The notes beneath the pieces were generated by a model. That model was not told the DNA's origin. It saw only the letters and a program-made list of their open reading frames with translations, and ran no database searches. 64,000 nt of DNA from NCBI RefSeq assembly GCF_035920345.1, contig NZ_CP109149.1, positions 2,976,001 to 3,040,000 on the forward strand, given 5' to 3'. Position 1 is the stretch's first letter. The number at the start of each line of letters is the position of its first letter. A program made the translations under genes and the position numbers. The stretch is from Nocardia vinacea (GTDB lineage Bacteria > Actinomycetota > Actinomycetes > Mycobacteriales > Mycobacteriaceae). Positions 1-64,000 of this stretch are shown in pieces.

Positions 1-642
1 GCCGCCCAACCCGACGGCACGGTGCGCTACACCGCCGACACGGTGGCGACGCTGCGCGCGATGAAGGACGCCACCATCGAGGACGCGCATGCGGTGATGC
101 GGCGAGCGACCCGGGTCGAGGGACTGAGCGTCGACGCGGCCATCGCCAAATACCACGACGATCTCGATCTCATCTCCCGCCAGTACGCGCTGCTGCCCGC
201 CAATACCCGACCCTCTTGTCTGGCTGCCATGCCACATCATCTCGGCGGCGGGCACTACACGCTGTTGCCGCTGGTGGTGGACAAGTTCGTCGAGATCTTC
301 GAACAGCTCGCCGAGCGGATCCGGATCACCGAGACGAGCACGGAGCTGGACGAACTGACCGCCGACGCGCCTGCCAGCGCCGAGGATCGGATCTTCTACG
401 TGCCGGATATGAGCTGTCAGCATTGTGTCCGCACGATCACCGGGGTGCTGGAGACGATGGGCATCAAGGTGATCGAGATAGATCTGCCCAGTAAACGGGT
501 GGTCGCCGAATTCCGCAGTCCGCGCAATCGGGCCCGCGCCTTCGAGTCGATCCGCGACGGCGGCTACAACCCGGTGGCCGAGAAACCGGCGCGAACCGCA
601 TTGGCGTCCACGCGGTCCCAGCCCACGGAAACCGCCGTATGA
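1..642 (+). CDS. HMA-domain protein, 5' end outside window
   Basis: The frame is open from the first base, so the true start probably lies upstream; an internal GTG at 22 is the first possible start inside the window. The last ~80 residues hold a heavy-metal-associated fold with the metal-binding motif MSCQHC followed by VRTITGVLE, as in copper chaperones and P-type ATPase N-termini. The preceding ~115 residues are helical and I do not recognise them. The stop overlaps the start of the next gene (ATGA), so the three genes at the left edge are translationally coupled. A role in metal handling for the cluster product is inferred from the HMA domain only. Confidence 0.75.
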   Translation, partial: AAQPDGTVRYTADTVATLRAMKDATIEDAHAVMRRATRVEGLSVDAAIAKYHDDLDLISRQYALLPANTRPSCLAAMPHHLGGGHYTLLPLVVDKFVEIFEQLAERIRITETSTELDELTADAPASAEDRIFYVPDMSCQHCVRTITGVLETMGIKVIEIDLPSKRVVAEFRSPRNRARAFESIRDGGYNPVAEKPARTALASTRSQPTETAV

Positions 643-2234
643 CGGCACCGCTACCGGCGCTACCCGCGAAGATCCATCCGCTGGTGCGCGCCTTTTTCGA
701 TACCCGCGATGCCGTCGAGGAGACGCTGATTCGCTTCGGATCCCCGATCCACCTGGTGTTTCCACAGGTCTACGCGGAGAACCTGAAACAGTTGCGCGCC
801 GTACTCGACAGCAGGGGCGCGCGCTACCGAATCTGCTACGCGCACAAGGTGAATCAATCCAGAGCCCTGGTACGCACCGCCGAACATGCTGGTATCGCCA
901 TCGATGTCGCTTCCCCGCAGGAGTTGGCCAGTGCCATCGGGGCCGGATTCGGTCCGATGCGGATCGAGGTGACCGGGCCGAAAGGTGAAGCGTTCCTGCG
1001 TGATCTGATCGACTGCGGTGTCACCATCAATGTCGACAATCTGTGGGAGCTGCGGCGGATCACCGAATTGGCCGGTGACCGCGCGAGAGTTCCGGTGCTG
1101 CTGCGGGTTTCCGGATTCGACGAGACAGCGGTGAGCCGGTTCGGTGTGCCGCTGGCCCATGTGGACCAGGCCCTGGATCTGCTGTCGGCCAATCGCCGGC
1201 GAATCACGTTCCTCGGCTTCGCCTTTCATATCGACTCCGGTGACGCCGCGGAACGCATCCGAGCCATCGACGCCTGCCTCGAGCTGGTCGAGCGCGCCTA
1301 CGGCCGCGGACTCGGCCCGTCGGTGCTGAATATCGGCGGCGGCTTCCGACAGGTGTTCACCGCCGACGCGGACCGATTCGACGGGTACGTGCGGGCGCTG
1401 CGCGAATCGCTGCTCGGCCGCGGCGAATCGATGAGCTGGTCGAACAATACCTTCGGCTATCACGTGGATGATGGTGCGGTGCACGGAATTCCGGTCTTCC
1501 ACAAGTACGCGAACACCGTGCCCGCGACTGCGATGTTGAACGATCTGCTCGGCGCGCCGCTGGAGCGACACGGTGGCCGCACCGTGGCCCAGGTGGCCGG
1601 CGACAATATGCTCGATATCTGGTTGGAGCCGGGCAAGGCGCTGGTCGATCATGCGGGGGTGACTGTGTCACGGGTGGAGTTCGTCAAGGAACTCGCCGAT
1701 GGCACAGTGCTGGTGAATCTGGATCTGAGCCGGGATCAGGTGACCCCGGCGGATCAGGAGGTCATGGTCGATCCGGTGATCCTGCCGAGTGTCGTGCATA
1801 TGCCGAGCAGCGCTCCCGTTCGCAACGCCGTACCTGGCGATGACGTAACCCCGCTGCGCAGCGCCGCCGACACCACGCCGACCTTGCGTCCGGTGGTCGA
1901 ATCCGGGCCGGTCGGTGTGTATTTCGCCGGACGCCTGTGCCTGGAACGCGACCTGATCACCAATCACAAAGTCTGGCTACCCGAGTGCCCGCGCCAGGGC
2001 GATCTGGTGGTGTTCCCGAATACCGGCGCCTATCACATGGACCTGTCCGCGGCCTCGGCGTCCATGCACGCACTGCCCGCGAAACTCGCTGTCGTGCACC
2101 GCGCGGGCAGTTTCCAGGTCTACCGCGATACCGATTACGAACCGCTCATACCCGTCGGTCTGCCGCCACCGCGCCGCACTCCCCCGCGCGGCCCGCGTCG
2201 TCCGCTGCCGCGCCGACCCTCCGGAGCGCCATAG
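639..2234 (+). CDS. Y4yA-family PLP-dependent enzyme (fold type III)
   Basis: A protein of 531 residues resembling diaminopimelate/ornithine decarboxylases. The PLP lysine is in YAHKVNQS near residue 69, a glycine-rich phosphate loop (NIGGGFR) lies near residue 230, and GRLCLERD near residue 430 matches the C-terminal cysteine segment of this fold. Length and arrangement fit the Y4yA subgroup, which in rhizobia sits beside a cysteine-synthase homologue and siderophore-synthetase-like genes. Decarboxylation or racemisation of an amino acid intermediate is the family expectation; the substrate is unknown. The ATG overlaps the upstream stop by four bases and the stop overlaps the next GTG. The last ~30 residues are an Arg/Pro-rich tail. 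Confidence 0.8.
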   Translation: MTAPLPALPAKIHPLVRAFFDTRDAVEETLIRFGSPIHLVFPQVYAENLKQLRAVLDSRGARYRICYAHKVNQSRALVRTAEHAGIAIDVASPQELASAIGAGFGPMRIEVTGPKGEAFLRDLIDCGVTINVDNLWELRRITELAGDRARVPVLLRVSGFDETAVSRFGVPLAHVDQALDLLSANRRRITFLGFAFHIDSGDAAERIRAIDACLELVERAYGRGLGPSVLNIGGGFRQVFTADADRFDGYVRALRESLLGRGESMSWSNNTFGYHVDDGAVHGIPVFHKYANTVPATAMLNDLLGAPLERHGGRTVAQVAGDNMLDIWLEPGKALVDHAGVTVSRVEFVKELADGTVLVNLDLSRDQVTPADQEVMVDPVILPSVVHMPSSAPVRNAVPGDDVTPLRSAADTTPTLRPVVESGPVGVYFAGRLCLERDLITNHKVWLPECPRQGDLVVFPNTGAYHMDLSAASASMHALPAKLAVVHRAGSFQVYRDTDYEPLIPVGLPPPRRTPPRGPRRPLPRRPSGAP

Positions 2235-3553
2235 TGCGCTACGACCACATCACCGAGCTGATCGGCAATACGCCGCTGCTGCGGCTGGACCCGACCGTGC
2301 ACGGCCTGGCCAATGTCGAGCTATACGCGAAACTGGAGTCGCACAATCCCTTCGGCTCGGTCAAGGACCGGGTGGCCTGGGGCATGATCCGCGACGATCT
2401 CGACGAGATCCGTGCGAGCGGGCAGACACTCATCGAGGCGTCGAGCGGCAATACCGCCAAGGCGCTGCGCATTCTCGGCGTGATACACGGCATCGGCCTG
2501 CGCGCGGTGACCAATCGGATCAAGGTTTCCGAAGTGCGAGATCTGCTGCAGCTGTTCGGCACCGAGATCGTGGAGTTGCCCGGGCTGTCCGAATGTCCGG
2601 ATCCGACCACACCGAACGATGTGTATTCGGTGATCGAGGCGACCATGTCCAAGGAGCCGGGCGCCTACCATCACGCCTCGCAGTACACCAATGAGAAGAA
2701 TATCGAGGCGCATCACCACGGTACCGGCCGCGAGATCCATGAGGATCTGGCCGCCGACGACATCACCCGCGTCGACTATCTGATCGGTGGGCTCGGCACC
2801 ACCGGTTCCACCCGAGGCACCGCCACCTATCTGCGCAAGCACAATCCCGAATTGCGTTGTATCGCCGTGGTTTCCGATCGGTCGGACTTCATACCCGGTA
2901 TCCGCTCGGAGAGCGAGATGTGGGATGTCGGGCTGTTCCAACCCGATTTCTACGACCGTATCGTCACCATCGATTCCACCCGCGCGGTGGATGCCACCCT
3001 GGCGCTGGCCACCGGGTACGGCATCCTGGCCGGTCCGACCAGCGGCGCGAGCTATGCCGCCGCGCTGGAAATCCTTGGTGAGCAGGCACTTTCATCGAAC
3101 GAACCGGTGGTCGCGGTCTTCATCGTCTGTGATCGGCTCGAGCCGTACCTGTCCTATATCAAGAAGCGCAAGCCGGGGCTCTTCGACCGCGCCGATCGCC
3201 GCCGTGCACCCACCCCGGCCGAACTCGCGGCGACACCGGCCGTGTCCCCACAGGAATTGGCCGAACTGGACCGCACCGCCCGGCCCACCATCGTGGACAC
3301 CCGCGGCGCGATGGCCTATCGCATCGGCCATGTGCCGGGCGCGATCAATATCCGCGACGACCAACTCGACGATATGTTCACCCACGGCATCCCGTTCTCC
3401 CGATCGCGCCCACTGGTCTTCGTCTGTCCGGTCGGCGAACTATCGCTGCGCTTCGCCGCCATCGCCCGCCAGGACGGCTTCGACGCCAGCAGCCTCGGCG
3501 GCGGGATCGTCGCCTGGCGCGATGCCGGATTCGCGCTCGAACGCGGCAACTGA
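2234..3553 (+). CDS. Cysteine-synthase-like PLP enzyme fused to rhodanese domain
   Basis: GTG at 2234 overlaps the previous TAG by one base and gives 439 residues beginning MRYDHITELIGNTPLL, the usual N-terminus of beta-replacing PLP enzymes. SVKDRVA holds the PLP lysine and SSGNT the substrate loop; GGLGTTGSTRG binds phosphate. Residues ~345-439 form a rhodanese domain with DTRGAMAYRIGHVPGA and a catalytic cysteine in VFVCPVGE. SbnA-like members of this fold make diaminopropionate precursors for metallophores. The fused rhodanese suggests a sulfur donor or persulfide step. The exact reaction is not readable from sequence. Confidence 0.83.
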   Translation: MRYDHITELIGNTPLLRLDPTVHGLANVELYAKLESHNPFGSVKDRVAWGMIRDDLDEIRASGQTLIEASSGNTAKALRILGVIHGIGLRAVTNRIKVSEVRDLLQLFGTEIVELPGLSECPDPTTPNDVYSVIEATMSKEPGAYHHASQYTNEKNIEAHHHGTGREIHEDLAADDITRVDYLIGGLGTTGSTRGTATYLRKHNPELRCIAVVSDRSDFIPGIRSESEMWDVGLFQPDFYDRIVTIDSTRAVDATLALATGYGILAGPTSGASYAAALEILGEQALSSNEPVVAVFIVCDRLEPYLSYIKKRKPGLFDRADRRRAPTPAELAATPAVSPQELAELDRTARPTIVDTRGAMAYRIGHVPGAINIRDDQLDDMFTHGIPFSRSRPLVFVCPVGELSLRFAAIARQDGFDASSLGGGIVAWRDAGFALERGN

Positions 3554-3613
3554 TCCCGATCGGTGTGGCCCAGCCCTGAGCCGGTCATTGCGGCCAGGCA
3601 TTAGTGTGGGCGG

Positions 3614-4240
3614 GTGCAAAAAGGCCAGGAATCAGTTGACGATGCCGGTCCTCGGATCTGGGGCGGTACGACGCTCACCGAACGTCGAGAGGCACGCCGC
3701 TCCGCGCTGCTCGAGGCCGCGCTCGACCTGATCGGAGAATCGGGCGCGGGCGGTGTCACCATGCGCGCGGTATGCCGACGCGCCAATCTCACCGACCGGT
3801 ACTTCTACGAGAGTTTCGCCAGCCGCGACGAACTGCTGGATGTGCTCTACCGGCAGGTCGCCGACGAATTCCTGGAACCGATGACGGCGTTCGCCGCCGC
3901 CGATCCCTCCCGCGACCGGGTGCTGTCGGAGATCCTCGTCGACAAGGTGCTCGCCGATCCGCGCAAGTCCCGGCTGTTCCTGGTCGAACCGTACTCGAGT
4001 ACCGGCCTCGGCCAGACCACCATCGCGGTCATGCCGGTCTTCACCAAGGTCCTGCAGGACCACCTGTTCGCTCATATCGATGATCCGGTGCGGCGCAGAC
4101 TGGCCGCGCTCACCATGGCCAGCGGTAACGCGGGCATGTTCTCGGCGTGGTTGAACGGATCGCTGCGCGCCACCCGCGAGCAGGTGATCGACCACTGCGT
4201 GGCCACGCTCGCCGCCTACCGTTCGCTCTACCAGTCCTGA
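3614..4240 (+). CDS. TetR/AcrR-family transcriptional regulator
   Basis: A protein of 208 residues. The N-terminal helix-turn-helix is clear (LLEAALDLIGESGAGGVTM, then ANLTDRYFYESFASRDEL), followed by an all-helical ligand domain. It starts at GTG 3614; the first ~18 residues before TLTERREARRSAL are non-conserved and a later start is possible. It lies 60 bases after the PLP operon on the same strand and ~500 bases before mgtC, and its target cannot be read from the sequence. No convincing palindrome was found in front of it. Confidence 0.85.
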   Translation: MQKGQESVDDAGPRIWGGTTLTERREARRSALLEAALDLIGESGAGGVTMRAVCRRANLTDRYFYESFASRDELLDVLYRQVADEFLEPMTAFAAADPSRDRVLSEILVDKVLADPRKSRLFLVEPYSSTGLGQTTIAVMPVFTKVLQDHLFAHIDDPVRRRLAALTMASGNAGMFSAWLNGSLRATREQVIDHCVATLAAYRSLYQS

Positions 4241-4339
4241 TTCGGTCCGCATTCGGCTCCCGCGCAGCGCGATTGGACGTTGCGCGGCGCACACCGGGTT
4301 GCGAGGCCGGCCACGCGGGTGTTTACTTGCCAACGCAAG

Positions 4340-4475
4340 GTGCCGATCGTTCGCTGAGGCTCCTTCACGGATATAGGCCAGCGACCCCGAACGTCGAGAG
4401 ACGCCCCGGGTCAGGACAGATCTCCCCGGCCTAAGGGGTGATCCCGATTGGCTCCCGATGTAGTCGGGTTCACGC
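4340..4475 (+). promoter_or_regulatory. M-box magnesium riboswitch
   Basis: The segment contains the conserved M-box (ykoK leader) core in order: CTGAGGCTCCT near 4354, GAACGTCGAGAGACGCC near 4389, a CCCGGGTCAGGACAG block near 4406, then CCGGCCTAAGGGGTGAT and GGCTCCCG. The same words occur in the actinobacterial M-boxes placed before Mg2+-related genes. It lies ~270 bases upstream of mgtC on the same strand, the expected context. M-boxes switch expression off at high Mg2+; whether this one acts by intrinsic or Rho-dependent termination is not evident, since no GC hairpin with a T tract follows it. Confidence 0.88.
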
Positions 4476-4609
4476 CGTGAAGTGCCAAAGGTCTTACGAG
4501 GAGAGGCTTTGACCGGTGGTTTTATCGGATTCCTCTGATGTGCTCTGCGACGTTGGCACACGACGTCCGGCTGTGCCGTGCGTCCGATCGAAGGAAGGAG
4601 GTGAGCCGG

Positions 4610-4702
4610 ATGTCCGGCGGTGATAGTTCCAGACCCCCGTTAGCCGAATATTCACCCGGCGACACCTCCGCAGCGGCGCTCCGGCACGGGTCCAGTCCGT
4701 AG
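4610..4702 (+). CDS. Putative leader peptide between M-box and mgtC
   Basis: ATG at 4610 is preceded by a near-perfect ribosome binding site (AAGGAAGGAGGTGA, 4591-4604) and opens a 30-residue frame, MSGGDSSRPPLAEYSPGDTS and on to a TAG at 4702, 43 bases before mgtC. It carries Pro-Pro near its start and an acidic residue. An in-frame ATG at 4538 would extend it to 54 residues but has no comparable binding site. In enterobacteria, proline-bearing leader peptides before mgtA and mgtC add translation-based Mg2+ or proline sensing; the same role here is inference from position and the strong ribosome binding site. Confidence 0.5.
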   Translation: MSGGDSSRPPLAEYSPGDTSAAALRHGSSP

Positions 4703-4745
4703 CCTGCTGTTCGATGGTGCGCTTGACCTGGTCAGGGAGTGCGTG

Positions 4746-5465
4746 ATGTCAACGGTAGAGATGATCCTGCGGCTGCTGGCCGGTGTCGGCTTGGGCGCGG
4801 TGATCGGATTCGAGCGGCAGTATCGGGCCAGGATGGCGGGGCTGCGCACCAATGCGCTCGTTGCGGCAGGTGCGACACTGTTCGTCCTGCTCTCTGCGCA
4901 CGGTTTCCACGGCGGTACCGCCGATCCGACCCGGGTGGCCGCGCAGATCGTCTCCGGTATCGGTTTCCTCGGCGCGGGTGTGATCATCCGCGACGGTTTG
5001 AATGTGCGCGGGCTCAATACCGCTGCGACACTGTGGTGTTCGGCCGCCGTCGGCGCGCTGGCCGGTGCGGGCATGTTCACCACTGCTGCCGCGGGCGCGG
5101 TGGCGGTAATGGTGGTCAATATCGCGCTGCGCGCCGCCGGGCGTGCGGTGGACCGCCAGCCCGATGCCGCCGCAGAACAACCCGCGTCCTACGTGTTCGT
5201 CGCGGTGACCAACGATGAGCAGGAAGCCCAAGTACGGGCACTGCTGGTTCAGGCGTTGACCCGCACCGACTTTCGACTGCTCTCGGTGTCCAGCGCGAAT
5301 ACCGAAATCCCGGGTCGAGTGGAGGTACGCGCCGAACTCACCGGTGACCAGCGCGACGACCGGCAGATGGAATCGGCAGTGAGTCGGCTCAGCCTGGAAC
5401 CATCGGTGACCAGTGTCGGCTGGCATATTTCGGTCGACGACACCGCGGACGGAGCTCGGGCATGA
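4746..5465 (+). CDS. mgtC: MgtC/SapB-family inner membrane protein
   Basis: ATG 4746 with AGGGAG seven bases upstream is preferred over GTG 4743. The protein has 239 residues: about 140 residues of hydrophobic helices with the family signatures GVGLGAVIGFERQ, GLRTNALVA, SGIGFLGAGVI and GLNTAATLW, then a soluble ACT-like C-terminal domain (~150-230). MgtC proteins support growth at low Mg2+ and in macrophages by modulating membrane ATPase and ion homeostasis. Control by the upstream M-box fits that role. The stop overlaps the ATG of a truncated ABC permease (ATGA), showing that mgtC once headed a longer transporter operon. Confidence 0.92.
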   Translation: MSTVEMILRLLAGVGLGAVIGFERQYRARMAGLRTNALVAAGATLFVLLSAHGFHGGTADPTRVAAQIVSGIGFLGAGVIIRDGLNVRGLNTAATLWCSAAVGALAGAGMFTTAAAGAVAVMVVNIALRAAGRAVDRQPDAAAEQPASYVFVAVTNDEQEAQVRALLVQALTRTDFRLLSVSSANTEIPGRVEVRAELTGDQRDDRQMESAVSRLSLEPSVTSVGWHISVDDTADGARA

Positions 5466-5608
5466 CTCCGCTGCGCTCCTATCTCTCTCGGGATGCCCTC
5501 GATCGGCCACGCAATCGGCGGGCGGATGTGGTGGTGTTCGTCGGTGCGGCAGTCCTGATCTGGGCAATCGTGCGGATCTCGACGAGTATTGCGGTGCCGT
5601 TCGACGAA
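5462..5608 (+). pseudogene. Truncated ABC permease N-terminus
   Basis: The frame begins at an ATG overlapping the mgtC stop and reads MTPLRSYLSRDALDRPRNRR followed by one hydrophobic helix (VVVFVGAAVLIWAIVRIS). This is the start typical of large permeases paired with nitrate/taurine-type ATPases that carry an AAA-associated C-terminal domain. After ~48 residues similarity stops and the DNA passes into ATPase sequence in another frame. Almost the whole permease has been deleted. The identification rests on one short segment plus the ATPase that follows. Confidence 0.6.
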
Positions 5609-5800
5609 ACCACAACTGCGAGACGAACTGCGCGTGCTCGACGGGATCGACCTACGACTGCGCAGCGGTGAGATCGTCGCGCTGCTGTGGCGTCCGGATT
5701 CGGGCAAGTCCACGCTGCTGCGCATTACCGCCGGACTCATCGCACCGTCCAGCGGCCACGTCCGCTATCGCGGTACCGAACTCAACCGGCCAGGGTGTGA
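5609..5800 (+). pseudogene. ABC transporter ATPase, N-terminal fragment
   Basis: The frame reads LRVLDGIDLRLRSGEIVALL, then WRPDSGKSTLLR and AGLIAPSSGHVRYRG, the first ~65 residues of an ABC ATPase. The Walker A glycine region is damaged (WRPDSGKST in place of GxSGSGKST). It breaks off near 5795 after LNRPG. The C-terminal AAA-associated domain expected for this ATPase class appears at 17841-18158 on the same strand, so the two pieces probably come from one gene separated by an insertion with loss of the middle. Confidence 0.7.
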
Positions 5801-5936
5801 AACCACCCAGCCATCGGCAATCAAGATCCGACCGGTGGGTTCAATGCGCTGTGTGCGGCGGCGAACGTCTCAATTGCCGGTACCCGAACCGTGACCGCGG
5901 AGCTCGCTGGCCGGTCCGCAAATCCCTGCACTCTTC

Positions 5937-6083
5937 CTGCCCGACACCGTCATCCGGCGCTGGGGGCTACGCCACTGCGCCGCCGCCGAAGTCGTGCAGA
6001 AGCTGCTCGGACACGCCAGCATCAGCACCACCGTCGACACCTACACCGGGATGCGGGCGGCCCGATCCACGAACACGAGGCGT
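5937..6083 (+). pseudogene. Tyrosine recombinase C-terminal remnant
   Basis: The frame reads RRWGLRHCAAAEVVQKLLGH, then ASISTTVDTYTGM. It keeps box II of phage-type integrases (LRH, then LLGHASISTT) and the nucleophile tyrosine in DTYT. Nothing upstream encodes the remainder of the enzyme and no start codon is plausible. It lies ~140 bases after the point where the ABC ATPase is interrupted, as expected for debris of the element that inserted there. Confidence 0.72.
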
Positions 6084-6278
6084 GGCTCGGCGAGATCGCA
6101 GGATCGATCTGACGTTGTCCTTCTTGCGGCAAAAGCGCTCGGAGACAGAGCGATTGGCCGGGTGGCACCCGCCAGGTCCGTCATGATCGCCCTGGCGCCA
6201 CCGCCCAGCAGGGGCTAGGAGAACGAACCCAACGCCCTTGCGGGACAGCCCGGATCGGTGGTCCCGCAAGGCAGCGCC

Positions 6279-6641
6279 TCACCTCAGCGGGGCCATCCAC
6301 GGGACTGCGTTGTGAGCAAAGCTCTGCTTGACCGGCACCAGGTCGGCATGATCATCCAAGGCCGTGATCGTGACCCCCACCATGCCGGCTTCATCCCCCT
6401 TGGACGCGACCGAGGAACCGCGCTTCGGACAGAACCCGCGGCAGATCTGCGGGAAGGTCTCGAACCAGGTCGGTTCCCCGCCCGGACCGGTCCACGCGAA
6501 TCCTTCCTCCGGGAACGACACCCACGACATTACCGGGGCGCCTGAAAGCCTCTGGCAGTGCTCGCACGAGCACAGATGAGGGAAGTCCGGGTCGCCGGTC
6601 GCGGAGAAACGGATATTGCCGCAGAGACAGCCGCCGTTCAC
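6279..6641 (-). CDS. GFA family protein (CENP-V/GFA zinc fold)
   Basis: GTG at 6641 preceded by AAGAAGGAG gives 120 residues starting MNGGCLCGNIRFSATG. The GCLCGNIR start, then CSCEHCQRLSGAP, and FCPKRGSSVAS correspond to the zinc-binding cysteine pattern of the glutathione-dependent formaldehyde-activating (GFA) family, although the usual third CxxC is reduced to one cysteine (FCPKRGS for FCxxCGS). Most family members have no established reaction. It stands alone on the minus strand among recombinase remnants, so it was probably acquired with the island. Confidence 0.83.
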   Translation of the reverse strand: MNGGCLCGNIRFSATGDPDFPHLCSCEHCQRLSGAPVMSWVSFPEEGFAWTGPGGEPTWFETFPQICRGFCPKRGSSVASKGDEAGMVGVTITALDDHADLVPVKQSFAHNAVPWMAPLR

Positions 6642-6792
6642 ATCGCTCCTTCTTGCTGGACACCATGTCGTTTCATCCAAGGCCGCGCGTTGTTGATCAA
6701 CGACACCCGACGCTCGGCAAGGCCTTCGCCGTCGCGGCACCGAGCAGACATGGTCACTCTGTCACACAGCCGACGGCGAGTTCGCTTGCATA

Positions 6793-7794
6793 GTGCAGAG
6801 CAGCTTGTGTGAGATGTTCGCTTCTGCGGCCGGACCCAGCGCAATGGCCCAGGCTGGAAGAGATCCGCGACAATCTCCAAGTCCGCATCATCGAGGCCGA
6901 ACGCGAGGGCCGGCTCGGCTAAGTCGAGGGCCTCAGGTCAGCTACAGCGGCGTCAAGGACAAGCTCGCCCAGATCAACACCACCCGTGTTTGGTCAGCTG
7001 AGCGGCGGTTCCATGTCGGCGATGTCGCCTGGGGATGGCACTCGATCTCCAGTGCACAGACGGTGTTTCGCGTGTCGATTTGGGAGGAACACGGCGTGGT
7101 GCTGGCGTGGGCATGGGTGGAGCTGCCCGGCCACGTCGAGTTCCTCGTCGATCCGGACGCTGTCGAGCTGCTGCCCCAGCTGCTCGACTGGTTCGAGACG
7201 GTGGCCACAGGCCCCGCGCTGTCGTGTCAGGTGATGGAGGGCGATCGTCACCAGCGTCGGGCGTTGACTCAGCGCGGCTACACGGCGCAGGAAGCTGGGC
7301 CGTTTTTCCGCCGCCATGTCCACGATCTGGCAGGCCTCCCAGCGCCGTCACTGCCGGATGGGTTCGCGATCAGCCATGTCGCCAGCGGCGACGCCGAACG
7401 GCGGGCGGCCGTGCACCGCGCCGGCTGGTCCGACTTCGGCTCCCGCCTCACCACAGAGAGCTACCGCAACGTCATGGCCGCCTACCCCTACCGCAAGCAG
7501 ACCGACCTCGTCGTCCTCGCACCCGACGGCGAGTGGGTGGCCTCGGCACTGGGCTGGTACGACGAGATCAACAAGGTCGGCCTCGTCGAGCCGGTCTCCT
7601 GCGCTCCCGCGTTCAGAGGCATCGGTCTGGCCAAAGCAGTCAATATCGCCCTCCTACATGCATTCCGATCACTCGGAGCGACCCAGTCGGCGATCCTGCC
7701 CCGCGGCGACCAGGCATACCCGGTGCCAGCGCGCCTTTATCAGTCCATCGGCTACCAGCCCGGCCCCCGCACCCTGCACTACGCGCGGAACTGA
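6793..7794 (+). CDS. GNAT-family acetyltransferase, start uncertain
   Basis: The frame is open from GTG 6793 (333 residues), but the first ~60 residues are out-of-frame recombinase debris, so the native N-terminus is probably lost or lies near residue 65-90 (GTG 7063 is one option). Recognisable sequence starts around RVWSAERRFHVGDVAWGW. The C-terminal half is a GNAT domain: SALGWYDEINKVGLVEPVSC, then APAFRGIGLAKAVNIALLH as the acetyl-CoA loop (RGIGLA) and ARLYQSIGY near the end. The N-terminal half may be a degenerate second GNAT fold. The substrate is unknown. Confidence 0.75.
   Translation: MQSSLCEMFASAAGPSAMAQAGRDPRQSPSPHHRGRTRGPARLSRGPQVSYSGVKDKLAQINTTRVWSAERRFHVGDVAWGWHSISSAQTVFRVSIWEEHGVVLAWAWVELPGHVEFLVDPDAVELLPQLLDWFETVATGPALSCQVMEGDRHQRRALTQRGYTAQEAGPFFRRHVHDLAGLPAPSLPDGFAISHVASGDAERRAAVHRAGWSDFGSRLTTESYRNVMAAYPYRKQTDLVVLAPDGEWVASALGWYDEINKVGLVEPVSCAPAFRGIGLAKAVNIALLHAFRSLGATQSAILPRGDQAYPVPARLYQSIGYQPGPRTLHYARN
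6854..6985 (+). pseudogene. Recombinase C-terminal remnant with frameshift
   Basis: One frame reads LEEIRDNLQVRIIEAEREGR and meets a stop; a second frame continues as VSYSGVKDKLAQIN. Joined, they match the coiled tail found at the C-terminus of many Streptomyces and Nocardia site-specific integrases (EIRDNL..RI.EAEREGWLGEVEGL..SL.GA.DKL.QI, recalled from the family). It overlaps the 5' part of the acetyltransferase reading frame, which explains why that frame looks artificially long. This is a second recombinase scar in the accessory region. Confidence 0.55.
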
Positions 7795-8044
7795 TCCATC
7801 CAGTGTGCCGCACAGCCCGCGTTGGTCAGCCACGACCAGTGCCGATCTACAAGCCAGTCGAGCGCCTATGCCCGACGGCCACACATCCGGCCGAGCGCCC
7901 TGACAACACAACAGCTGGCCCTGCTCCTCCAGGTACTCGCGGACAGCGAGCAGGCAGCTCAGGTAGTCATTATCAACCGACCCGAACGCGCCCTGAGACC
8001 ATCGTGGACCCACCCGCCGATCTGCCCCCGATACCCTCGACCCC

Positions 8045-8596
8045 ATGATCATCTGGCTGAACGGAACCTTCGGCGCCGGAAAAACCACCACCGCAACAGA
8101 ATTGACTACCCTGCTACCCGGGTCGCGGATCTTCGACACCGAGGAAGTCGGGCTCATGCTCCGCCACGTCCTCGGCACCGAAACCGTCCGGGACTTCCAG
8201 GATTGGCAGCCCTGGCGAGGACTGGTCGTGGCCGCAGCCACACAGATCCTCGACTACGTCGGCGGTGTCCTGGTCATTCCCCAATCCGTTCTCGTCCACC
8301 AATACTGGCAGGAGATCCGCACCGGCCTCGAAACCGCGAGCGTCCCACTGCATCACTTCGTTCTCCACGCCGAACGCGACGAACTGCTCCGCCGCATCGA
8401 AACCGACCCCACAAAACCGAACTCAACATGGCGCCTCGAGCGCCTCGACGACTACGACGCCGCCCGTTCCTGGCACAGCCAGGAAGCACACGTCATCGAC
8501 ACTACCGACTTGCAGCCACGCCGGGTCGCGAAACTGGTTGCCACACAAGCTGATCAAACCCGAACAATAGCGACGGATCGACATCCGACGAACTGA
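8045..8596 (+). CDS. TmrB-like P-loop NTPase
   Basis: A protein of 183 residues starting MIIWLNGTFGAGKTTTATEL, with a Walker A motif (GTFGAGKTT) at residues 7-15, directly at the N-terminus as in small kinases. DTEEVGLMLRHVL, DWQPWRGLV and the later FVLHAERDELLRRIE follow the pattern of the tunicamycin-resistance protein TmrB and related ATP-binding proteins. These are thought to bind or phosphorylate small molecules, but the ligand here is unknown. It lies 250 bases after the acetyltransferase; both could be resistance or detoxification genes carried by the island. Confidence 0.78.
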   Translation: MIIWLNGTFGAGKTTTATELTTLLPGSRIFDTEEVGLMLRHVLGTETVRDFQDWQPWRGLVVAAATQILDYVGGVLVIPQSVLVHQYWQEIRTGLETASVPLHHFVLHAERDELLRRIETDPTKPNSTWRLERLDDYDAARSWHSQEAHVIDTTDLQPRRVAKLVATQADQTRTIATDRHPTN

Positions 8597-9095
8597 CGAC
8601 ACTGCAACGGACACTTGCCTCAAAATCACCGAGATTCACCGGACCCCCGACGTCTCACGAAGTTGAGGCACCGCACCTCACGGCTGAACGCTGCCTCATG
8701 ATCAACGCGACAGGACAGATCGCTCCAGCTGAGTGGGTTGTGTGGATAAGCAACTGACGTTCGTTCGTTGCGGACCCTGATGGATAGCTTCAGTGAGGAG
8801 GCCTCCGAGAACTGTCGGCGAGCACGCTGGGGACGTGCACGTCGCTGCCGAATGTGACTGCGCGCCCGGCTTCTTCGCATCATCATTGCGGGTGTCCGTC
8901 GATATCCGGTATGAAGAGAAATTGCTTCGGCCGATCGGCTGGACTCCCGCACACGTTCGCGGGCTGACCCTTGGGGTGCTGCCCGAGCTGGCGACGGCCG
9001 CGACGGACCGAAGCAAAGCGGACGGGAATGGTCCGGTATCCGCCGCCCGACTCTATTACGCTGATGCCGGACGCGGGAATGACGTGGAAGTGCGG
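8597..9095. other. Intergenic stretch without a recognisable gene
   Basis: About 500 bases before the FGGY kinase. Open frames exist on both strands, including an in-frame upstream extension of the kinase, but none shows a conserved domain, a ribosome binding site or convincing codon use. No tRNA or clear terminator was seen. It presumably carries the kinase promoter. Confidence 0.5.
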
Positions 9096-10601
9096 GTGAC
9101 TGGGTTGTCGGATCTGCTGCTTGGTGTCGACATGGGTACGGGCAGCACCAAGGGGGTGCTGACAACCAGCGACGGCAGGATCCTCGCGACGGCGGTCCGA
9201 AAACACGGCATGAGCCTTCCTCGGCCGGGCTGGGCAGAGGTAGATGCAGAGACCATCTGGTGGGGCGATCTGGTCGAGGTATGCCGGGAACTCGTTCCCC
9301 ATATCGCAGAGCATCGTCTAGCCGGCATATGCGTCAGTGGCGTCGGTCCGTGCCTGCTGCTGTGTGACCAGGATTTGCGCCCGGTCCGGTCGGCGATTCT
9401 CTACGGAATCGACATGCGGGCTACGGCGGAGATAACTGAACTCACTGACCGACTCGGTGCCGACAAAGTGCTGCAGCGTTGCGGTAAAGCTCTGTCGACG
9501 CAAGCAGTGGGACCGAAAATGCTGTGGGTGGCGCGGAACGAGCCCGACGTGTGGCAACGGGCCACCCGGTGGTACAACTCCAGCTCATATGCCGTCGCAA
9601 AACTGACCGGGTCCTACGTGCTCGACCACCATACGGCCAGCCAGAGTGACCCGCTGTACGACCTGCGCGGACAGGATTGGGCGCAGGATTGGATCGGCGA
9701 TATCGTCGGGCATCTCGAGATGCCGCAGATCGTTTGGCCACATGAGGTTGTTGGCGCGATAACGTCAGCGGCCGCACAGGAGACGGGTCTGCCCGCCGGG
9801 ACTCCCGTCTGCGCGGGGACCGTCGACGCCTGGAGTGAGGCTTTCAGCGCCGGGGTGCGGCGACCCGGGGACGTGATGCTGATGTACGGCTCGACGATGT
9901 TCTTCGTCCAGGTTCTTCCTACCCTCCAAACCCACCCGCTGCTATGGACAACCTCTGGCATCGAGCCGGGGCAGTTCACGCTCGCCGCGGGAATGTCGAC
10001 CTCGGGGTCGCTCACGTCATGGGTTCAGCAGTTGACCGGGGACGTGCCGTTCGAACAGCTCATCGCCGAGGCGGCGGCTGTGCCGCCTGGATCCGACGGC
10101 CTGGTACTCCTGCCGTACTTCGCTGGTGAGCGCACGCCGATCTTCGACCCGAGAGCGCGTGGCGTCGTCGCCGGACTCAGTCTGCGGCACGGGCGGGGCC
10201 ATCTCTTCCGTGCTGCATACGAGGGCATCGCCTACGGCATCCGGCAGATCATCGAGTTTCTCGACAGCGAGCAGACCCCGATCGAACGGCTCGTGGCTGT
10301 CGGCGGCGGAACGCAGGGTGGCTTGTGGACTCAGATCGTGAGCGACGTCGTCGGCCGACCCCAGGTGGTACCGACCCAAACCGTGGGCGCGAGCTACGGC
10401 GACGCGCTGCTCGCCGCGATCGGAACCGGCCTGGTTCCACCGGAGACCGACTGGGCGACCGTCGGCCAGCTCATCGAACCGAACCCCCGCACCCGGGCAC
10501 TTTACGACGACCTGTTCGGCGTCTACGACAGCTTGTACGGAGCGACGAAGCCGCTCGTGCACACGCTGTCCGCCATCCAGGAGTCCCCATTCACCGAGTG
10601 A
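9096..10601 (+). CDS. FGGY-family carbohydrate kinase (xylulokinase-like)
   Basis: GTG 9096, with GGAAG five bases upstream, gives 501 residues, normal for the family; GTG 9084 or 9090 are alternatives. The N-terminal phosphate loop is GVDMGTGSTKG (residues ~9-19), RPGWAEVD follows as in xylulokinases, and the C-terminal half has PYFAGERTPIFDPRARGVV, then AAYEGIAYGIRQI and the nucleotide loop AVGGGTQGGLW. The enzyme should phosphorylate a ketose or polyol with ATP. It lies convergent with an ABC importer and a dehydrogenase, consistent with phosphorylation of the ketose that the dehydrogenase produces. The exact sugar is not determined. Confidence 0.85.
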   Translation: MTGLSDLLLGVDMGTGSTKGVLTTSDGRILATAVRKHGMSLPRPGWAEVDAETIWWGDLVEVCRELVPHIAEHRLAGICVSGVGPCLLLCDQDLRPVRSAILYGIDMRATAEITELTDRLGADKVLQRCGKALSTQAVGPKMLWVARNEPDVWQRATRWYNSSSYAVAKLTGSYVLDHHTASQSDPLYDLRGQDWAQDWIGDIVGHLEMPQIVWPHEVVGAITSAAAQETGLPAGTPVCAGTVDAWSEAFSAGVRRPGDVMLMYGSTMFFVQVLPTLQTHPLLWTTSGIEPGQFTLAAGMSTSGSLTSWVQQLTGDVPFEQLIAEAAAVPPGSDGLVLLPYFAGERTPIFDPRARGVVAGLSLRHGRGHLFRAAYEGIAYGIRQIIEFLDSEQTPIERLVAVGGGTQGGLWTQIVSDVVGRPQVVPTQTVGASYGDALLAAIGTGLVPPETDWATVGQLIEPNPRTRALYDDLFGVYDSLYGATKPLVHTLSAIQESPFTE

Positions 10602-10642
10602 CTCCGCACATGCCGGACGGATGTTCGCGCGACGTGCAAGTC

Positions 10643-10658
10643 GGGCCGCAATCGGCCC
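10643..10658. terminator. Short hairpin between convergent genes
   Basis: GGGCCG-CAAT-CGGCCC forms a perfect six-base stem with a four-base loop in the 82-base gap between the kinase and the oppositely oriented ABC permease. There is no T tract, so function as a bidirectional terminator is tentative. Confidence 0.35.
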
Positions 10659-10683
10659 TACTCACATCTCCGGAGGATGTTCC

Positions 10684-11955
10684 TCATGCCTGTCCGTGCG
10701 AGACGCGGGATCGGCGCGCCAATGAATCGATGAGTACCGCCAGGGCAAGGACAGCGCCGGTGATCATGAACCGTGGGGCCGACGACAGATTCAGCAATGT
10801 CAATCCATTCGAGATGGACTGGATCACGAGGATTCCCAGCAGGGCTGAATACGCTGATCCTCGACCACCGAACAGGCTTGTACCGCCGATGACAGCTGCG
10901 GCGATGGCGTTGAGATTGACGTCGCCGGTGCCGGCACTCTGGCTGGCCGAGGCCAGCCGGGCCGCCATGAAAATACCTCCGAGCGCCGCGAGCGTGCCGG
11001 TGAGGACGAAGGCAGACGTATAGACCCGGTTGACGTTGATACCGGCCCGACGCGCGGCCTCGACGCTGCCGCCGACCGCGAACATGTGCCTTCCCCAGTG
11101 GGTCCGGGTCAGGGCATAGTTTGCCACCACGACCGCGATGACGAAGACCATGAACATCCACGGCACTCCATTGTCCTGGTTGAGATACCAGGTGGCGGCG
11201 AGGAAGACGACCAGGAGCGCACCGCTCTTGATCAGCCGGGACTGCACGGACGGCCGGGATAGATTGGCCCGTGCTCGTTCTCGGATGTTCGCCAGACCCG
11301 CGACGAGCACGCCGACCGCAGCGACGACGCAGATTATATAAGCCACAGCGGGTGGGAGGAACTGCTGCTGGCCGAAGGTCACCAGCTGCGAACCGTACGG
11401 GAGGTTGATCGACCCGTGGCTGCCGAGCAGCTGAAGCTGAAGTCCGAGGAAGGCGAGCAGGCCGGCCAGAGTCACAACGAAGCTCGGCATACCGAATCGC
11501 GTATAGACCAGTGAATAGAGCAGCCCGATCAGCGCACCGCTGAGCAGCGCCGCTAGGACAGCCACCGGCATAGGCCAGCCCTTGTTGACCCACAGAACCC
11601 CGAGGAACGCCGCCGAGAGACCACTCAAGGAACCCACCGACAGGTCGATCTCCCCGAGAATCAGGACCAGCACGATGCCCAGGGAGATCATTCCGACGGC
11701 CGCACTGTCGTACAACAGATTGACCAGGTTCGTCGAGGTAAGGAAGACCGGATTCAGGGTCTGGAACACAACGGCGATGCCGACCAGACCGACGAGGACA
11801 GGGAGCGGTCCCAGATCACCGGAGCGCACGCGGCGACCGAATCCGGTGATCATCCCGCCGACGCCGCCCACACCGACGGTTACTCGGCTGTCCTGGCGGT
11901 CGAGTTCAGTGCGCTCGGCCGCCTCGGACTCCGTAGACGTTTCCGTCTGACTCAT
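10684..11955 (-). CDS. Sugar ABC transporter permease (XylH/RbsC type)
   Basis: A protein of 423 residues with an N-terminal cytosolic tail and ~10 hydrophobic segments. LVNLLYDSAAVGMISLGIVL, LGEIDLSVGSLSGLSAA, YTRFGMPSFVVTLAGLLAFL and AVIGGTSLFGGRGS are the signatures of BPD-type-2 (AraH/RbsC/XylH) permeases. It would form the membrane channel of the importer with the ATPase immediately upstream, whose stop overlaps its ATG by four bases. Length matches XylH-type proteins rather than the shorter RbsC. Confidence 0.9.
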   Translation of the reverse strand: MSQTETSTESEAAERTELDRQDSRVTVGVGGVGGMITGFGRRVRSGDLGPLPVLVGLVGIAVVFQTLNPVFLTSTNLVNLLYDSAAVGMISLGIVLVLILGEIDLSVGSLSGLSAAFLGVLWVNKGWPMPVAVLAALLSGALIGLLYSLVYTRFGMPSFVVTLAGLLAFLGLQLQLLGSHGSINLPYGSQLVTFGQQQFLPPAVAYIICVVAAVGVLVAGLANIRERARANLSRPSVQSRLIKSGALLVVFLAATWYLNQDNGVPWMFMVFVIAVVVANYALTRTHWGRHMFAVGGSVEAARRAGINVNRVYTSAFVLTGTLAALGGIFMAARLASASQSAGTGDVNLNAIAAAVIGGTSLFGGRGSAYSALLGILVIQSISNGLTLLNLSSAPRFMITGAVLALAVLIDSLARRSRVSHGQA

Positions 11956-12776
11956 GACAGCTCCTCTGCGGTGTTCGCAACAGCCGCGTTGACCTCGACC
12001 GCTCGCCGGGCCGATCGACGAGCGACGACGTTGTCCGTGGCGCCCGTGATTGCCGCGACAAGCTCGTGGTTGCTCACATCCGGACCGAAGGTTCCGTTGT
12101 TGCGGCCGAGCCGGAGCACCACGATCCTGTCCGCGACCGCCCGAACGTCCTCCATGTTGTGACTGATCATGATGATGCCGAGCCCCTTGGCGCGCACCCG
12201 TTCGATCAGGTTGAGGACTTCCGCGGTTTGCGCCACCCCCAGGGCGGCAGTCGGCTCGTCGAGCATGATTAGCCGGGGGTTGACCAGCAGTGACCGGGCG
12301 ATAGCGACGGTTTGGCGCTGACCACCTGACAGCGACGCGATGGGGACGCGAACGCTCGGGATCCGAGCCGATAGCTCCCCGAGGAGCTCCCAGGACCGAG
12401 TCTCCATCTCGACCTCGCTGAGCCGCGTCCTACCGAGCTCTCGACCGAGAAACAGGTTGGCGACGACGTCGAGGTTCTCACAGAGCGCGAGATCCTGGAA
12501 AACGGTAGCGATGCCGAGTTCGAGTGCCGCGTTCGGCGAGGGAATTGTGACGGGCTTCCCGTCGAAGAAGAGCTCACCGGAGTCGGGCTGATGGACACCG
12601 GACAGGACCTTGACCAGGGTGGACTTACCGGCCCCGTTATCGCCGACGAGGGCGACCACCTCGCCGGCGTGGACTTCCATGTCGATGTCGGTCAGCGCGG
12701 AGACCGCGCCGAAAGTCTTGCCGATACCGCGAAGGCTGAGCACCGGCGTCGTAGACGATGTTGCCGTGGCTGTCAT
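11952..12776 (-). CDS. Sugar ABC transporter ATP-binding protein
   Basis: A protein of 274 residues with a single ABC domain: Walker A GDNGAGKST (residues ~45-53), Q loop VFQDLALCENLD, signature LSGGQRQ, Walker B LIMLDEPTAALG and switch histidine ISHNMEDV. This half-length form is typical of FrcA/XylG-like partners in the CUT2 transporter class, which usually have one or two ABC domains. It energises uptake with the adjacent permease. It lies 30 bases downstream of the binding protein gene and is translationally coupled to the permease. Confidence 0.9.
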   Translation of the reverse strand: MTATATSSTTPVLSLRGIGKTFGAVSALTDIDMEVHAGEVVALVGDNGAGKSTLVKVLSGVHQPDSGELFFDGKPVTIPSPNAALELGIATVFQDLALCENLDVVANLFLGRELGRTRLSEVEMETRSWELLGELSARIPSVRVPIASLSGGQRQTVAIARSLLVNPRLIMLDEPTAALGVAQTAEVLNLIERVRAKGLGIIMISHNMEDVRAVADRIVVLRLGRNNGTFGPDVSNHELVAAITGATDNVVARRSARRAVEVNAAVANTAEELS

Positions 12777-12806
12777 AAGAACTCTATCGATGGCGTGAAG
12801 GCGGTT

Positions 12807-13904
12807 TCAGGAGATCCCCAGTGCCGTGCATCCGGTGGCATAGGCACCAGTGCACAGCTCCGCTGCGGTGTTGATCTTGGCGTCGACGATGTCAGCCTTC
12901 AGGTTGTCCCGTGTGACGACCTTCGGCACGAAGAGCATGGTCGGGGCCTTGAAGACGGTTGTCAGGTTGCCGCCACCGACGGCCTCGACCTGCTTGCCCT
13001 CGACGAGATCGACGACGACTTCAGCTGCTGCGGCAGCAACTATCTCGCTCGGCTTGGAGATCGTGTTGTACTGGTCACCCGAGATCACGAGCTGGAGCCC
13101 GGCATTGGTTGCGTCGTTGCCGGTAACCGGCGGGATAGGCTTGACGTTCGCGGCCTTCAACGCGGCAATGGCACCACCGGCCGTCCCGTCGTTGGCCGCG
13201 ACGATCCCACCGATCTGGCCCCCGAACCGCGAGACCTGGCCCGCGACCCACTGCTGAGCAGCGGTCGGCTCCCAGTCCGGGGTGTCGTACTCGGCGAGCG
13301 TCGCATACCCGCCGCTGGCGAGGCCTTCGTGGATGCCCTTCTTGATCAAACCTGCTGCCGCGTCCGTCGGTGAGCCGTTGACTTCCAGGATCCCCTTGTC
13401 GGTCGGGACGCCGGTGTCCTTCATGTGCTTGACGAGCGATTCGGCGATCGCCTTGCCGATGGCCTCGTTGTCGAAGGACACGTAGTAATCGACCTTCGCG
13501 TCCGGGATGGGCCGATCGTAGGCAACGACCTTGATTCCCCTGGCCTGAGCACGTGACACCATCGAGGCCGCGGCGGTGGAGTCGACCGGATCGATCACGA
13601 TGGCCTTGACGCCCTGCGAGATGGCGGCGTCGAACTGCTGCTGCTGCTTGGCTGCGTCAGCGTTGGCGTTGTTGTAGAGCGCCGTACAGCTCGCGCACAA
13701 CTTGCTGAGCGCAGCCTTGAAGCCCGGCGCATCGTGCTGCTCATACCTGGTCGATGCCTGGTCCGGCATGAGGAAGGCGACCTTCGCGCCATCGATACCG
13801 CCGGTAGCGGTTTTGGCGTTCTTACCCGAGCTACACGCCGCGAGCGGCAGGGTGAGGGCAATAGCGAGGACAACGGCGGCCCGGGTCGTCTTGATAACGT
13901 TCAT
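12807..13904 (-). CDS. Sugar-binding lipoprotein of CUT2 ABC importer
   Basis: ATG 13904 (with GGAAAAG upstream) gives 365 residues: a lipoprotein signal MNVIKTTRAAVVLAIALTLP followed by lipobox LAAC, then a periplasmic-binding-protein type I domain. KVAFLMPDQASTRYEQHDAP at the start of the mature domain, KAIVIDPVDSTAAASMV and VVAYDRPIPD resemble xylose-binding XylF. It is the extracytoplasmic receptor anchored at the outer face of the membrane and defines the transporter's substrate. A longer in-frame extension upstream has no signal character and was not used. The gene lies between the dehydrogenase and the ATPase. Confidence 0.9.
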   Translation of the reverse strand: MNVIKTTRAAVVLAIALTLPLAACSSGKNAKTATGGIDGAKVAFLMPDQASTRYEQHDAPGFKAALSKLCASCTALYNNANADAAKQQQQFDAAISQGVKAIVIDPVDSTAAASMVSRAQARGIKVVAYDRPIPDAKVDYYVSFDNEAIGKAIAESLVKHMKDTGVPTDKGILEVNGSPTDAAAGLIKKGIHEGLASGGYATLAEYDTPDWEPTAAQQWVAGQVSRFGGQIGGIVAANDGTAGGAIAALKAANVKPIPPVTGNDATNAGLQLVISGDQYNTISKPSEIVAAAAAEVVVDLVEGKQVEAVGGGNLTTVFKAPTMLFVPKVVTRDNLKADIVDAKINTAAELCTGAYATGCTALGIS

Positions 13905-14005
13905 AACGATGTCTTTTCCGATCTGATGTGATGTCCGGGTGGCAGTGGGCGACCATGGTTCGGCCAGTCGCGAGCCGATCGTTTCCGTCAGCCTGAGCCG
14001 ACCGA

Positions 14006-15115
14006 TCAGGGAATGAGTGAGACCTTGATCGACTCCTTGCCCGACGCGACGAGGTCGAGTCCGCGCGCAAACTCCGCAATCGGCAGCTGGTGGGTGCAGA
14101 TGTCGTCGAGCGGGAGCTTGCCGCCCTCGATGAGCCGGATCGCAGCAGGCCAGCAATTCGGTCCCAGATGGGCTCCGCGCACGTCGAGTTCCTTGTCATC
14201 GCTGATGATCGTCCAATCGACGGTCACCGCCTCCTTGAAGACGCTGTATTCGATGAAGCGACCGAGCTTGCGCAGCAGGTTGAGGCCCTGGATCACCGCC
14301 GACGGGTGCCCGGTCGCCTCGAGGTAGACATCGGCGCCATAACCACCGGTAAGTTCTCGAACGCGGGCAACGGGATCTTGCTTGCTGATGTCTATCGTCA
14401 TCGTGGCCCCGGCGCGCGCCGCAAGCTCCAGCTTGCGCGGCTCCATGTCCAGAGCAATGACCTGGGCCGGAGACTTCGCCGCCGCACCCGCGACCATGCC
14501 GAGGCCGATGGGCCCGCACCCGGCGACGACAACCACATCGGAGAACGTGATGTCGGCCCGTTCGACGGCGTGGAGTGCGCAAGACAGCGGCTCCGCGAAG
14601 GCCGCGTGCGCAGGGGGAATGTCAGCGCTGATCCGATGGACCAGAGAACCCTGCGTGATGACCATGTACTCCTGCATGCCGCCGTGGGTTGCGCGCTTGA
14701 AGCCGTAGATGTCGTGCACCTGACACATGTGGTAGTTGCCCTCGGCACAGTAGCGGCAGTTCCAGCACGGAACGATCTGCTCGACGACAATGCGATCGCC
14801 GACCTCGACGCCCCAGCGCTCGCGAGCGGCATCGTCGAGCTCGACGATCCGCCCGGTGATCTCATGCCCCGGTACGACCTCCGTCTCCGCCCATGCCGCC
14901 CGGTTTTCGTCACCCCAGAACTTCGATGCGCCGTGGTAGCACTTCAGGTCGCTCGCGCAAATGCCGACGGCCTCGACGCGGATGAGTGCCTCTCCTGGTC
15001 TCCGCGACGGGACCGGTAGCTTCTCCAGCCGGTAATCAGCGGGACCGTGACACACGACTGCCTGCATCGTGTCACCAGCGCAAACGCCTGATCGGGTGCG
15101 TTGTCGATCAGTCAC
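14006..15115 (-). CDS. Zinc-dependent polyol/alcohol dehydrogenase (MDR)
   Basis: GTG 15115 is preceded by AGAAGGAG at good spacing and is preferred over ATG 15067; it gives 369 residues. The catalytic zinc region is GICASDLKCYHG with GHEITGRI; the structural zinc site is PCWNCRYCAEGNYHMC; the NAD(P) fold shows AGCGPIGLGM near residue 205 and an acidic residue after ALDM. These match sorbitol/threitol/xylitol-type dehydrogenases. It would oxidise an imported polyol to a ketose for the FGGY kinase. It is the first gene of the minus-strand operon, divergent from the regulator. Confidence 0.87.
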   Translation of the reverse strand: MTDRQRTRSGVCAGDTMQAVVCHGPADYRLEKLPVPSRRPGEALIRVEAVGICASDLKCYHGASKFWGDENRAAWAETEVVPGHEITGRIVELDDAARERWGVEVGDRIVVEQIVPCWNCRYCAEGNYHMCQVHDIYGFKRATHGGMQEYMVITQGSLVHRISADIPPAHAAFAEPLSCALHAVERADITFSDVVVVAGCGPIGLGMVAGAAAKSPAQVIALDMEPRKLELAARAGATMTIDISKQDPVARVRELTGGYGADVYLEATGHPSAVIQGLNLLRKLGRFIEYSVFKEAVTVDWTIISDDKELDVRGAHLGPNCWPAAIRLIEGGKLPLDDICTHQLPIAEFARGLDLVASGKESIKVSLIP

Positions 15116-15178
15116 GAGGGACTCCTTCTGCCTGCCACCTCCCGAGGGAGGCGTGTTCTATGTCACTATAGACATCGG

Positions 15179-15228
15179 TGAACAAATGTACAGCACAAAT
15201 GTTCAGACCCGATCGAATACTCTGAACA
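15179..15228. promoter_or_regulatory. Candidate operator of the polyol cluster
   Basis: In the 147-base divergent gap, TGAACA (15179-15184), TGTTCAG (15200-15206) and CTGAACA (15222-15228) form two inverted pairs around a shared middle arm. The octamer ACAAATGT occurs at 15182 and again at 15195. Such half-sites spaced by about two helical turns suit a tetrameric SorC/DeoR-type repressor. The assignment to the adjacent regulator is inference. Confidence 0.55.
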
Positions 15229-15262
15229 TCTGCACACCGATTTGCACGGAAGGAGGATGCCG

Positions 15263-16237
15263 ATGAGAGACCGAGCAGCCGGGAGTATCGATGCGGGCGC
15301 CCGCCGTCGGTTTCCTTCGGGGCTGGTGTACCAGGCGGCGCGGCTGTACTACCTGGACAACGCGACTCAGGCCGAGATCGCACACCAAATCGGCACCAGC
15401 CGTGCGACCGTGAGTCGTCTCCTCGCCGAGGCGCGCGAGACCGGCATCGTCCAGGTCACAGTCCGTAACCCGGAGAAGCGGGCACTGACCGACCTCGAGC
15501 ATGATCTCCGCCAGGCGCTCGGACTAACTGCGGCATACGTGACACCGGAGTCCCCAGGCGTCGAATTGGGGACGCTGCTCGCTCCCCGCGTCGCCGACGC
15601 GCTCGCCGAATCGCAACTGCGCCCCGGAGACACGCTTCTAGTGTCAACCGGCGCAACGGTATTCGCGGTCGCACGTCACGATCTCCCACCGCTGCCCGGC
15701 GTCGTCCTGTGCCCGACAGTCGGCGGTATCGAAGAGCCGGAGGCGCACTACCAGTCGAACGAGATCACGCGGGCGCTGGCGCTGCGGGTCGGCGGAGTCC
15801 CCGTCATGCTGTACGCCCCCGCCATGCCGACCCCGACCCTGCACGAAGCGTTGATGAGCGACCCACAGATCCAACGGGTCCAGCAACTGTGGCGGTCCGC
15901 GCGCGCCGCACTACTTGGAATCGGTGCTCCACCGCTGCACCGATCGTCGCTGCCGAGCGTCATCTCGGCGCGGGAGGCAACGCTCGAGCACGCCGTCGGT
16001 GACATTTGCGCCCGGCCCTACGGACCTGACGGAGCGCCGATCGAGTCCAGTGGGTTCGAGCGCCTCATCGCCATCCCGCTAGAGGACCTCCCGCGCATTC
16101 CGCACACAATCGGCGTGGCCATCGGCCAAGACAAGGTGGATTCCATCCTCGTGGCAGCTCGCGCCGGCTACGTGAACACCCTCGTGACCGACAGCCCGAC
16201 GGCGGAGGGTCTCCTCAGAGCGGCTGCCGTCAGATAG
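15263..16237 (+). CDS. SorC/DeoR-type sugar-binding transcriptional regulator
   Basis: ATG 15263 is six bases after GGAAGGAGG and gives 324 residues. Residues ~34-55 form the helix-turn-helix (ATQAEIAHQIGTSRATVSRL). The rest is a SorC-type effector domain (PF04198 class) resembling sugar-phosphate isomerases: LVSTGATVFAVARH, CPTVGGIEEPEAHYQSNEI, RAALLGIGAPP and AVGDICARPYGPDG. These regulators respond to phosphorylated sugars, here most likely the product of the FGGY kinase. It is divergent from the dehydrogenase-importer operon and faces the repeat-rich operator region. Confidence 0.9.
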   Translation: MRDRAAGSIDAGARRRFPSGLVYQAARLYYLDNATQAEIAHQIGTSRATVSRLLAEARETGIVQVTVRNPEKRALTDLEHDLRQALGLTAAYVTPESPGVELGTLLAPRVADALAESQLRPGDTLLVSTGATVFAVARHDLPPLPGVVLCPTVGGIEEPEAHYQSNEITRALALRVGGVPVMLYAPAMPTPTLHEALMSDPQIQRVQQLWRSARAALLGIGAPPLHRSSLPSVISAREATLEHAVGDICARPYGPDGAPIESSGFERLIAIPLEDLPRIPHTIGVAIGQDKVDSILVAARAGYVNTLVTDSPTAEGLLRAAAVR

Positions 16238-16308
16238 ACGACCGCCACGACTCCCCCACGACCGGCACAGCACCCCCATCACGAGGCTACCGCCGGGGCA
16301 CGACCGAC

Positions 16309-17589
16309 CTAGCGGTAGCGCGGGTTCGTGTTGTGCCATTCGAACGAGCCGCCCATCCAATCGCGAACGCCGCGCATGAACAGCTGGAGCTCGGGGGAGG
16401 GGATGGCGCGCAGGGCGCGATGGTCGGCTTCGAACTGGTGCACCATCCGGTTGTGCAGGTCGACGGTGACCTCGGTCGCTTCGGCCAGCGAGCACCCACG
16501 ATCGGCGGCGATCTGCAGCACCATATTGCTGACGGGTACTTCGTCGGCGGCATCCTTCTTGATCGAGAACAGGTCGTTGACCAGGACGGCGGCGGTACCC
16601 GCGCGGAACACGGCCTGCCGGACCCGATCGTCGTAGAAGAGGTTCGCGGGCAGCTCGTACCCGGCGACGGGGTCGATCAGGGTCATCGAGGTGTAGAAGG
16701 TGTCGTGCTGGCGGGCGGCGAGATATTCCCACGCGGAAGGTGATTCGCCGGTGTGTCGCCACGCGGCGTAGGCGGTCCAGGACACGAACATCGTGAACGT
16801 CGCGTAGCAGGCGCGCTGCACCTGCCCCGGGGTGGCGTGGGCGCGCAGATTCGCGATCGCGGAACCGAAAGCACGCAGCACCTTGTCTTCCCGCAGCACC
16901 TCCTCCAGCGGAGTGGTGAACTCGCCCGCGTCGGGCAACGGATCCAAGGCCGCCATCGCCAAGGTGAGTCGTTGCGGCAGCCGGGTCGGGTCCGCGCCGA
17001 GCGCCGAATCGTCGGCGTAGTAGTCGTCGGCCATCCACCAGGCGGTGTTCATCTGGGCCGGGACCAGCAGTCGGTCGGGGTCGTCGGAATCGGTGTGGGT
17101 CAGCATGACCAGCCGTCCGTAGCCGGTCCGGCGCAGCTTCTCGAGCTCCTCGTCGGTGAACCCGATCGACTCCGCCCACGTGGTGAGGCGATCGTCGATC
17201 CGGTCGGCGAGGTTGTCATCGATCCGGGTGGCGGGCGGGCAGTACAGTGGCGGCGCGGAACCGTCACCCCAGGCAAGTTCTCGGTAGGGCTCGATCTCGG
17301 CCGTCGCGTGCCGGAACGGTATCCGAAACGCGCTCTCGCCCAGGGGAGTTCCAGTGCCGCGAAGGTGCCGTAAGCCGGCGCCGGGCAGTGTGGCCGCCGG
17401 CATCGCGCCGGGCGCGGGTGGTGCCGTCGGTTCGGGCTCGGACCGGGTCATCGTCGAGAAGTGCGCGGCGAGTTCGGTGCCCAGGCCATGAGGCCCGGCC
17501 AGAAGGTTCGTGAGTCGTTCACCGGGCGGTTCCGGCTTGTCGGTAACCGTGTCGCGGTGGCTGGTCTGGTCGTTGTCGAGACTTGTCAC
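16309..17589 (-). CDS. 2-Methylisoborneol-synthase-like terpene cyclase
   Basis: GTG 17589 follows CGGGAGAAG and gives 426 residues. Residues 1-110 are Pro/Thr-rich and look disordered. The cyclase domain has the metal motif DDYYADD (188-194), the second metal motif NDLFSIKKD (338-346), and WEYLAARQ, VAGYELPANL, FMRGVRDWMGG and WHNTNPRYR, all positions shared with 2-methylisoborneol synthase. Family members act on 2-methyl-GPP and are often cargo of family 2B encapsulins through the disordered N-terminus. Neither an encapsulin nor a GPP methyltransferase is present here, so the gene is an orphan and its product is uncertain. Confidence 0.85.
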   Translation of the reverse strand: MTSLDNDQTSHRDTVTDKPEPPGERLTNLLAGPHGLGTELAAHFSTMTRSEPEPTAPPAPGAMPAATLPGAGLRHLRGTGTPLGESAFRIPFRHATAEIEPYRELAWGDGSAPPLYCPPATRIDDNLADRIDDRLTTWAESIGFTDEELEKLRRTGYGRLVMLTHTDSDDPDRLLVPAQMNTAWWMADDYYADDSALGADPTRLPQRLTLAMAALDPLPDAGEFTTPLEEVLREDKVLRAFGSAIANLRAHATPGQVQRACYATFTMFVSWTAYAAWRHTGESPSAWEYLAARQHDTFYTSMTLIDPVAGYELPANLFYDDRVRQAVFRAGTAAVLVNDLFSIKKDAADEVPVSNMVLQIAADRGCSLAEATEVTVDLHNRMVHQFEADHRALRAIPSPELQLFMRGVRDWMGGSFEWHNTNPRYR

Positions 17590-17647
17590 AGCACTTCTCC
17601 CGTCGCAGGGGTCCATAGATGGAGACAGCACGATGCACTCAAAACGA

Positions 17648-17838
17648 CTATCGGCCGTCTCGCCCAGTGCCGCAGTCGATTGCGTGATTCCGGTGGATTC
17701 GACACGCCGGGCCGAGCAGGTCCCAGCGGTTCCCGGACATGTCCAGGAAGACAGCAACCCGTCCGTAGTGCTCGCTGCGAGGATCACTGACAAAATCCAC
17801 TCCCGCCGAGGTCATCCGCCGATCAGCGCGGTGGAATC
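17648..17838 (-). pseudogene. VOC/glyoxalase family C-terminal fragment
   Basis: The minus frame reads RRMTSAGVDFVSDPRSEHYG, then RVAVFLDMSGNRWDLLGP, a close match to the last ~45 residues of VOC (glyoxalase/bleomycin-resistance) proteins. No start or N-terminal half exists: upstream the DNA becomes the ABC ATPase fragment on the other strand. It marks the right junction of the inserted DNA. Confidence 0.62.
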
Positions 17839-17840
17839 CC

Positions 17841-18158
17841 GGTGATGTGCTGCTAACCGAGATCGGCAGCCGCTTCACCACCGCCGAAATCCAGGAGAGC
17901 AAGCGGATCTTCGCCGAACAGGCCCGCCACCGCGCCCCACTGGTGCGCACCATCTGCAAGGGCCTGGCGGGCAGCCGCGACGGCAGCCTGCGCGCCGGAT
18001 TCTTCGTCGACCTGCTGCGCCGCGGTTTCGGACCGGAAGACGCCCGCCGCCAACTGGATACCGCGATCGGCTGGGGGCGCTACGCCGAGTTGTCCGACTA
18101 CGATACCGATTCCGACCGGATCGCCGCCGATCCCGCCGCGCAGCTCAGATCAGCGTGA
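17841..18158 (+). pseudogene. ABC ATPase C-terminal AAA-associated domain fragment
   Basis: The frame reads LLTEIGSRFTTAEIQESKRI and later RRQLDTAIGWGRYAELSDYD, the AAA-associated C-terminal domain (PF09821 type) found after nitrate/taurine-type ABC ATPases. The P-loop part is absent here but is present at 5609-5800 on the same strand. The GTG at 17847 could formally start a 103-residue protein, yet no ribosome binding site supports it. It abuts the VOC fragment, so the junction lies at about 17838. Confidence 0.72.
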
Positions 18159-18619
18159 AGACGAATTCGAACAGCCCTATCACCCAGGACATCGAACCGC
18201 ATAGCGTCGTAACGATTCTGCTCAACACCCGAGGCCGGAGAATAGACCGGCACTGCGCTAGCCGACGCCTCCGGCGGCTGGCGCAAGCATCGGTGGTGCG
18301 ATCGCCGCGGATGCACCCGCACATGCTCAGGCACACGTTCGTCACCACCATGCTCGACGTCGGTGTAGACCGGCGCGATGTGCAGATCGCCGCCCACCAC
18401 GCCGACCCCCGCACCACCGTGCGCTACGACCGACCTCGCACGAATCTGGATCGGCACCCGAACTACATCCTGGCCGCCTACATGGCTCCTGGCACAGACA
18501 TCTCAACACGCACAACCTTGCCGATGACCGTTTGGAGACACCCGGCATGCAGCTGCGGGCGAGACCTGCCGCGGCTCGACCATCCTGCAGAGCGGGTAGC
18601 TATGGCGTGTTCTGGTTGA
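18155..18619 (+). pseudogene. Tyrosine integrase C-terminal half
   Basis: The frame carries ILLNTRGRRIDRHCASRRLR, then HMLRHTFVTTMLDVGVD, and DPRTTVRYDRPRTNLDRHPN. This is the catalytic half of an actinobacterial integrase with the R-H box (LRHTF) and the nucleophilic tyrosine (RYDR). The N-terminal arm- and core-binding domains are missing. The ATG at 18155 overlaps the ABC fragment stop by chance. It flanks the right side of the accessory DNA just as other recombinase scars flank the left. Confidence 0.75.
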
Positions 18620-18790
18620 GAATCCGGGTGGTCGGTCTACGTGTGCCAATTCGGGCGTCGTTATCCGCCTGAAGTCCGGTGCCGATGGGCGGGCTGCACC
18701 GGCGGCGGGCACCATCAGGCCGCGCGCTCACTATCGGCACGGCGGTGGCACAGTGAACCAGAGGCGGGCCCGAGCGAAGAGGAACAGACC

Positions 18791-19405
18791 ATGAGCGGAC
18801 GTACCCCCAGCCAGTGGGAAGAGCTCACTGCTGCCGACCCGGCGCATTCGACGTGGTACGTGGAGCGGTTCCGAGCAATGGCGGCCGAAGGCACGGATAT
18901 TGTCGGGGAGGCGCGGCTGGTCGACGCGATGCTCGACCGCAGTGGCCGAGTCCTGGATGCGGGGTGCGGTCCGGGGCGTGTGGGTGCCTACCTGCACCGA
19001 GCTGGCCACGTCGTGGTCGGCGTCGACGTCGACCCTGTGTTGATCGCTGCGGCGGAGCAGGACTATCCCGGTCCGACCTGGATAGTCGGCGATCTCGCCG
19101 AACTGGACTTACCGGGCCGTGGAATCGCCGGCGACTTTGATGTCATCGTGTGTGCGGGGAACGTGATGACATTTCTGGCGCCGTCCACCCGGGAAGCGGT
19201 GCTGGCCGGGTTCGCCCGCCATCTCGCCCCAGCCGGTCGGGTGGTTGTGGGGTTCGGCGCCGATCGTGGTTACGAGTTCCCGCAGTTCCTGGCAGACGCC
19301 GAGGACGCCGGACTCACGGTGGATTTGCGGCTATCGACGTGGGATCTACGTCCATTTACCGACGAGTCCGACTTTCTAGTGGCGGTGTTCTCGCGCGCAG
19401 ATTGA
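18791..19405 (+). CDS. Class I SAM-dependent methyltransferase
   Basis: ATG 18791 after AGAGGA gives 204 residues. Motif I is VLDAGCGPGRVGAYLHRAG (residues ~56-74), followed by VVGVDVDPVLIAAAEQDYPG with the acidic ribose-binding residue, VGDLAELDLPG, and FDVIVCAGNVM as motif II. This is a small methyltransferase of the Methyltransf_25 type with unknown acceptor. It stands alone; the IS1182-family element begins 12 bases after its stop and leaves the gene intact. Confidence 0.87.
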   Translation: MSGRTPSQWEELTAADPAHSTWYVERFRAMAAEGTDIVGEARLVDAMLDRSGRVLDAGCGPGRVGAYLHRAGHVVVGVDVDPVLIAAAEQDYPGPTWIVGDLAELDLPGRGIAGDFDVIVCAGNVMTFLAPSTREAVLAGFARHLAPAGRVVVGFGADRGYEFPQFLADAEDAGLTVDLRLSTWDLRPFTDESDFLVAVFSRAD

Positions 19406-19569
19406 AGCCTGCCTAGGTGGCTGGTGTCGAACGCGCCTGTCGGCGCGGTGATGCCGCCGGGCTGGTATGTCGTGGTTGGTTGACGGCGGCTGGCGGTGAC
19501 TGTGCCAGGATTGTCGTATCAGGCTGTGTCCGTGGTGATTTGGGCTTTGTCTGTGGTGCGCCCGGAATG

Positions 19570-21345
19570 TCAGGCGGCGGCTGTGGTCCATCCGCTGGTG
19601 CTGTAGCCGATCCCGAGGACGGCGAGGCGGGCGAGGTTGTGCGCGGCGGCGAGCAGCCCGAAGTCGGCACTGATCTTGGCTTGTCCACGCAGACGAGCGC
19701 GGCGTCCGCCGTGGCGGCGGCGCATCAGGTGCCCGATTTTGCGTTCCACCTTGGGGCGGGTCGCGCGGTAGGCGGCCTTCCAGGCCGGGTTCAGCTGCCG
19801 GGCGCGGGCGGTGGCCAGGTATTTTTCGTGGGCTCCGACGGTAATCGTGCGCCCGCCGGCCGCCGTTGTGCACTGCGCGCGCAGCGGGCACCCGGTGCAG
19901 GCGGCACCGAAGTAGGCGGCGCCGGTGTGGCGGCCGGTGCGGGCCGCGATCGTCGCGGTGACTCCAGCCGGGCAGGTCACCGTGCGGTGGTCCAGGTCGA
20001 TGCTGAACCGGTCCTTGGAGAAATGCCCTTTCACCGACGGCGACGGCTGCACCTTGATCTGGTTGCCAATCCCGTTGTCGTCCAACCGTTTCAGCAACCC
20101 TCCCGCCCCGTATGCGGCATCACCGAAAACCACCACCCCACCCTCTTCGGCTTCGGCTTCGGCTTCGGCTTCGGCTTCGGCTTCGGCTTCGGCTTCGGCT
20201 TCGGCTTCGGCTTCGGCTTCGGCTTCGGCTTCGGCTTCGGCTTCGGCTTCGGCTTCGGCTTCGGCTTCGGCTTCGGCTTCGGCTTCGGCTTCGGCTTCGG
20301 CTTCGGAGGGCAGTATGTCGGCGAGCAGGCCGGTGGCGGCGTCGGCGTCGCTGCTGTTGCCGGGGGTGACAGTGGTGGCGGTGATGATCTCGCTATCGGG
20401 GTCGACGGCGATATGGCCTTTGTAGCCGTCGAATCCGCGGGCGCTGGTCTTGTGCCCGTGGCGGGTCTCGGGATCAACGGTCGAGATCACCCGGTCGGCT
20501 GCCGTGCCGCGCACGATCCGGAAGTTCCCGTCGTCATCGGTGGTGATGTCCTGGCCGAGCACGGTCGCCAGCAGTTGTGCGGCCTTGCCGACACGCTCGT
20601 CGAGATCCAGCCCGTCCAGCAGCGTCAGCATCGCCGACCCGTCACGGGCACGGGAATCGATCAACTGCTCACGAGCGGTCTCGTCGTCCCAGTCGATCAT
20701 GGGTTTCGCAGTGCCTGTGTAGTCGTCGTCGCTGGTGATCGCCGCCCGCAATGCCGCAGCCAGTTCGGCGCCGACGGCCGCGAGCAGGCCACGGATCGCC
20801 GACCGGATCAAGGTGATGGTGTCCATCGTGGCGACCGCGTCATAGAGCGGGGTCGAGTCCAGCACCCGTTTACGACCCACCAAACCAGCCTGGCGCGCCA
20901 CCTCCAGCACGGCGTCGAAGATGCGGTTGGGCCGCTGCGAGCGGGCCAGCCGGGCCCGCATGTCAACCAGCACCGTGTGCACGAATCCCGGATAGTCGAA
21001 ATCCAAGCCACCGGCGGCGTATTTCCAGCGGGCATCGAACGCGAACCGTTCCACCGCTTCCCGATCCGAGAGCCCCTCGATGCGTTGCAGCACCATCACC
21101 ACCGCCACGATCATCGGCGGCACCGAACGCCGCCCGACATCGGTGAACAGGTCGGCGAACATCTCATCCGGGAACAACTGGAAGCAATCACGGTGCAGTA
21201 CACCGTAAATCGAGCCCTCCGCCACACGACCCTCGCAGAAGTTCGCGGTCGACCGCAACAAATCCGCCTGCCTCGGCGACTGCCCCAACGTCACCCGATC
21301 ATTCTGCTCGAGCCGGGCCGTCACCGCACGAAAAACACCAGCCAC
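19570..21345 (-). CDS. IS1182-family transposase with Ala-Glu repeat
   Basis: A 591-residue frame. The N-terminus has the DUF772-like segment (FPDEMFADLFTDVGRRSVPP, then GLSDREAVERFAFDARWKYA), followed by DDE elements: VLDSTPLYDAVAT, GHKTSARGFDGYKGHIAVD and VVVFGDAAYGAGG. A zinc-like segment (CTGCPLRAQC) and KVERKIGHLMRRRHGGRRAR are at the C-terminus. Residues ~348-399 are an uninterrupted (Glu-Ala)26 run encoded by a hexanucleotide repeat, placed between the second and third DDE segments. The GTG start coincides with the first bases of the inverted repeat; an internal GTG (VTARLEQND) may be the real start. Confidence 0.88.
   Translation of the reverse strand: MAGVFRAVTARLEQNDRVTLGQSPRQADLLRSTANFCEGRVAEGSIYGVLHRDCFQLFPDEMFADLFTDVGRRSVPPMIVAVVMVLQRIEGLSDREAVERFAFDARWKYAAGGLDFDYPGFVHTVLVDMRARLARSQRPNRIFDAVLEVARQAGLVGRKRVLDSTPLYDAVATMDTITLIRSAIRGLLAAVGAELAAALRAAITSDDDYTGTAKPMIDWDDETAREQLIDSRARDGSAMLTLLDGLDLDERVGKAAQLLATVLGQDITTDDDGNFRIVRGTAADRVISTVDPETRHGHKTSARGFDGYKGHIAVDPDSEIITATTVTPGNSSDADAATGLLADILPSEAEAEAEAEAEAEAEAEAEAEAEAEAEAEAEAEAEAEAEAEAEAEAEAEAEAEEGGVVVFGDAAYGAGGLLKRLDDNGIGNQIKVQPSPSVKGHFSKDRFSIDLDHRTVTCPAGVTATIAARTGRHTGAAYFGAACTGCPLRAQCTTAAGGRTITVGAHEKYLATARARQLNPAWKAAYRATRPKVERKIGHLMRRRHGGRRARLRGQAKISADFGLLAAAHNLARLAVLGIGYSTSGWTTAAA
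20149..20304 (+). repeat. GGCTTC hexanucleotide repeat, 26 perfect copies
   Basis: Twenty-six consecutive GGCTTC units (156 bases) with no interruption, flanked by CTTC on the left and GGAGGG on the right. On the transposase strand the unit GAAGCC encodes Glu-Ala. Because the unit is two codons long, gain or loss of copies keeps the frame. The other frames read Gly-Phe, Ala-Ser and so on, which creates spurious long open frames. Confidence 0.97.
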
Positions 21346-21396
21346 CTAGGGCGCGTCCTCAATCGGTGTGAGGGGTCTGCTTCGATCTCGGTTGCG

Positions 21397-21510
21397 GTGC
21401 GTAGGCATGAGTTGACTGATGAGCAGTGGCAGGTTGTGGAGTCGTTGTTGCCGCCGTCGGGCGTGAAGGAGCGTTCGCGGGTTGATGATCGGCGGGTGGT
21501 CAACGGGAAC
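21397..21510 (+). pseudogene. IS5-family transposase N-terminal scrap
   Basis: The frame reads RRHELTDEQWQVVESLLPPS and later VDDRRVVNGN, the start of IS5-type transposases. It ends abruptly at about 21510 where the minus-strand immunity-like frame begins. The GGCGCGTCCTCAATCGGTG just after the IS1182 target site may be its old terminal repeat, so the IS1182 element probably landed at the edge of this older insertion sequence. Confidence 0.65.
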
Positions 21511-21823
21511 CCTTCCGCAGGTAGCCGAAGTCCTCGTAGTACTCGATGTACTGATGCCCGCCGTCCGTCATGGACCCCACGCTGCGCAGGTCCTCCGCGA
21601 GGAGCGCTCGGCTCTCCCGGTCCCCCACCAGCAGCAGGACCCGGTGCTGCTCGACGACCTGGACGAGCAGCCGAGGACCAGCGTCCGAGCGGACTTCGAC
21701 AGCCGCGAGATCCTCGGTCTCGAACCTCCCCTCGCCCCGGGCCACCACGGCGGCCAGACCTTCGAACTCCTCCGCAGAACCGCTGACGTCGACCATGCCG
21801 TCGCTGAACTCCTCGACCCTCAT
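21500..21823 (-). CDS. Small hypothetical protein, possibly immunity-like
   Basis: A frame of 107 residues from ATG 21823: MRVEEFSDGMVDVSGSAEEF, mostly acidic, ending near HQYIEYYEDFGYLRKGSR. The closing His/Glu-Tyr-Tyr motif and the two-part beta layout recall Imm32-type immunity proteins, but the match is weak. The last residues come from the junction with the IS5 scrap, so the C-terminus may be altered. The start lies exactly where the decayed SARP gene ends. No toxin gene is adjacent. Confidence 0.4.
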   Translation of the reverse strand: MRVEEFSDGMVDVSGSAEEFEGLAAVVARGEGRFETEDLAAVEVRSDAGPRLLVQVVEQHRVLLLVGDRESRALLAEDLRSVGSMTDGGHQYIEYYEDFGYLRKGSR

Positions 21824-21829
21824 AACCTA

Positions 21830-22537
21830 TCGCCGGGCCGGGGTCGATGCCGAGTTCGTCGTCCAGTGTGGTCCGTAGCTGCCGGACCGCGCCGAGTGCG
21901 TCGGATTGCCGCCCGCTCAGATACAGCGCGGTGATCAGCTTCTCCCACAATGGTTCTCGCAAAGGATGCGCCCCCGAGCAGGGCGAGTTCGGCCGCGACG
22001 GCGTCCGCGCGCGATATCGGCCGAGGCCCGCGCCTCGATGACACCGACCCGTTCATCGTCGAGCGCAGCGGCGTAGGCGGCGGCGTAGGCGGCGGCGAAT
22101 CCGAGCCCGCGCAGATCCGACAGCACCGGGCCACGCCACTGTTCCAGTGCGCTCGACAGCGCTTCGGCGGCCATGGTGAAGCGACCCGCCGCCAGTTCCC
22201 GCAGGCCCGCTTCCTTGCGTGCCCGGAACCGCTGCACATCACTGGCCCATCGGCGACCGTGATCCGGTGCCGACCTGGGCAAGTACACCGCGAACGTCGA
22301 GTCCGGCAGCACGCAGCGGTTTGCGCAGAATCGAGGGGATAGCGTGCAGACTCACCCGCACATCCGAGGGCGGACTCTCCTCCACACCGCCTACACCAGC
22401 GCGTCCACCGAGACCGGATGATTGGCATTAATCACCAGATACGCCAGCACCGCGCGCTGTTTCGGCCCGCCGACCGGCTGCGCGACGCCATCGATCGATA
22501 GCTGCACCGGCCCGAGCACACCGAATTGCGCCCACAT
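21830..22537 (-). pseudogene. Decayed SARP-family regulator (BTAD domain)
   Basis: From ATG 22537 the frame begins MWAQFGVLGPVQLSIDGVAQ, then GGPKQRAVLAYLVINANHPV, the OmpR-like DNA-binding start of SARP/AfsR regulators. A TAG replaces the expected glutamine codon near residue 50 and a TGA follows. BTAD helices resume in the same frame (ARKEAGLRELAAGRF, LEQWRGPVLSDL) until about 21990, then continue in another frame (MREPLWEKLITALYLSGRQS, LRTTLDDELGIDPGP). Two stops and at least one frameshift make it a clear pseudogene. It is truncated at about 21830. Confidence 0.8.
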
Positions 22538-22611
22538 TTCGGCCGTCGTCGCACTTATTACGACTGGGCCGGCCGCTGGCCCGCAAGAACATTAACGCCA
22601 ACCCGGCTCGG

Positions 22612-25548
22612 CTACCCGCCGGACCGGGCGCGCCAGTACTCCAGGTTGCTTCGGGTGAGCAGGGTATGCGGATGGTCGGGTCCGAGGACGCGGATCTGAT
22701 CGGCGAGCAGTGGCTCCAATTCGGTAATGGCGGCGCCGATATCACCCGCCTCGCCATAGCAGCCCGCGAGGCAATTGCGGGTGTGCAGGGTATCCGGATG
22801 ATCCGGCCCGAGAATGCGCAACTGATCCGTCCGCAGGGCGGCGTATTCGGTAATGGCCCTGGTCGTTTCACCGCTCTCCCGCCGCCAGCGCGCCATACTG
22901 ATGCGGGTGCGCAGGGTCTGGGCGTCATCAGGGCCGAGGATGCGGACCTGGTCGACGAGCAGCAGTTCGAATTCGGTGAAGGCGCGGACCAGCTCGCCCG
23001 CCATGGCGCGGGAACGCGCGAGATGCAGTCGGGTGCGCAGGGTTTGCGGGTCGACGGGACCGAGGATGCGCTCCTGATCGGCGATCAGCTGTTCGAATTC
23101 GATGACAGCGCGGCGCAGACTGCCGCGTTCACTGCGCCAGTAGGCCAGGCTGTTTCGCGCGCGCAACGTCCACGGGTGGTCGGTGCCGAGGATGCGGGCG
23201 TGATCGATGACGAGCCGTTCGAAATCCGCGACCGTCCGCTCGAGCTGGCCCATATGACCGCGCCAATCCGCGATGTCGTAGCGGGTGGTGACGGTATCGA
23301 GATCATCCGCGCCGAGTACCCGCGTCTGATCGCGGGCCAGCGCTTCCAATTCGGTGACGGCGGTGGCGAATTCGCCGCTGCGACCACGGCAGTTCGCGAG
23401 ATGGTTGCGAACCAGCAGCGTGACCCGATGATCCGGACCCATGGCGGCGGTGAAGCTCGGCAGCCAGGCCACCCACAGATCCCGATTGTCCACCACGCGT
23501 GTGGTTTCCAGCGATTCCAGGTAGCCGAAGGCGGCCGCCGCGGCGCCATAGGCCAGGTAGTGGCGCACCGCCGCACCACGGGCATAGTCGGCAACGCGTT
23601 CGGTGGTGCCCGCCTCGATGGCCGAGATCACCGCCCGGTGCGCATCCTCACTGTGCACGCCTAGACGGTCGCATTCATCGGCCAGTCCGGGGAGCAGCGC
23701 GGCATGGGCGATACCGAGCGATTCGTCGGCCGTACCGGGGCGACTGCGCGTGACCAGCACACCCAAACCCACTGTGAGATCGCGGATGCCGGCAATGCTC
23801 ACCTCGGCCCCGAGTTCACGCATCGCCGCATCCAGCAGTTCCAGCGGCAGCACCGGACCGACACCTGCCGCGACCAGCACACCGAGGACCGCGCCGATCC
23901 CCCAGGTATAGGCGACATTCGGTGCGATATCCGGTCCATCTCCCGCTGCGGCGCGGATGGCCGCGCCGACCCGCAACGCCACCAGACCGTCGACACCGAC
24001 ATCCTCGGCAACCACCCGATCGGTGACCTCGTCGGCGACCTCGGCCAGCAATCCGGCCAACAGCCAGCCCGCTGCAGCAGCAGGGGAATCGGCACGCGCC
24101 ATTGGTGTTTCGGCCAACCGCGCATCGATCCAGCCGACCCATTCCTGCTCGTCGACGGCGGCACGCTCATACCCCGCAGATTCCACAATCGCGGCGATAT
24201 CCTCGGCCACCGGCTCGGCGACGACGATCCGATGCATATGCCGCAGTTCCGAATCGTTCTCGAAGCCGAGCCCCTCCCGGATGCCCACGATCACCCGGAC
24301 GTGCGCGAGCTCCGGTCGCCGGGTCAACTCGGCGACCGCGGCCACCAGCAGTCGCTGGGTGCCCTGTTCCGGTTCGTTCAATCCGTCCACGACAATGGTG
24401 ACCCGTCGACCCCATCCGCCCAGGTCCGCCAGCGGTTGTCGCACCTCGACATCGAAAACATCGGGTGCGGTGACACTGTGCCGGGCCAGGCTCCGCGCCG
24501 CCGCGACCGCAGCACGGAAGCCGGGCAGTCGAGTGCTCAACTGCGCGGACAACTCGGCGGCGACCGCCTCGATGGAACTGCTGACGGTCAAAAATACTGC
24601 GGCCGTGATGTATTCGGGTGCGACGGGCAGGGTGTCGACCAGGCTCGGCCGGATGAGCATTGCCAGTAGTGTCGATTTGCCCACGCCGGGCGGTCCGATC
24701 ACCCCGCGCAACCGGTAGCTGCCCGATCCGACGATATCGTCGAGCGTCTCGCGCACGGCCGGGGTCAGTAGCAGTCTGCGGGTGAGTTGATCGACGAAAC
24801 CAGCTGCCGGACGGCCGGTTACGGCGTCGCGGTGACGGGCGATATTCGGCACCAGCCACAGGCCGGGATCACCGCCATCGGCCGCGGATACCGTGCCCGA
24901 GGTGAACGACAGATGTTCCGGCTGCTGCCGGGTGCACGCAGCGGCGATCGGATCGACCAGATCCGACGGCAGCAGATTCTCCCCGCGCGCGGGCAGTCCG
25001 ACCGCGAAGGTGGACAGCAGCGTTCGGGTGAAGCAGCCCGCGTAAGCGGGACCGTCACCGGCGGCGACAAGTAACTCCATCCGGCCCGCCGCCCTCGACA
25101 GCAAGTCGGTCCAGCGGCGGGCCGCACCGAGCACGCCCTGTTCGGTCTCACACGCGTCGACGAGGACCACCAACCCGTCCAGCGCCGATCGGTTCAACCG
25201 CTCCCGAATCTCCTGTGTCAGATGGAAGGCCGTATGCGAGTTCGGCACCGCGGGCGAATCGTGGCCGAGCAGAAAGAAGTCCTCCGCGCTGGTCGCGGTG
25301 CCGTGTCCGACGAATCCGATCAGCAGCGTCGCCTGCTCTCGCGCCGCCGCGTCGAAAGCCTCATCCACCGCCGTAACCAGCTGTGCAACTGTCGGATTCA
25401 GCACCGGGCCCGGCACCTCCGTCGCCGCCCGCCAGCCGCCGGATCCGGTCAATGTCCCATACAGACCCGTCGCCAACTCATCGGTGAACCCCAGTTCCCC
25501 CAGTGCCTCGCACTCGGACCCGACTACCAGGGCGAGCCTTCCTCCCAT
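22612..25548 (-). CDS. Caspase-like protease / STAND NTPase / TPR protein
   Basis: ATG 25548 (MGGRLALVVGSECEALGELG) gives 978 residues; the frame is open further upstream but without domain content. Residues ~1-200 are a caspase-like (C14/CHAT-type) domain with the His in LLIGFVGHG (His82) and Cys in VVLVDACE (Cys133). Residues ~270-480 are a STAND-type NTPase: Walker A GPPGVGKST (285-293) and Walker B TIVVDGLNE (384-392). Residues ~700-978 hold six and a half 42-residue TPR-like repeats with consensus A(I)LGPDHPxTLxTRxxLAxWRG. This layout (protease, switch ATPase, repeat sensor) is that of prokaryotic death effectors. It diverges from a serine hydrolase gene across 156 bases. Confidence 0.85.
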   Translation of the reverse strand: MGGRLALVVGSECEALGELGFTDELATGLYGTLTGSGGWRAATEVPGPVLNPTVAQLVTAVDEAFDAAAREQATLLIGFVGHGTATSAEDFFLLGHDSPAVPNSHTAFHLTQEIRERLNRSALDGLVVLVDACETEQGVLGAARRWTDLLSRAAGRMELLVAAGDGPAYAGCFTRTLLSTFAVGLPARGENLLPSDLVDPIAAACTRQQPEHLSFTSGTVSAADGGDPGLWLVPNIARHRDAVTGRPAAGFVDQLTRRLLLTPAVRETLDDIVGSGSYRLRGVIGPPGVGKSTLLAMLIRPSLVDTLPVAPEYITAAVFLTVSSSIEAVAAELSAQLSTRLPGFRAAVAAARSLARHSVTAPDVFDVEVRQPLADLGGWGRRVTIVVDGLNEPEQGTQRLLVAAVAELTRRPELAHVRVIVGIREGLGFENDSELRHMHRIVVAEPVAEDIAAIVESAGYERAAVDEQEWVGWIDARLAETPMARADSPAAAAGWLLAGLLAEVADEVTDRVVAEDVGVDGLVALRVGAAIRAAAGDGPDIAPNVAYTWGIGAVLGVLVAAGVGPVLPLELLDAAMRELGAEVSIAGIRDLTVGLGVLVTRSRPGTADESLGIAHAALLPGLADECDRLGVHSEDAHRAVISAIEAGTTERVADYARGAAVRHYLAYGAAAAAFGYLESLETTRVVDNRDLWVAWLPSFTAAMGPDHRVTLLVRNHLANCRGRSGEFATAVTELEALARDQTRVLGADDLDTVTTRYDIADWRGHMGQLERTVADFERLVIDHARILGTDHPWTLRARNSLAYWRSERGSLRRAVIEFEQLIADQERILGPVDPQTLRTRLHLARSRAMAGELVRAFTEFELLLVDQVRILGPDDAQTLRTRISMARWRRESGETTRAITEYAALRTDQLRILGPDHPDTLHTRNCLAGCYGEAGDIGAAITELEPLLADQIRVLGPDHPHTLLTRSNLEYWRARSGG

Positions 25549-25704
25549 TTCAGCACCACCGTTCCCACCGTCGACTCCCCGACGACCCTCGACACCCCGA
25601 CACGGGGCCGTAGCGACTGCTTGCAGGTCGCTCGAAAAGGTCGGCCCTGCGTGGTAGGAAGGTACCCGAAGGCACATCGGGGCAAATGACAACGGGGGCG
25701 GCTG

Positions 25705-26625
25705 ATGGCGGCGATAGTGCTGGCGCACGGGATCGCACAGGAGCAGTACGGTGCGGATCTACTGGAAGCGCAATGGCTTCCGGCGCTGGCGGCTGGTGTC
25801 CGTACGGCCGGCTACGGCGAACTCGCGGATCAGCTGTGGCGCGGCCAACGCCCGGGCATGCTCGAGGTTCGAATGGCGTTCTACGGCAATGCCTTTCTCG
25901 ATCCCGGCGCTCAAGGCGGCGGCGGACCGGTCGGTACCGAGGATGCCGAACTCACCGAGCAGATCGCCGAGGCGTGGTTGGCGACGGCGGCCGAGCAGGC
26001 GGCCGATCAACGCGATCGGCTGGAAGCGCAACGCTACCTGGACAATTCCGCGCTCGGCACCGAGGGCGCACAGGGTTTCGGCCGCAAGGCCAGACCTGCG
26101 GCGAATGCGCTGACCAAGCTGAAGTGGTTCGCGCCCTTCGGTTTCGGGATGGCGGGCAAATTCGTCAACCGGTCACTGGCCCAGGTCAGCAGATATCTGG
26201 CCGAAGATGCGGTGCGTGCCTACGCGCAGCAACAGGTGCTCGACCTGATCGGTCCGGAGACCCGGCTCGTCATCGGACATTCGCTCGGCTCGGTGGTCGC
26301 CTATGAGGCACTGCATCGGACCGATCAGCCCGCGGCGCTGGTCACCCTGGGTTCGCCGCTGGCGTTGCAGTCCATCATCTACCCGCTGCTGCGCCCGCAG
26401 CCGCCCACGGTGCCCGCCGCGCTCACCCGCTGGGAGAATTTGGCCGATCGTGACGATATCGTCGCGGCGCATCTGGATCTGGCGCCCTATTTCCCGCCTG
26501 CACCGGGACGCGATGTGGTGCCGACGACCCATCCCGAACTCGACAATGGCTCCAGTCCGCACGATGCCACGCACTATCTCACCAAGAAGTCGGTCGGGCG
26601 CATCATCGCCGAGTCCCTCTCGTAA
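25705..26625 (+). CDS. Alpha/beta hydrolase (PGAP1/lipase-like)
   Basis: A protein of 306 residues beginning MAAIVLAHGIAQEQYGADLL. The N-terminal AHG is the oxyanion-hole region, the nucleophile is Ser193 in VIGHSLGSVV, acid candidates are Asp248/250/251 in NLADRDDIV and the histidine is His290 in HDATHYLTKK. There is no signal peptide, so it acts in the cytosol, possibly on membrane lipid. Hydrolases of this type occur as effectors beside STAND NTPases with caspase domains. Divergent pairing with the caspase-STAND gene is the main clue to function. A helical insert (~100-180) before the nucleophile elbow is not recognised. Confidence 0.8.
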   Translation: MAAIVLAHGIAQEQYGADLLEAQWLPALAAGVRTAGYGELADQLWRGQRPGMLEVRMAFYGNAFLDPGAQGGGGPVGTEDAELTEQIAEAWLATAAEQAADQRDRLEAQRYLDNSALGTEGAQGFGRKARPAANALTKLKWFAPFGFGMAGKFVNRSLAQVSRYLAEDAVRAYAQQQVLDLIGPETRLVIGHSLGSVVAYEALHRTDQPAALVTLGSPLALQSIIYPLLRPQPPTVPAALTRWENLADRDDIVAAHLDLAPYFPPAPGRDVVPTTHPELDNGSSPHDATHYLTKKSVGRIIAESLS

Positions 26626-26690
26626 CCGGAGCTATTCCGAATCGCGCGTACGCTGACAGCTCTGGCACCGAGTGCGAGGAGTTCACCGCG

Positions 26691-26924
26691 ATGACCGACC
26701 CCGTGCAAGGTTTGACGGGTACGCTCACCTCGCCGATCCGGGGCCCCGGAATGCTCGGCGAAGTATTGGTTGCGATTCGTGGGGGCACGGAGATATATAT
26801 CGCGCGGGCGGCCGAGCCGATCTCGGCCGGCGAAACCGTCCTGATCATCGCGGTACAGCCGGGCCGCATCGTCGATGTGGTGCCGTGGATTCCGCTCGAA
26901 CCCGTCCCGGTCGACGATATCTGA
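26691..26924 (+). CDS. NfeD-like OB-fold protein without membrane segment
   Basis: ATG 26691 follows GCGAGGAG and gives 77 residues. The sequence GLTGTLTSPIRGPGMLGEVL, then ISAGETVLIIAVQPGRIVDV fits the soluble C-terminal OB domain of NfeD proteins (G-x-A/L-x-x-P/I-x-P-x-G then G-x-x-V-x-V), here without transmembrane helices. NfeD proteins partner with flotillins, and the flotillin gene begins 37 bases later, so the two are very probably functionally linked. It lies 65 bases after the hydrolase gene. Confidence 0.7.
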   Translation: MTDPVQGLTGTLTSPIRGPGMLGEVLVAIRGGTEIYIARAAEPISAGETVLIIAVQPGRIVDVVPWIPLEPVPVDDI

Positions 26925-26961
26925 CACCGCGACCGAAGTTATGAACTGCTAGGGAGGCACA

Positions 26962-28062
26962 GTGCTGGGTTATCACGTTCCGGATCCTGACGAGGCGATG
27001 CTGGTCAGCGGCGGTACGAGCAAGGACAACGCGCCCTTCGGCGTCGTCATCGGACGAGGCAAGTGGGTGATGCCGTTCTTCCGCAAGGTGAGCTATCTGT
27101 CGCTGGCCATGTTCGAGGCCGAGATCAAGGAACGCTGCGTCACCAAGCAGGCCATCCAGCTCGAGGTGCGGGCAGTGATCGCGTTCAAGGTCGCCAACGA
27201 CACCCAGTCGATCGTCAATGCGGCCCAACGCTTTCTGTCCGAACAGGAGCGGGAGATGTCGGTGCTGACCGGACGCATCTTCTCCGGACACCTGCGCTCG
27301 ATCGTCGGCTCGATGACGGTCGAGGAGATCATCCGCGAACGCCAGCGGCTGGCCGACGAGGTACTGGTGGCCTCCAAGGTGGAGATGGGCAATATCGGCC
27401 TGTGGGTGGATTCGTTCCAAATCCAATCCATCGATGACGGCAATCTGGGGTACATCACCGCACTGGCCGCACCGCACAACGCGGCCGTGCAGCGCGATGC
27501 GCAGATCGCGCAATCACAGGCCGCGCAGCGTGCCGCCGAGGCTGAACAGGAATCGCTGCGCCGCCGAGCCGAATATCAGCGTGAGACCGCTATTCTCCAG
27601 GCGCAGTATCAGCAGGATATCGATAAGGCCAATGCCGAAGCGGCACAGGCCGGTCCGCTGGCCGAGGCCAAGGCGATGCAGGAGGTGCTCACCGCGCAGG
27701 CCGAACAGGCACGCAAAGAGGCCGAGTTGCGTGAGCAGCAGTTGCAGGCCGAAGTCGTGAAACCCGCTCGGGCCGAAGCGGAACGGGTACGCATCCTCGC
27801 CGAGGCCGAGGCCGATCGGACCCGGATCCAGGCCGACGCGGCGGCCTCGAACAACCGGATCGCCTTGGACCAGTTGCTGATCGAGCAGCTGCCGGAAATC
27901 GTCAAGCAGGCCTCCAACGGCCTGGCGAACGCCAACCTGACGGTGCTCAACGGACCCGATGGAGTCGGCGAATTGGTCAACGGAATGGTCGGTCAGGGCC
28001 TCACTGTATTCAACTCGTTACAAAAGGCGCTTTCATCCAACGACGGGGATAATGCGAGCTAA
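26962..28062 (+). CDS. SPFH-domain flotillin-like protein
   Basis: GTG 26962 is five bases after AGGGAGG; 366 residues. The SPFH domain occupies ~1-185 (FGVVIGRGKWVMPFFRKVSY, ERCVTKQAIQLEVRAVIAF, LSEQEREMSVLTGRIFSGHL). A long charged Ala/Glu/Gln coiled coil follows (~180-300) with repeated EAKAMQ and EAEADRTRIQ-like heptads, then a flotillin-like tail. Unlike classical flotillins there is no obvious N-terminal membrane anchor. Such proteins assemble membrane microdomain scaffolds. Close spacing after the NfeD-like gene and the hydrolase supports one transcription unit. Confidence 0.88.
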   Translation: MLGYHVPDPDEAMLVSGGTSKDNAPFGVVIGRGKWVMPFFRKVSYLSLAMFEAEIKERCVTKQAIQLEVRAVIAFKVANDTQSIVNAAQRFLSEQEREMSVLTGRIFSGHLRSIVGSMTVEEIIRERQRLADEVLVASKVEMGNIGLWVDSFQIQSIDDGNLGYITALAAPHNAAVQRDAQIAQSQAAQRAAEAEQESLRRRAEYQRETAILQAQYQQDIDKANAEAAQAGPLAEAKAMQEVLTAQAEQARKEAELREQQLQAEVVKPARAEAERVRILAEAEADRTRIQADAAASNNRIALDQLLIEQLPEIVKQASNGLANANLTVLNGPDGVGELVNGMVGQGLTVFNSLQKALSSNDGDNAS

Positions 28063-28093
28063 GGTGGCCGAGTAGCGACGGCGCGAGGAGCGG

Positions 28094-28492
28094 GTGTTGG
28101 TGTCCATCGGGAAATTGGTGTCGTTCGACAGTTCGCGGGGATTCGGGTTCATTCGGCCCGACGATGGTGGCCCGGATGTGTTCGTTCATGTGAACGACAT
28201 CGGACTGGACGAGGATGAACTGCGCCAGGGGCGGGTGTTCGAATTCGATGTGACCGAGGGTGATCGTGGTCCGAAGGCGGTCAACCTCACCGTGGTCGGC
28301 GGTCAACCACTACCACCCGCTCCTCGGCACAAAAAAGACAGATCCGGCTCCGGCCAACTGACCGCCACCGAACACAAACGCCTGATCACCGAGCTACTAC
28401 TGGACGCAAGCCCCGCCCTCACCGCCGGTGAGATCCTCACCATCCGCGACCGCCTCACCGCCTTCGCCGATCAGCACGGCTGGCTGGAATAG
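28094..28492 (+). CDS. Cold-shock-domain protein with C-terminal extension
   Basis: GTG 28094 (AGGAG just upstream) or GTG 28100 starts a ~132-residue protein. Residues 4-65 are a cold-shock domain with the RNP motifs RGFGFIRP and DVFVHVND. The extension of ~65 residues ends in two helices (TATEHKRLITELLLDAS, then ILTIRDRLTAFADQHGW) not found in standard CspA. It probably binds single-stranded nucleic acid. It is 31 bases after the flotillin gene and could be cotranscribed, though such proteins are common and usually independent. Confidence 0.85.
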   Translation: MLVSIGKLVSFDSSRGFGFIRPDDGGPDVFVHVNDIGLDEDELRQGRVFEFDVTEGDRGPKAVNLTVVGGQPLPPAPRHKKDRSGSGQLTATEHKRLITELLLDASPALTAGEILTIRDRLTAFADQHGWLE

Positions 28493-28521
28493 CGCGCAAG
28501 CTCCCCCGCCTCCCCGGGCCT

Positions 28522-28713
28522 TCAGGCGCCAGACTCAGGTGCCACAAAAATTGCGTTGGCGCCTGACGGCAAGATGTAAGTCGAGTTGGCCCGTCCCCGG
28601 TGAGTTACCCATGCTCGCATCTGATCTGTTGTCGCGTGGTCGGCCACCTTCTCGGCACTTCGGGCGGTCCAGGCGAGGTTCACGACCTTGTCGGACCGGC
28701 GTTCTACGATCAA
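28522..28713 (-). CDS. Possible small protein, unsupported start
   Basis: A minus frame of 63 residues (VVNLAWTARSAEKVADHATT and on to YILPSGANAIFVA) has GC-rich third positions over most of its length, as in coding DNA, but only TTG or GTG starts and no ribosome binding site. I do not recognise it. It could be a real small gene, a decayed one, or chance; it fills the gap between the cold-shock and ligase genes. Confidence 0.28.
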   Translation of the reverse strand: MIVERRSDKVVNLAWTARSAEKVADHATTDQMRAWVTHRGRANSTYILPSGANAIFVAPESGA

Positions 28714-28797
28714 GCCACAGCCCCCGGCCGCACCGATGAATCTGCGTCGACTGCGACGTCGATATGGGTGAGAGAACGGACCCCCGAGGAGGATGGT

Positions 28798-29883
28798 GTG
28801 GACTTACCCGTGATGCCGCCCGTCAGGCCGATGCTGGCGAAAACGGCGCCCTCGGTGCCGCACGAGCCGGGCCTGAGTTACGAACCGAAATGGGACGGCT
28901 TTCGCTGCGTGGTGTTCCGCGACGGCGACGAAGTGGAACTCGGTTCCCGCAACGACCGCCCCCTCACCCGCTATTTTCCCGAGGTCGCCGAACTACTGCA
29001 GGCGGCGCTGCCGAATAAATGCGTGGTGGACGGTGAAATCGTGGTGGTCACCGATGAGGGACTCGATTTCGACACCCTGCAGAACCGGTTACATCCGGCG
29101 GCCTCGCGGGTCAACAAGTTGGCCAAGGAAACGCCGGCCAGCTTCGTCGCCTTCGATCTGCTCGCTCTCGGCGACAAGGATCTGACCGGTGAGCCGTTCG
29201 CCGAACGCCGACGGCTGCTGGAGACCATTCTCGATACCGAACTCGCCCGGGTGCATCTGACCCCGATCACCCAGGATCCCGCCGTCGCCGAGGACTGGTT
29301 CACCCGCTTCGAGGGTGCGGGTTTCGACGGTGTCATGGTCAAGTCCAACGAGCTGGCGTATCTGCAGGACAAGCGGGTGATGCTCAAGGTCAAACACGAG
29401 CGCACCGCGGACTGCGTGGTGGCCGGTTTCCGCTGGCACAAGGACGGCGAGGGCGTCGGTTCGCTGCTGCTCGGACTCTTCGACGACGAGGGCAATATGC
29501 ATCATGTCGGAGTCGCGAGCAGTTTCACCGCGGCCAAACGCAAGTCGCTGGTGGATGAGCTGAAACCGTTGCGGGAGAACGCATTGGCGAATCATCCGTG
29601 GCGGGAATGGGCCGATGCCGCGGCGCAGGCGAAGGCCGATGGCAAGATGCCGGGCGGGGTGAGCCGGTGGACCGGCGGCAAGGATCTGTCCTGGGAGGCG
29701 CTGCGTCCGGAGTTGGTCGCCGAGGTCCGCTACGAACATGTGCAGTCGGGCCGATTGCGGCACGGCGGCAGGCTGGTGCGCTTCCGGTCCGATCGCACAC
29801 CGGAATCGTGTACCTACGCCCAGCTCGACGAGGTCGCACCGGCCGAATTGAGCGCCATCTTCACCGAAGCCCGGGGGCAATGA
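28798..29883 (+). CDS. ligC: ATP-dependent DNA ligase, LigC type
   Basis: GTG 28798 with GAGGAGG five bases upstream gives 361 residues starting MDLPVMPPVRPMLAKTAPS. The nucleotidyltransferase motif I is YEPKWDGFR (adenylated Lys ~33), with motif IV DGVMVKSNE and motif V MLKVKHERTADCVV, followed by an OB-fold domain. There is no nuclease or polymerase domain, as in mycobacterial LigC. It seals nicks in backup repair, probably excision repair. It shares the TGATG junction with the Prim-Pol gene, so the two are cotranslated. Confidence 0.9.
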   Translation: MDLPVMPPVRPMLAKTAPSVPHEPGLSYEPKWDGFRCVVFRDGDEVELGSRNDRPLTRYFPEVAELLQAALPNKCVVDGEIVVVTDEGLDFDTLQNRLHPAASRVNKLAKETPASFVAFDLLALGDKDLTGEPFAERRRLLETILDTELARVHLTPITQDPAVAEDWFTRFEGAGFDGVMVKSNELAYLQDKRVMLKVKHERTADCVVAGFRWHKDGEGVGSLLLGLFDDEGNMHHVGVASSFTAAKRKSLVDELKPLRENALANHPWREWADAAAQAKADGKMPGGVSRWTGGKDLSWEALRPELVAEVRYEHVQSGRLRHGGRLVRFRSDRTPESCTYAQLDEVAPAELSAIFTEARGQ

Positions 29884-30893
29884 TGACCGGGTCGGTCGAT
29901 ATCGAGGTGGACGGCAGAACCGTCGCCATCAGCAATCCGAACAAGGTCTACTTCACCAAACGCGGTGAGACGAAACTCGATCTGGTGCGGTACTACCAGG
30001 CCGTGGCCGAACCATTCCTGCAGGTGGTGCGCGATCGGCCGCTGCTGCTGGAGCGGTATCCCGATGGGGCGTCCGGTAAGTCATGGTTCCAGAAGCGGGT
30101 GCCGAAATCCGCACCGGATTGGCTGCACACCGTCGAGGTCGCCACGCCCAACGGCACCACCAGCGACGCCCTGGTTGCCCACGATCTCGCGCACATTCTG
30201 TGGGCGGTGAACCAGGGCTGCCTCGGCTTCCACGTCTGGCCCAATCACGTCGACGATCTGAATATCGCCGATGAGCTGCGCATCGACCTGGATCCCTCGC
30301 CGGGCATCACCTTCGACGATCTCGTGCACGCCGCCGTACTCACCCGTGAGCTGTTCACCGAACTCGGCATCGACTCCCGCATCAAGACCTCCGGCTCGCG
30401 TGGATTGCATATTTACGTTGCGCTGGAACCGAAATGGGACGGCTATCAGGTGCGCGCGGCCGCGGTCGCGCTGGCTCGCGAACTGGAGCGGCGGCATCCG
30501 GATGAGATCACCGCGCAGTGGTGGAAGGAGGAGCGCGGCAACCGCGTCTTCGTCGACTTCAACCAAAATGCGCCGCACAAAACGGTTTTCGGCGCATGGT
30601 GTGTGCGACCGAAGGTCGGCGCGCAGGTCTCCACGCCGATCGCCTGGTCCGATCTGGATACCGTTGCCCCCGAGGAATTGACCATCGCCACCGTCCCCGC
30701 GCGGCTGGCCGAATCCGGTGACCCGTGGGCGGACCGACCGGCCCAATCCATCGAGCCGCTGCTGAAAATGTCGGAGCGGGATATGGCATCCGGGCTCATG
30801 GACGCACCGTGGCCGCCGCAATATCCCAAGATGCCGAACGAGCCGCCCCGGGTACAGCCGAGCCGGGCCAAGAAGCCGGAAAAGGAAAGCTAG
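29883..30893 (+). CDS. Archaeo-eukaryotic primase-type polymerase (Prim-PolC/LigD-Pol)
   Basis: A protein of 336 residues starting one base into the ligase stop. It has the LigD polymerase-domain signatures: ISNPNKVYFTKRGETKLDLV, then FHVWPNHVDD, the metal dyad in RIDLDPSPG, TSGSRGLHIYV and the third acidic site VFVDFNQNAPHKTV. Stand-alone enzymes of this kind pair with LigC and fill short gaps with ribonucleotides during repair. The C-terminal ~30 residues are Pro/Lys-rich and probably flexible. Confidence 0.9.
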   Translation: MTGSVDIEVDGRTVAISNPNKVYFTKRGETKLDLVRYYQAVAEPFLQVVRDRPLLLERYPDGASGKSWFQKRVPKSAPDWLHTVEVATPNGTTSDALVAHDLAHILWAVNQGCLGFHVWPNHVDDLNIADELRIDLDPSPGITFDDLVHAAVLTRELFTELGIDSRIKTSGSRGLHIYVALEPKWDGYQVRAAAVALARELERRHPDEITAQWWKEERGNRVFVDFNQNAPHKTVFGAWCVRPKVGAQVSTPIAWSDLDTVAPEELTIATVPARLAESGDPWADRPAQSIEPLLKMSERDMASGLMDAPWPPQYPKMPNEPPRVQPSRAKKPEKES

Positions 30894-30904
30894 CTACCGG
30901 GAGG

Positions 30905-31672
30905 CTATTCGGTCCAGAGCACCCAGGCTTTGCTCTCACACGTCAGTGCGCGCCCATCCGCGGTGCGGGCACTCTTCGTCGAACCGTCGCATTTGGTCCC
31001 CGGCTCCGCGACAGTGCCGCCGACGGTGTACGGACCGTTCCACTGGTAGACGCCGCCGCCGGCCAGGCACAGCAGGGTGTTGCCGTCGGCCCCCGTGCCG
31101 ATGCGGCCCGGCTCGGTGCACACCGCGCCCTTCTTCGGGGGCACCTGGCTCGTCGGCGCCGCGGCCGAGGTGGCCGGAGGGTCGACGACGGTCGGCGCCA
31201 CCGAGGGCTGCGGGATGGCGGTCTGGGCGATGGTGGAGGGCGGGGCGACACTCGATACGACCGGGGTCCGGTTCACCCCGGACAGCGCGTCGGAGAAGTT
31301 GCTGCCGGACAGCACGACGTATCCGGCGACAGCGACCACCTCGATCACACCGAGCAGCAGTGCGCACACCGCCATCGTCTTGCCACGCGGATGGCTGAAG
31401 GCGATGAACCCGAAGACGATCGCGACCGGAACGAGGCCGAGCAGCGCGGCCACCAATGCGACGATCGCATACGGGTTGACGATGGGCGGAACCTCGACCC
31501 GTAGGCGACCGGCCCGGGTAGCACGCCGGGCCGGCGGCTCGACCTCCGGCCAGCGGTCGTTGGGATCCGGATCCGGATCCGGCCACCGGCCGATCGCTCC
31601 GGTTTCCGCCTCGTACTCCTCCGGCTGTGCCTCCGGCCAGCGCTCGCGCTCACGGTTATCCGTCCGTGCCAT
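30905..31672 (-). CDS. Membrane protein with DUF4190-like segment
   Basis: ATG 31672 with AGAGGGA upstream gives 255 residues. An acidic Pro/Trp-rich cytosolic start (~1-60) precedes two hydrophobic helices (NPYAIVALVAALLGLVPVAI, then TMAVCALLLGVIEVVAVAGY) of DUF4190 type. A Pro/Thr/Ser-rich extracellular linker follows, then a ~70-residue Cys-containing domain (AVCTEPGRIGTGADG, LLCLAGG, GTKCDGS, LTCESKAW) with four cysteines that could form disulfides. The function is unknown; it looks like a surface-exposed anchored protein. It is convergent with the Prim-Pol gene 11 bases away. Confidence 0.8.
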   Translation of the reverse strand: MARTDNRERERWPEAQPEEYEAETGAIGRWPDPDPDPNDRWPEVEPPARRATRAGRLRVEVPPIVNPYAIVALVAALLGLVPVAIVFGFIAFSHPRGKTMAVCALLLGVIEVVAVAGYVVLSGSNFSDALSGVNRTPVVSSVAPPSTIAQTAIPQPSVAPTVVDPPATSAAAPTSQVPPKKGAVCTEPGRIGTGADGNTLLCLAGGGVYQWNGPYTVGGTVAEPGTKCDGSTKSARTADGRALTCESKAWVLWTE

Positions 31673-31985
31673 CCAGGTCCCTCTTCCACACCACCAAACC
31701 GCGCAGGAACCTCGAACTGCCCGGACCCGCCCCGATACCGACAAAGGATAGGGGCCGACAGCCGCAACATCATCCGAAACGGCCGATCAATTGTCATCAA
31801 ACCGTAATCGCGAACGCCGCCATGTCAACTCGGCCTCTACTCGGCCCCGGTGCGACCGGATTCGGCACAGCGCGATTCGTGCACCGGAGTAACAAACCGG
31901 CAAACACCACTCGCGCCACGCGCCGTCGAGGTACATGCTGGTCTCGGGACCGAGCCATGCGGTGACGTCAGCAGAGGAGGGATGC

Positions 31986-32354
31986 ATGCGCGGTGAATCC
32001 GGTTCGAAAGGACAACAAGGGCGGCCGTGGCATTCCCACGCGGGCGATCTACTCGGTGACGACTACAACGTGCCCGGCATCATTCTGTGCGCGCTCGGCA
32101 TCGTCGCCATGGCGTGCACACTCACCGCGGCCGGTTACGGCTTCATCGGCTGGACCCAGATCGGTGCGATAGTGACCGCCGCACTGTGGATCTCCGGAAT
32201 CGGCGCACTGCTGGTCGAGCACCGCCGCGAGGAAGTGATCGAGCGGAAGTACGGCCGCAACGGGCACGCCCCCGGGCATGTGCGGCGCGTCCGCTACAGC
32301 GCCACCGAGCGCAGGATCGCGCCGGGTGAAAGGCCTTGGGAATTGCCGAAATAG
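31986..32354 (+). CDS. Small two-helix membrane protein, UsfY-like
   Basis: ATG 31986 is five bases after AGAGGAGG and gives 122 residues. Two hydrophobic segments (VPGIILCALGIVAMACTLTA and IGAIVTAALWISGIGALLV) are followed by EHRREEVIERKYGRNGH. The layout and the EHRR motif after helix two resemble mycobacterial UsfY, encoded near sigF. No sigF-like promoter was evident upstream. The C-terminal Arg-rich ~35 residues are cytosolic. Confidence 0.65.
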   Translation: MRGESGSKGQQGRPWHSHAGDLLGDDYNVPGIILCALGIVAMACTLTAAGYGFIGWTQIGAIVTAALWISGIGALLVEHRREEVIERKYGRNGHAPGHVRRVRYSATERRIAPGERPWELPK

Positions 32355-32368
32355 CCCACGCCGCACAG

Positions 32369-33040
32369 TTAGTGCCCGGGATCCACCTTCGGCATGGTTT
32401 CGGTCACCAGTGTCATCAGCATGTCGGACAGCAGCGCGTGCACCTGCTCGCGGGTGAGGGCGCCGCGGGTGATCCATTCTCGGCCCGCGACTTTCACCAA
32501 CCCACCGAATGCGCGGACCATGGCGCGCAATTGCGCACTGTGCGCCGAATCCGCGCGCCCGACCATCAGCAGCATCCGCTCGGCGGCCGCGTCATCGGCC
32601 TGATCCAGGATCTGCTGCACCTCGGGATCGTCACCTACGCCCTCGTGACTGGTCACCTTGACCCAGGTGCTGCCGTGTTCGGAGATCACATCCAGCAGCC
32701 AGTGCACACTCGCATCGACGCGTTCGCGATCGGTGCCGGTCGGCGCGACCATATCGTCCAGGCGCGGCAGGGTAACCATCCGGCGCACGACCGCGAGATA
32801 CAGGTCGCGCTTATTGCCGAAGTAATGGTTGATCAGCCCGCGCGCGACCCCGGCACGCTGCGCGAGTTCCGCGGTGGAAACCGCCGCGTAGGGCCGCTCG
32901 CCGAACATGTCGATCGCACACTCCAGGATCTGTGCGCGTCGCTCGTCCGGTTCCAGCCTGCGCCTGCGTGGCTGCGCCTCGGTGTCGTTTCGAGCGACCG
33001 GCAAGCGATCGCTAGCGGTGACCTCAGAGTGACCTGGCAA
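32369..33040 (-). CDS. TetR/AcrR-family regulator
   Basis: A protein of 223 residues; the helix-turn-helix is VSTELAQRAG-like in AVSTAELAQRAGVARGLINH with YFGNKRDLYLAVV, and the ligand domain is all helical. Its ATG lies inside the end of the acyl-CoA dehydrogenase gene (17-base overlap), so the two are cotranscribed. This arrangement suggests control of lipid catabolism, probably acting at the promoter upstream of the dehydrogenase. Confidence 0.88.
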   Translation of the reverse strand: MPGHSEVTASDRLPVARNDTEAQPRRRRLEPDERRAQILECAIDMFGERPYAAVSTAELAQRAGVARGLINHYFGNKRDLYLAVVRRMVTLPRLDDMVAPTGTDRERVDASVHWLLDVISEHGSTWVKVTSHEGVGDDPEVQQILDQADDAAAERMLLMVGRADSAHSAQLRAMVRAFGGLVKVAGREWITRGALTREQVHALLSDMLMTLVTETMPKVDPGH

Positions 33041-34169
33041 TGAGATCCTTCATAACCTCGTTGCTGCCCGCGAGGATGCGCAGCACGCGGGCACCGGTGT
33101 AGAGCTGGGAAATCGGATACTCCGTCATGTAGCCGTAGCCGCCGAACAGTTGCAGGCAGCGATCGACCACAATACCGAGTTGGTCGGTCAACCAATACTT
33201 CGACATCGCAGCCGTGGGAATATCCAGTTCGCCGCGCAGATGTTTGCCGATGCAGTCGTCGAGGAAGATCCGGCTGACCTTGGCGATGGTCGCGCATTCG
33301 GCCATCTCGAATTTGGTGTTCTGCATCGCGAACAGCGGCTTACCGAAGGCCTCGCGCCCCTTGGTGTAGTCGACGGTCAACTGCACCGCCTTCTCCATCA
33401 TTGCGACAGCGATGATGCCGGTGACCAATCGTTCCTGGGCCAGCAGCTGCATCATCTGATAGAAGCCCTGGCCCTCGGCCTCGCCGAGCAGATTCGAGGC
33501 GGGCACGCGTAGTCCGTCGAAGAACAGCTCCGCGGTGTCCTGGGCCTTGCCGCCGATCTTGTTCAGAATGCGGCCGCGCTTGAAGCCTGGAGTGTCGTCA
33601 CCCACCTCGGCAAAGATCAGCGAAACGCCCGCCGCGCCCCTGGTCGGATCGGTCTTGGCGGCGATGAGGATGCCGTCGCAGAGCCAGCCGTTGGTGATGA
33701 AGATCTTCGAGCCGGTGATGACGTATTCGTCGCCCTCGCGGACCGCACGGGTCTTGATGTTCTGCAGATCCGAGCCGGTGCCCGGTTCGGTCATGCCGAT
33801 GGAGAGCACCATTTCGCCGGTCGCGGCCTTGGGCAGCACCCGCCGCTTGAGGTCTTCGGTACCGAAGTGCTGGATATAAGGCGCGATGATCGAGGTGTGC
33901 ACGGCCATACCCATCGAGCCGTCACCCGCGAAGGCCTGTTCCTCGATGATGGCGGCCTCGTGCGCGAAAGTGCCGCCGCCGCCGCCGTATTCGGTCGGGG
34001 TCGCGGTACACAGCAGGCCGAGTTCGCCGGCCCGGTTGTACAGGGCGCGGTCGGGATGTCCCTGCGCGACGAACTTCTCCTCGTGCGGGACGACCTCCTT
34101 TTCGAAAAAATTTCGCGCCAGTTCCCGGACTGCCTCGACCTCGTCGTCACTCCATACCGCGCGTGCCAT
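33024..34169 (-). CDS. Acyl-CoA dehydrogenase (FadE type)
   Basis: ATG 34169 after AAAGGA gives 381 residues, the normal length. The FAD and substrate signatures are present: SIGMTEPGTGSDLQNIKTRA, EYVITGSKIFITNGW, VDYTKGREAFGKPLF, and LQLFGGYGYMTEYPISQLY as the C-terminal signature. The general-base glutamate expected near the end falls in the GARVLRILAGSNEVMKDLI segment region. It catalyses the first step of beta-oxidation or a related dehydrogenation; the chain specificity is not readable. Confidence 0.92.
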   Translation of the reverse strand: MARAVWSDDEVEAVRELARNFFEKEVVPHEEKFVAQGHPDRALYNRAGELGLLCTATPTEYGGGGGTFAHEAAIIEEQAFAGDGSMGMAVHTSIIAPYIQHFGTEDLKRRVLPKAATGEMVLSIGMTEPGTGSDLQNIKTRAVREGDEYVITGSKIFITNGWLCDGILIAAKTDPTRGAAGVSLIFAEVGDDTPGFKRGRILNKIGGKAQDTAELFFDGLRVPASNLLGEAEGQGFYQMMQLLAQERLVTGIIAVAMMEKAVQLTVDYTKGREAFGKPLFAMQNTKFEMAECATIAKVSRIFLDDCIGKHLRGELDIPTAAMSKYWLTDQLGIVVDRCLQLFGGYGYMTEYPISQLYTGARVLRILAGSNEVMKDLIARSL

Positions 34170-34494
34170 CGCAGAAATCCTTTGCTCGGTGTCGAATTGC
34201 GGTACTCACGGGGCCCCTGCGTGGTCACGCAAGCTACCGCCTGCGGGCCCGTCGCTCCTGCCGCGGGCGCGGGCCTGTCGCACCCGCGTCTCGTCATCAG
34301 ATTGGCGCACTATTGGCATAATGTCAACAAAGCGAGGACGAGGCTGGTCGAGGCGTCCGTGGCCCGAATCCCGAAGGAGGCATGCGGGTGGTCACACCCG
34401 GGATGACTGCACCGGCGGTAACGGCGAACAGATAGAAGTTCCAGCGCGTCGCACTGACTCACAGCGATAAGTTGCGGCGATTTCGCACCGTCAG
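34170..34494. other. Intergenic region with a tiny ORF
   Basis: It holds the divergent promoters of the acyl-CoA dehydrogenase and the large ATPase regulator. A 15-codon frame (GTG 34388 to TAG 34435) sits six bases after CGAAGGAGG, a strong ribosome binding site, but its peptide is unremarkable. It may be a leader or the stub of a lost gene. Nothing else gene-like was seen. Confidence 0.45.
34313..34327. promoter_or_regulatory. Candidate TetR operator before acyl-CoA dehydrogenase
   Basis: TTGGCAT-A-ATGTCAA is a 15-base palindrome with one mismatch, 144 bases upstream of the dehydrogenase start. It is the only clear dyad in the gap and is a plausible site for the TetR protein encoded in the same operon. 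The assignment is inference. Confidence 0.4.
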
Positions 34495-37107
34495 GTGGCG
34501 CTGATGACGGGGATTCAGCCCGGGGTGCAGGGCCTACAATCGTATGGTATGGATGTCAGGCGCCGGGAAGGTGTAGGCAGCCTACCCGCTGTTACCTACA
34601 GCTTTATCGGTCGAGACCGCGAGCTGGAGAAGATCAGTACCCTACTGCTGGGCCCAGCCCGGTTGATCACCCTCACCGGCCCCGGTGGCATCGGGAAGAC
34701 TCGTCTGGCCGTCGAAGCGTTGCGCCGTTGCGGTAAAACCGAAGCCAGGAAAACACGAGCGTGCTGGGTGCGATTGGCTCGACTGACTCCGGATTCGGAT
34801 TCGACCGCGGTCGCGGAAGAAGTCGCCCATGCAGTGATCGAGGCGGATTTCTCCGGGCGATCGGCCTGGGACGCCTTGGTCGACACCCTCACCCCAACCG
34901 ACACCACCGGACGTGCCACGCACACCGTGCTGGTGCTCGACAACTGCGAGCACGTACTCTCCGGTGTCGGGCCCCTGATCGCCGACCTCATCGAGACGGT
35001 ACCGGGGCTGAGCATCGTGGCCACCAGCCGAGAACCCATCGGCTGGCTCGACGAACACCTGATCACCGTTCCGCCGCTATCGCAGCGCGAGGCCCTGGCC
35101 CTATTTCGGCAACGCGCCGAACTCACCGAACATCCCGTCACCGGCAAAGACCAGACCACCACCGCCGCCGAGATCTGCCACCACGTCCACAACCATCCCC
35201 TCTACATCCAGTTGGCCGCCGCACGCCTGCTTCGCCAACCGTTGGCCGCGATTCTGCACGGGCTCACCGGCCACGCTGATGACACTCGACTGAGTTGGTC
35301 GCATGGCCCCCGCGTGGGCGCCGACCCGCGCCATCGAGGAGTCGTCGACGTCATCTCCTGGTCCTACGAGCTGTGCAGCGACAAGGAACGTCTGCTCTTC
35401 GACCGCCTGTCGGTGTTCGCCGCCGGCTACGACACCAATCCCGACGACACCACAGAGGCTGCACCGGATGTGGGTGCCGAACTGGACGCCATCGAGACAA
35501 TCTGCTGCGACGACGAAACCAGCGATACCCAAGTGCCCCTGACCCGGCAGGAGATCGAGGGCCTGCTCGAGCGGCTTGTCGATCAATCGTTGGTCACGAC
35601 GCACAGGACGGCGACCACGGTGCGGTATTCACTAGTGGAGAGCCTGCGGGTATTCGCCCAGCAGCGACTGCGCCAGCGCTCCACCGCCGCGGTGGACGAA
35701 CCCACTCGCTTGGCCCAGCGGCACTGCCGCTACTACCACGACAGGATCGCCTACGCCGCAGCCAACTGGTTCGATCCCGAAGGGCAAGCCCTGGTGGACT
35801 GGGCCCGGACGGTCTGGGCCAACACCCTCACCGCGATAGAAACCAGCATCACCACCCCGGGCCGAGCCGGAGACGGTCTGGAGATCTGTCTCGGGCTGAT
35901 CACACTGCAGGTGTGCTTCACCAGCGGCTCCGTACGAGAAATACGCCAATGGACCCTACGCTGCCTCGACGCCACCCGGGCAGCAACCCCGCAACCCATC
36001 GAACTCCAGATCGGGGCCATGGCCACCATCGCATGGCTCGCCACGCTCCAAGGCACCCACGAGGATGCCGAACAGCTGCTCGATGACTGCGTTTCCGCCT
36101 GCATCCCCGACCCAGACATCAGGCGGAACTGGCGAGACACCGCCGAGACCGACATCGGGCTGCCCGCTCCAGTCGAATTCGCATGGGGTGCGGAGCTCAT
36201 ATTCGCGCGCCGTGACGCCCGCGCCATCACCGTCCTGAGCCGAGCCAGAGATAAATTCGAGGCCTACGGCGACCACGGCGCCGCCTCAATGAACGAGCTG
36301 TTCGCTGCCCTGGCCGCGGGCATGCTGGGAACCGCGCTGCAAGCCCACGAGATCACTCAGCGTTACCTCGAGCGCGCGACCATTTCCGGAATTCCATGGG
36401 AAAGGGCTTGCGCCGACCTCGCCAGGGCGGCAGCCCTGACCCTACACGGCAACCCCACCGATGCACTGGCTCTCGAACGATCCTCGCTGGCGTATCACCT
36501 CGCCACCAACGAGCAATGGGCCGCGGTGTGGTTGGTGCAATACCGCACCTGGTCATTGGCGCACATCATCACCAACTCGATCGTGGCCGGAAAACCCGAC
36601 CGCAAGAAACTGATTGCCCTGGCCACCGAAATCGCCCACTTGGCCGGCGGCACCACAACCCTACGAGCCAAGCTCGGCATCGACTTCAAGGCGTCTGGTC
36701 CCCTCTTCGACGAATCCGAAAAAGCTATCGCTGTCGCCCGCCAGGTACTGGGGCCCGACGCCTTCGCTGCGGCAGAAACCCGAGGCATGCGTCTGCGTCC
36801 GGAACGAAACGAAGTGCAACGGCTGGCACTGGGCACACTGACCATCGATACTGCAGCGGACGCGGCCGCCACATCGCACTGGTACGAATTGACCCGGACC
36901 GAACAACAGGTCGCGATCCTGGCCGCGGCCGGGTGGACCAACATCGACATTGCCTTTCGCCGTGGAAAGTCGTCCCGCACTGTCGACGCCCAAATCGCGG
37001 CGATTTTCCATAAACTGGCCATCACTTCACGTGCGGACATATCCGAGCACATCCCCAGTGGATTCACCGACCAGGTCCGAGGTGAAGCTGCCCGACGACC
37101 GCGCTGA
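34495..37107 (+). CDS. Large ATPase-type LuxR-family regulator
   Basis: GTG 34495 gives 870 residues; ATG 34549 is an alternative that would be nearly leaderless after a TACAAT box at 34536. Residues 61-70 are the Walker A TGPGGIGKTR, TVLVLDNCEHV is Walker B, VATSREPIGW follows as in AfsR/MalT-like STAND ATPases, and NHPLYIQLAAARL closes the ATPase. A long helical repeat region (~400-780) precedes a C-terminal LuxR-type helix-turn-helix (~796-850: LTRTEQQVAILAAAGWTNID, then SSRTVDAQIAAIFHKL). The ligand and targets are unknown. Genes of this type are frequent in actinomycetes. Confidence 0.87.
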   Translation: MALMTGIQPGVQGLQSYGMDVRRREGVGSLPAVTYSFIGRDRELEKISTLLLGPARLITLTGPGGIGKTRLAVEALRRCGKTEARKTRACWVRLARLTPDSDSTAVAEEVAHAVIEADFSGRSAWDALVDTLTPTDTTGRATHTVLVLDNCEHVLSGVGPLIADLIETVPGLSIVATSREPIGWLDEHLITVPPLSQREALALFRQRAELTEHPVTGKDQTTTAAEICHHVHNHPLYIQLAAARLLRQPLAAILHGLTGHADDTRLSWSHGPRVGADPRHRGVVDVISWSYELCSDKERLLFDRLSVFAAGYDTNPDDTTEAAPDVGAELDAIETICCDDETSDTQVPLTRQEIEGLLERLVDQSLVTTHRTATTVRYSLVESLRVFAQQRLRQRSTAAVDEPTRLAQRHCRYYHDRIAYAAANWFDPEGQALVDWARTVWANTLTAIETSITTPGRAGDGLEICLGLITLQVCFTSGSVREIRQWTLRCLDATRAATPQPIELQIGAMATIAWLATLQGTHEDAEQLLDDCVSACIPDPDIRRNWRDTAETDIGLPAPVEFAWGAELIFARRDARAITVLSRARDKFEAYGDHGAASMNELFAALAAGMLGTALQAHEITQRYLERATISGIPWERACADLARAAALTLHGNPTDALALERSSLAYHLATNEQWAAVWLVQYRTWSLAHIITNSIVAGKPDRKKLIALATEIAHLAGGTTTLRAKLGIDFKASGPLFDESEKAIAVARQVLGPDAFAAAETRGMRLRPERNEVQRLALGTLTIDTAADAAATSHWYELTRTEQQVAILAAAGWTNIDIAFRRGKSSRTVDAQIAAIFHKLAITSRADISEHIPSGFTDQVRGEAARRPR

Positions 37108-37199
37108 CAGCAGGGACTGTCGAGACCGGCGAATCCGATCTCGGTCCGACCTGCCCGATCCTCGTGGTCAGCGAACTCGCCACCCTCCCCTGATATGAA

Positions 37200-37375
37200 C
37201 ATACCGGCGAGGACGACGAACCCGTCGCGGACGTACGCGATCAGCTCGTCCAGCTAACGGCGTGTGGTGTCATTCCCGGAGGCCATGTCGGTGAAGGTGT
37301 GTTCGACGTCGATGCCGTCGAGTTGGCGGACGGACGGTGTTCTGAACGACCCGGCTCCCCTCACATATCGGCATT
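37200..37375 (-). pseudogene. Serine resolvase N-terminal remnant
   Basis: The minus frame reads RQLDGIDVEHTFTDMASGND, then TTRR, a TAG stop, and LDELIAYVRDGFVVLAG in the same frame. This matches the resolvase/invertase N-terminus (RQLDG..LDRTFTDKASGKDTxRPxLDELI). The catalytic serine segment upstream is shifted out of frame and the C-terminal part is missing. The rest of 37108-37695 shows no gene. Confidence 0.68.
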
Positions 37376-37695
37376 CTTCGAGGTCAGCCTCCCGGCCACC
37401 CCAGTGATACTTGCGTTCGCGAGCCCTGCTGATGCCTTTCCATAGGTATAGCCCACGTCCATTACCGATGCGGGGTCTATACCCACGGCCCATGCTGGTT
37501 GCCGTGCAGAAGACGAAGGTCTGGGCGACGCCGTCAGCAGACCTTCAACCACACAATGTTGCGACGGCCGAGCTCGACTTCATTGCCGAGTCGACGGCGA
37601 ACAGGTGCGTATATGCCGCCCTGCGATGACAAATCCATCCCGGCTGACCGAAGTGTAATCTCCCGTGGCCGACCGACCGGAAACCGAATCATCCC

Positions 37696-38022
37696 ATGAC
37701 AACTGCACTATTACCTCTTGCATACGGATACTTGCGCGACGATTTGCTCCGTGACCGGGACCGGAATTCGAGCGAAGACAGACTGCGGGACACTGCCAGG
37801 TCACTCGGCTACGAGCTGGGCGCCGTGTTTTGCGAGCCCCCACCGCGGAACGCGACACTGCCCCCGGCGTTCGTCGATCTCGTCCAGGAATGCCGGCGAG
37901 CCGAGGCACACGCAGTGATAACCCTGCGTGGACACATGTCGGATATGTCGGTGTGTCGGATGGTCCTGCTGGCGGTCCTCGAAGTGCGAGCCGGTGCCGC
38001 AGTGCACGAAGTCGATTTGTGA
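37696..38022 (+). CDS. Hypothetical protein with resolvase-like N-domain fold
   Basis: A protein of 108 residues, MTTALLPLAYGYLRDDLLRD onward. The pattern AYGYLR near the start, a helix with a loop ending LGYELGAVF, and AFVDLVQECRRAEAHAVITL resembles the fold order of serine-resolvase N-domains, but the catalytic serine (YxRVSxxxQ) is absent. A similar layout occurs in the protein at 59713-60105. Whether this is a domesticated recombinase domain is unproven. There is no strong ribosome binding site; it is isolated between the resolvase remnant and a TetR gene. Confidence 0.55.
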   Translation: MTTALLPLAYGYLRDDLLRDRDRNSSEDRLRDTARSLGYELGAVFCEPPPRNATLPPAFVDLVQECRRAEAHAVITLRGHMSDMSVCRMVLLAVLEVRAGAAVHEVDL

Positions 38023-38206
38023 CGCGTCCGCAGCGAGGTACGGCCACGGGGTATGGAACGTCCACCCATGAGCCGACTTGCAGGGTCGACAGCAGCCGCC
38101 GGACCCTGCGTCCGGTCACCGAGTCTGGTCGATCGCAGCCGGCACCAGCGCTGATCGCCACTCATCAGGTCAAGAGGGGCCGAACCACATCCTGGCAGAA
38201 TGCGGA

Positions 38207-38911
38207 TCAGCCGGTCGGCCGCTGGGCCTGGTTGGCGGCCGCGAGCGAGGTGAAGATCGGGATATCTGGATCGGCCGAGATGCCTTGTCGGCGCAGGAAT
38301 CCATCGACCAGACCCCAGACGAATTCGGTTGCCTGCTCGACGAATTCGGCGGTGCCGTCGGGACGGCGGGGATCCGCGTCACCCAGCCACAGGTCGGTGA
38401 TCGCGACGACCACGCCGACGACCGCGCGGGCCAGATAGTCGATACCGGAGGCATCGATCGGAATGGATTCGGCGATCTCACGTGCCTGGGCGGCGACGCG
38501 GCTCGCGGCCGCGCGGCCGAGATCGAATTGCAGTACCGAACCGTCGGAGTGCTGGGTGACGTGCGCCTGGCCGAGGAACCGAAAGACGTTGGGGTGCTGG
38601 AGAATACTGTCGGCATAGCCGGCGAGCACGCGGCGCAGCGCGACCCGGGGCGGTTGCAGCATCAGCGTCAGATCGTTGCCCGCACCGGCGGCGACGGAAC
38701 CGGCCATCCGGTCGCCGATTTCGGTGTAGAGATCGGCCTTATCGGCGAACTGGCGGTACAGCCGCGGTTTGGTGATCCGGGCTTCGCGGGCGATGTCGTC
38801 CATACTGGGGCGCGGACCGTCCCGGTCGATCACCCGAATGGCGGCGTCGACGATCTCCTCGCGGGTGATCGTCCGCGGCGCTGATCTGGCAGATCTGTCC
38901 GAACGGGGCAT
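38207..38911 (-). CDS. TetR-family regulator, divergent from hydrolase
   Basis: ATG 38911 gives 234 residues. The helix-turn-helix is SMDDIAREARITKPRLYRQF followed by ADKADLYTEIG; an N-terminal Arg/Ser-rich arm precedes it. The ligand domain runs to the Gln/Pro-rich end. There is no ribosome binding site, so translation may be leaderless from a promoter overlapping the palindrome 15 bases upstream. Autoregulation and control of the divergent alpha/beta hydrolase are inferred from the matching palindromes at both ends of the gap. Confidence 0.87.
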   Translation of the reverse strand: MPRSDRSARSAPRTITREEIVDAAIRVIDRDGPRPSMDDIAREARITKPRLYRQFADKADLYTEIGDRMAGSVAAGAGNDLTLMLQPPRVALRRVLAGYADSILQHPNVFRFLGQAHVTQHSDGSVLQFDLGRAAASRVAAQAREIAESIPIDASGIDYLARAVVGVVVAITDLWLGDADPRRPDGTAEFVEQATEFVWGLVDGFLRRQGISADPDIPIFTSLAAANQAQRPTG

Positions 38912-38925
38912 GGCCGGAGCATACA

Positions 38926-39059
38926 CGTACCGGCGGTACGCCCTGTTGAGCCGGAATTGCCCTGGGTTATGGGTGACCGACCTCATAGCCGGGCGCGGTT
39001 TCAATCCATTGCTTCGGGCAATACGTACTGTCAGTATCGGATCACGTACCGGCGGTACA
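38926..39059. promoter_or_regulatory. Repeated TetR operator in divergent gap
   Basis: CGTACCG-G-CGGTACG is a perfect 15-base palindrome at 38926-38940. The same word recurs at 39045-39058 (CGTACCG-G-CGGTAC) 35 bases before the hydrolase ATG. A diverged copy, CGTACTG-T-CAGTATC, lies at 39024-39038. One site flanks each start, the classical layout for a regulator controlling itself and its divergent neighbour. Confidence 0.75.
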
Positions 39060-39092
39060 CGCGGCACCCAGCGCATCGATCGAGGCAAGCAG

Positions 39093-40028
39093 ATGACCGA
39101 ACAGCTCGACTCCCCCGACCCGACCGGCATCCAGCGCCCACACCGCCGCTCCACGGTGCCCGGCGCGAATGGTGAGCTGGCCGTCTTCGAATGGGGCGAT
39201 CGCAGCGCGGAACCGCTCGTCTTGGTGCACGGGCTGTCCGATACCCATCTGGTCTGGTCCGCGGTGGCGACGCTGCTGGCCGACGGCTTCCGGGTCATCG
39301 CCTATGACGTGCGCGGGCACGGTGTATCGGCGAAACCCGGTGTGCCGCAGGACTATCGACTCGATCACCTGGCCGAGGATTTCTTCGCGCTGATCGATGC
39401 GATCAGTCCGAAGCGGCCGGTGCACGTCTGTGGACACGGCTGGGGTGCGGTGCAGGTGTGGGAGGCGGTCTGCGATCCACGCGCCAATACCCGGATCGCC
39501 TCGTTCACCGCCGTCGCGGGTCCGAATCTCGATCACGTCGGCATAACACTGCGCGAATTGGCCGGTCAACCGCGCCGAGCGCTGGAGCTGATCGCCGACC
39601 GGAAATTCTGGCGGCACGGAGTCGGAACGGCCCAGACCGCGGCGCGACGGATCGCCTATCCGCCGCGGGTGCGTACCTGGTTGATCGAACAGCTCGGCGG
39701 CATTGCCCGGATGTACGCTCCGATCGCTCCGACCTGGCGCACGGATCTGGCCGCCGGCGCACAGATCGCCATGGCCAACCTGGCGCATCATCTGCTGCGG
39801 CCGCGTGAGCGCACCACCGCGGTTCCGGTGCAACTCGTCGTGGACACCACCGACGTGCTGGTGCCCCCGTTCCTCTACTACGGCAGCGCACGTTGGGTGG
39901 ATCGACTGTGGCGCTGCCCGATTCCGGCCGATCACTGGCTGCCGGTGACCGAGCCGCTGCTCGTCGCCGAGGCCATCGCGAACTTCGTCGAGGATCTGCG
40001 CGCGGCGAACGCCAGCATCCCGCAGTGA
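39093..40028 (+). CDS. EphD-like alpha/beta hydrolase lacking nucleophile
   Basis: ATG 39093 after GAGGCAAGC gives 311 residues. VLVHGLSDTHLVWSAVATLL and YDVRGHGVSAKPGVP are the usual alpha/beta-hydrolase strands. The nucleophile elbow reads HVCGHGWGAVQ: the position that is Asp in EphD-type epoxide hydrolases (GHDWG) or Ser in esterases is glycine here. The C-terminal SDR domain of EphD is also absent. PADHWLPVTEP retains the histidine. The protein may be inactive, or use another residue, or act as a binding protein. It is controlled by the divergent TetR. Confidence 0.78.
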   Translation: MTEQLDSPDPTGIQRPHRRSTVPGANGELAVFEWGDRSAEPLVLVHGLSDTHLVWSAVATLLADGFRVIAYDVRGHGVSAKPGVPQDYRLDHLAEDFFALIDAISPKRPVHVCGHGWGAVQVWEAVCDPRANTRIASFTAVAGPNLDHVGITLRELAGQPRRALELIADRKFWRHGVGTAQTAARRIAYPPRVRTWLIEQLGGIARMYAPIAPTWRTDLAAGAQIAMANLAHHLLRPRERTTAVPVQLVVDTTDVLVPPFLYYGSARWVDRLWRCPIPADHWLPVTEPLLVAEAIANFVEDLRAANASIPQ

Positions 40029-40089
40029 CCACGCAGATCCCACCAGCGGTGGGTGGCCGGGAAATCGGACGGGGTGGTACTTTGCGCGC

Positions 40090-41409
40090 ATGACCGGACC
40101 GGGGGAACAACAAAACCAGCCCAACGACGCGTGGTGGGCGCAGGAACAGCCGCAGCAGCAAGGACCGCAGTATTCACAATCGGATCCGACGATGGTCGGG
40201 CAGCCGGGGTATCAGCTGCCGTCGCAGCCCGCGGTTCCGGTGGTGGGACCGCAAGGCCAAGCCGAGCAGCAGCCCGCTGATCCGACGATGGTTCGGCAGT
40301 CGTTCGATCAGCCGGGGGCCGCGCCCGCCGGATACCAATCAGGGACTGGATATCAGCAACCGGGATACCACCAGTCCTCGCCTGGATATCCGCAGCCGGG
40401 AACGCCGCAGGCCGCGCCTGGATTCCCGCAGGCCGGAGCGCCACAAGTCACACCCGCCGGATACCAATCGGGGACCGGATACCAGCAACCGGGATACCAC
40501 CAGTCCTCGCCTGGATATCCGCAGCCGGGAACGCCGCAGGCCGCGCCTGGATTCCCGCAGGGAGGGGCGCCACAATCCACACCCGGATTCCCGCAAGCCG
40601 GAGCACCGCAGTCCGCACCGGGATTCCCGCAGCCCGGGTTCCAGCAACCCGCGCCCGGATTCCCGCAGGGCGCATCGGGTTTCCAACAGCCCGGATTACA
40701 GCAACAGGCACCCGGATATCAGCAGCCGCCCAAATCCGGTGGCAAAGGCTGGCTTTGGGCGCTCGGCGCGGTCGTCATCACCTCCGCCGTATGGGCGGGG
40801 GCGATGTTCGCGATCGGCGCCTTCGATGCGGGCAAGGCCGATATCAGCAAGGACGCTGATCTGCGCGGCTACAAGTACATCGCAAATCTCTGCGATATCA
40901 CCGACACCTCGCCCTACACCACTGCGGGCTTCACGCTGTCGAAGACCGATTCCTCGGGCAATACCTACCCGAAGCACGACGGTTCCAAGCACGCGGCGGT
41001 AGATACGATGGGGTGCGATGTCCGCTTCACCCCGTCCGGATCGAGCGAGAAGTACGACTACGCCTCGATCTACACCAGCGCGCAGGTGCACAAGCAGACC
41101 AATCCGGGACCGGAGTTCACCGCATCGTACGAGACCTGGACCCAGAGCGAATACGGCAAGGACGCGAAGGTCGACAAGATCTCCGGACTCGGCGACGAGG
41201 CGTATCTGATCACCGGTAAGCACAAATCGGACGATCCGACAGCCGATGTCTCACTGGCTATGCGCGACGGCTGGGCCACCTACCACATCAGCTGGTCGCA
41301 GTATTCGTCCAGTTCGTCGAAGTCTTCGGGCAAGATCCTCAGCGCGTCCGAGGTCACCGATCTGCTGAAGAAGACGGCTACCTCGACCATGAGCAAGCTG
41401 CGCAAATAG
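40090..41409 (+). CDS. Gln/Pro/Gly-rich repeat membrane protein
   Basis: ATG 40090 gives 439 residues. Residues 1-215 are low-complexity (PGYQQP, PGFPQ repeats) and predicted cytosolic. One transmembrane helix (WLWALGAVVITSAVWAGAMF) near residue 225 is followed by an extracellular domain of ~190 residues containing NLCDITD and MGCDVRF, a likely disulfide pair, and GLGDEAYLI. I do not recognise the outer domain. The Gln/Pro repeats resemble those of actinobacterial cell-envelope proteins. A strong hairpin follows the gene. Confidence 0.75.
   Translation: MTGPGEQQNQPNDAWWAQEQPQQQGPQYSQSDPTMVGQPGYQLPSQPAVPVVGPQGQAEQQPADPTMVRQSFDQPGAAPAGYQSGTGYQQPGYHQSSPGYPQPGTPQAAPGFPQAGAPQVTPAGYQSGTGYQQPGYHQSSPGYPQPGTPQAAPGFPQGGAPQSTPGFPQAGAPQSAPGFPQPGFQQPAPGFPQGASGFQQPGLQQQAPGYQQPPKSGGKGWLWALGAVVITSAVWAGAMFAIGAFDAGKADISKDADLRGYKYIANLCDITDTSPYTTAGFTLSKTDSSGNTYPKHDGSKHAAVDTMGCDVRFTPSGSSEKYDYASIYTSAQVHKQTNPGPEFTASYETWTQSEYGKDAKVDKISGLGDEAYLITGKHKSDDPTADVSLAMRDGWATYHISWSQYSSSSSKSSGKILSASEVTDLLKKTATSTMSKLRK
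40330..40560 (+). repeat. 129-base imperfect tandem repeat within coding sequence
   Basis: A unit beginning ATACCAATC at 40332 recurs at 40461, an offset of 129 bases (43 codons). The two copies are nearly identical for ~100 bases and both encode AGYQSGTGYQQPGYHQSSPG and on. The first shows AGAPQVTP after it, the second GGAPQSTP. The high identity points to a recent in-frame duplication in the low-complexity domain. Confidence 0.85.
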
Positions 41410-41416
41410 ACGGCGT

Positions 41417-41448
41417 CCGGTCGGTGCGGGACCGCCCGCGCCGACCGG
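41417..41448. terminator. Strong hairpin after membrane protein gene
   Basis: CCGGTCGGTGCGGG and CCCGCGCCGACCGG pair over 14 positions with a single mismatch and a four-base loop, 8 bases after the stop at 41409. There is no T tract; hairpin-only terminators of this sort are common in actinomycetes. Confidence 0.6.
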
Positions 41449-41514
41449 TCCGCATTCGAATGCGACAATGACTGGGTCAACCTCCCAGTTCACGAAGGAT
41501 AAACCCGCATTCCG

Positions 41515-42984
41515 ATGGTCGAGAACACCGCGTCGACGTCTACCGCCCCAGCGCCGAGCGGCACCGCCATCGACCCCGATGAGCTGGCGATCTGCCTGCG
41601 GGTGCTGGAGCAAGCCGGGCAGTTGGACAAGGACGATCCGGCGTCGGTCAAGGTGCAGCGCGCCGTCGGCCATATGTTCAAGAAATTGAAGCAGCGCAAG
41701 CGAACCGTGGCCAGGGATGCGGTCGCCGAGGCGGACCGAGCGGTGGTCGCGGCGACCGCGACCGGATCGCCGAATCGGATCGATGACGAAACCGCGGGCA
41801 TTCCGCTGGCCTCGAATGCGGCGGGTGCGAGCGCGGGCACGCTGTTCCGGCCGCGGCCCTGCTATATCTGCAAACAGCGCTACACCCGCGTCGATGCGTT
41901 CTATCACCAGCTCTGCCCGGACTGCGCGGCCAGCAGCCATGCGAAACGAGACGCCCGTACCGATCTTGGCGGACGGCGTGCCCTGCTGACCGGCGGTCGC
42001 GCCAAGATCGGCATGTACATCGCGCTGCGGCTACTGCGCGACGGTGCGCACACCACCGTCACCACCCGCTTCCCGAACGATGCGATCCGCCGCTTCGCCG
42101 CCATGGACGACAGCGCCGACTGGCTGCACCGGCTGCGCATCGTCGGCATTGATCTGCGGGATCCGGCGCAGGTCGTCGCGCTCGCCGATGATGTCGCGGC
42201 ACAGGGACCACTGGATATCCTGATCAACAATGCCGCCCAGACCGTGCGCCGCTCCCCCGGTGCGTACAGCGCGCTGGTCGAGGCCGAATCCGGTCCGCTG
42301 CCCGCGGGTGCGCTGCCGGATGTGGTGACCTTCGGTAAGACCATGCAGGCGCACCCCACCGCACTCACCGCATCCCTGACCCCGACGCTGTCCTCGGTCG
42401 ATGTGGCGGAGCTGGCGCTGGTCGCGGGATCGGCCACGCCGGAACGCATTTCGCGCGGTATCGCCATCGACGCCGGTGGTCTGGTGCCGGATCTCGCCCA
42501 CACCAACAGCTGGGTGCAGACCGTCGCCGAGGTGGATCCGACCGAACTCCTCGAGGTCCAGCTGTGCAATTCGGTGGCGCCGTTCATTCTGGTTTCCCGC
42601 CTGCGCCCGGCAATGGCCGCCGCCGCGGCCCGCCGCAAATACGTCGTGAACGTCTCCGCGATGGAGGGCCAATTCTCCCGCGCGTACAAGGGTGCGGGCC
42701 ACCCCCATACGAATATGGCCAAGGCCGCGCTGAATATGTTGACCCGCACCAGCGCCCGCGAAATGTTCGAACAGGACGCCATCCTCATGACGGCCGTGGA
42801 CACCGGCTGGATCACCGACGAACGCCCGCACTACACCAAACTCCGCCTCGCCGAAGAGGGCTTCCACGCGCCGCTGGACCTGGTGGACGGCGCCGCCCGC
42901 GTCTACGACCCCATCGTCCAAGGCGAAACCGGCACCGACCTCTACGGCTGCTTCCTCAAGGACTACCAACCCTCGCCCTGGTGA
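41515..42984 (+). CDS. Zinc-ribbon SDR oxidoreductase with atypical active site
   Basis: A protein of 489 residues. Residues ~1-105 are helical and unknown; a CxxC-CxxC zinc ribbon uses Cys116, 119, 134 and 137 (RPCYICKQRY, then QLCPDCA). The SDR domain begins at ~150 with TGGRAKIG as the nucleotide loop, ILINNAAQ, and VSAMEG as the serine segment. The active-site tyrosine is absent: HTNMAKAALN replaces YxxxK by TxxxK. Relatives with the PHTNMAKAAL motif exist, so the change is probably a subfamily trait and not decay. The product and reaction are unknown. Confidence 0.8.
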   Translation: MVENTASTSTAPAPSGTAIDPDELAICLRVLEQAGQLDKDDPASVKVQRAVGHMFKKLKQRKRTVARDAVAEADRAVVAATATGSPNRIDDETAGIPLASNAAGASAGTLFRPRPCYICKQRYTRVDAFYHQLCPDCAASSHAKRDARTDLGGRRALLTGGRAKIGMYIALRLLRDGAHTTVTTRFPNDAIRRFAAMDDSADWLHRLRIVGIDLRDPAQVVALADDVAAQGPLDILINNAAQTVRRSPGAYSALVEAESGPLPAGALPDVVTFGKTMQAHPTALTASLTPTLSSVDVAELALVAGSATPERISRGIAIDAGGLVPDLAHTNSWVQTVAEVDPTELLEVQLCNSVAPFILVSRLRPAMAAAAARRKYVVNVSAMEGQFSRAYKGAGHPHTNMAKAALNMLTRTSAREMFEQDAILMTAVDTGWITDERPHYTKLRLAEEGFHAPLDLVDGAARVYDPIVQGETGTDLYGCFLKDYQPSPW

Positions 42985-43029
42985 TCCAATGGGGCCGAGC
43001 CCGCACGCATCCAGCGCTACGCTGGGCAT

Positions 43030-43419
43030 ATGCTGTATCGGCTGCTGGCCGATGCCACCGCCGCGGTGCATTTCGTATTCGTGGCGTACGTGGTGGTCGG
43101 CGGGTTCGTGGCGTGGCGGTGGCCGCGCACCATCTGGCTGCATCTGATCGCGTTCGGGTGGGGATTCAGCACGGTGCTGTTCGGATACGATTGTCCGCTC
43201 ACGTATTTGGAGAATTGGGCGCGGCATCGGGCCGGGATGGCGGGGCTGCCGCCGAGCGGGTTCATCGACCATTATCTGACCGGGGTGATCTACCCGCAGA
43301 GTGCGCTGGGATTGGTGCGCGGGCTGGTCGCGGCGTGCGTGGTGGTGTCGTGGGTGGGCTATGTGTGGAGGGTGCGGGCGATGAGGTCGGCGACCTCGGA
43401 GACCTTGTCATCCAGGTAG
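43030..43419 (+). CDS. DUF2784-family membrane protein
   Basis: A protein of 129 residues beginning MLYRLLADATAAVHFVFVAY. Three or four hydrophobic helices and the motifs HFVFVAYVVVGG, CPLTYLENWARHRAGM and FIDHYLTGVIYP are characteristic of DUF2784. The function is unknown. The 3' end overlaps the 3' end of the convergent thioesterase gene by 61 bases, which is unusual in this window. Confidence 0.85.
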   Translation: MLYRLLADATAAVHFVFVAYVVVGGFVAWRWPRTIWLHLIAFGWGFSTVLFGYDCPLTYLENWARHRAGMAGLPPSGFIDHYLTGVIYPQSALGLVRGLVAACVVVSWVGYVWRVRAMRSATSETLSSR

Positions 43420-44117
43420 AAGTGACCGCCGGGGAACACCTTGTACTCGAAGGAACCTGTGGTGTGCTCGCACCATTCCTCGGCCTGCTCCGGCCTCATT
43501 GTCGGGTCTTCGGTGCTGACCAGCGCCGACACAGCGCAGGACAGCGGTGCGCCCTCGCGGTAGCGGTAGGTCTCGATGGCCTGGTAGTCGCTGCGCACCG
43601 CGGGCAGTACCAGTTCGGCGAGGCTCGGTTCGGCGCGCAGGATCTGGACGGACGCGGGATCGGTCGCCAGGCGCTCCAGATCACCGATCAGATCGTCGTC
43701 GGAGCCGAGATGCAGCCGGCCCTGCTCGACGAAAGTCGGTGCGGGACGACCGGATACGAACAGCACGGTGAGCGGTTGCCCCTTGTGTTCCAGGCGGCGT
43801 GCGGTTTCGAAGGCCACGGTCGCACCCATGCTGTGGCCGAACAGCGAAAGTTGTTCCACCGGGCCCTGATTCAGCACCTCATCCACGATTCGATCGACGA
43901 GGGTGTCCATATCGCCGATGGTGGACTCACCGAGCCGGTCCTGCCGCCCCGGATACTGCACGGCCGCAACGGCAACGCCGTTGTCGAAGCATTCGGCCAG
44001 TGCCCGATATGCCGTGACCGCTCCCCCACCCGGCGGGAAACACAGCAGTTGATGGCTCGGCGCGGGATGCGCGCGCAAAACCCGCAGCCAGTCCGTCGCG
44101 GCAATGGCCTTGCCCAC
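43359..44117 (-). CDS. Type II thioesterase (TesA/GrsT-like)
   Basis: GTG 44117 after GAAGGAG gives 252 residues. It has LLCFPPGGGAVTAYRALAEC near the N-terminus, nucleophile serine in LFGHSMGATVAFE, and histidine in PGGHFYLDDK, with an Asp in STEDPTMRPEQ, the full triad of editing thioesterases for NRPS/PKS. No NRPS or PKS gene is in the window, so it serves an assembly line elsewhere or has a general acyl-hydrolase role. It is downstream of and same-strand with a lipoprotein hydrolase gene 11 bases away. Confidence 0.88.
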   Translation of the reverse strand: MGKAIAATDWLRVLRAHPAPSHQLLCFPPGGGAVTAYRALAECFDNGVAVAAVQYPGRQDRLGESTIGDMDTLVDRIVDEVLNQGPVEQLSLFGHSMGATVAFETARRLEHKGQPLTVLFVSGRPAPTFVEQGRLHLGSDDDLIGDLERLATDPASVQILRAEPSLAELVLPAVRSDYQAIETYRYREGAPLSCAVSALVSTEDPTMRPEQAEEWCEHTTGSFEYKVFPGGHFYLDDKVSEVADLIARTLHT

Positions 44118-44128
44118 GTCGCTCTCCT

Positions 44129-45034
44129 TCACCCGAGATATGTGCCGTACCAATCCAGGACCCGCTGCCACACCTCTGCGGCGGCGGTCGGGTTGTAGCG
44201 CGGTCCGGTGTCGTTGAAGAAGGCGTGGTCCGCATTCGGTGCGACATAGATCTCATGGGTGAGGCCCGCCCGATCCAGGGCCGCTTCCGCGGTGGGGCGC
44301 GAGGCGATCACCCGCTCGTCCTTGGCGGCGTAAATTCCGAGTACCGCAGCCTTCGAACCGGACAGATCCCCGTTCTCCGGGAAGGGGCCGTAAAACGGTG
44401 TCGCCGCAGCGAGTTTCGGCGTTCCCGCGGCCAACAGCAGCCAGACCAGACCGCCGCCGAAGCAGAATCCGGTGGTGCCGATCTTCTTTCCCGGCACCCG
44501 GCGTTCCAACTCGGCAATCCCGGCCTGCAGATCGGCGGTGAACTGTGCCGGCGCGATCTTGCCGAGTTCGGCGGTGGCCGCCGCCGGATCGGTGAAGGCG
44601 GCGGTACCGCCGAGTTCGGACAGCAGGTCGACCGCGAGTGCGGAGTATCCGGCACCCGCGAAACGTCCTGTCACCGAACGGATATGGTCGGTGAGACCCT
44701 TGTTCTCATGGATGACGAGTAGGCTGCCGCGCGGCTCTGGCGCGGCCGCCCATGCGGCTTGTAGCTGGCGACCCTCCGGTCCGGGAAAGGTGATCGCGGT
44801 GGCCGGGACCGCGCCGCTGGTACCCGGCGGGGCCGACGAGGCCGCGGGTTTCGAGCCCGTCGACGCGGTATTCGCCTGGTCGCCGCTACTGGAGCAGGCG
44901 GCGAGCAATGCGACCGCGGCGGTGGCGGCGACCCCGAGCATTCCTAGTCGGCGCAGCGCTTCCCGGCGGCCGATCAACCCGTCGGCATGGTCGGTGGCTA
45001 TCTCTTCGGCGATATAACGCTGCAGCGGCGTCAT
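44129..45034 (-). CDS. Dienelactone-hydrolase-family lipoprotein
   Basis: ATG 45034 gives 301 residues. The N-terminus carries a twin-arginine-like stretch (GRREALRRLG), a hydrophobic helix and lipobox LLAAC, so the enzyme is exported and lipid-anchored. A Ser/Thr/Pro linker leads to a DLH domain: LLVIHENKGLTDHIRSV, nucleophile cysteine in GTTGFCFGGG, Asp in YAAKDERV and His in PNADHAFFN. The hydrolysed ester is unknown. It is divergent from the CoA-transferase gene across 44 bases. Confidence 0.86.
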   Translation of the reverse strand: MTPLQRYIAEEIATDHADGLIGRREALRRLGMLGVAATAAVALLAACSSSGDQANTASTGSKPAASSAPPGTSGAVPATAITFPGPEGRQLQAAWAAAPEPRGSLLVIHENKGLTDHIRSVTGRFAGAGYSALAVDLLSELGGTAAFTDPAAATAELGKIAPAQFTADLQAGIAELERRVPGKKIGTTGFCFGGGLVWLLLAAGTPKLAAATPFYGPFPENGDLSGSKAAVLGIYAAKDERVIASRPTAEAALDRAGLTHEIYVAPNADHAFFNDTGPRYNPTAAAEVWQRVLDWYGTYLG

Positions 45035-45078
45035 GGCCCCGACCCTACTACTGCGGCGCAACAACTACTCTCGATCTC

Positions 45079-46425
45079 GTGATTGCGCACGAACAGCTGG
45101 TCCGCGACTACGAGGCCGGAATCGGTGTACCGGCCTCCGGCACCGTCCCCGCCGCCGATCCGGGCAGCTGTTTGGCTGCGGCGCTGCCGGTTTGGGCGCT
45201 GGCCGCCGGATCGGTGGCCGCGGTGACAGCGGCGGCGAACCGAATCCGCGACGCACACCACCTGAATCCGGTGCTGCACCGACTGGATCCGGTCCGGATC
45301 ACCGCCGCCTTCTGCAGTGAACGCCTGCTGCGCGTCGGCGGTGCGCCCGCCAAGATATTCGCCGATCTGTCGGGATTCTTTCCCACCTTCGACGGCTGGG
45401 TCCGCACCCACGCCAACTATCCGCATCATCGCGCGCGATTGCTCGCCTCGCTCGGACTGCCCGACGACGCCCCCGTCGATCTTGCGGTCGCGCAGATGGC
45501 GATGAGCCGGGCCCGCGATATCGAGGAACATGCGGCCGCGCACGGCGCCATCGCGGTCCAGGTGCGTAGCGAGCAGGAGTGGGCGGACAGCCCACAGGGC
45601 CAGGCCGCCGCATCGGGTCCGCTGGTGGCGATCGACACCCGGATCGACCGTGGCGAACTCGGCCTGCCGATCGGTGCATCCCCATTGCAGCCGTTGCGCG
45701 GGGTCCGGGTACTCGATCTCACCCGGGTGATCGCCGGACCCGTCGCGACCAGAACCCTGGCGCTGCTCGGCGCCGAGGTGCTGCGGATCGACCCGCCGCA
45801 CCTACCCGAGATCCCATGGCAATACCACGACACCTGCCAAGGCAAGCGCTCCACGCTGCTCGATCTGCACCGGCACATGCCGCTGGTCAACGAGCTGCTC
45901 GCCGCGGCCGATGTGCTGATCACCGGATATCGACCCGGTGTACTGGAAAACGCCGGCCTCACCGCCGCCCGTCGTCCCGGTCTCGTACACGGCCGGATAT
46001 CGGCATGGGGCGAATCCGGCCCGTGGGGTCGGCGGCGCGGATTCGACAGCATCGTGCAGGCCGCAGCCGGTATTTCGGTCGTCGAGGGCGCACCCGCGGT
46101 GCCGGGGACGCTGCCCGCGCAGGCACTCGACCACGCCTCCGGCTATCTGCTCGCCGCCGGGGTGATCGACGCGCTGGTCGCCCGCGCACATGACGGTATC
46201 GGCCGCGATGTCCGAGTCGCATTGGCGCGCACCGCGTCCTGGCTGCTCACCGCGCCCGACCGGACCCCGCGTCATCCGCAGGCCGCGCCGCCGAGTCCGA
46301 TGGCGGCGGTCACCCACGGCAATGTCACAACCGCCGCGCCGGTGCTCGCCGAATATCCGGACTACGCGTGGCCCGCACCGCGGTACGGCGCGGACCGGCC
46401 GATGTGGCCTCTGCACACCCGATAG
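45079..46425 (+). CDS. CaiB/BaiF family III CoA-transferase
   Basis: GTG 45079 gives 448 residues. The first ~220 residues resemble the degenerate N-terminal half common in actinobacterial members (ADLSGFFPTFDGWVRTHANY, then QEWADSPQGQAA). The second half has LRGVRVLDLTRVIAGPVATR, TCQGKRSTLLDLH, and the active-site Asp region GFDSIVQAAAGI. The family transfers CoA between carboxylic acids through an aspartyl-CoA thioester. The substrate is unknown. Confidence 0.84.
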   Translation: MIAHEQLVRDYEAGIGVPASGTVPAADPGSCLAAALPVWALAAGSVAAVTAAANRIRDAHHLNPVLHRLDPVRITAAFCSERLLRVGGAPAKIFADLSGFFPTFDGWVRTHANYPHHRARLLASLGLPDDAPVDLAVAQMAMSRARDIEEHAAAHGAIAVQVRSEQEWADSPQGQAAASGPLVAIDTRIDRGELGLPIGASPLQPLRGVRVLDLTRVIAGPVATRTLALLGAEVLRIDPPHLPEIPWQYHDTCQGKRSTLLDLHRHMPLVNELLAAADVLITGYRPGVLENAGLTAARRPGLVHGRISAWGESGPWGRRRGFDSIVQAAAGISVVEGAPAVPGTLPAQALDHASGYLLAAGVIDALVARAHDGIGRDVRVALARTASWLLTAPDRTPRHPQAAPPSPMAAVTHGNVTTAAPVLAEYPDYAWPAPRYGADRPMWPLHTR

Positions 46426-46458
46426 AACTCACACTGTTCGCCGGCAGGCACTGCCCGA

Positions 46459-47031
46459 TCAGGACTCGCCGGCCAGGGCCGCAATGGCCTTGGCCAGTCG
46501 CGCGCCGTCGGGCAGATTCCCGCCGCGGGTGATCGTCCACAGGATGCCGAGGCCCTGCGTCAGCACGAAGTACAGCTCGCCTATCGCCTGGGCGGTGTCC
46601 GCATCGAGATCAGGACGGGATTCCCTGAGCGCTCGACCGATGTCCTCGTATGCACCGTTGAGGCTTTCGTCCATGAACGTCCGCGATTCCGGCGTCCGCG
46701 CGACGCGTACCAGATTCTCCAGACTGGCCAGCATGCCGTCCCGGTTGTCCTCGAAGACCTGCGGCATCGCGTTCCACATCTGCGTGAACGCCTCGAGCGG
46801 CGGCTGCCCACCGCCTGCGCGGATCAAGGCCTCCATCCGATCGCCGATATCGTTGCCGAGCGCCTCCGCGAGCGCCTCGGTGATCAGCCGATCCTTCGAG
46901 CCGAAGTGGTAGCCGATCGCGGCCAGGCTGACACCCGCTGCCGCCGCGATATCGCGCGCGGTCGTCTTCGCCACGCCACGTTCGATGATGGCCTTACGCG
47001 CTCCCGCCAATAGATCTTCTCGGTTTCCCAT
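46459..47031 (-). CDS. TetR-family regulator
   Basis: A protein of 190 residues: MGNREDLLAGARKAIIERGV, helix-turn-helix TARDIAAAAGVSLAAIGYHF then GSKDRLITEAL. It is divergent from the FAD monooxygenase gene 102 bases away, the typical arrangement in which the regulator senses a compound that the enzyme modifies. Repeated AGACAT sites lie between them. Confidence 0.9.
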   Translation of the reverse strand: MGNREDLLAGARKAIIERGVAKTTARDIAAAAGVSLAAIGYHFGSKDRLITEALAEALGNDIGDRMEALIRAGGGQPPLEAFTQMWNAMPQVFEDNRDGMLASLENLVRVARTPESRTFMDESLNGAYEDIGRALRESRPDLDADTAQAIGELYFVLTQGLGILWTITRGGNLPDGARLAKAIAALAGES

Positions 47032-47053
47032 GACCTCAGCTTACACTCGACTC

Positions 47054-47102
47054 AGACATTTGTACTAGACATTCGTGCCAACCACGTGTTAGACATACGT
47101 CT
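47054..47102. promoter_or_regulatory. AGACAT repeats, candidate TetR operator
   Basis: AGACAT occurs at 47054, 47067 and 47091 in the TetR/monooxygenase gap; the last is part of AGACAT-ACGTCT, a near-palindrome at 47091-47102. The spacing of the first two is 13 bases, the third 24 further on. This is the only repeated word in the gap. Confidence 0.5.
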
Positions 47103-47132
47103 GACACATTCGTTCGAGCGATTGGCCCGGTC

Positions 47133-48335
47133 ATGATCAAATCCCCCCACATCCTCATCAGCGGCGGCGGCATCGCAGGCAACGCACTCGCACTGCAATT
47201 GCTGCGGGCGGGCATCCGAACCACCGTCGTCGAGCGCGCTCCGAAGCCACGCCCGGGTGGGCAGGCCGTGGACCTGCGCGGCCCGAGCCGCGAAGTCGCC
47301 GAGCAGATGGGACTCATGCCGGGCATCCGCAAGTACCAGCTCGACGAGCGCGGCATGGCCTACGTCGACGAAAGTGGCCGAGAGTTCGCCCGGATGCCCG
47401 CGGAGATGTTCGACGGCAAGGGTCCGGTGGCCGAAATCGAAATCACCCGAGGCGATTTGAATCAGGTACTGCTCACCGAACTGGCCAGTACGGCCGGTGA
47501 ACTCGATTACCGCTACGACGAATGGATCGCGGCGCTGCGTCAGGACGACACCGGCGTCGAGGTCGACTTCGCGTCCGGGCGCACCGAACGTTTCGATCTG
47601 GTCGTCGGCGCGGACGGTGTGCACTCGGCAACCCGGCAGCTGGCCTTCGGACCGGAGGAGCAGTTCGTCACCTATCTCGGCGGCTACATGTCGTTCTTCA
47701 CCATTCCGACCCCCGCCGGAACCGAGCCGGGCTGGTTCAAGATGCATATGGTGCCCAGTGCCGGGATCGGGATTCGACCGGATGCCGATCCGGCCACCTC
47801 GAAGGCGATCATCACCCTGCGCACCGAGGCCGATCCGGCGCTGCGCCGAGATGTCGCGGCGCAGCAGCGGCTCATCCACGACATGCTGGCCGAGGCCGGA
47901 TGGGAGACCCCGGCCGTGCTCGACGCGATGACTACGACCCCGGACTTCTATTTCGACATGCTGGCGCGCGTCGATATGCCGTCGCTGTCGACCGGGCGGG
48001 TCACGCTGCTCGGCGACTCCGGCTTCTGTGGCTCCCCGATGACCGGTATGGGCACTGCCATGGCCATCGTCGGCGCGTACGTCCTGGCCGGTGAAATCGC
48101 GGCGGCGCCAGATGATCTCGCGACAGCACTGACCCGCTACGAGGAGGTCGTCACACCTTTCCTGGACAAGGCCAAGGAGCTGCCCGGTGGCGGTATCAAG
48201 ATGATGCTGCCCACCTCTCGCCTCGGCACACGGATGGCCCGCACGAGCATGAAGGTCATGACCTCGCGGGTGATGCGTCCGGTAATGCTGCGGATGATGT
48301 CGAGTACCGACGACTACGTGCTGCCCACCTACTGA
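47133..48335 (+). CDS. FAD-dependent aromatic-type monooxygenase
   Basis: A protein of 400 residues. Dinucleotide fold ISGGGIAGNALALQLLRAGI with acidic VVERAP; the DG motif is LVVGADGVHSATR; the second FAD motif is GDSGFCGSPMTGMGTAMAIV. This is the class A flavoprotein hydroxylase family (including Tet(X)/Rox-like and UbiH-like enzymes). The substrate is not evident; divergent TetR control suggests inducible modification of a small molecule. There is no ribosome binding site before ATG 47133, so translation may be leaderless. Confidence 0.88.
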   Translation: MIKSPHILISGGGIAGNALALQLLRAGIRTTVVERAPKPRPGGQAVDLRGPSREVAEQMGLMPGIRKYQLDERGMAYVDESGREFARMPAEMFDGKGPVAEIEITRGDLNQVLLTELASTAGELDYRYDEWIAALRQDDTGVEVDFASGRTERFDLVVGADGVHSATRQLAFGPEEQFVTYLGGYMSFFTIPTPAGTEPGWFKMHMVPSAGIGIRPDADPATSKAIITLRTEADPALRRDVAAQQRLIHDMLAEAGWETPAVLDAMTTTPDFYFDMLARVDMPSLSTGRVTLLGDSGFCGSPMTGMGTAMAIVGAYVLAGEIAAAPDDLATALTRYEEVVTPFLDKAKELPGGGIKMMLPTSRLGTRMARTSMKVMTSRVMRPVMLRMMSSTDDYVLPTY

Positions 48336-48366
48336 GCCATCCCGGTCCGCTCGCTAGGCTCGACTG

Positions 48367-49413
48367 GTGCGGCAGAAGATCGTCATGGACGTCGATACCG
48401 GGATCGATGATTCACTCGCGCTGCTCTACCTGCTCGCCTCCCCGGAGGCCGAGATCGTGGGAATCGCCGCCACCGCGGGCAATGTGTCCGCACCGCAGGT
48501 GGCGGCGAACAATCTCGCCTGGCTGGATGTGTGCCGCGCACCCGATATCGAGGTCGCGCTGGGTGCCGCGGAACCGCTCGCGATCCCGCTGCGCACCACC
48601 GAGGACACACATGGGCCGCAGGGGGTCGGATATGCGGAACTGCCGCAATCCGCTCGGCCGATCTCGGCCCGGTCGGCGGCCGAGATGTGGGTCGATCTGG
48701 TGCGCGGGGCTCCCGGCGAGATCATCGGGCTCTGCACGGGACCGCTGACGAATCTGGCGCTCGCCCTTCGCCTCGAGCCCCGGCTGCCACTACTGCTGCG
48801 GCGGCTGGTGATCATGGGCGGAGCCTTCAATCACCCCGGCAACACCACGCCGACCAATGAATGGAATGTGCACGTGGATCCGGAGGCGGCCAAGGAGGTC
48901 TTCGACGCCTTCTCCGCCGCCCCCGCCGATCGGCGGCCGATCGTGTGCGCGCTCGATATCACCGAGACCATCGAGATGCGGCCCAAGCATGTGGCGCAGC
49001 TCGCCGAACGCGCGGGGAGTCTGCCCGCGGAGCTGGTTTCGGAGACCGATCCGCCGGAGGCCAGGTCGGCGACGAGTAATCCGATCGTGCGTTACTTCAC
49101 CGATGCGGTCCGCTTCTACTTCGATTTCCACAAGCTCTACGACCAGGGCTATCTCGCGCATATGCACGATCCGTTCGCGGCGGCCGTCGCGCTGGATCCG
49201 TCGCTCGCCATAACGCGACCGGCCACTGTCGATGTCGAACTCGTCGGCGCCATCACCCGGGCCACCACGGTGGCGGACTGGGCGGGCATGTGGGGCCGAG
49301 AACCCAACGCCGACATCGTGGTCGGCACCGACCCGGAGGTGTTCTTCGAGCGACTGATCACCAGGGTCGGTGACTTCGCGCGGTCGGTATACCCGCAGGA
49401 GGCTGCTCGATGA
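48367..49413 (+). CDS. Inosine/uridine-preferring nucleoside hydrolase
   Basis: GTG 48367 gives 348 residues beginning MRQKIVMDVDTGIDDSLALL; DVDTGIDD is the calcium-binding fingerprint. CTGPLTNLALAL and VIMGGAFNHPGN, then NEWNVHVDPEAA are also diagnostic, with the metal Asp in HDPFAAAVA. It splits N-ribosides to base and ribose. Its stop overlaps the amidohydrolase start (ATGA), so both belong to one operon, perhaps salvage or degradation of a nucleoside-like compound. Confidence 0.92.
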   Translation: MRQKIVMDVDTGIDDSLALLYLLASPEAEIVGIAATAGNVSAPQVAANNLAWLDVCRAPDIEVALGAAEPLAIPLRTTEDTHGPQGVGYAELPQSARPISARSAAEMWVDLVRGAPGEIIGLCTGPLTNLALALRLEPRLPLLLRRLVIMGGAFNHPGNTTPTNEWNVHVDPEAAKEVFDAFSAAPADRRPIVCALDITETIEMRPKHVAQLAERAGSLPAELVSETDPPEARSATSNPIVRYFTDAVRFYFDFHKLYDQGYLAHMHDPFAAAVALDPSLAITRPATVDVELVGAITRATTVADWAGMWGREPNADIVVGTDPEVFFERLITRVGDFARSVYPQEAAR

Positions 49414-50297
49414 TCGGTGACAGCGACGACAATACCTACCTGACCGATTTCCGCACCCGGCTGGACCTGCCCGGAATCATCGACGTCCATACACATTTCA
49501 TGCCGGAACAGGTCATGGCCAAGGTGTGGGCGTACTTCGATTCGGCCGGTCCGCTGGTCGGCCGGGAGTGGCCGATCGCCTACCGCGACGATGAGCAGGT
49601 CCGTTTGAAGACATTGCGCGGCTTCGGTGTTCGCGCGTTCACCTCGCTGGTGTATCCGCACAAGCCGGATATGGCGGCGTGGCTCAACGAATGGACCGCC
49701 GATTTCGCCGAACGCACCCCGGACTGCCTGCACACGGCGACGTTCTATCCCGAACATTACGCAGACAGTTATGTGGAGGCGGCGATCGAGCGCGGTGCCC
49801 GGGTGTTCAAGGTGCATGTGCAGGTCGGCGATTTCCATCCCGGCGATCCGTTGTTGAACCCGGTGTGGGGCATGCTCGAGGACGCCGGGATACCGGTGCT
49901 GATCCACTGCGGCTCCGGACCCGCGCCCGGCGAGTACACCGGACCGGAGCCCATTGCCGGTCTACTGCAACGCTATCCGCGCCTACAGCTGATCATCGCG
50001 CATATGGGCACACCCGAGTACTCCGAATTCCTCGATCTCGCCGAGGAGTACCCGGGTGTATACCTGGACACGACGATGGTGTGGACCGATTTCACCGAGG
50101 CCACCGCACCCTTTCCGACCGCCGAGCACAGCAGGCTGCGCTCGTTGAGCGACCGCATCCTGTTCGGTAGCGACTTTCCGAATATCCCTTACTCCTACGG
50201 GCATTCGATCAGTGCGCTCGAGCGCCTGGAGCTGGGTGATTCCTGGCTGCGGCAGGTCTGCTACCGAAATGCCGCACGGCTCTTCGAAATCGCGTGA
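49410..50297 (+). CDS. Amidohydrolase-2-family metal hydrolase
   Basis: A protein of 295 residues. It has the TIM-barrel metal ligands of the amidohydrolase_2 family: IDVHTHFMP, VLIHCGSG, LIIAHMGTPEYSEF and LFGSDFPNIPY. KVHVQVGDF lies on strand four. Members include decarboxylases and hydrolases; the reaction is unassigned. It is translationally coupled to the nucleoside hydrolase. Confidence 0.9.
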   Translation: MIGDSDDNTYLTDFRTRLDLPGIIDVHTHFMPEQVMAKVWAYFDSAGPLVGREWPIAYRDDEQVRLKTLRGFGVRAFTSLVYPHKPDMAAWLNEWTADFAERTPDCLHTATFYPEHYADSYVEAAIERGARVFKVHVQVGDFHPGDPLLNPVWGMLEDAGIPVLIHCGSGPAPGEYTGPEPIAGLLQRYPRLQLIIAHMGTPEYSEFLDLAEEYPGVYLDTTMVWTDFTEATAPFPTAEHSRLRSLSDRILFGSDFPNIPYSYGHSISALERLELGDSWLRQVCYRNAARLFEIA

Positions 50298-50300
50298 ATC

Positions 50301-50942
50301 TCACACCGATGCGACGGTGAACCTGGTCCGCCGGTGCGCGGGCCGCTCGGCCTCGTCGAGCAGCGCTACCGCGAAATCCGCCATGGATATCGCCGAGACT
50401 CCGTCGGCATTCGTGAGCAGTTCATCCGTGCCGAGCCGGTAGGCGCCGGTTCGCCGACCCGGCACCAGTTCGGCGGGCGGGCTCAGGTACGTCCAGTCGG
50501 CGGCGGTCTCGGCGCGGCAGATGGCGAGTTGATCGGCGCAGGCGCGGGCGATGGCACGCAATTCGACCGGGAAATCCGGGCTTTCATGCAACGTCAGCGC
50601 ATCGGCGCCGGGTACGAGCAGGGTGGCCGCGCCGCCGACCACCAGCAGACGCGCGCTGGTGCGCGCCAACCCTGATAACAGCACGGAGGTGATGGCAGGC
50701 AGTTCGTGTTCGCGACCGGGTGCTGGACGGGTCGCGGTGATCACGAGGTCCTGTCCGGCGCTCAGCGATACGACATCGTCGAGGTTCGCCGCATCACCCG
50801 TGCGCAACGTCGCCGCGGCGGGTACCGCACCAGCCCGCGCGAGGTCGCGGACCACCGCGGTGACTTCGTGCCCACGGTCCAGTGCCTCGGCTACCACTCG
50901 GCTGCCCACATCGCCCGCCGCTCCGAATACGGTGATACGCAT
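50301..50942 (-). CDS. NAD(P)-binding NmrA/SDR-like protein
   Basis: A protein of 213 residues, MRITVFGAAGDVGSRVVAEA, with the GxxGxxG nucleotide loop at residues 7-13 and Arg in VVRDLARA suggesting NADP. LVVGGAATLL and DWTYLSPPAELVPGRRTGAY match YwnB/NmrA-type epimerase-like proteins. It is convergent with the amidohydrolase and divergent from a MarR gene, which may regulate it. Confidence 0.88.
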   Translation of the reverse strand: MRITVFGAAGDVGSRVVAEALDRGHEVTAVVRDLARAGAVPAAATLRTGDAANLDDVVSLSAGQDLVITATRPAPGREHELPAITSVLLSGLARTSARLLVVGGAATLLVPGADALTLHESPDFPVELRAIARACADQLAICRAETAADWTYLSPPAELVPGRRTGAYRLGTDELLTNADGVSAISMADFAVALLDEAERPAHRRTRFTVASV

Positions 50943-50996
50943 AATGATTCGCCTTCCGTCCGGATCTGGATCAATTACTCGGCCCTAAGGAACATA

Positions 50997-51046
50997 GCTT
51001 AGCGTTAAGCAATTCCCGCCTATGAGATACCTCACCGCTGAGGTAT
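50997..51046. promoter_or_regulatory. Two dyads in the NmrA/MarR divergent gap
   Basis: ATACCTCA-CCGC-TGAGGTAT is a perfect eight-base inverted repeat at 51027-51046, ending 16 bases before the MarR start. GCTTA-GCGT-TAAGC lies at 50997-51010. The first is the better candidate operator for the MarR protein; both overlap likely promoters of the divergent pair. Confidence 0.55.
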
Positions 51047-51062
51047 TCGCTAGGCTGCGGTC

Positions 51063-51557
51063 GTGACAGATCATGTCGAACGGGTGCTCGATCAATGGCG
51101 CGTACAGCGTCCCGACCTGGACGTCTCACCGATGGCCGTCCTCGGCAGATTGACCAGACTGTCCCAGGTGGTCGGCGCCGAGCTACGCAAGACCTTCGCC
51201 GCGCACGGACTCGACGCCGCCTCCTTCGATGTGCTCGCCACCCTGCGGCGCAGCGACCCACCCCATCGCCTCACCCCCACCGAACTCATGCGTTCGGCCA
51301 TGATCACCTCAGGCGGTGTCACCCAACGTCTGGACCGCCTGGAGGAACGCGGCCTCGTCACCCGCGCGCGCAGCGAACGCGATGGGCGGGGCGTGCACGT
51401 CACCCTCACCGATGCGGGGCGCGAACTCATCGATGCGGCACTCCCCGACCACGTCGACACCGAGGCTCGCCTGCTCGAACCCCTCACGCCCGCACAGCGC
51501 AAGCAACTCGCGACCGCCCTGCGCACCCTGCTCGAGGCCCACGGCGATTCGGTCTGA
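51063..51557 (+). CDS. MarR-family transcriptional regulator
   Basis: A protein of 164 residues from GTG 51063. The winged helix is LTPTELMRSAMITSGGVTQR then LDRLEERGLVTRARSERDGR, with wing VHVTLTDAGREL. It is divergent from the NmrA-like gene, with a perfect dyad in the gap, so redox- or ligand-responsive control of that gene plus autoregulation is likely. A bidirectional hairpin follows the stop. Confidence 0.92.
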   Translation: MTDHVERVLDQWRVQRPDLDVSPMAVLGRLTRLSQVVGAELRKTFAAHGLDAASFDVLATLRRSDPPHRLTPTELMRSAMITSGGVTQRLDRLEERGLVTRARSERDGRGVHVTLTDAGRELIDAALPDHVDTEARLLEPLTPAQRKQLATALRTLLEAHGDSV

Positions 51558-51564
51558 CGTACTA

Positions 51565-51604
51565 GGCGACAACCCCGCGGCACTGCGGCGGCGGGGCTGT
51601 CGCC
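51565..51604. terminator. Bidirectional hairpin between marR-like gene and meaB
   Basis: GGCGACA-A-CCCCGC pairs with GCGGGG-C-TGTCGCC around a 12-base loop, in the 50-base convergent gap. The 13 paired bases make it the most stable stem seen between genes in the window. Confidence 0.75.
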
Positions 51605-51607
51605 ACC

Positions 51608-52654
51608 TCAACTGTCGAAGGCGTCGAGAAGCTGTTCGGCGGCCAGTGCGGCGGTCAATGTTCCGTCGCGCACCTGCTTCTCCACTTGTGCGCGAAGGGC
51701 TTTGACGCTCGGATTCTCCGCGAGGCGGCGCAGCAGTTGGTCGTGCACCATGGTCCAGGTCCAGTCGACCTGTTGGCGACGCCGCTTTTCGGCGAATTCA
51801 CCCGCCTCTGTGAGCACCCGGCGGTGTTCGAGGACGGTATCCCAGAACTTGTCCAGCCCATGGCCTTCCAGACCGCTCATGGTAAGTACCGGCGGGCGCC
51901 AGAGCGCGTCGTGCGGATGAATGAGGCGCAGCGCCCCGGCCAATTCGCGGGCGGCGGCCTTGGCCTCGATCTCGTGCTTGCCGTCGGCCTTGTTCACCGC
52001 AACCAGGTCGGCGAGTTCCAGGACGCCTTTCTTGATGCCCTGCAACTGATCTCCGGTGCGAGCCAGGGTCAGAAAACAGAACACGTCGACCATATTCGCG
52101 ACCGTCACCTCGGACTGGCCGACACCGACGGTCTCCACCAGGATGACGTCGTAGCCCGCGGCCTCGAGCACCACAATGGTCTCGCGGGTCGCCTTGGCGA
52201 CACCACCGAGGGTGCCCGCGGTCGGCGACGGACGGATATAGGCGTTGCGCTCCAACGACAGTCGCGCCATGCGGGTCTTGTCACCCAGGATGGAGCCGCC
52301 GGTGCGAGTGGAGGACGGGTCGACGGCCAGCACCGCGACCCGATGCCCCTTGCCGATCAGATCCATACCGAGCGCATCGATGAACGTCGACTTGCCTACG
52401 CCGGGAACACCGGTGATACCGACACGATTCGAAGTGACCGTATCGGTCGGCGGGGTCAGCTGCAGCAGTAGCCGCTGAGCCAACTCCCGATGGTCGGCCC
52501 TGGTCGACTCGACCAGGGTGATCGCCCGCGCCACGGCGGCCCGCTCCTGAGAGCGAACCGCCTGCGCGAGTGCGTCGACATCAATGACGCGCTGACGCCC
52601 GACCGTCGCCCGACCGCCACCCTCCGTGGGATCGCTGCGCGATGCTGAAGTCAT
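51608..52654 (-). CDS. meaB: Methylmalonyl-CoA mutase-associated GTPase MeaB
   Basis: A protein of 348 residues. G1 is [12 protein letters not shown] (Walker A), then [20 protein letters not shown], the characteristic switch, [14 protein letters not shown] and VAVNKADG for guanine recognition. MeaB gates adenosylcobalamin loading and protects the mutase from inactivation. The ATG overlaps the mutB stop by four bases, so chaperone and enzyme are coupled. Confidence 0.95.
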
Positions 52655-54951
52655 CGGCCGCTGCCGCCGCCGATCTCGTGACCGAGTTCGCCAGCCAACT
52701 TCTTCAGCAGATCGATCGCCGCGTCGGCGATCACGGTGCCCGGCGGGAAGATCGCGGCCGCACCCGCCGCGTACAGCTCCTCGAAGTCATCGGGCGGGAT
52801 GACGCCGCCGACGATGACCATGATGTCGGGTCGCCCGACATCGGCCAGTGCCTGCCGCAGGGCGGGCACCAGCGTGAGGTGGCCGGCCGCCAGCGAGGAC
52901 ACACCGACGACGTGCACGTCGTTATCGGCCGCCTGCTGCGCCACCTCTTCCGGGGTCTGGAACAGCGGGCCCACATCGACGTCGAAGCCGAGGTCGGCGA
53001 AGGCCGTGGCGATCACCTTCTGACCTCGGTCGTGCCCGTCCTGGCCCATCTTGGCGACCAGGATGCGCGGGCGCCGCCCCTCCGCCTCGGCGAATTCCTC
53101 GACGAGTTCGATCGCCTTGCTGATATTGGTCACGTTCCCGGCCTCGTCGCGGTACACACCGGAGAGCGTACGGATCTCGGCCTGGTGGCGGCCGTACACC
53201 TTTTCCAGCGCATCGGAGATCTCACCGACGGTGGCCTTGGCGCGCGCGGCATTGATGGCAAGCGCGAGCAGGTTGTTCTCCATGCCACCCTCCGAAGAGG
53301 CTGCCGCACGGGACAATTCGGCCAGCGCCCGTTCCACCTCGGCCGAATCGCGTTCGGCGCGAAGCCGGTTCAGCTTCTCGATCTGTTCGGCGCGCACCCG
53401 CGAATTCTCGACCTTGAGGACCTCGACCTGCTGATCCTCTTCGACCTGGTACTTGTTCACGCCGATCACCGGCTGCTGACCGGTATCGATGCGCGCCTGC
53501 GTGCGGGCGGCCGCCTCCTCGATGCGCAGCTTCGGGATGCCCTCGCCGATCGCCTGCGCCATACCGCCGTGCGCTTCGACCTCGGCGATATGCGCGCGGG
53601 CACGGTTGGCCAGCTGGTGGGTGAGCCATTCCACGTAGTACGAACCGCCCCAAGGGTCGATCGGGCGCGTGGTGTTGGACTCCTGCTGAATCAGCAGCTG
53701 GGTATTGCGGGCGATGCGCGCGGAGAAGTCCGTCGGCAGGGCCAGCGCCTCGTCGAGGGCATTGGTGTGCAGCGACTGAGTGTGGCCCTGGGTCGCGGCC
53801 ATCGCCTCGATGCAGGTACGCGCCACATTGTTGTAGGCGTCCTGCGCGGTCAGCGACCAACCCGAGGTCTGCGAATGCGTCCGCAGCGACAGCGATTTCG
53901 CGCTCTTCGGCTCGAACTTCGCGACCAGCTCACTCCAGAGCAGCCGTCCCGCACGGAGTTTGGCGACCTCCATGAAGAAGTTCATGCCGATGGCCCAGAA
54001 GAACGACAGTCGCGGCGCGAACTTGTCGACCTCCATGCCCGCGGCGATACCCGCACGAATGTACTCGACGCCGTCGGCGAGGGTGTAGGCCAATTCCAGA
54101 TCGGCCGTGGCTCCGGCCTCCTGGATGTGGTAGCCGGAGATGGAGATCGAGTTGAACTTCGGCATCTTCGCGCTGGTGTAGGCAAAGATATCGGAGATGA
54201 TCCGCATCGAGGGCTTGGGCGGGTAGATGTAGGTATTGCGGACCATGAACTCCTTCAGAATGTCGTTCTGAATGGTTCCGGCCAGCTGTTCCGGTGCGAC
54301 GCCCTGCTCCTCGGCCGCGACCACGTACAGCGCGAGGATCGGCAGCACCGCACCGTTCATGGTCATCGACACCGAGACCTGATCCAGCGGGATGTGGTCG
54401 AAGAGCTGACGCATGTCGAGGATGGAATCAATGGCCACACCGGCCATCCCGACGTCACCCTGGACGCGCGGGTGATCGGAGTCGTAGCCGCGGTGGGTGG
54501 CCAGGTCGAAGGCGACCGACAGACCCTTCTGTCCCGCCTGCAGATTGCGGCGGTAGAAGGCATTCGAATCCGCGGCGGTGGAGAAGCCCGCGTACTGGCG
54601 AATGGTCCACGGCTGGTTCACATACATCGTCGGGTACGGACCGCGCAGGAACGGCGCGATGCCCGGCACGCTGTCGAGCGGATATCCTTCGTCCGCGATG
54701 GCATCGCGATCGGCCTTGGTGAAAACCGGTGGCACGTCGATACCTTCGGGCGTCGACCACACCAGCTGTTCGGGGGTGTAGTTGTTCGCCTCGGCGGCGG
54801 CGCGCACGTAGGCGTCGACCTGCGCGGAGTCGACGTCGGCGGGTTCGGCCGGACGTTCGGACAGCGGCACCTCGGCGAAACTACCGATCCGGTGCTCGAT
54901 GCCGCCCGGCTCGTCGATTTCGCCCGGCTTGTCGATATGACTCAATGTCAT
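52651..54951 (-). CDS. mutB: Methylmalonyl-CoA mutase large (alpha) subunit
   Basis: ATG 54951, overlapping the mutA stop by one base, gives 766 residues. The substrate-binding barrel contains [35 protein letters not shown] and [20 protein letters not shown]. The C-terminal cobalamin domain has the base-off motif DGHDRG (His ~640) with [14 protein letters not shown] and [10 protein letters not shown]. With MutA it converts (R)-methylmalonyl-CoA to succinyl-CoA, the end of propionyl-CoA breakdown from odd-chain lipids, sterols and branched amino acids. Confidence 0.96.
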
Positions 54952-56798
54952 CAGGCTCCCACCTTCTCCAGCAGGTCGGACAGTGCGGCCACCGCATCGA
55001 TGCGGGCCGCGAGATAACCGTCGGGGCGCTGCGCGCCGCTCAGGTCGGCGACGGCCCTTTCCGCACCGGCCAGCAGCACCGTCTCGATTCCGGCGGCCCG
55101 CAACTGCTCGGCAGCCGGGCCCGCCTGCTCGGCGTAACGCTTGTCCGAACCACATAATACGGCGATCGTGGCACCGGATTCGGTTGCCGCCGTACCGATT
55201 CCGGTCACCTCCAGGGGACCGGGGTTGATCGACTCGATGCCGCCCGAGGCCAGCAGGTTCGCGATGAAGGTGACCCGAACATTGTGTTCGGCCACCGTCC
55301 CGAGCGGCACCAGCAGCGCACGCGGTCGAGCACCATTGGCCGCGAGGTAGGCATCCGAGCGGTTGCGCAGCGCCTCGAAGGCGGCACCGTAGCGAACCAC
55401 CTGTCCGGGCCGGCGCGCGGCCTCGGACAGCGGCTGCTCGGCGAGGTTCGGGAATTCGTTGACACCGGTGACCGCCGTCTTACGGTGTGCCACATCGGCA
55501 TCCCGGGCCGACCTGGTCACGGCGATCCGCTCGGCGAGCAGGCCGGAGTCCAGTGCGGCCAGGTAACCGCCCGCGGCCTCGAGCTCCTGCATGAACTCCC
55601 ATGCCTTGGCGGCGAGTGCGGCGGTGAGATCCTCGACGTACCAGGAACCGGCGCCCGGATCCTGCACATGACCGAGATGCGACTCCTCGAGCAGCAGCAG
55701 CTGGGTATTGCGAGCCATGCGGTCGGCGAACGACTTCGAGACGCCGAGTTCACCGGGCGGCAACGCCGAATCGAAGGACAGCACCGTAACCGTTTCCGCG
55801 CCACCGACTCCCGCGCCGAAGGCCGCGAGGGTGGTGCGCAGCATATTCACCCACGGGTCACGCTGGGTCATCATCGCCGCGGAGGTCACCGCATGCTGCG
55901 GCGCATCACCGAATGCGGGTGCGCCGCACACATGCGCGACACGGGCCCAGAGCTGGCGGGCCGCACGGAATTTCGCGATAGTGGCGAACTGGTCGTCGGT
56001 CGCGGCGAAGCGAAACTCCAACTGCTCGAAGGCATCCGCGATGTCCTGACCGGCTTCGGCGAGTGCCCGCAGGTAGGCCAGGCCGGCGGCCACCGCCGCA
56101 CCGAGCTCCTGCGCGTCCGAGGCACCCACATCGTGAAAGACGGTGCCGTCCACCGTGATAGCGCGCACCGTCTCAGGACGCTGCACCGCCTCACCGGCCA
56201 GGGCGATGGCCTCCGCCAGTTCGATATCGGCGGTACCGGCGAAGCGACTGGTGAGCGGGGCCGCGCCCAGCGCGACTCGAATTTCGGTCCGGTCCGCCAC
56301 CTGGTAATCGTCGAGCTGCGCGAAGACTTGTTGTGCCGCTGCGGAAACCGCGTCACCTGCGGCGAGTGTCAGCGGCGCCAGTTCGAACAGCAGACCCGAC
56401 AGCGCCGCGGGCAGTTCGGCCACCGGCACACCGCGCTCGCCCGCGCCGAGCCACAGTGCACTGATCCCGTTCTCCAGCGCGGCCAGGATCTCGCGATTCG
56501 CCGCGGCGCCGTCGGCCGCGCCGATGAAGGCGCTGACATACCAGCCGCGATGCACATCCCTGGTGGCGTCGCGGCCACGGACGAAGGGATATTCGCCCGG
56601 CAACGGCAGTTCGGGCCGCTCATCCCCGCGGGTGTACAGCGGGGCGATGGTCAGACCGTCGTAGGTCTGTTCCTCGAGCAGCTTTTCTGGCTCCTCCGGA
56701 AGTTCGGCGACGTCGACCCTGCGGGCCTTCGCCAGTACCCCCGCCACGCCCTTGCGCCATGCGGCGTAATCGGGCACCGGCTCTGAAGCAATCGGCAT
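54951..56798 (-). CDS. mutA: Methylmalonyl-CoA mutase small (beta) subunit
   Basis: ATG 56798 after AGAGGAA gives 615 residues, the usual MutA length. It parallels MutB ([20 protein letters not shown], then [20 protein letters not shown]) but the C-terminal B12-like domain lacks the DxHxxG motif ([12 protein letters not shown]), as expected for the non-catalytic subunit. It is first in the mutA-mutB-meaB operon. The 174-base gap before the next gene should hold the promoter; no cobalamin riboswitch was recognised there. Confidence 0.95.
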
Positions 56799-56972
56799 AG
56801 CTGCTGTTCCTCTTCTCCTCGACGCACACATCGCGTGCGCCCGAAACCGTTGCATTCGCCCAGCTCAGCGAGCACATCGGTTAACGAGCATTCGTCCCGT
56901 TTCCTTCGATGCTAGCGGCAGCTCCGCGGCCGGTTGACCGTGGCCGCCACTACCAACCGGTAACCTTGCCCG

Positions 56973-57656
56973 GTGCTCAGGCTCATCCGTGACCCACGCA
57001 TCCTCGCCCTGCTCGTCGGTGGCGCGGCGCTGTTCACCGCCGCCATACTGGTCCCACTACCGACACCGCAGCAGATGCAGGACTGGGCCACCTCGATCGG
57101 CCCGATCTTCCCACTGCTGTTCTTCGTGGTCCATGCGCTGGTCACGGTGGCCCCGGTCCCGCGGACCGTGCTGACGGTGAGCGCGGGCGTTCTGTTCGGC
57201 CCCGCGCTCGGCATCGTTCTGGCCGCCTCGGCGACCACGGTCAGCGCCGCACTGGCGATTCTGCTCGTCCGCGCGCTGGATCGCGATCGAGTGGCCGCCC
57301 ACCTCACCCATCCGGCGGTCCGGTCCATCGATGAACGCCTCGAACGCCGCGGCTGGCTCGCAGTCGGCTCGCTACGCCTGATCGCCTTCGCCCCGTTCTC
57401 GGTGATCAACTACTGCTGCGCCCTCTCCTCGATCCGCTTCTGGCCCTACCTGATCGCTACCGTCATCGGCATCCTCCCGGGGACCATCGGCACTGTCATC
57501 CTGGGCGATGCCCTCACCGGCCGTACCCACCCCGGCATGCTCGTAGTCTCCGGGGCGCTCATCGCCATCGGCATCATCGGTTTGATCATCGATGCGCGCT
57601 GGACGCAAACCCACGAGCCGGATCTCGAGACCACCCCGGTCACCGTGACCGACTGA
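56973..57656 (+). CDS. TVP38/TMEM64 (DedA-like) membrane protein
   Basis: A protein of 227 residues with about five hydrophobic segments. VVHALVTVAPVPRTVLTVSA, GVLFGPALGIVLAASATTVS and RLIAFAPFSVINYCCALSSI with the re-entrant-loop glycine and proline pattern mark the VTT domain. These proteins are thought to be lipid scramblases or transporters. It is divergent from mutA. Confidence 0.88.
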   Translation: MLRLIRDPRILALLVGGAALFTAAILVPLPTPQQMQDWATSIGPIFPLLFFVVHALVTVAPVPRTVLTVSAGVLFGPALGIVLAASATTVSAALAILLVRALDRDRVAAHLTHPAVRSIDERLERRGWLAVGSLRLIAFAPFSVINYCCALSSIRFWPYLIATVIGILPGTIGTVILGDALTGRTHPGMLVVSGALIAIGIIGLIIDARWTQTHEPDLETTPVTVTD

Positions 57657-57768
57657 CGCCCCAGCGTGCCGGGCGGTGTATGCACGCCTTGCGTCGATTC
57701 CGGTTTGCGGTTGCGCGCGGATGGCTAACCCGCAACAGCAACGACCGCTCGAAGGGAGGTGACGAACG

Positions 57769-57879
57769 ATGGTGGTACACGCAGTCGAACCAGGGCCGAA
57801 TGGCAATAACCACGACAACTGGAATCAAGACCCCCGCGAAGATCTAGCCGACGACGTCATCCGACCGTGGGGCCGATGA
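57769..57879 (+). CDS. 36-residue microprotein with perfect ribosome binding site
   Basis: ATG 57769 is preceded by AAGGGAGGTGA at optimal spacing. The peptide is MVVHAVEPGPNGNNHDNWNQ followed by DPREDLADDVIRPWGR: acidic, rich in Asn and Asp, with two Trp, no Cys and no hydrophobic segment. It is not recognised. It lies 112 bases after the TVP38 gene and ends 9 bases before the convergent protease gene. The strong translation signal makes it likely to be real; no modification enzyme is adjacent, so a RiPP role is unsupported. Confidence 0.55.
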   Translation: MVVHAVEPGPNGNNHDNWNQDPREDLADDVIRPWGR

Positions 57880-57888
57880 CAACCTGAG

Positions 57889-58884
57889 CTAATCCACGGT
57901 CAACTCGATCGGGATGGCGAAGACATCGACCATCGCGCCATTGCGCAATACCGTCACCGGCATCGAGACCCCGATGGCGTCGCCGAAGAGTTGGCGTTGG
58001 ATGCCCTGGGCGTCGGTCACTTCGGAGCGGGCGACGCTGAGTACGAGGTCGCCGCGGCGCAGCCCCGCGTGATCGGCGGGGCCGCCGCGGACGACTTCGA
58101 CGATGCGGACACCGGCATGTTGGCCGGTCCGGGCGGCGACGGATGCGGGCAGTGGGGCCGGAACACCGACCAGGCCGAGATAGGCGCGGCGCACGCGGCC
58201 GTCTTTCAGCAGGGTGCTGATGATGCGGCGAGTGGTGGCATTGATCGGGATCGCGAGACCGAGTCCGACGCCCGCGACCGCCGTGTTGATACCGACCACC
58301 CGCCCCGATGAATTTGCAAGTGCACCACCGGAATTGCCCGGATTCAGGGCGGCATCGGTCTGGATCACGTCTTCGATCACCCGACCGGCCCGGCGGGAGG
58401 CGACTGGGACAGCTCGCCCCAGCGCGCTCACCACGCCCGCGGTCACGGAGCCCGCCAACCCCAGCGGACTCCCGACCGCCACCACCAATTGGCCGACCAC
58501 CAGCTTGTCCGCATCGCCGAGCACCACCGCACCCGGCGCACCGGCGCGGGCACGCAGCACCGCGAGATCGGAGAGCGGATCGATGCCGACGACGTCGACG
58601 CGTGACTCCACACCGTCCGCGAACACCACATCGCCGCTACTCGCCGAGCCGACCACATGCGCGTTGGTCAGCAGGAATCCGTCATCGGTGAAGACCACCG
58701 CGGATCCGCTCCCCCGCCGGGTTCGCATGCTCGCCACATGCGGTGTGACCGACGCCGCGACGGCGATGACCGACCGCGAGTACGCGTCCATCGCCGATTC
58801 GTCCAGATCGTGTTGCCTCGTGGCGTCTTCCGGACCCGACAACGGGATCGACTCGTCGTCCACGCTGACCACCATCCTGCTCAT
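57889..58884 (-). CDS. HtrA-like trypsin-PDZ protease without membrane anchor
   Basis: ATG 58884 gives 331 residues. Triad: His in LLTNAHVVG, Asp in DPLSDLAVLR, Ser in LNPGNSGGAL; a PDZ domain follows (~240-325: VRGGPADHAGLRRGDLVLSV). No signal peptide or transmembrane helix precedes the protease, unlike the usual envelope-bound HtrA/DegP of actinobacteria, so it is probably cytosolic. ATG 58875 is an equally possible start. It is convergent with the microprotein. Confidence 0.88.
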   Translation of the reverse strand: MSRMVVSVDDESIPLSGPEDATRQHDLDESAMDAYSRSVIAVAASVTPHVASMRTRRGSGSAVVFTDDGFLLTNAHVVGSASSGDVVFADGVESRVDVVGIDPLSDLAVLRARAGAPGAVVLGDADKLVVGQLVVAVGSPLGLAGSVTAGVVSALGRAVPVASRRAGRVIEDVIQTDAALNPGNSGGALANSSGRVVGINTAVAGVGLGLAIPINATTRRIISTLLKDGRVRRAYLGLVGVPAPLPASVAARTGQHAGVRIVEVVRGGPADHAGLRRGDLVLSVARSEVTDAQGIQRQLFGDAIGVSMPVTVLRNGAMVDVFAIPIELTVD

Positions 58885-59237
58885 CGGGCGCACTCGATAT
58901 CTAGGCCGCCCTCTCCAGCATCCTCCGTCAAGCGGTCCGGTGCAGCGTGTTCGCCACAGGCGCAACCGGATTCATCCGACGTTCACCAACGCCCGCCGAT
59001 CCGGCGCGAGACACCGCGTTCATACCAATCCGCGCATCAAGTCTTGCCTCAACCGTCTGGGACAGTAGAGCGCTCGCGCCCCGCCGCCGCGCAGCACCTG
59101 CCCGGCCATCGCCCGGCCGAGCTGGTGCGCGCGAACCACGCGGTTGGTGGAGATTCGGTCGGGCACACCCATGGTGGTTGCCGCCCGAGCGCGATGTCAA
59201 CGGGCCCGGAAATCCCCTGTCCCGGCCCGGGATTCGA
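58885..59237. other. Intergenic stretch without a supported gene
   Basis: About 350 bases between two minus-strand genes. Short frames on both strands lack conserved motifs and ribosome binding sites. The region must hold the promoter of the protease gene; no repeats, tRNA or terminator were found. Confidence 0.5.
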
Positions 59238-59603
59238 CTACGCGCCCGGCACTCGATCCAGGAAGCCGTGCACACCGATGATCCGGCCGTCCTCGGCGAG
59301 GGTGATCACATCGGTCCCGGCGACCGGTGCGCTCCCGTCGGCCGAAACCAGCTCCCAGGAGAACCGGGCGGTGCTGTGGTGCCCGTCGACGGCACCGAGC
59401 TGCCGGAATTCGAAGCCGGGGAACTGCTGGTGCACGCCTCCGATGGCCGCGGTCAGTTGCTCGTGTCCGGCGACATCGGCCAGCGGATCGGTGTAGAAAC
59501 CGTCCTCGCGCCAGGCCGCGGCCACCGCCTTCGCGCGCACCTCGTCATCGGTGGCATTCCATGCCGTGAAGTAGCGCCGCACCGCATCCTCGTACTGAGA
59601 CAT
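59238..59603 (-). CDS. SnoaL-like/NTF2-fold protein
   Basis: ATG 59603 after AGAGGATGA gives 121 residues: MSQYEDAVRRYFTAWNATDD, AAWREDGFYTDPLADVAGHE, VDGHHSTARFSWEL and VITLAEDGRIIGVHGFLD. This is the cone-shaped NTF2 fold of SnoaL-type proteins, which includes isomerases, cyclases and non-enzymatic members. No neighbouring pathway indicates its ligand. Confidence 0.85.
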   Translation of the reverse strand: MSQYEDAVRRYFTAWNATDDEVRAKAVAAAWREDGFYTDPLADVAGHEQLTAAIGGVHQQFPGFEFRQLGAVDGHHSTARFSWELVSADGSAPVAGTDVITLAEDGRIIGVHGFLDRVPGA

Positions 59604-59637
59604 AGCGAATCATCCTCTGCTGGAAGGTATTTCGGTC

Positions 59638-59657
59638 CCGCCGGAAAGCTCCGGCGG
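59638..59657. terminator. Perfect hairpin between minus-strand genes
   Basis: CCGCCGGA-AAGC-TCCGGCGG is an eight-base perfect stem with a four-base loop, 55 bases beyond the stop of the gene ending at 59713 and before the NTF2-fold gene. It probably terminates the former. Confidence 0.55.
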
Positions 59658-59712
59658 ATACCTCAACCTTGCCCGCTGCCGATCACGGAGTCGATTACGC
59701 GCGAGGTAAGGA

Positions 59713-60105
59713 TCAGCGCGCGAACCACCGCGGCCACTGATGGCCGCGCTCCCACACCGTGTCCCCGGCGACCACGACCAGATCGCAGATCTCGGTGACC
59801 GCGCGACGCGACGCCCAGATGTGCTCTCTGCTCGGCACGATGACCGCATGCGCACCGCAGCGCACGATGGCCGCGAGCAGGCGGGCGACCGGATCGCCCT
59901 GCGGACCCACCTTCATCGAGACCAGCTCGTATCCCATTCGAGCCGCGCAGCAGCGGGTGGCCCGCAGATCGTGATCCACCATGGATCCCGAAATATCCCA
60001 CCGCACGAACCCGATCGCCCACGGTTTGATCGCCACCCCGTTGCCAAGTGACCCCGTTTCGCTTGCCAACCGCCCGACAACCTCCCATGGTTCCGACCCG
60101 CTCAT
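59713..60105 (-). CDS. Hypothetical protein with resolvase-like layout
   Basis: ATG 60105 gives 130 residues; the frame is open further upstream to 60243. The central part WAIGFVRWDISGSMVDHDLR, then AARMGYELVSMKVGPQGDP and IVRCGAHAVIVPSREHIW follows the same order as the 108-residue protein at 37696 (start strand, helix, GYEL strand, long helix, AHAVI strand). No catalytic serine is present. The function is unknown. It may be a Nocardia-type family of non-catalytic resolvase-fold proteins. Confidence 0.6.
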   Translation of the reverse strand: MSGSEPWEVVGRLASETGSLGNGVAIKPWAIGFVRWDISGSMVDHDLRATRCCAARMGYELVSMKVGPQGDPVARLLAAIVRCGAHAVIVPSREHIWASRRAVTEICDLVVVAGDTVWERGHQWPRWFAR

Positions 60106-60269
60106 GTCACCAACCCTGTCTGCCAGCACCCACCCTGAACGGTAGAAAATCGGCCGGGCGCGGCACCATGGTTTTGCGGGGATTTGCGGAAATTGTTGAC
60201 CCATATGGCGCTGACCGGTGACGATTATGTGCAGCCAGCGCAATACCCACGCGAGACGAGGCCACTCTG

Positions 60270-60587
60270 ATGCGTATACAACTGCTCGGCGGACCCACCA
60301 ACAACACCGGCTCGCCCCGGCTGTGGATCGATGAGGATCGACATCTATATCTCGTGCAGGGGTACCGGGTGGCCCATGACGCGAACCGCGTCGAAATACC
60401 GCATATGCTGCTCGGCTGGCTGCAGCCAGGCACGTACATCGGCGCTCCGCTGCTCGATTCCGGGCACGGTTCCTTCACCCTCGCCGGACAGCCGATCACC
60501 GATCCGGATGCCTTGGCGCATATGCGGATTCCCGAGCACGAAACCGCGGTCGCGGTCCCGGTCGGACAGAGCCCGTGGGAATGGTAA
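60270..60587 (+). CDS. Small hypothetical protein upstream of DUF6879 gene
   Basis: A protein of 105 residues, MRIQLLGGPTNNTGSPRLWI, then YLVQGYRVAHDANRVEIPHM, ending in ETAVAVPVGQSPWEW. It is soluble and not recognised by motif, but the regular codon use and the 4-base gap to the next gene support it. The position before a DUF6879 gene and an XRE regulator suggests a three-gene unit of the kind common in actinomycetes. Confidence 0.75.
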   Translation: MRIQLLGGPTNNTGSPRLWIDEDRHLYLVQGYRVAHDANRVEIPHMLLGWLQPGTYIGAPLLDSGHGSFTLAGQPITDPDALAHMRIPEHETAVAVPVGQSPWEW

Positions 60588-60591
60588 TGCA

Positions 60592-61137
60592 ATGCTCTTC
60601 TTCAGCATCGAGGAAACCAACGATCTCATTCGCGAAACCCGAAGCGACGCTTTCCATCTCGAGGTATCCGATGATCACTCCCAGGTCTCCGACGAGACCG
60701 AACCGATGCGCCGCGTGCTCGCGGGCCTACCGCCGTTCGAGGAGGAGTCCTATCCGCCGTCGTGGCGGGCCTGGGAGGAGCTCACCAGCGAGGTCGCCGG
60801 ACGCGGTGTGCCGATCCGGCGCGTACGGGTGGTCTCGGAGCCGCTCACCGAATACGTGCGATTCCTGCACGCACTCACCGATCGCAACCAGCGCTACGGC
60901 GAGGACATCCGCTGGCTGCCAAGGCATCTCGCCGATCCCTCGGAATACACCGATGACGAATGGTGGCTACTCGACGAGACGGTCGCCTTTACCATCTTCA
61001 CCAAGACCGGCGATCTGGCGGGGGCCGCGGTGACCACCGACCCCGTGCTGGTCGCACGCTGCACGACAGTACGAGATACACTGTGGAACAAAGCAATTCC
61101 GCACCACGACTATATGCCCGGCGGGCGGAGTGGATGA
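60592..61137 (+). CDS. DUF6879-family protein
   Basis: A protein of 181 residues: FFSIEETNDLIRETRSDAFH, AWEELTSEVAGRGVPIRRVR, VVSEPLTEYVRFLHALTDRN and LLDETVAFTIFTKTGDLAGA are diagnostic for DUF6879. These proteins almost always sit next to XRE/DUF5753 regulators. The role is undefined; partner or effector of the regulator is the common proposal. The stop overlaps the next ATG (ATGA). Confidence 0.85.
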   Translation: MLFFSIEETNDLIRETRSDAFHLEVSDDHSQVSDETEPMRRVLAGLPPFEEESYPPSWRAWEELTSEVAGRGVPIRRVRVVSEPLTEYVRFLHALTDRNQRYGEDIRWLPRHLADPSEYTDDEWWLLDETVAFTIFTKTGDLAGAAVTTDPVLVARCTTVRDTLWNKAIPHHDYMPGGRSG

Positions 61138-61973
61138 CCGGTGTCGAGCAGTCCCGGCAAGCCTTCGGGGCACGCTTACGTGAACTGCGCAAGGCCGCAC
61201 ATCTGACCGGTGTGCAGCTCGCCGCCGACGCGGGCTGGCATTCGGCCAAGGTGTCGCGCATCGAACACGGTAAACAGACGCCGAGCGATAGCGATCTTGC
61301 CGAATGGTGCAGACTGTGCGGCGCCGAACTGCTGCTGCCGGATCTGCGAGCGGCACTGGCGAATATCGAGGCGCTCTGGCAGGAGTGGCGGCGCATCGCC
61401 GCGACCGGACATGCCCAGCAGCAGCGCCGCCGCATCGAGTTGGAGGCGCGCGCCACCACCATCCGCAATTTCGAGAACGCGGTCGTCCCCGGCCTGTTGC
61501 AGACCGAACCCTATGCCAGAGCCGTGCTGGAGACATGTATCGACTTCGTCGGCGGTATCGACGATATCGATCGCGCGGTGGCGGCGCGGATCGCGCGCCA
61601 ACGGATTCTGCACCACGGCACCCATCGGATCAGCATCCTGTTGGCCGAACAGGCGCTCTACACCACGGTCGGCGATAACGAGGTGATGGCCGGTCAGCTC
61701 GAACGTCTCATCGATGTGATGCCGCTGCCCCGGCTCGCGCTCGGCATCATTCCGCGGACGGCCGATTTCCTTTACACCACAACATGTTTCGTACTGCTCG
61801 ACAAACGCATCGCGGAGGTCGAGACCATCTCGGCGGGTCTCACCATCACGCAGCCACGGGAACTCGCGTACTACGAGAAGACCTGGGCGGCGCTGCACCG
61901 GCAGGCTCGGTACGGCGAAGCCGCCCGAGCCATAATCACCGATGCGCTGAAGCTGAGGTTGACGCAGCTGTAG
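61134..61973 (+). CDS. XRE-family regulator with DUF5753 domain
   Basis: A protein of 279 residues. The N-terminal helix-turn-helix is FGARLRELRKAAHLTGVQLA, then AGWHSAKVSRIEHGKQTPSD. The DUF5753 domain (~95-275) has IRNFENAVVPGLLQTEPYAR, ILLAEQALYTTVG and TAEVE-like VETISAGLTITQP segments. Related WhiJ-type regulators in Streptomyces control development together with small acidic partners. It is coupled to DUF6879. Confidence 0.9.
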   Translation: MTGVEQSRQAFGARLRELRKAAHLTGVQLAADAGWHSAKVSRIEHGKQTPSDSDLAEWCRLCGAELLLPDLRAALANIEALWQEWRRIAATGHAQQQRRRIELEARATTIRNFENAVVPGLLQTEPYARAVLETCIDFVGGIDDIDRAVAARIARQRILHHGTHRISILLAEQALYTTVGDNEVMAGQLERLIDVMPLPRLALGIIPRTADFLYTTTCFVLLDKRIAEVETISAGLTITQPRELAYYEKTWAALHRQARYGEAARAIITDALKLRLTQL

Positions 61974-62777
61974 TTACAGTGCCGCACGGAGTTTCGCGGC
62001 ATTCTCGTAATCGCGCTGCCATTCGGGGCCGGTCGGGGCGAGGATGACGCGTTCGACTCCGGCGTCCCGGTGGGCGGCAAGCAGGTCGATGGCGGCGGAG
62101 TGATCAGTGGGAAGTGCAGGAGCCACCACGGTCACCGGAGGTACCGGTCGATCGAATTGTGTTGCCAGTGCCCGTAATTCGTCGAAGTCGGCGGCCAACT
62201 GGTCCAGGCCCGGCTGCAGTGTGATCCAGCCGTCGGCGTATTCGGCCGCCCGCCGCCGCGCCCGAGTCCCATTGCCCGCCACCAGGACCGGCGGCATCGC
62301 CGATCCGGGTGCCAGCGCCACGTCGACGCCGTTGACCATTGCGGTCGAACCGGTGACGAGATCGGGCAGTACCCGCAGTGCCTCATCGGTGCGCCGACCG
62401 CGGTTCTCGAATGTCGTACCGGCCGCGCGCCAACCGATATCGCCGTGCGCCGGATTTCCGGTGCCGACACCGAGCAGCAACCGGTTCTCCGATACATACT
62501 GCAGCGTGCTGATCTGCTTGGCCGCCCACGCCACCGGGCGCAGCGCGAGCAGCATGACGTTGTAGCCGATCCGGATCCGGTCGGTGACGGCCGCCGCGGT
62601 CGCGAGCGTCACAGTGCTGTCCAACATGGGCGCGCTGGCCACGAGATGGTCGGTGGACCACACGGATTCGAGGTCGAGTTGTTCGGCGAGGCGGGCGGCG
62701 GCCCGTACATCGCCGAGGATCGGATGTGCCGGATCGGGGGTGGAGGTCGGGAGGATCACGCCGATATCGAAGGTCAT
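61974..62777 (-). CDS. LLM-class (F420-dependent type) oxidoreductase
   Basis: ATG 62777 gives 267 residues, starting MTFDIGVILPTSTPDPAHPI. The luciferase-like fold shows RLAEQLDLESVWSTDHLVAS, RIRIGYNVMLLALRPVAWAA, and GVGTGNPAHGDIGWRAAGTT. Family members with this N-terminus use F420H2 in actinobacteria. The substrate is unknown. There is no ribosome binding site; a TAATGT box ~12 bases upstream suggests leaderless translation. It is convergent with the XRE gene, stops adjoining. Confidence 0.85.
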   Translation of the reverse strand: MTFDIGVILPTSTPDPAHPILGDVRAAARLAEQLDLESVWSTDHLVASAPMLDSTVTLATAAAVTDRIRIGYNVMLLALRPVAWAAKQISTLQYVSENRLLLGVGTGNPAHGDIGWRAAGTTFENRGRRTDEALRVLPDLVTGSTAMVNGVDVALAPGSAMPPVLVAGNGTRARRRAAEYADGWITLQPGLDQLAADFDELRALATQFDRPVPPVTVVAPALPTDHSAAIDLLAAHRDAGVERVILAPTGPEWQRDYENAAKLRAAL

Positions 62778-62846
62778 GAGCACAACATTAGGAACGAGTC
62801 GTGAGCGTTCCCATGGCTCGATCGCTCAGCCCCATGCCCGCAACGC

Positions 62847-64000
62847 TCATTTCGTCGCGGCAGCCTGCTCGGCGGGTTTGCGGTGCAAGCCCTTCCGGTC
62901 GTAGTACACGGTCACCACCGCGCCGACGACCAGGCCGATACCCAGACCGAGCACCGCCATCCAGCTGCCGCGCGCGAGCCCTGCAGCGCTGTTCGCATTG
63001 AAGTAGAGGATGGCGCGCAGCCCGAGAAAGACCTGATGCATGGGCTCGAAGGTGGCCAGCCACTCGAAGTACGCCGGCGTCGCTTCGATGGGCACGCTAC
63101 CGCCCGAGGAGGGCAGGCCGAGCACGATGAACAGGATCAGATTGACCAGCAGACCCGCGGTGCCGAGCGCGGCCAGCACCGACAGCGCGGTCACCCCGAC
63201 CGCGATAATCGCGAGCACGCAATACAGGAACAGCGCGAGCGGGTGATCGAGCGGCACATCCAATGCCGCTGCGACACCGAGGAATACCGCGGAGACGATC
63301 GGCGCGGTGACGATCAGGATCGCCCACTTCAACAGCAGGGTGCGGAAGCGGGAGATCGGCGCGGTCGGATAGTGCACGTACCACGGGCCGTACTCGGTCG
63401 GTGCGAAACCGAGGGCGGAATCGGTCATGGCGTGAATGATCATCGCACCGGTGAATCCGGCAAGCAGCACCATGATCGTGTAGAAGAACGCGGACAAACC
63501 CTGTCCGGTGCCGTCGGGCAGCGGCCGGTACGGATCGACCACCACCTGGATCGGATGGGCGAGCATCAATTGACTGGCACCCGCAAGCTGTGGCGCTTGG
63601 CCGCCCCCGGCAGGTTGCAGCTGGGTCTGCACGGTATCGGTAAGTTGTTTGCCCACCGTCTCGTCGACGCGAGTCAGCGCCTGATCGGCAATACGCTGCA
63701 TGACCCCGGTGGCGAAACTGCCCGCCCGAGGGTTCGTGTGCACCGTGATGATCGGCTGTTCGACCTTGCCCGGCACCACACCGGCCGCGCCGAGAATGGC
63801 CAGCCGCTTGGTGAAGTCACTGGGGATGACGATCGCACCGTAGACCTTGCCCTGGCTCAGTTGCCGTTGCGCCTCGGCGAATCCGACAACCCGCAGGTCG
63901 ATCTTGTCGGTGGGCAGGTTCGCGACGAGTGCGTCGGTGATCTGATTACCGACATTGGTGGGCTTGCCGCCGAGGGTATCGCCGTCGTCCTGATTGACCA
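62847..64000 (-). CDS. YhgE/Pip-type (DUF3533-like) membrane protein, 5' end outside window
   Basis: The minus frame is open through the right edge, so the N-terminus is missing. The visible part starts within an extracellular domain (LVNQDDGDTLGGKPTNVGNQ, then QLSQGKVYGAIVIPSDFTKR), typical of YhgE/Pip-type ABC-2 relatives, followed by six or so transmembrane helices (FFYTIMVLLAGFTGAMIIHA, WAILIVTAPIVSAVFLGVAA, VLAALGTAGLLVNLILFIVL). It ends with a Lys-rich cytosolic tail. Such proteins act in export or type-VII-like or phage-receptor roles; the function here is unknown. Confidence 0.82.
   Translation of the reverse strand, partial: VNQDDGDTLGGKPTNVGNQITDALVANLPTDKIDLRVVGFAEAQRQLSQGKVYGAIVIPSDFTKRLAILGAAGVVPGKVEQPIITVHTNPRAGSFATGVMQRIADQALTRVDETVGKQLTDTVQTQLQPAGGGQAPQLAGASQLMLAHPIQVVVDPYRPLPDGTGQGLSAFFYTIMVLLAGFTGAMIIHAMTDSALGFAPTEYGPWYVHYPTAPISRFRTLLLKWAILIVTAPIVSAVFLGVAAALDVPLDHPLALFLYCVLAIIAVGVTALSVLAALGTAGLLVNLILFIVLGLPSSGGSVPIEATPAYFEWLATFEPMHQVFLGLRAILYFNANSAAGLARGSWMAVLGLGIGLVVGAVVTVYYDRKGLHRKPAEQAAATK

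Follow-up and report, generated by a model that had tools for sequence, protein, structure and literature searches.

At one locus of Nocardia vinacea, a gene encoding a caspase-like domain, a STAND NTPase and TPR-like repeats in one chain lies divergent to an alpha/beta-hydrolase gene and close to genes for NfeD-like and flotillin-like proteins. This arrangement raises the question of which of the four genes act together, and by what mechanism a caspase might serve its partner. The locus was analyzed within a stretch of 64,000 nucleotides (contig NZ_CP109149.1), referred to here as the window, in which the following features were identified:

22612..25548, minus strand: caspase-STAND-TPR protein, 978 aa, start codon ATG at 25548
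24844..25548, minus strand: caspase (C14/paracaspase-like) domain, residues 1-235, dyad His82/Cys133
23479..24828, minus strand: STAND NTPase region, residues 241-690, Walker A from residue 285, Walker B-like motif from residue 386
22612..23478, minus strand: TPR-like repeat array, TPR_12/TPR_10 matches, seven anchors at 42-residue spacing
25549..25704, no strand: 156-bp divergent intergenic region between the caspase and hydrolase genes
25705..26625, plus strand: alpha/beta-hydrolase, 306 aa, triad Ser193-Asp251-His286
26691..26924, plus strand: NfeD-like OB protein, 77 aa (PF01957 at 17.1 bits, below the cut-off), judged a core neighbour
26962..28062, plus strand: SPFH/flotillin-like protein, 366 aa, judged a core neighbour outside the system

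Domain architecture of the two proteins

The first-pass annotation had described a single chain combining a caspase, a P-loop switch ATPase and TPR-like repeats, and this observation was confirmed by the domains, Walker motifs and repeat anchors listed above. The N-terminal domain has a caspase fold and a dyad consistent with membership in C14 and clan CD, and it also qualifies as a MALT1-like caspase. The same annotation had named failure of the dyad to align with C14 enzymes as grounds for refutation; instead, His82 and Cys133 aligned with the GHG and DSC motifs of yeast metacaspase-1 and were invariant in alignments of 11 and of 62 sequences. With both fold and His-Cys dyad conserved, this domain is a putative C14/paracaspase-like peptidase. 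The P-loop NTPase with its Walker A and B motifs, followed by C-terminal repeats, gives the protein a STAND/NLR-like layout, and the STAND region matched the profiles NPHP3_N (30 bits) and AAA_16 (26 bits, under its cut-off).

Established family models captured the protein poorly. The NCBIfam model NF047832, which describes EACC1-associated caspases, matched weakly over residues 18-202 (38.2 bits, far below the cut-off of 140 bits), and NF040586, which describes an FxSxx-COOH TPR protein, matched the TPR part only (133.8 bits against a cut-off of 300). A PF00656 search of the same genome matched one other place and not the window caspase, and because this profile misses the window caspase, a missing Pfam match was not used as evidence. 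The TPR array was not detected by TRF in the window. Among relatives, identity was about 44-49% for the main TPR segments, 73-80% for the caspase domain, and 91-93% for the flotillin. When the two lineages were compared, a repeat often matched one at another position better than its positional counterpart, which hints at repeat turnover only.

The hydrolase showed an alpha/beta-hydrolase fold with its catalytic triad; it appears to be esterase/lipase-like, with lipids or acylated compounds as predicted substrates. It had no match among phages, and the 36 plasmid records that it matched were all below 60% identity. The intergenic region was aligned with six other genomes in search of a shared operator, where nothing clear was found and little was conserved beyond close relatives.

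Co-occurrence of the caspase and the hydrolase

Among 150 Nocardia genomes, a close hydrolase (at least 55% identity) was found in 40 of the 41 genomes with the caspase and in none of the 109 others, ten of which carry only distant hydrolases (at most 43%). The two genes were adjacent in just 12 of the 40 genomes having both, and therefore linkage does not explain their co-occurrence. When 90 of these genomes (27 of the 41 positives, all with a full rpoB match, and the 63 of the 109 negatives that were fetched) were placed on an rpoB tree, seven of eight independent contrasts agreed with co-occurrence, none opposed it, and one showed no difference (p 0.016). The partnership is near-obligate across Nocardia genomes. 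One genome (G160) has a caspase and no close hydrolase. In G478, the large protein next door does not match the caspase profile.

A caspase neighbour was found at 54 of 80 named hydrolase loci. The first-pass annotation had named a lack of conservation of the divergent pair in other genomes as grounds for refutation; instead, the pair was conserved, as 31 of the 54 loci were divergent, with seven convergent, 11 with the hydrolase first, and five with the caspase first. In a class-level sample of 394 genomes, a caspase-profile match neighboured 14 of 17 hydrolase matches above 130 bits, three of the 14 being genomes used in profile building. Below 130 bits, where the survey covered G517 and G049 only, the neighbouring caspase-profile matches scored 40 and 33 bits. 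Conversely, a hydrolase match adjoined five of six caspase-profile matches of at least 100 bits outside the window genome (the exception being G272), and two of the five caspases of that genome. At loose thresholds, 81 genomes in the class sample had a caspase-profile match and 55 a hydrolase match, with only 28 having both; strict pairing does not extend to more distant relatives.

The flotillin and NfeD neighbours

It had also been proposed that the flotillin and NfeD proteins are parts of the system, with membrane targeting by the flotillin. A four-gene system whose NfeD-flotillin scaffold recruits the other two proteins to a membrane microdomain would fit the short spacing and the orientation of the genes, as the caspase was divergent to NfeD in all 30 of the best caspase loci and in 9/9 of the first sample. 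This constancy is explained by one insertion inherited vertically, and the distribution of the genes points the same way. In the first sample of 36 genomes of the same genus, flotillin matches were found in 32 and the caspase domain in 10. NfeD and flotillin were present in all 20 regions fetched, 12 of which had no caspase; empty sites were found where the NfeD/flotillin region lacks the caspase insertion, and in one genome (L112) the caspase was retained beside only a flotillin remnant. Of the 80 named hydrolase loci, just three, all from Nocardia, had a flank match to the window NfeD or flotillin (E<=1e-5), and 51 of the 54 named caspase-hydrolase loci had none. In addition, paralogous caspases of the same genome were located elsewhere, away from the NfeD/flotillin locus. 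On this distribution, flotillin and NfeD were rejected as system parts, and the four-gene arrangement is very improbable; the two appear to be ordinary core genes next to an insertion point.

Twin loop sites in the hydrolase

Two short motifs in the hydrolase stood out:

25909..25917, plus strand: loop 1 AQG, residues 69-71, candidate gate/cleavage site
26068..26076, plus strand: loop 2 AQG, residues 122-124, candidate gate/cleavage site

Residues 70 and 123 were each Q or M in all 64 hydrolases compared, with Q70 in 62 and Q123 in 56, followed by G71 in 64/64 and G124 in 63/64. The surroundings were variable, with a mean entropy of 2.4-2.6 bits in the loop flanks against 1.24 bits for the whole hydrolase. 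The loop 1 site borders a hypervariable loop of low pLDDT, with Q70 in a block of fair mean pLDDT (78) and the low block (pLDDT 56) beginning at G71, and the loop 2 site lies within a low-pLDDT loop.

The presence of the twin sites goes with a close caspase. Both were found in 31/31 divergent and 7/7 convergent caspase-hydrolase loci, and among the convergent loci are records from proteobacteria and acidobacteria. Caspase-profile matches of 151-365 bits were obtained in seven genomes with a two-site hydrolase. Three hydrolases, two from Yinghuangia and one from Streptomyces, lacked one or both sites while retaining the triad, and their genomes had no caspase-profile match above 66 bits. These three look like close relatives representing about one evolutionary event, and they may never have had the sites.

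The hydrolase has the look of an enzyme that is activated by cleavage. A competing account holds that the two proteins act together and that the hydrolase is no caspase-activated zymogen: they could be parallel effectors, or the target of the hydrolase could be a signal or the caspase itself, and the QG loops could be the hinge of a lid or serve in docking or substrate binding. Conserved loops are not in themselves proof of cleavage, the twin sites are missing from 14 of the 16 codirectional pairs despite a caspase partner, and joint operation of such proteins was inferred by Kaur et al. (2020; PMC7159879) with its mode unstated. However, two separate variable loops share one dipeptide and one kind of Q-to-M exchange, and the sites are incomplete where a close caspase is absent and the triad kept; this is what twin processing sites predict. 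We regard the account without a zymogen as possible, if somewhat doubtful.

Metacaspases and MALT1 cleave after basic residues. Asp131, two residues ahead of the catalytic Cys133, is common to both, and the proposed Q/M-G cut site is a mismatch to this specificity that counts against cleavage. A search for an autocleavage site in the caspase chain gave residue 137 as the best internal Q/M-G column (24 of 62 sequences), and a Q/M-G within the caspase's own post-Cys stretch (130-150) was found in just 28 of 62 relatives.

Comparison with known systems

No known PADLOC defence family was convincingly matched at the locus, as PADLOC-DB 2.0.0 gave only two matches, both over the P-loop (E 0.045 and 0.08). 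Among 10 neighbouring proteins scanned, no known defence gene was found except for one sub-threshold immunity-protein match, and MBL, MoxR and vWA domains were absent. An Rfam scan of 17-33 kb of the window found no RNA match.

Antiviral STAND or bacterial NLR proteins such as Avs and bNACHT carry an N-terminal effector, a central STAND module and a C-terminal TPR-type sensor. The window protein shares this layout and differs in having a caspase effector that comes with a partner hydrolase and in matching no PADLOC family convincingly. Avs and bNACHT are named in PMC10907252.

Further close parallels are as follows. Canu (CanABC) is a caspase-nuclease antiphage system, in which a MALT1-like CanA is paired with an MBL-fold pro-nuclease whose two gating insertions contain conserved glycines, both sites being needed (PMC12799240). 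In contrast, the window partner is an alpha/beta-hydrolase, the window caspase shares its chain with a STAND NTPase and TPRs, an Ig-like domain was not recognised by Pfam in the window proteins, and the system proposed here is a prediction from sequence. The caspase/alpha-beta-hydrolase pairing itself was already described in the VMAP MoxR-vWA ternary systems, which also include Actinobacteria (Kaur et al., 2020); those systems have MoxR and vWA components, unlike the scanned neighbours at the present locus, where the caspase is instead fused to STAND-TPR. Elsewhere in the same genome (L086), a MoxR-like AAA gene precedes the gene for a large ATPase-TPR protein whose C-terminal part is a hydrolase from the family of the window hydrolase. 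Metacaspase-NACHT-WD40 proteins likewise combine in one chain a caspase homologue, a STAND NTPase and sensor repeats, and no alpha/beta-hydrolase partner is mentioned in the portion available (Asplund-Samuelsson 2012; PMC3501461). In the open-licence literature searched for caspase/hydrolase systems, with and without flotillin and with preprints outside the scope, no paper was found that describes this pairing of a STAND-TPR caspase with a hydrolase, or the QG loops.

Proposed mechanism and implications

Of the conflict system first proposed, the sensor-switch-protease protein with a hydrolase partner was supported, and membership of flotillin and NfeD was not. We give an even chance to a two-gene, NLR- or apoptosome-like system in which the caspase cuts and opens the hydrolase. 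The TPR array would sense a trigger, such as a phage or other invader product, upon which the STAND NTPase would oligomerise the protein and crowding would activate the N-terminal caspase. The caspase would then cut the separately encoded hydrolase at the two flexible loops, each with its conserved Q/M-G, and the opened esterase/lipase-like enzyme would attack lipids or acylated substrates, stopping or killing the infected cell. What we infer for the pair comprises the cleavage, the zymogen state, the substrate and the defence role.

The same machinery could instead serve regulated lysis, developmental cell death or envelope-stress control. LypABC is a CARD-NLR-like machinery serving host lysis for gene transfer agents (PMC13236601). 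However, the patchy distribution of the caspase (9-10 changes on the rpoB tree), its up to six copies per Nocardia genome and its fast-evolving TPR part fit a conflict role better, and a purpose other than phage defence is considered unlikely.

A wider form of the caspase-opened hydrolase is put forward tentatively, as possible but short of an even chance: a widespread bacterial caspase-activated lipase, in which an NLR-like caspase opens a lipase-like zymogen at two Q/M-G gates, and in which, in many Nocardia, one hydrolase at a separate locus is the shared executioner for several caspase-STAND-TPR sensors. Such sharing would mirror, in bacteria, the way in which initiator caspases converge on a single executor.

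If true, lipid-type hydrolases would join the short list of bacterial gated proenzymes that an immune protease sets free; the authors of the canu report suggest that such enzymes may exist beyond nucleases (PMC12799240). The published caspase/alpha-beta-hydrolase gene association would thereby become a falsifiable prediction of two cut sites, at residue level, in a small enzyme. The Nocardia genomes would also offer a natural hub design, in which one executor serves several NLR-like sensors, and this design is genetically testable.

Organization of the locus

The window (G000:C1:2976001-3040000, G000 being the genome under study) lies on a single contig of 10.36 Mb. Its features of interest, together with a second caspase/hydrolase pair in the same genome, are as follows (window coordinates unless marked C1).

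22612-25548, minus strand: caspase-STAND-TPR gene, 978 aa counted from the ATG
25705-26625, plus strand: hydrolase gene, 306 aa, divergent to the caspase gene with 156 bp between
26691-26924, plus strand: NfeD-like protein, 77 aa, after the hydrolase
26962-28062, plus strand: SPFH/flotillin-like protein, after the NfeD-like gene
C1:10187383-10191348: second caspase and divergent hydrolase (locus L083)

The flotillin gene is followed, in order, by genes for a cold-shock protein, an ATP-dependent DNA ligase, and a LigD primase-polymerase. The motifs and residue numbering of the first-pass annotation were reproduced on re-check of the sequence, and the best named relatives of both the caspase and the hydrolase were from Nocardia. 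In a DDE transposase ORF (19570-21324, minus strand), the hexamer CTTCGG is repeated 27 times without a mismatch at 20145-20306, encoding a long in-protein (Ala-Glu)n run; the perfection of the array suggests a recent expansion. Between this ORF and the caspase gene, a small ORF (21500-21823) had a sub-threshold match to the immunity protein Imm32 (23 bits versus a cut-off of 27). A second STAND-like protein 9 kb away (34549-37107), with an AAA_16 domain and a terminal LuxR-type HTH, is probably a transcription regulator.

Five caspases of the same family were found in G000, and in two cases, the window pair and L083, a hydrolase gene is divergent to the caspase gene. The L083 caspase-STAND-TPR gene includes about ten 126-bp repeats (6869-8157 of the locus, C1:10186868-10188156) that match at 77%, with two neighbouring copies up to 93% alike; unlike the window copy, this array is in recent turnover. 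Additionally, locus L086 (3496-9673, C1:9950495-9956672) encodes a large ATPase-TPR protein with a terminal domain of the window-hydrolase family. Immediately upstream of it is a MoxR-like AAA gene, an arrangement that connects the hydrolase family with MoxR-type conflict systems within G000.

Co-occurrence of the caspase and hydrolase in Nocardia

Caspase-domain matches were found in 41 of 150 Nocardia genomes. A close hydrolase (at least 55% identity) was present in 40, every one among the caspase carriers, with G160 the sole caspase genome lacking it. Hydrolase matches of any kind occurred in 50 genomes, where the ten without a close hydrolase reached at most 43% identity. For 90 of these genomes (all 27 positives with a full rpoB match and the 63 of 109 negatives that were fetched), an rpoB tree gave at least 10 changes for the caspase and 9 for the hydrolase; seven of eight independent contrasts agreed, none opposed, and one showed no difference (p 0.016).

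The two genes were adjacent in 12 of the 40 genomes, as the window-type pair in seven (G000, G167, G009, G072, G151, G149, and G034) and as a divergent pair at other sites in five (G113, G135, G075, G094, and G029). Isolated carriers amid negatives (G029, G113, G094, and G135) hold the adjacent pair, as would be expected from transfer as one unit. The genes were apart in the other 28 genomes, so far as the contigs reveal. The genes flanking the G075 pair match, by eye, those around the lone hydrolase in the six mapped genomes of this trans arrangement; hence, the local caspase was probably lost and the lone hydrolase left in place, with caspases at other sites of the genome retained.

Flotillin and NfeD genes

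The first-pass annotation had proposed a four-gene conflict system including a membrane-microdomain scaffold, a component that the distribution of the genes did not bear out. In a first sample of 36 same-genus genomes, a flotillin match was found in 32 versus a caspase domain in 10, and NfeD and flotillin were present in all 20 fetched regions, eight with a caspase and 12 without. The NfeD gene directly adjoins a TetR-like gene (cluster c11, labeled by eye) in G018 and G029, and the caspase sits between the two in G005, G007, G023, G026, and G034, the last also with the hydrolase. Among the best 30 caspase loci (L095-L124), the caspase was divergent to NfeD in all, with the hydrolase between them in six and absent there in 24. 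L112 (genome G109) has an intact caspase and an NfeD-like gene, but next to them a match of only 32 residues is left of the flotillin. Given the NfeD/flotillin pairs and sites without a caspase, and the L112 remnant, a single inherited insertion beside core genes explains the arrangement better than a recruited flotillin scaffold.

Pairing beyond Nocardia

When the flanks of the best 80 named hydrolase loci were scanned with a caspase profile, a caspase-profile ORF was found in 54, of which 31 were divergent, seven convergent, 11 hydrolase first, and five caspase first. The remaining 26 included 19 Nocardia, two Yinghuangia, one Streptomyces (SID3343), one Lamprocystis, one Pseudomonas, and two contig ends (L329 and L363). 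In a class sample of 394 genomes (neighbours scored at E<=1e-8), 14 of 17 hydrolase rows above 130 bits had a caspase-profile neighbour, three of them from the genomes behind the profiles (G000 twice, G048); the unpaired rows were the fused L086 protein, G413 (neighbour at 29 bits), and G478. At loose thresholds, 81 of the 394 genomes had a caspase match, 55 a hydrolase match, and 28 both, so that the families are not strictly paired at this level. Among Pfam-scanned partner proteins, one combined STAND and TPR (L266), five carried WD40 repeats (L084, L267, L268, L271, and L279), L269 had weaker propeller matches, and L272, L273, and L278 had none.

Twin loops of the hydrolase

A 64-row hydrolase alignment and the pLDDT of the predicted structure revealed two stretches of variable sequence and length, residues 71-80 and 121-130 (mean pLDDT 56 and 48), each with a conserved dipeptide. 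Residue 70 was Q in 62 and M in two of the 64 rows, followed by G71 in all; residue 123 was Q in 56 and M in eight, followed by G124 in 63. Q70 is at the edge of the low-pLDDT stretch, and its block has a mean of 78. Entropy at the loop-flanking positions averaged 2.4 and 2.6 bits versus 1.24 for the whole hydrolase.

All 31 divergent and all seven convergent loci of the named set had both candidate cleavage sites, as did 20 of the 26 loci without a caspase neighbour (18 of the 20 from Nocardia) but only two of 16 codirectional loci. The 14 codirectional proteins without both sites were mostly long, many rich in WD dipeptides. By eye, loop 1 of codirectional hydrolases (e.g., L353, L354, L357, L359, and L363-L365) is without Q/M-G, often with a nearby G-x-R, whereas their second loop is short and in many cases basic; judged from these sequences, their caspases possibly prefer a different cut site. 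Both Yinghuangia hydrolases were without either site and the Streptomyces hydrolase was without the second, all three keeping the catalytic triad; the best caspase-profile matches in these genomes were 43, 66, and 46 bits, and those in seven genomes with both-site hydrolases were 151-365 bits.

Relation to known systems and a proposed mechanism

Caspase proteins with alpha/beta-hydrolase neighbours are published for the MoxR-vWA ternary (VMAP) systems (PMC7159879), and a 2012 paper (PMC3501461) already lists metacaspase-NACHT-WD40 architectures. No description of the caspase-STAND-TPR/hydrolase two-gene unit, of hydrolase retention in trans, or of the twin [Q/M]-G loops was found in the open-licence literature on caspase/hydrolase systems, preprints excluded. 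The closest experimentally tested precedent is canu (CanABC), a caspase-nuclease antiphage system: its MALT1-like caspase switches on a pro-nuclease, and two disordered insertions carrying conserved glycines are proposed to gate the active site of that nuclease (PMC12799240). The two-loop layout of the hydrolase is similar, but it is carried by a different enzyme.

Based on this resemblance, we propose a chain in which a TPR sensor would act through a STAND switch on the caspase protease, and the protease in turn on a gated hydrolase. We infer that the hydrolase would be gated and opened by cleavage, and that its action on a substrate may serve phage defence. Between locus orthologues of different lineages, identity was about 44-49% for the TPR part (main segments), 57-61% for STAND, 73-80% for the caspase, and 91-93% for the flotillin. 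The TPR part was the fastest-evolving, a pattern that would suit a sensor in conflict.
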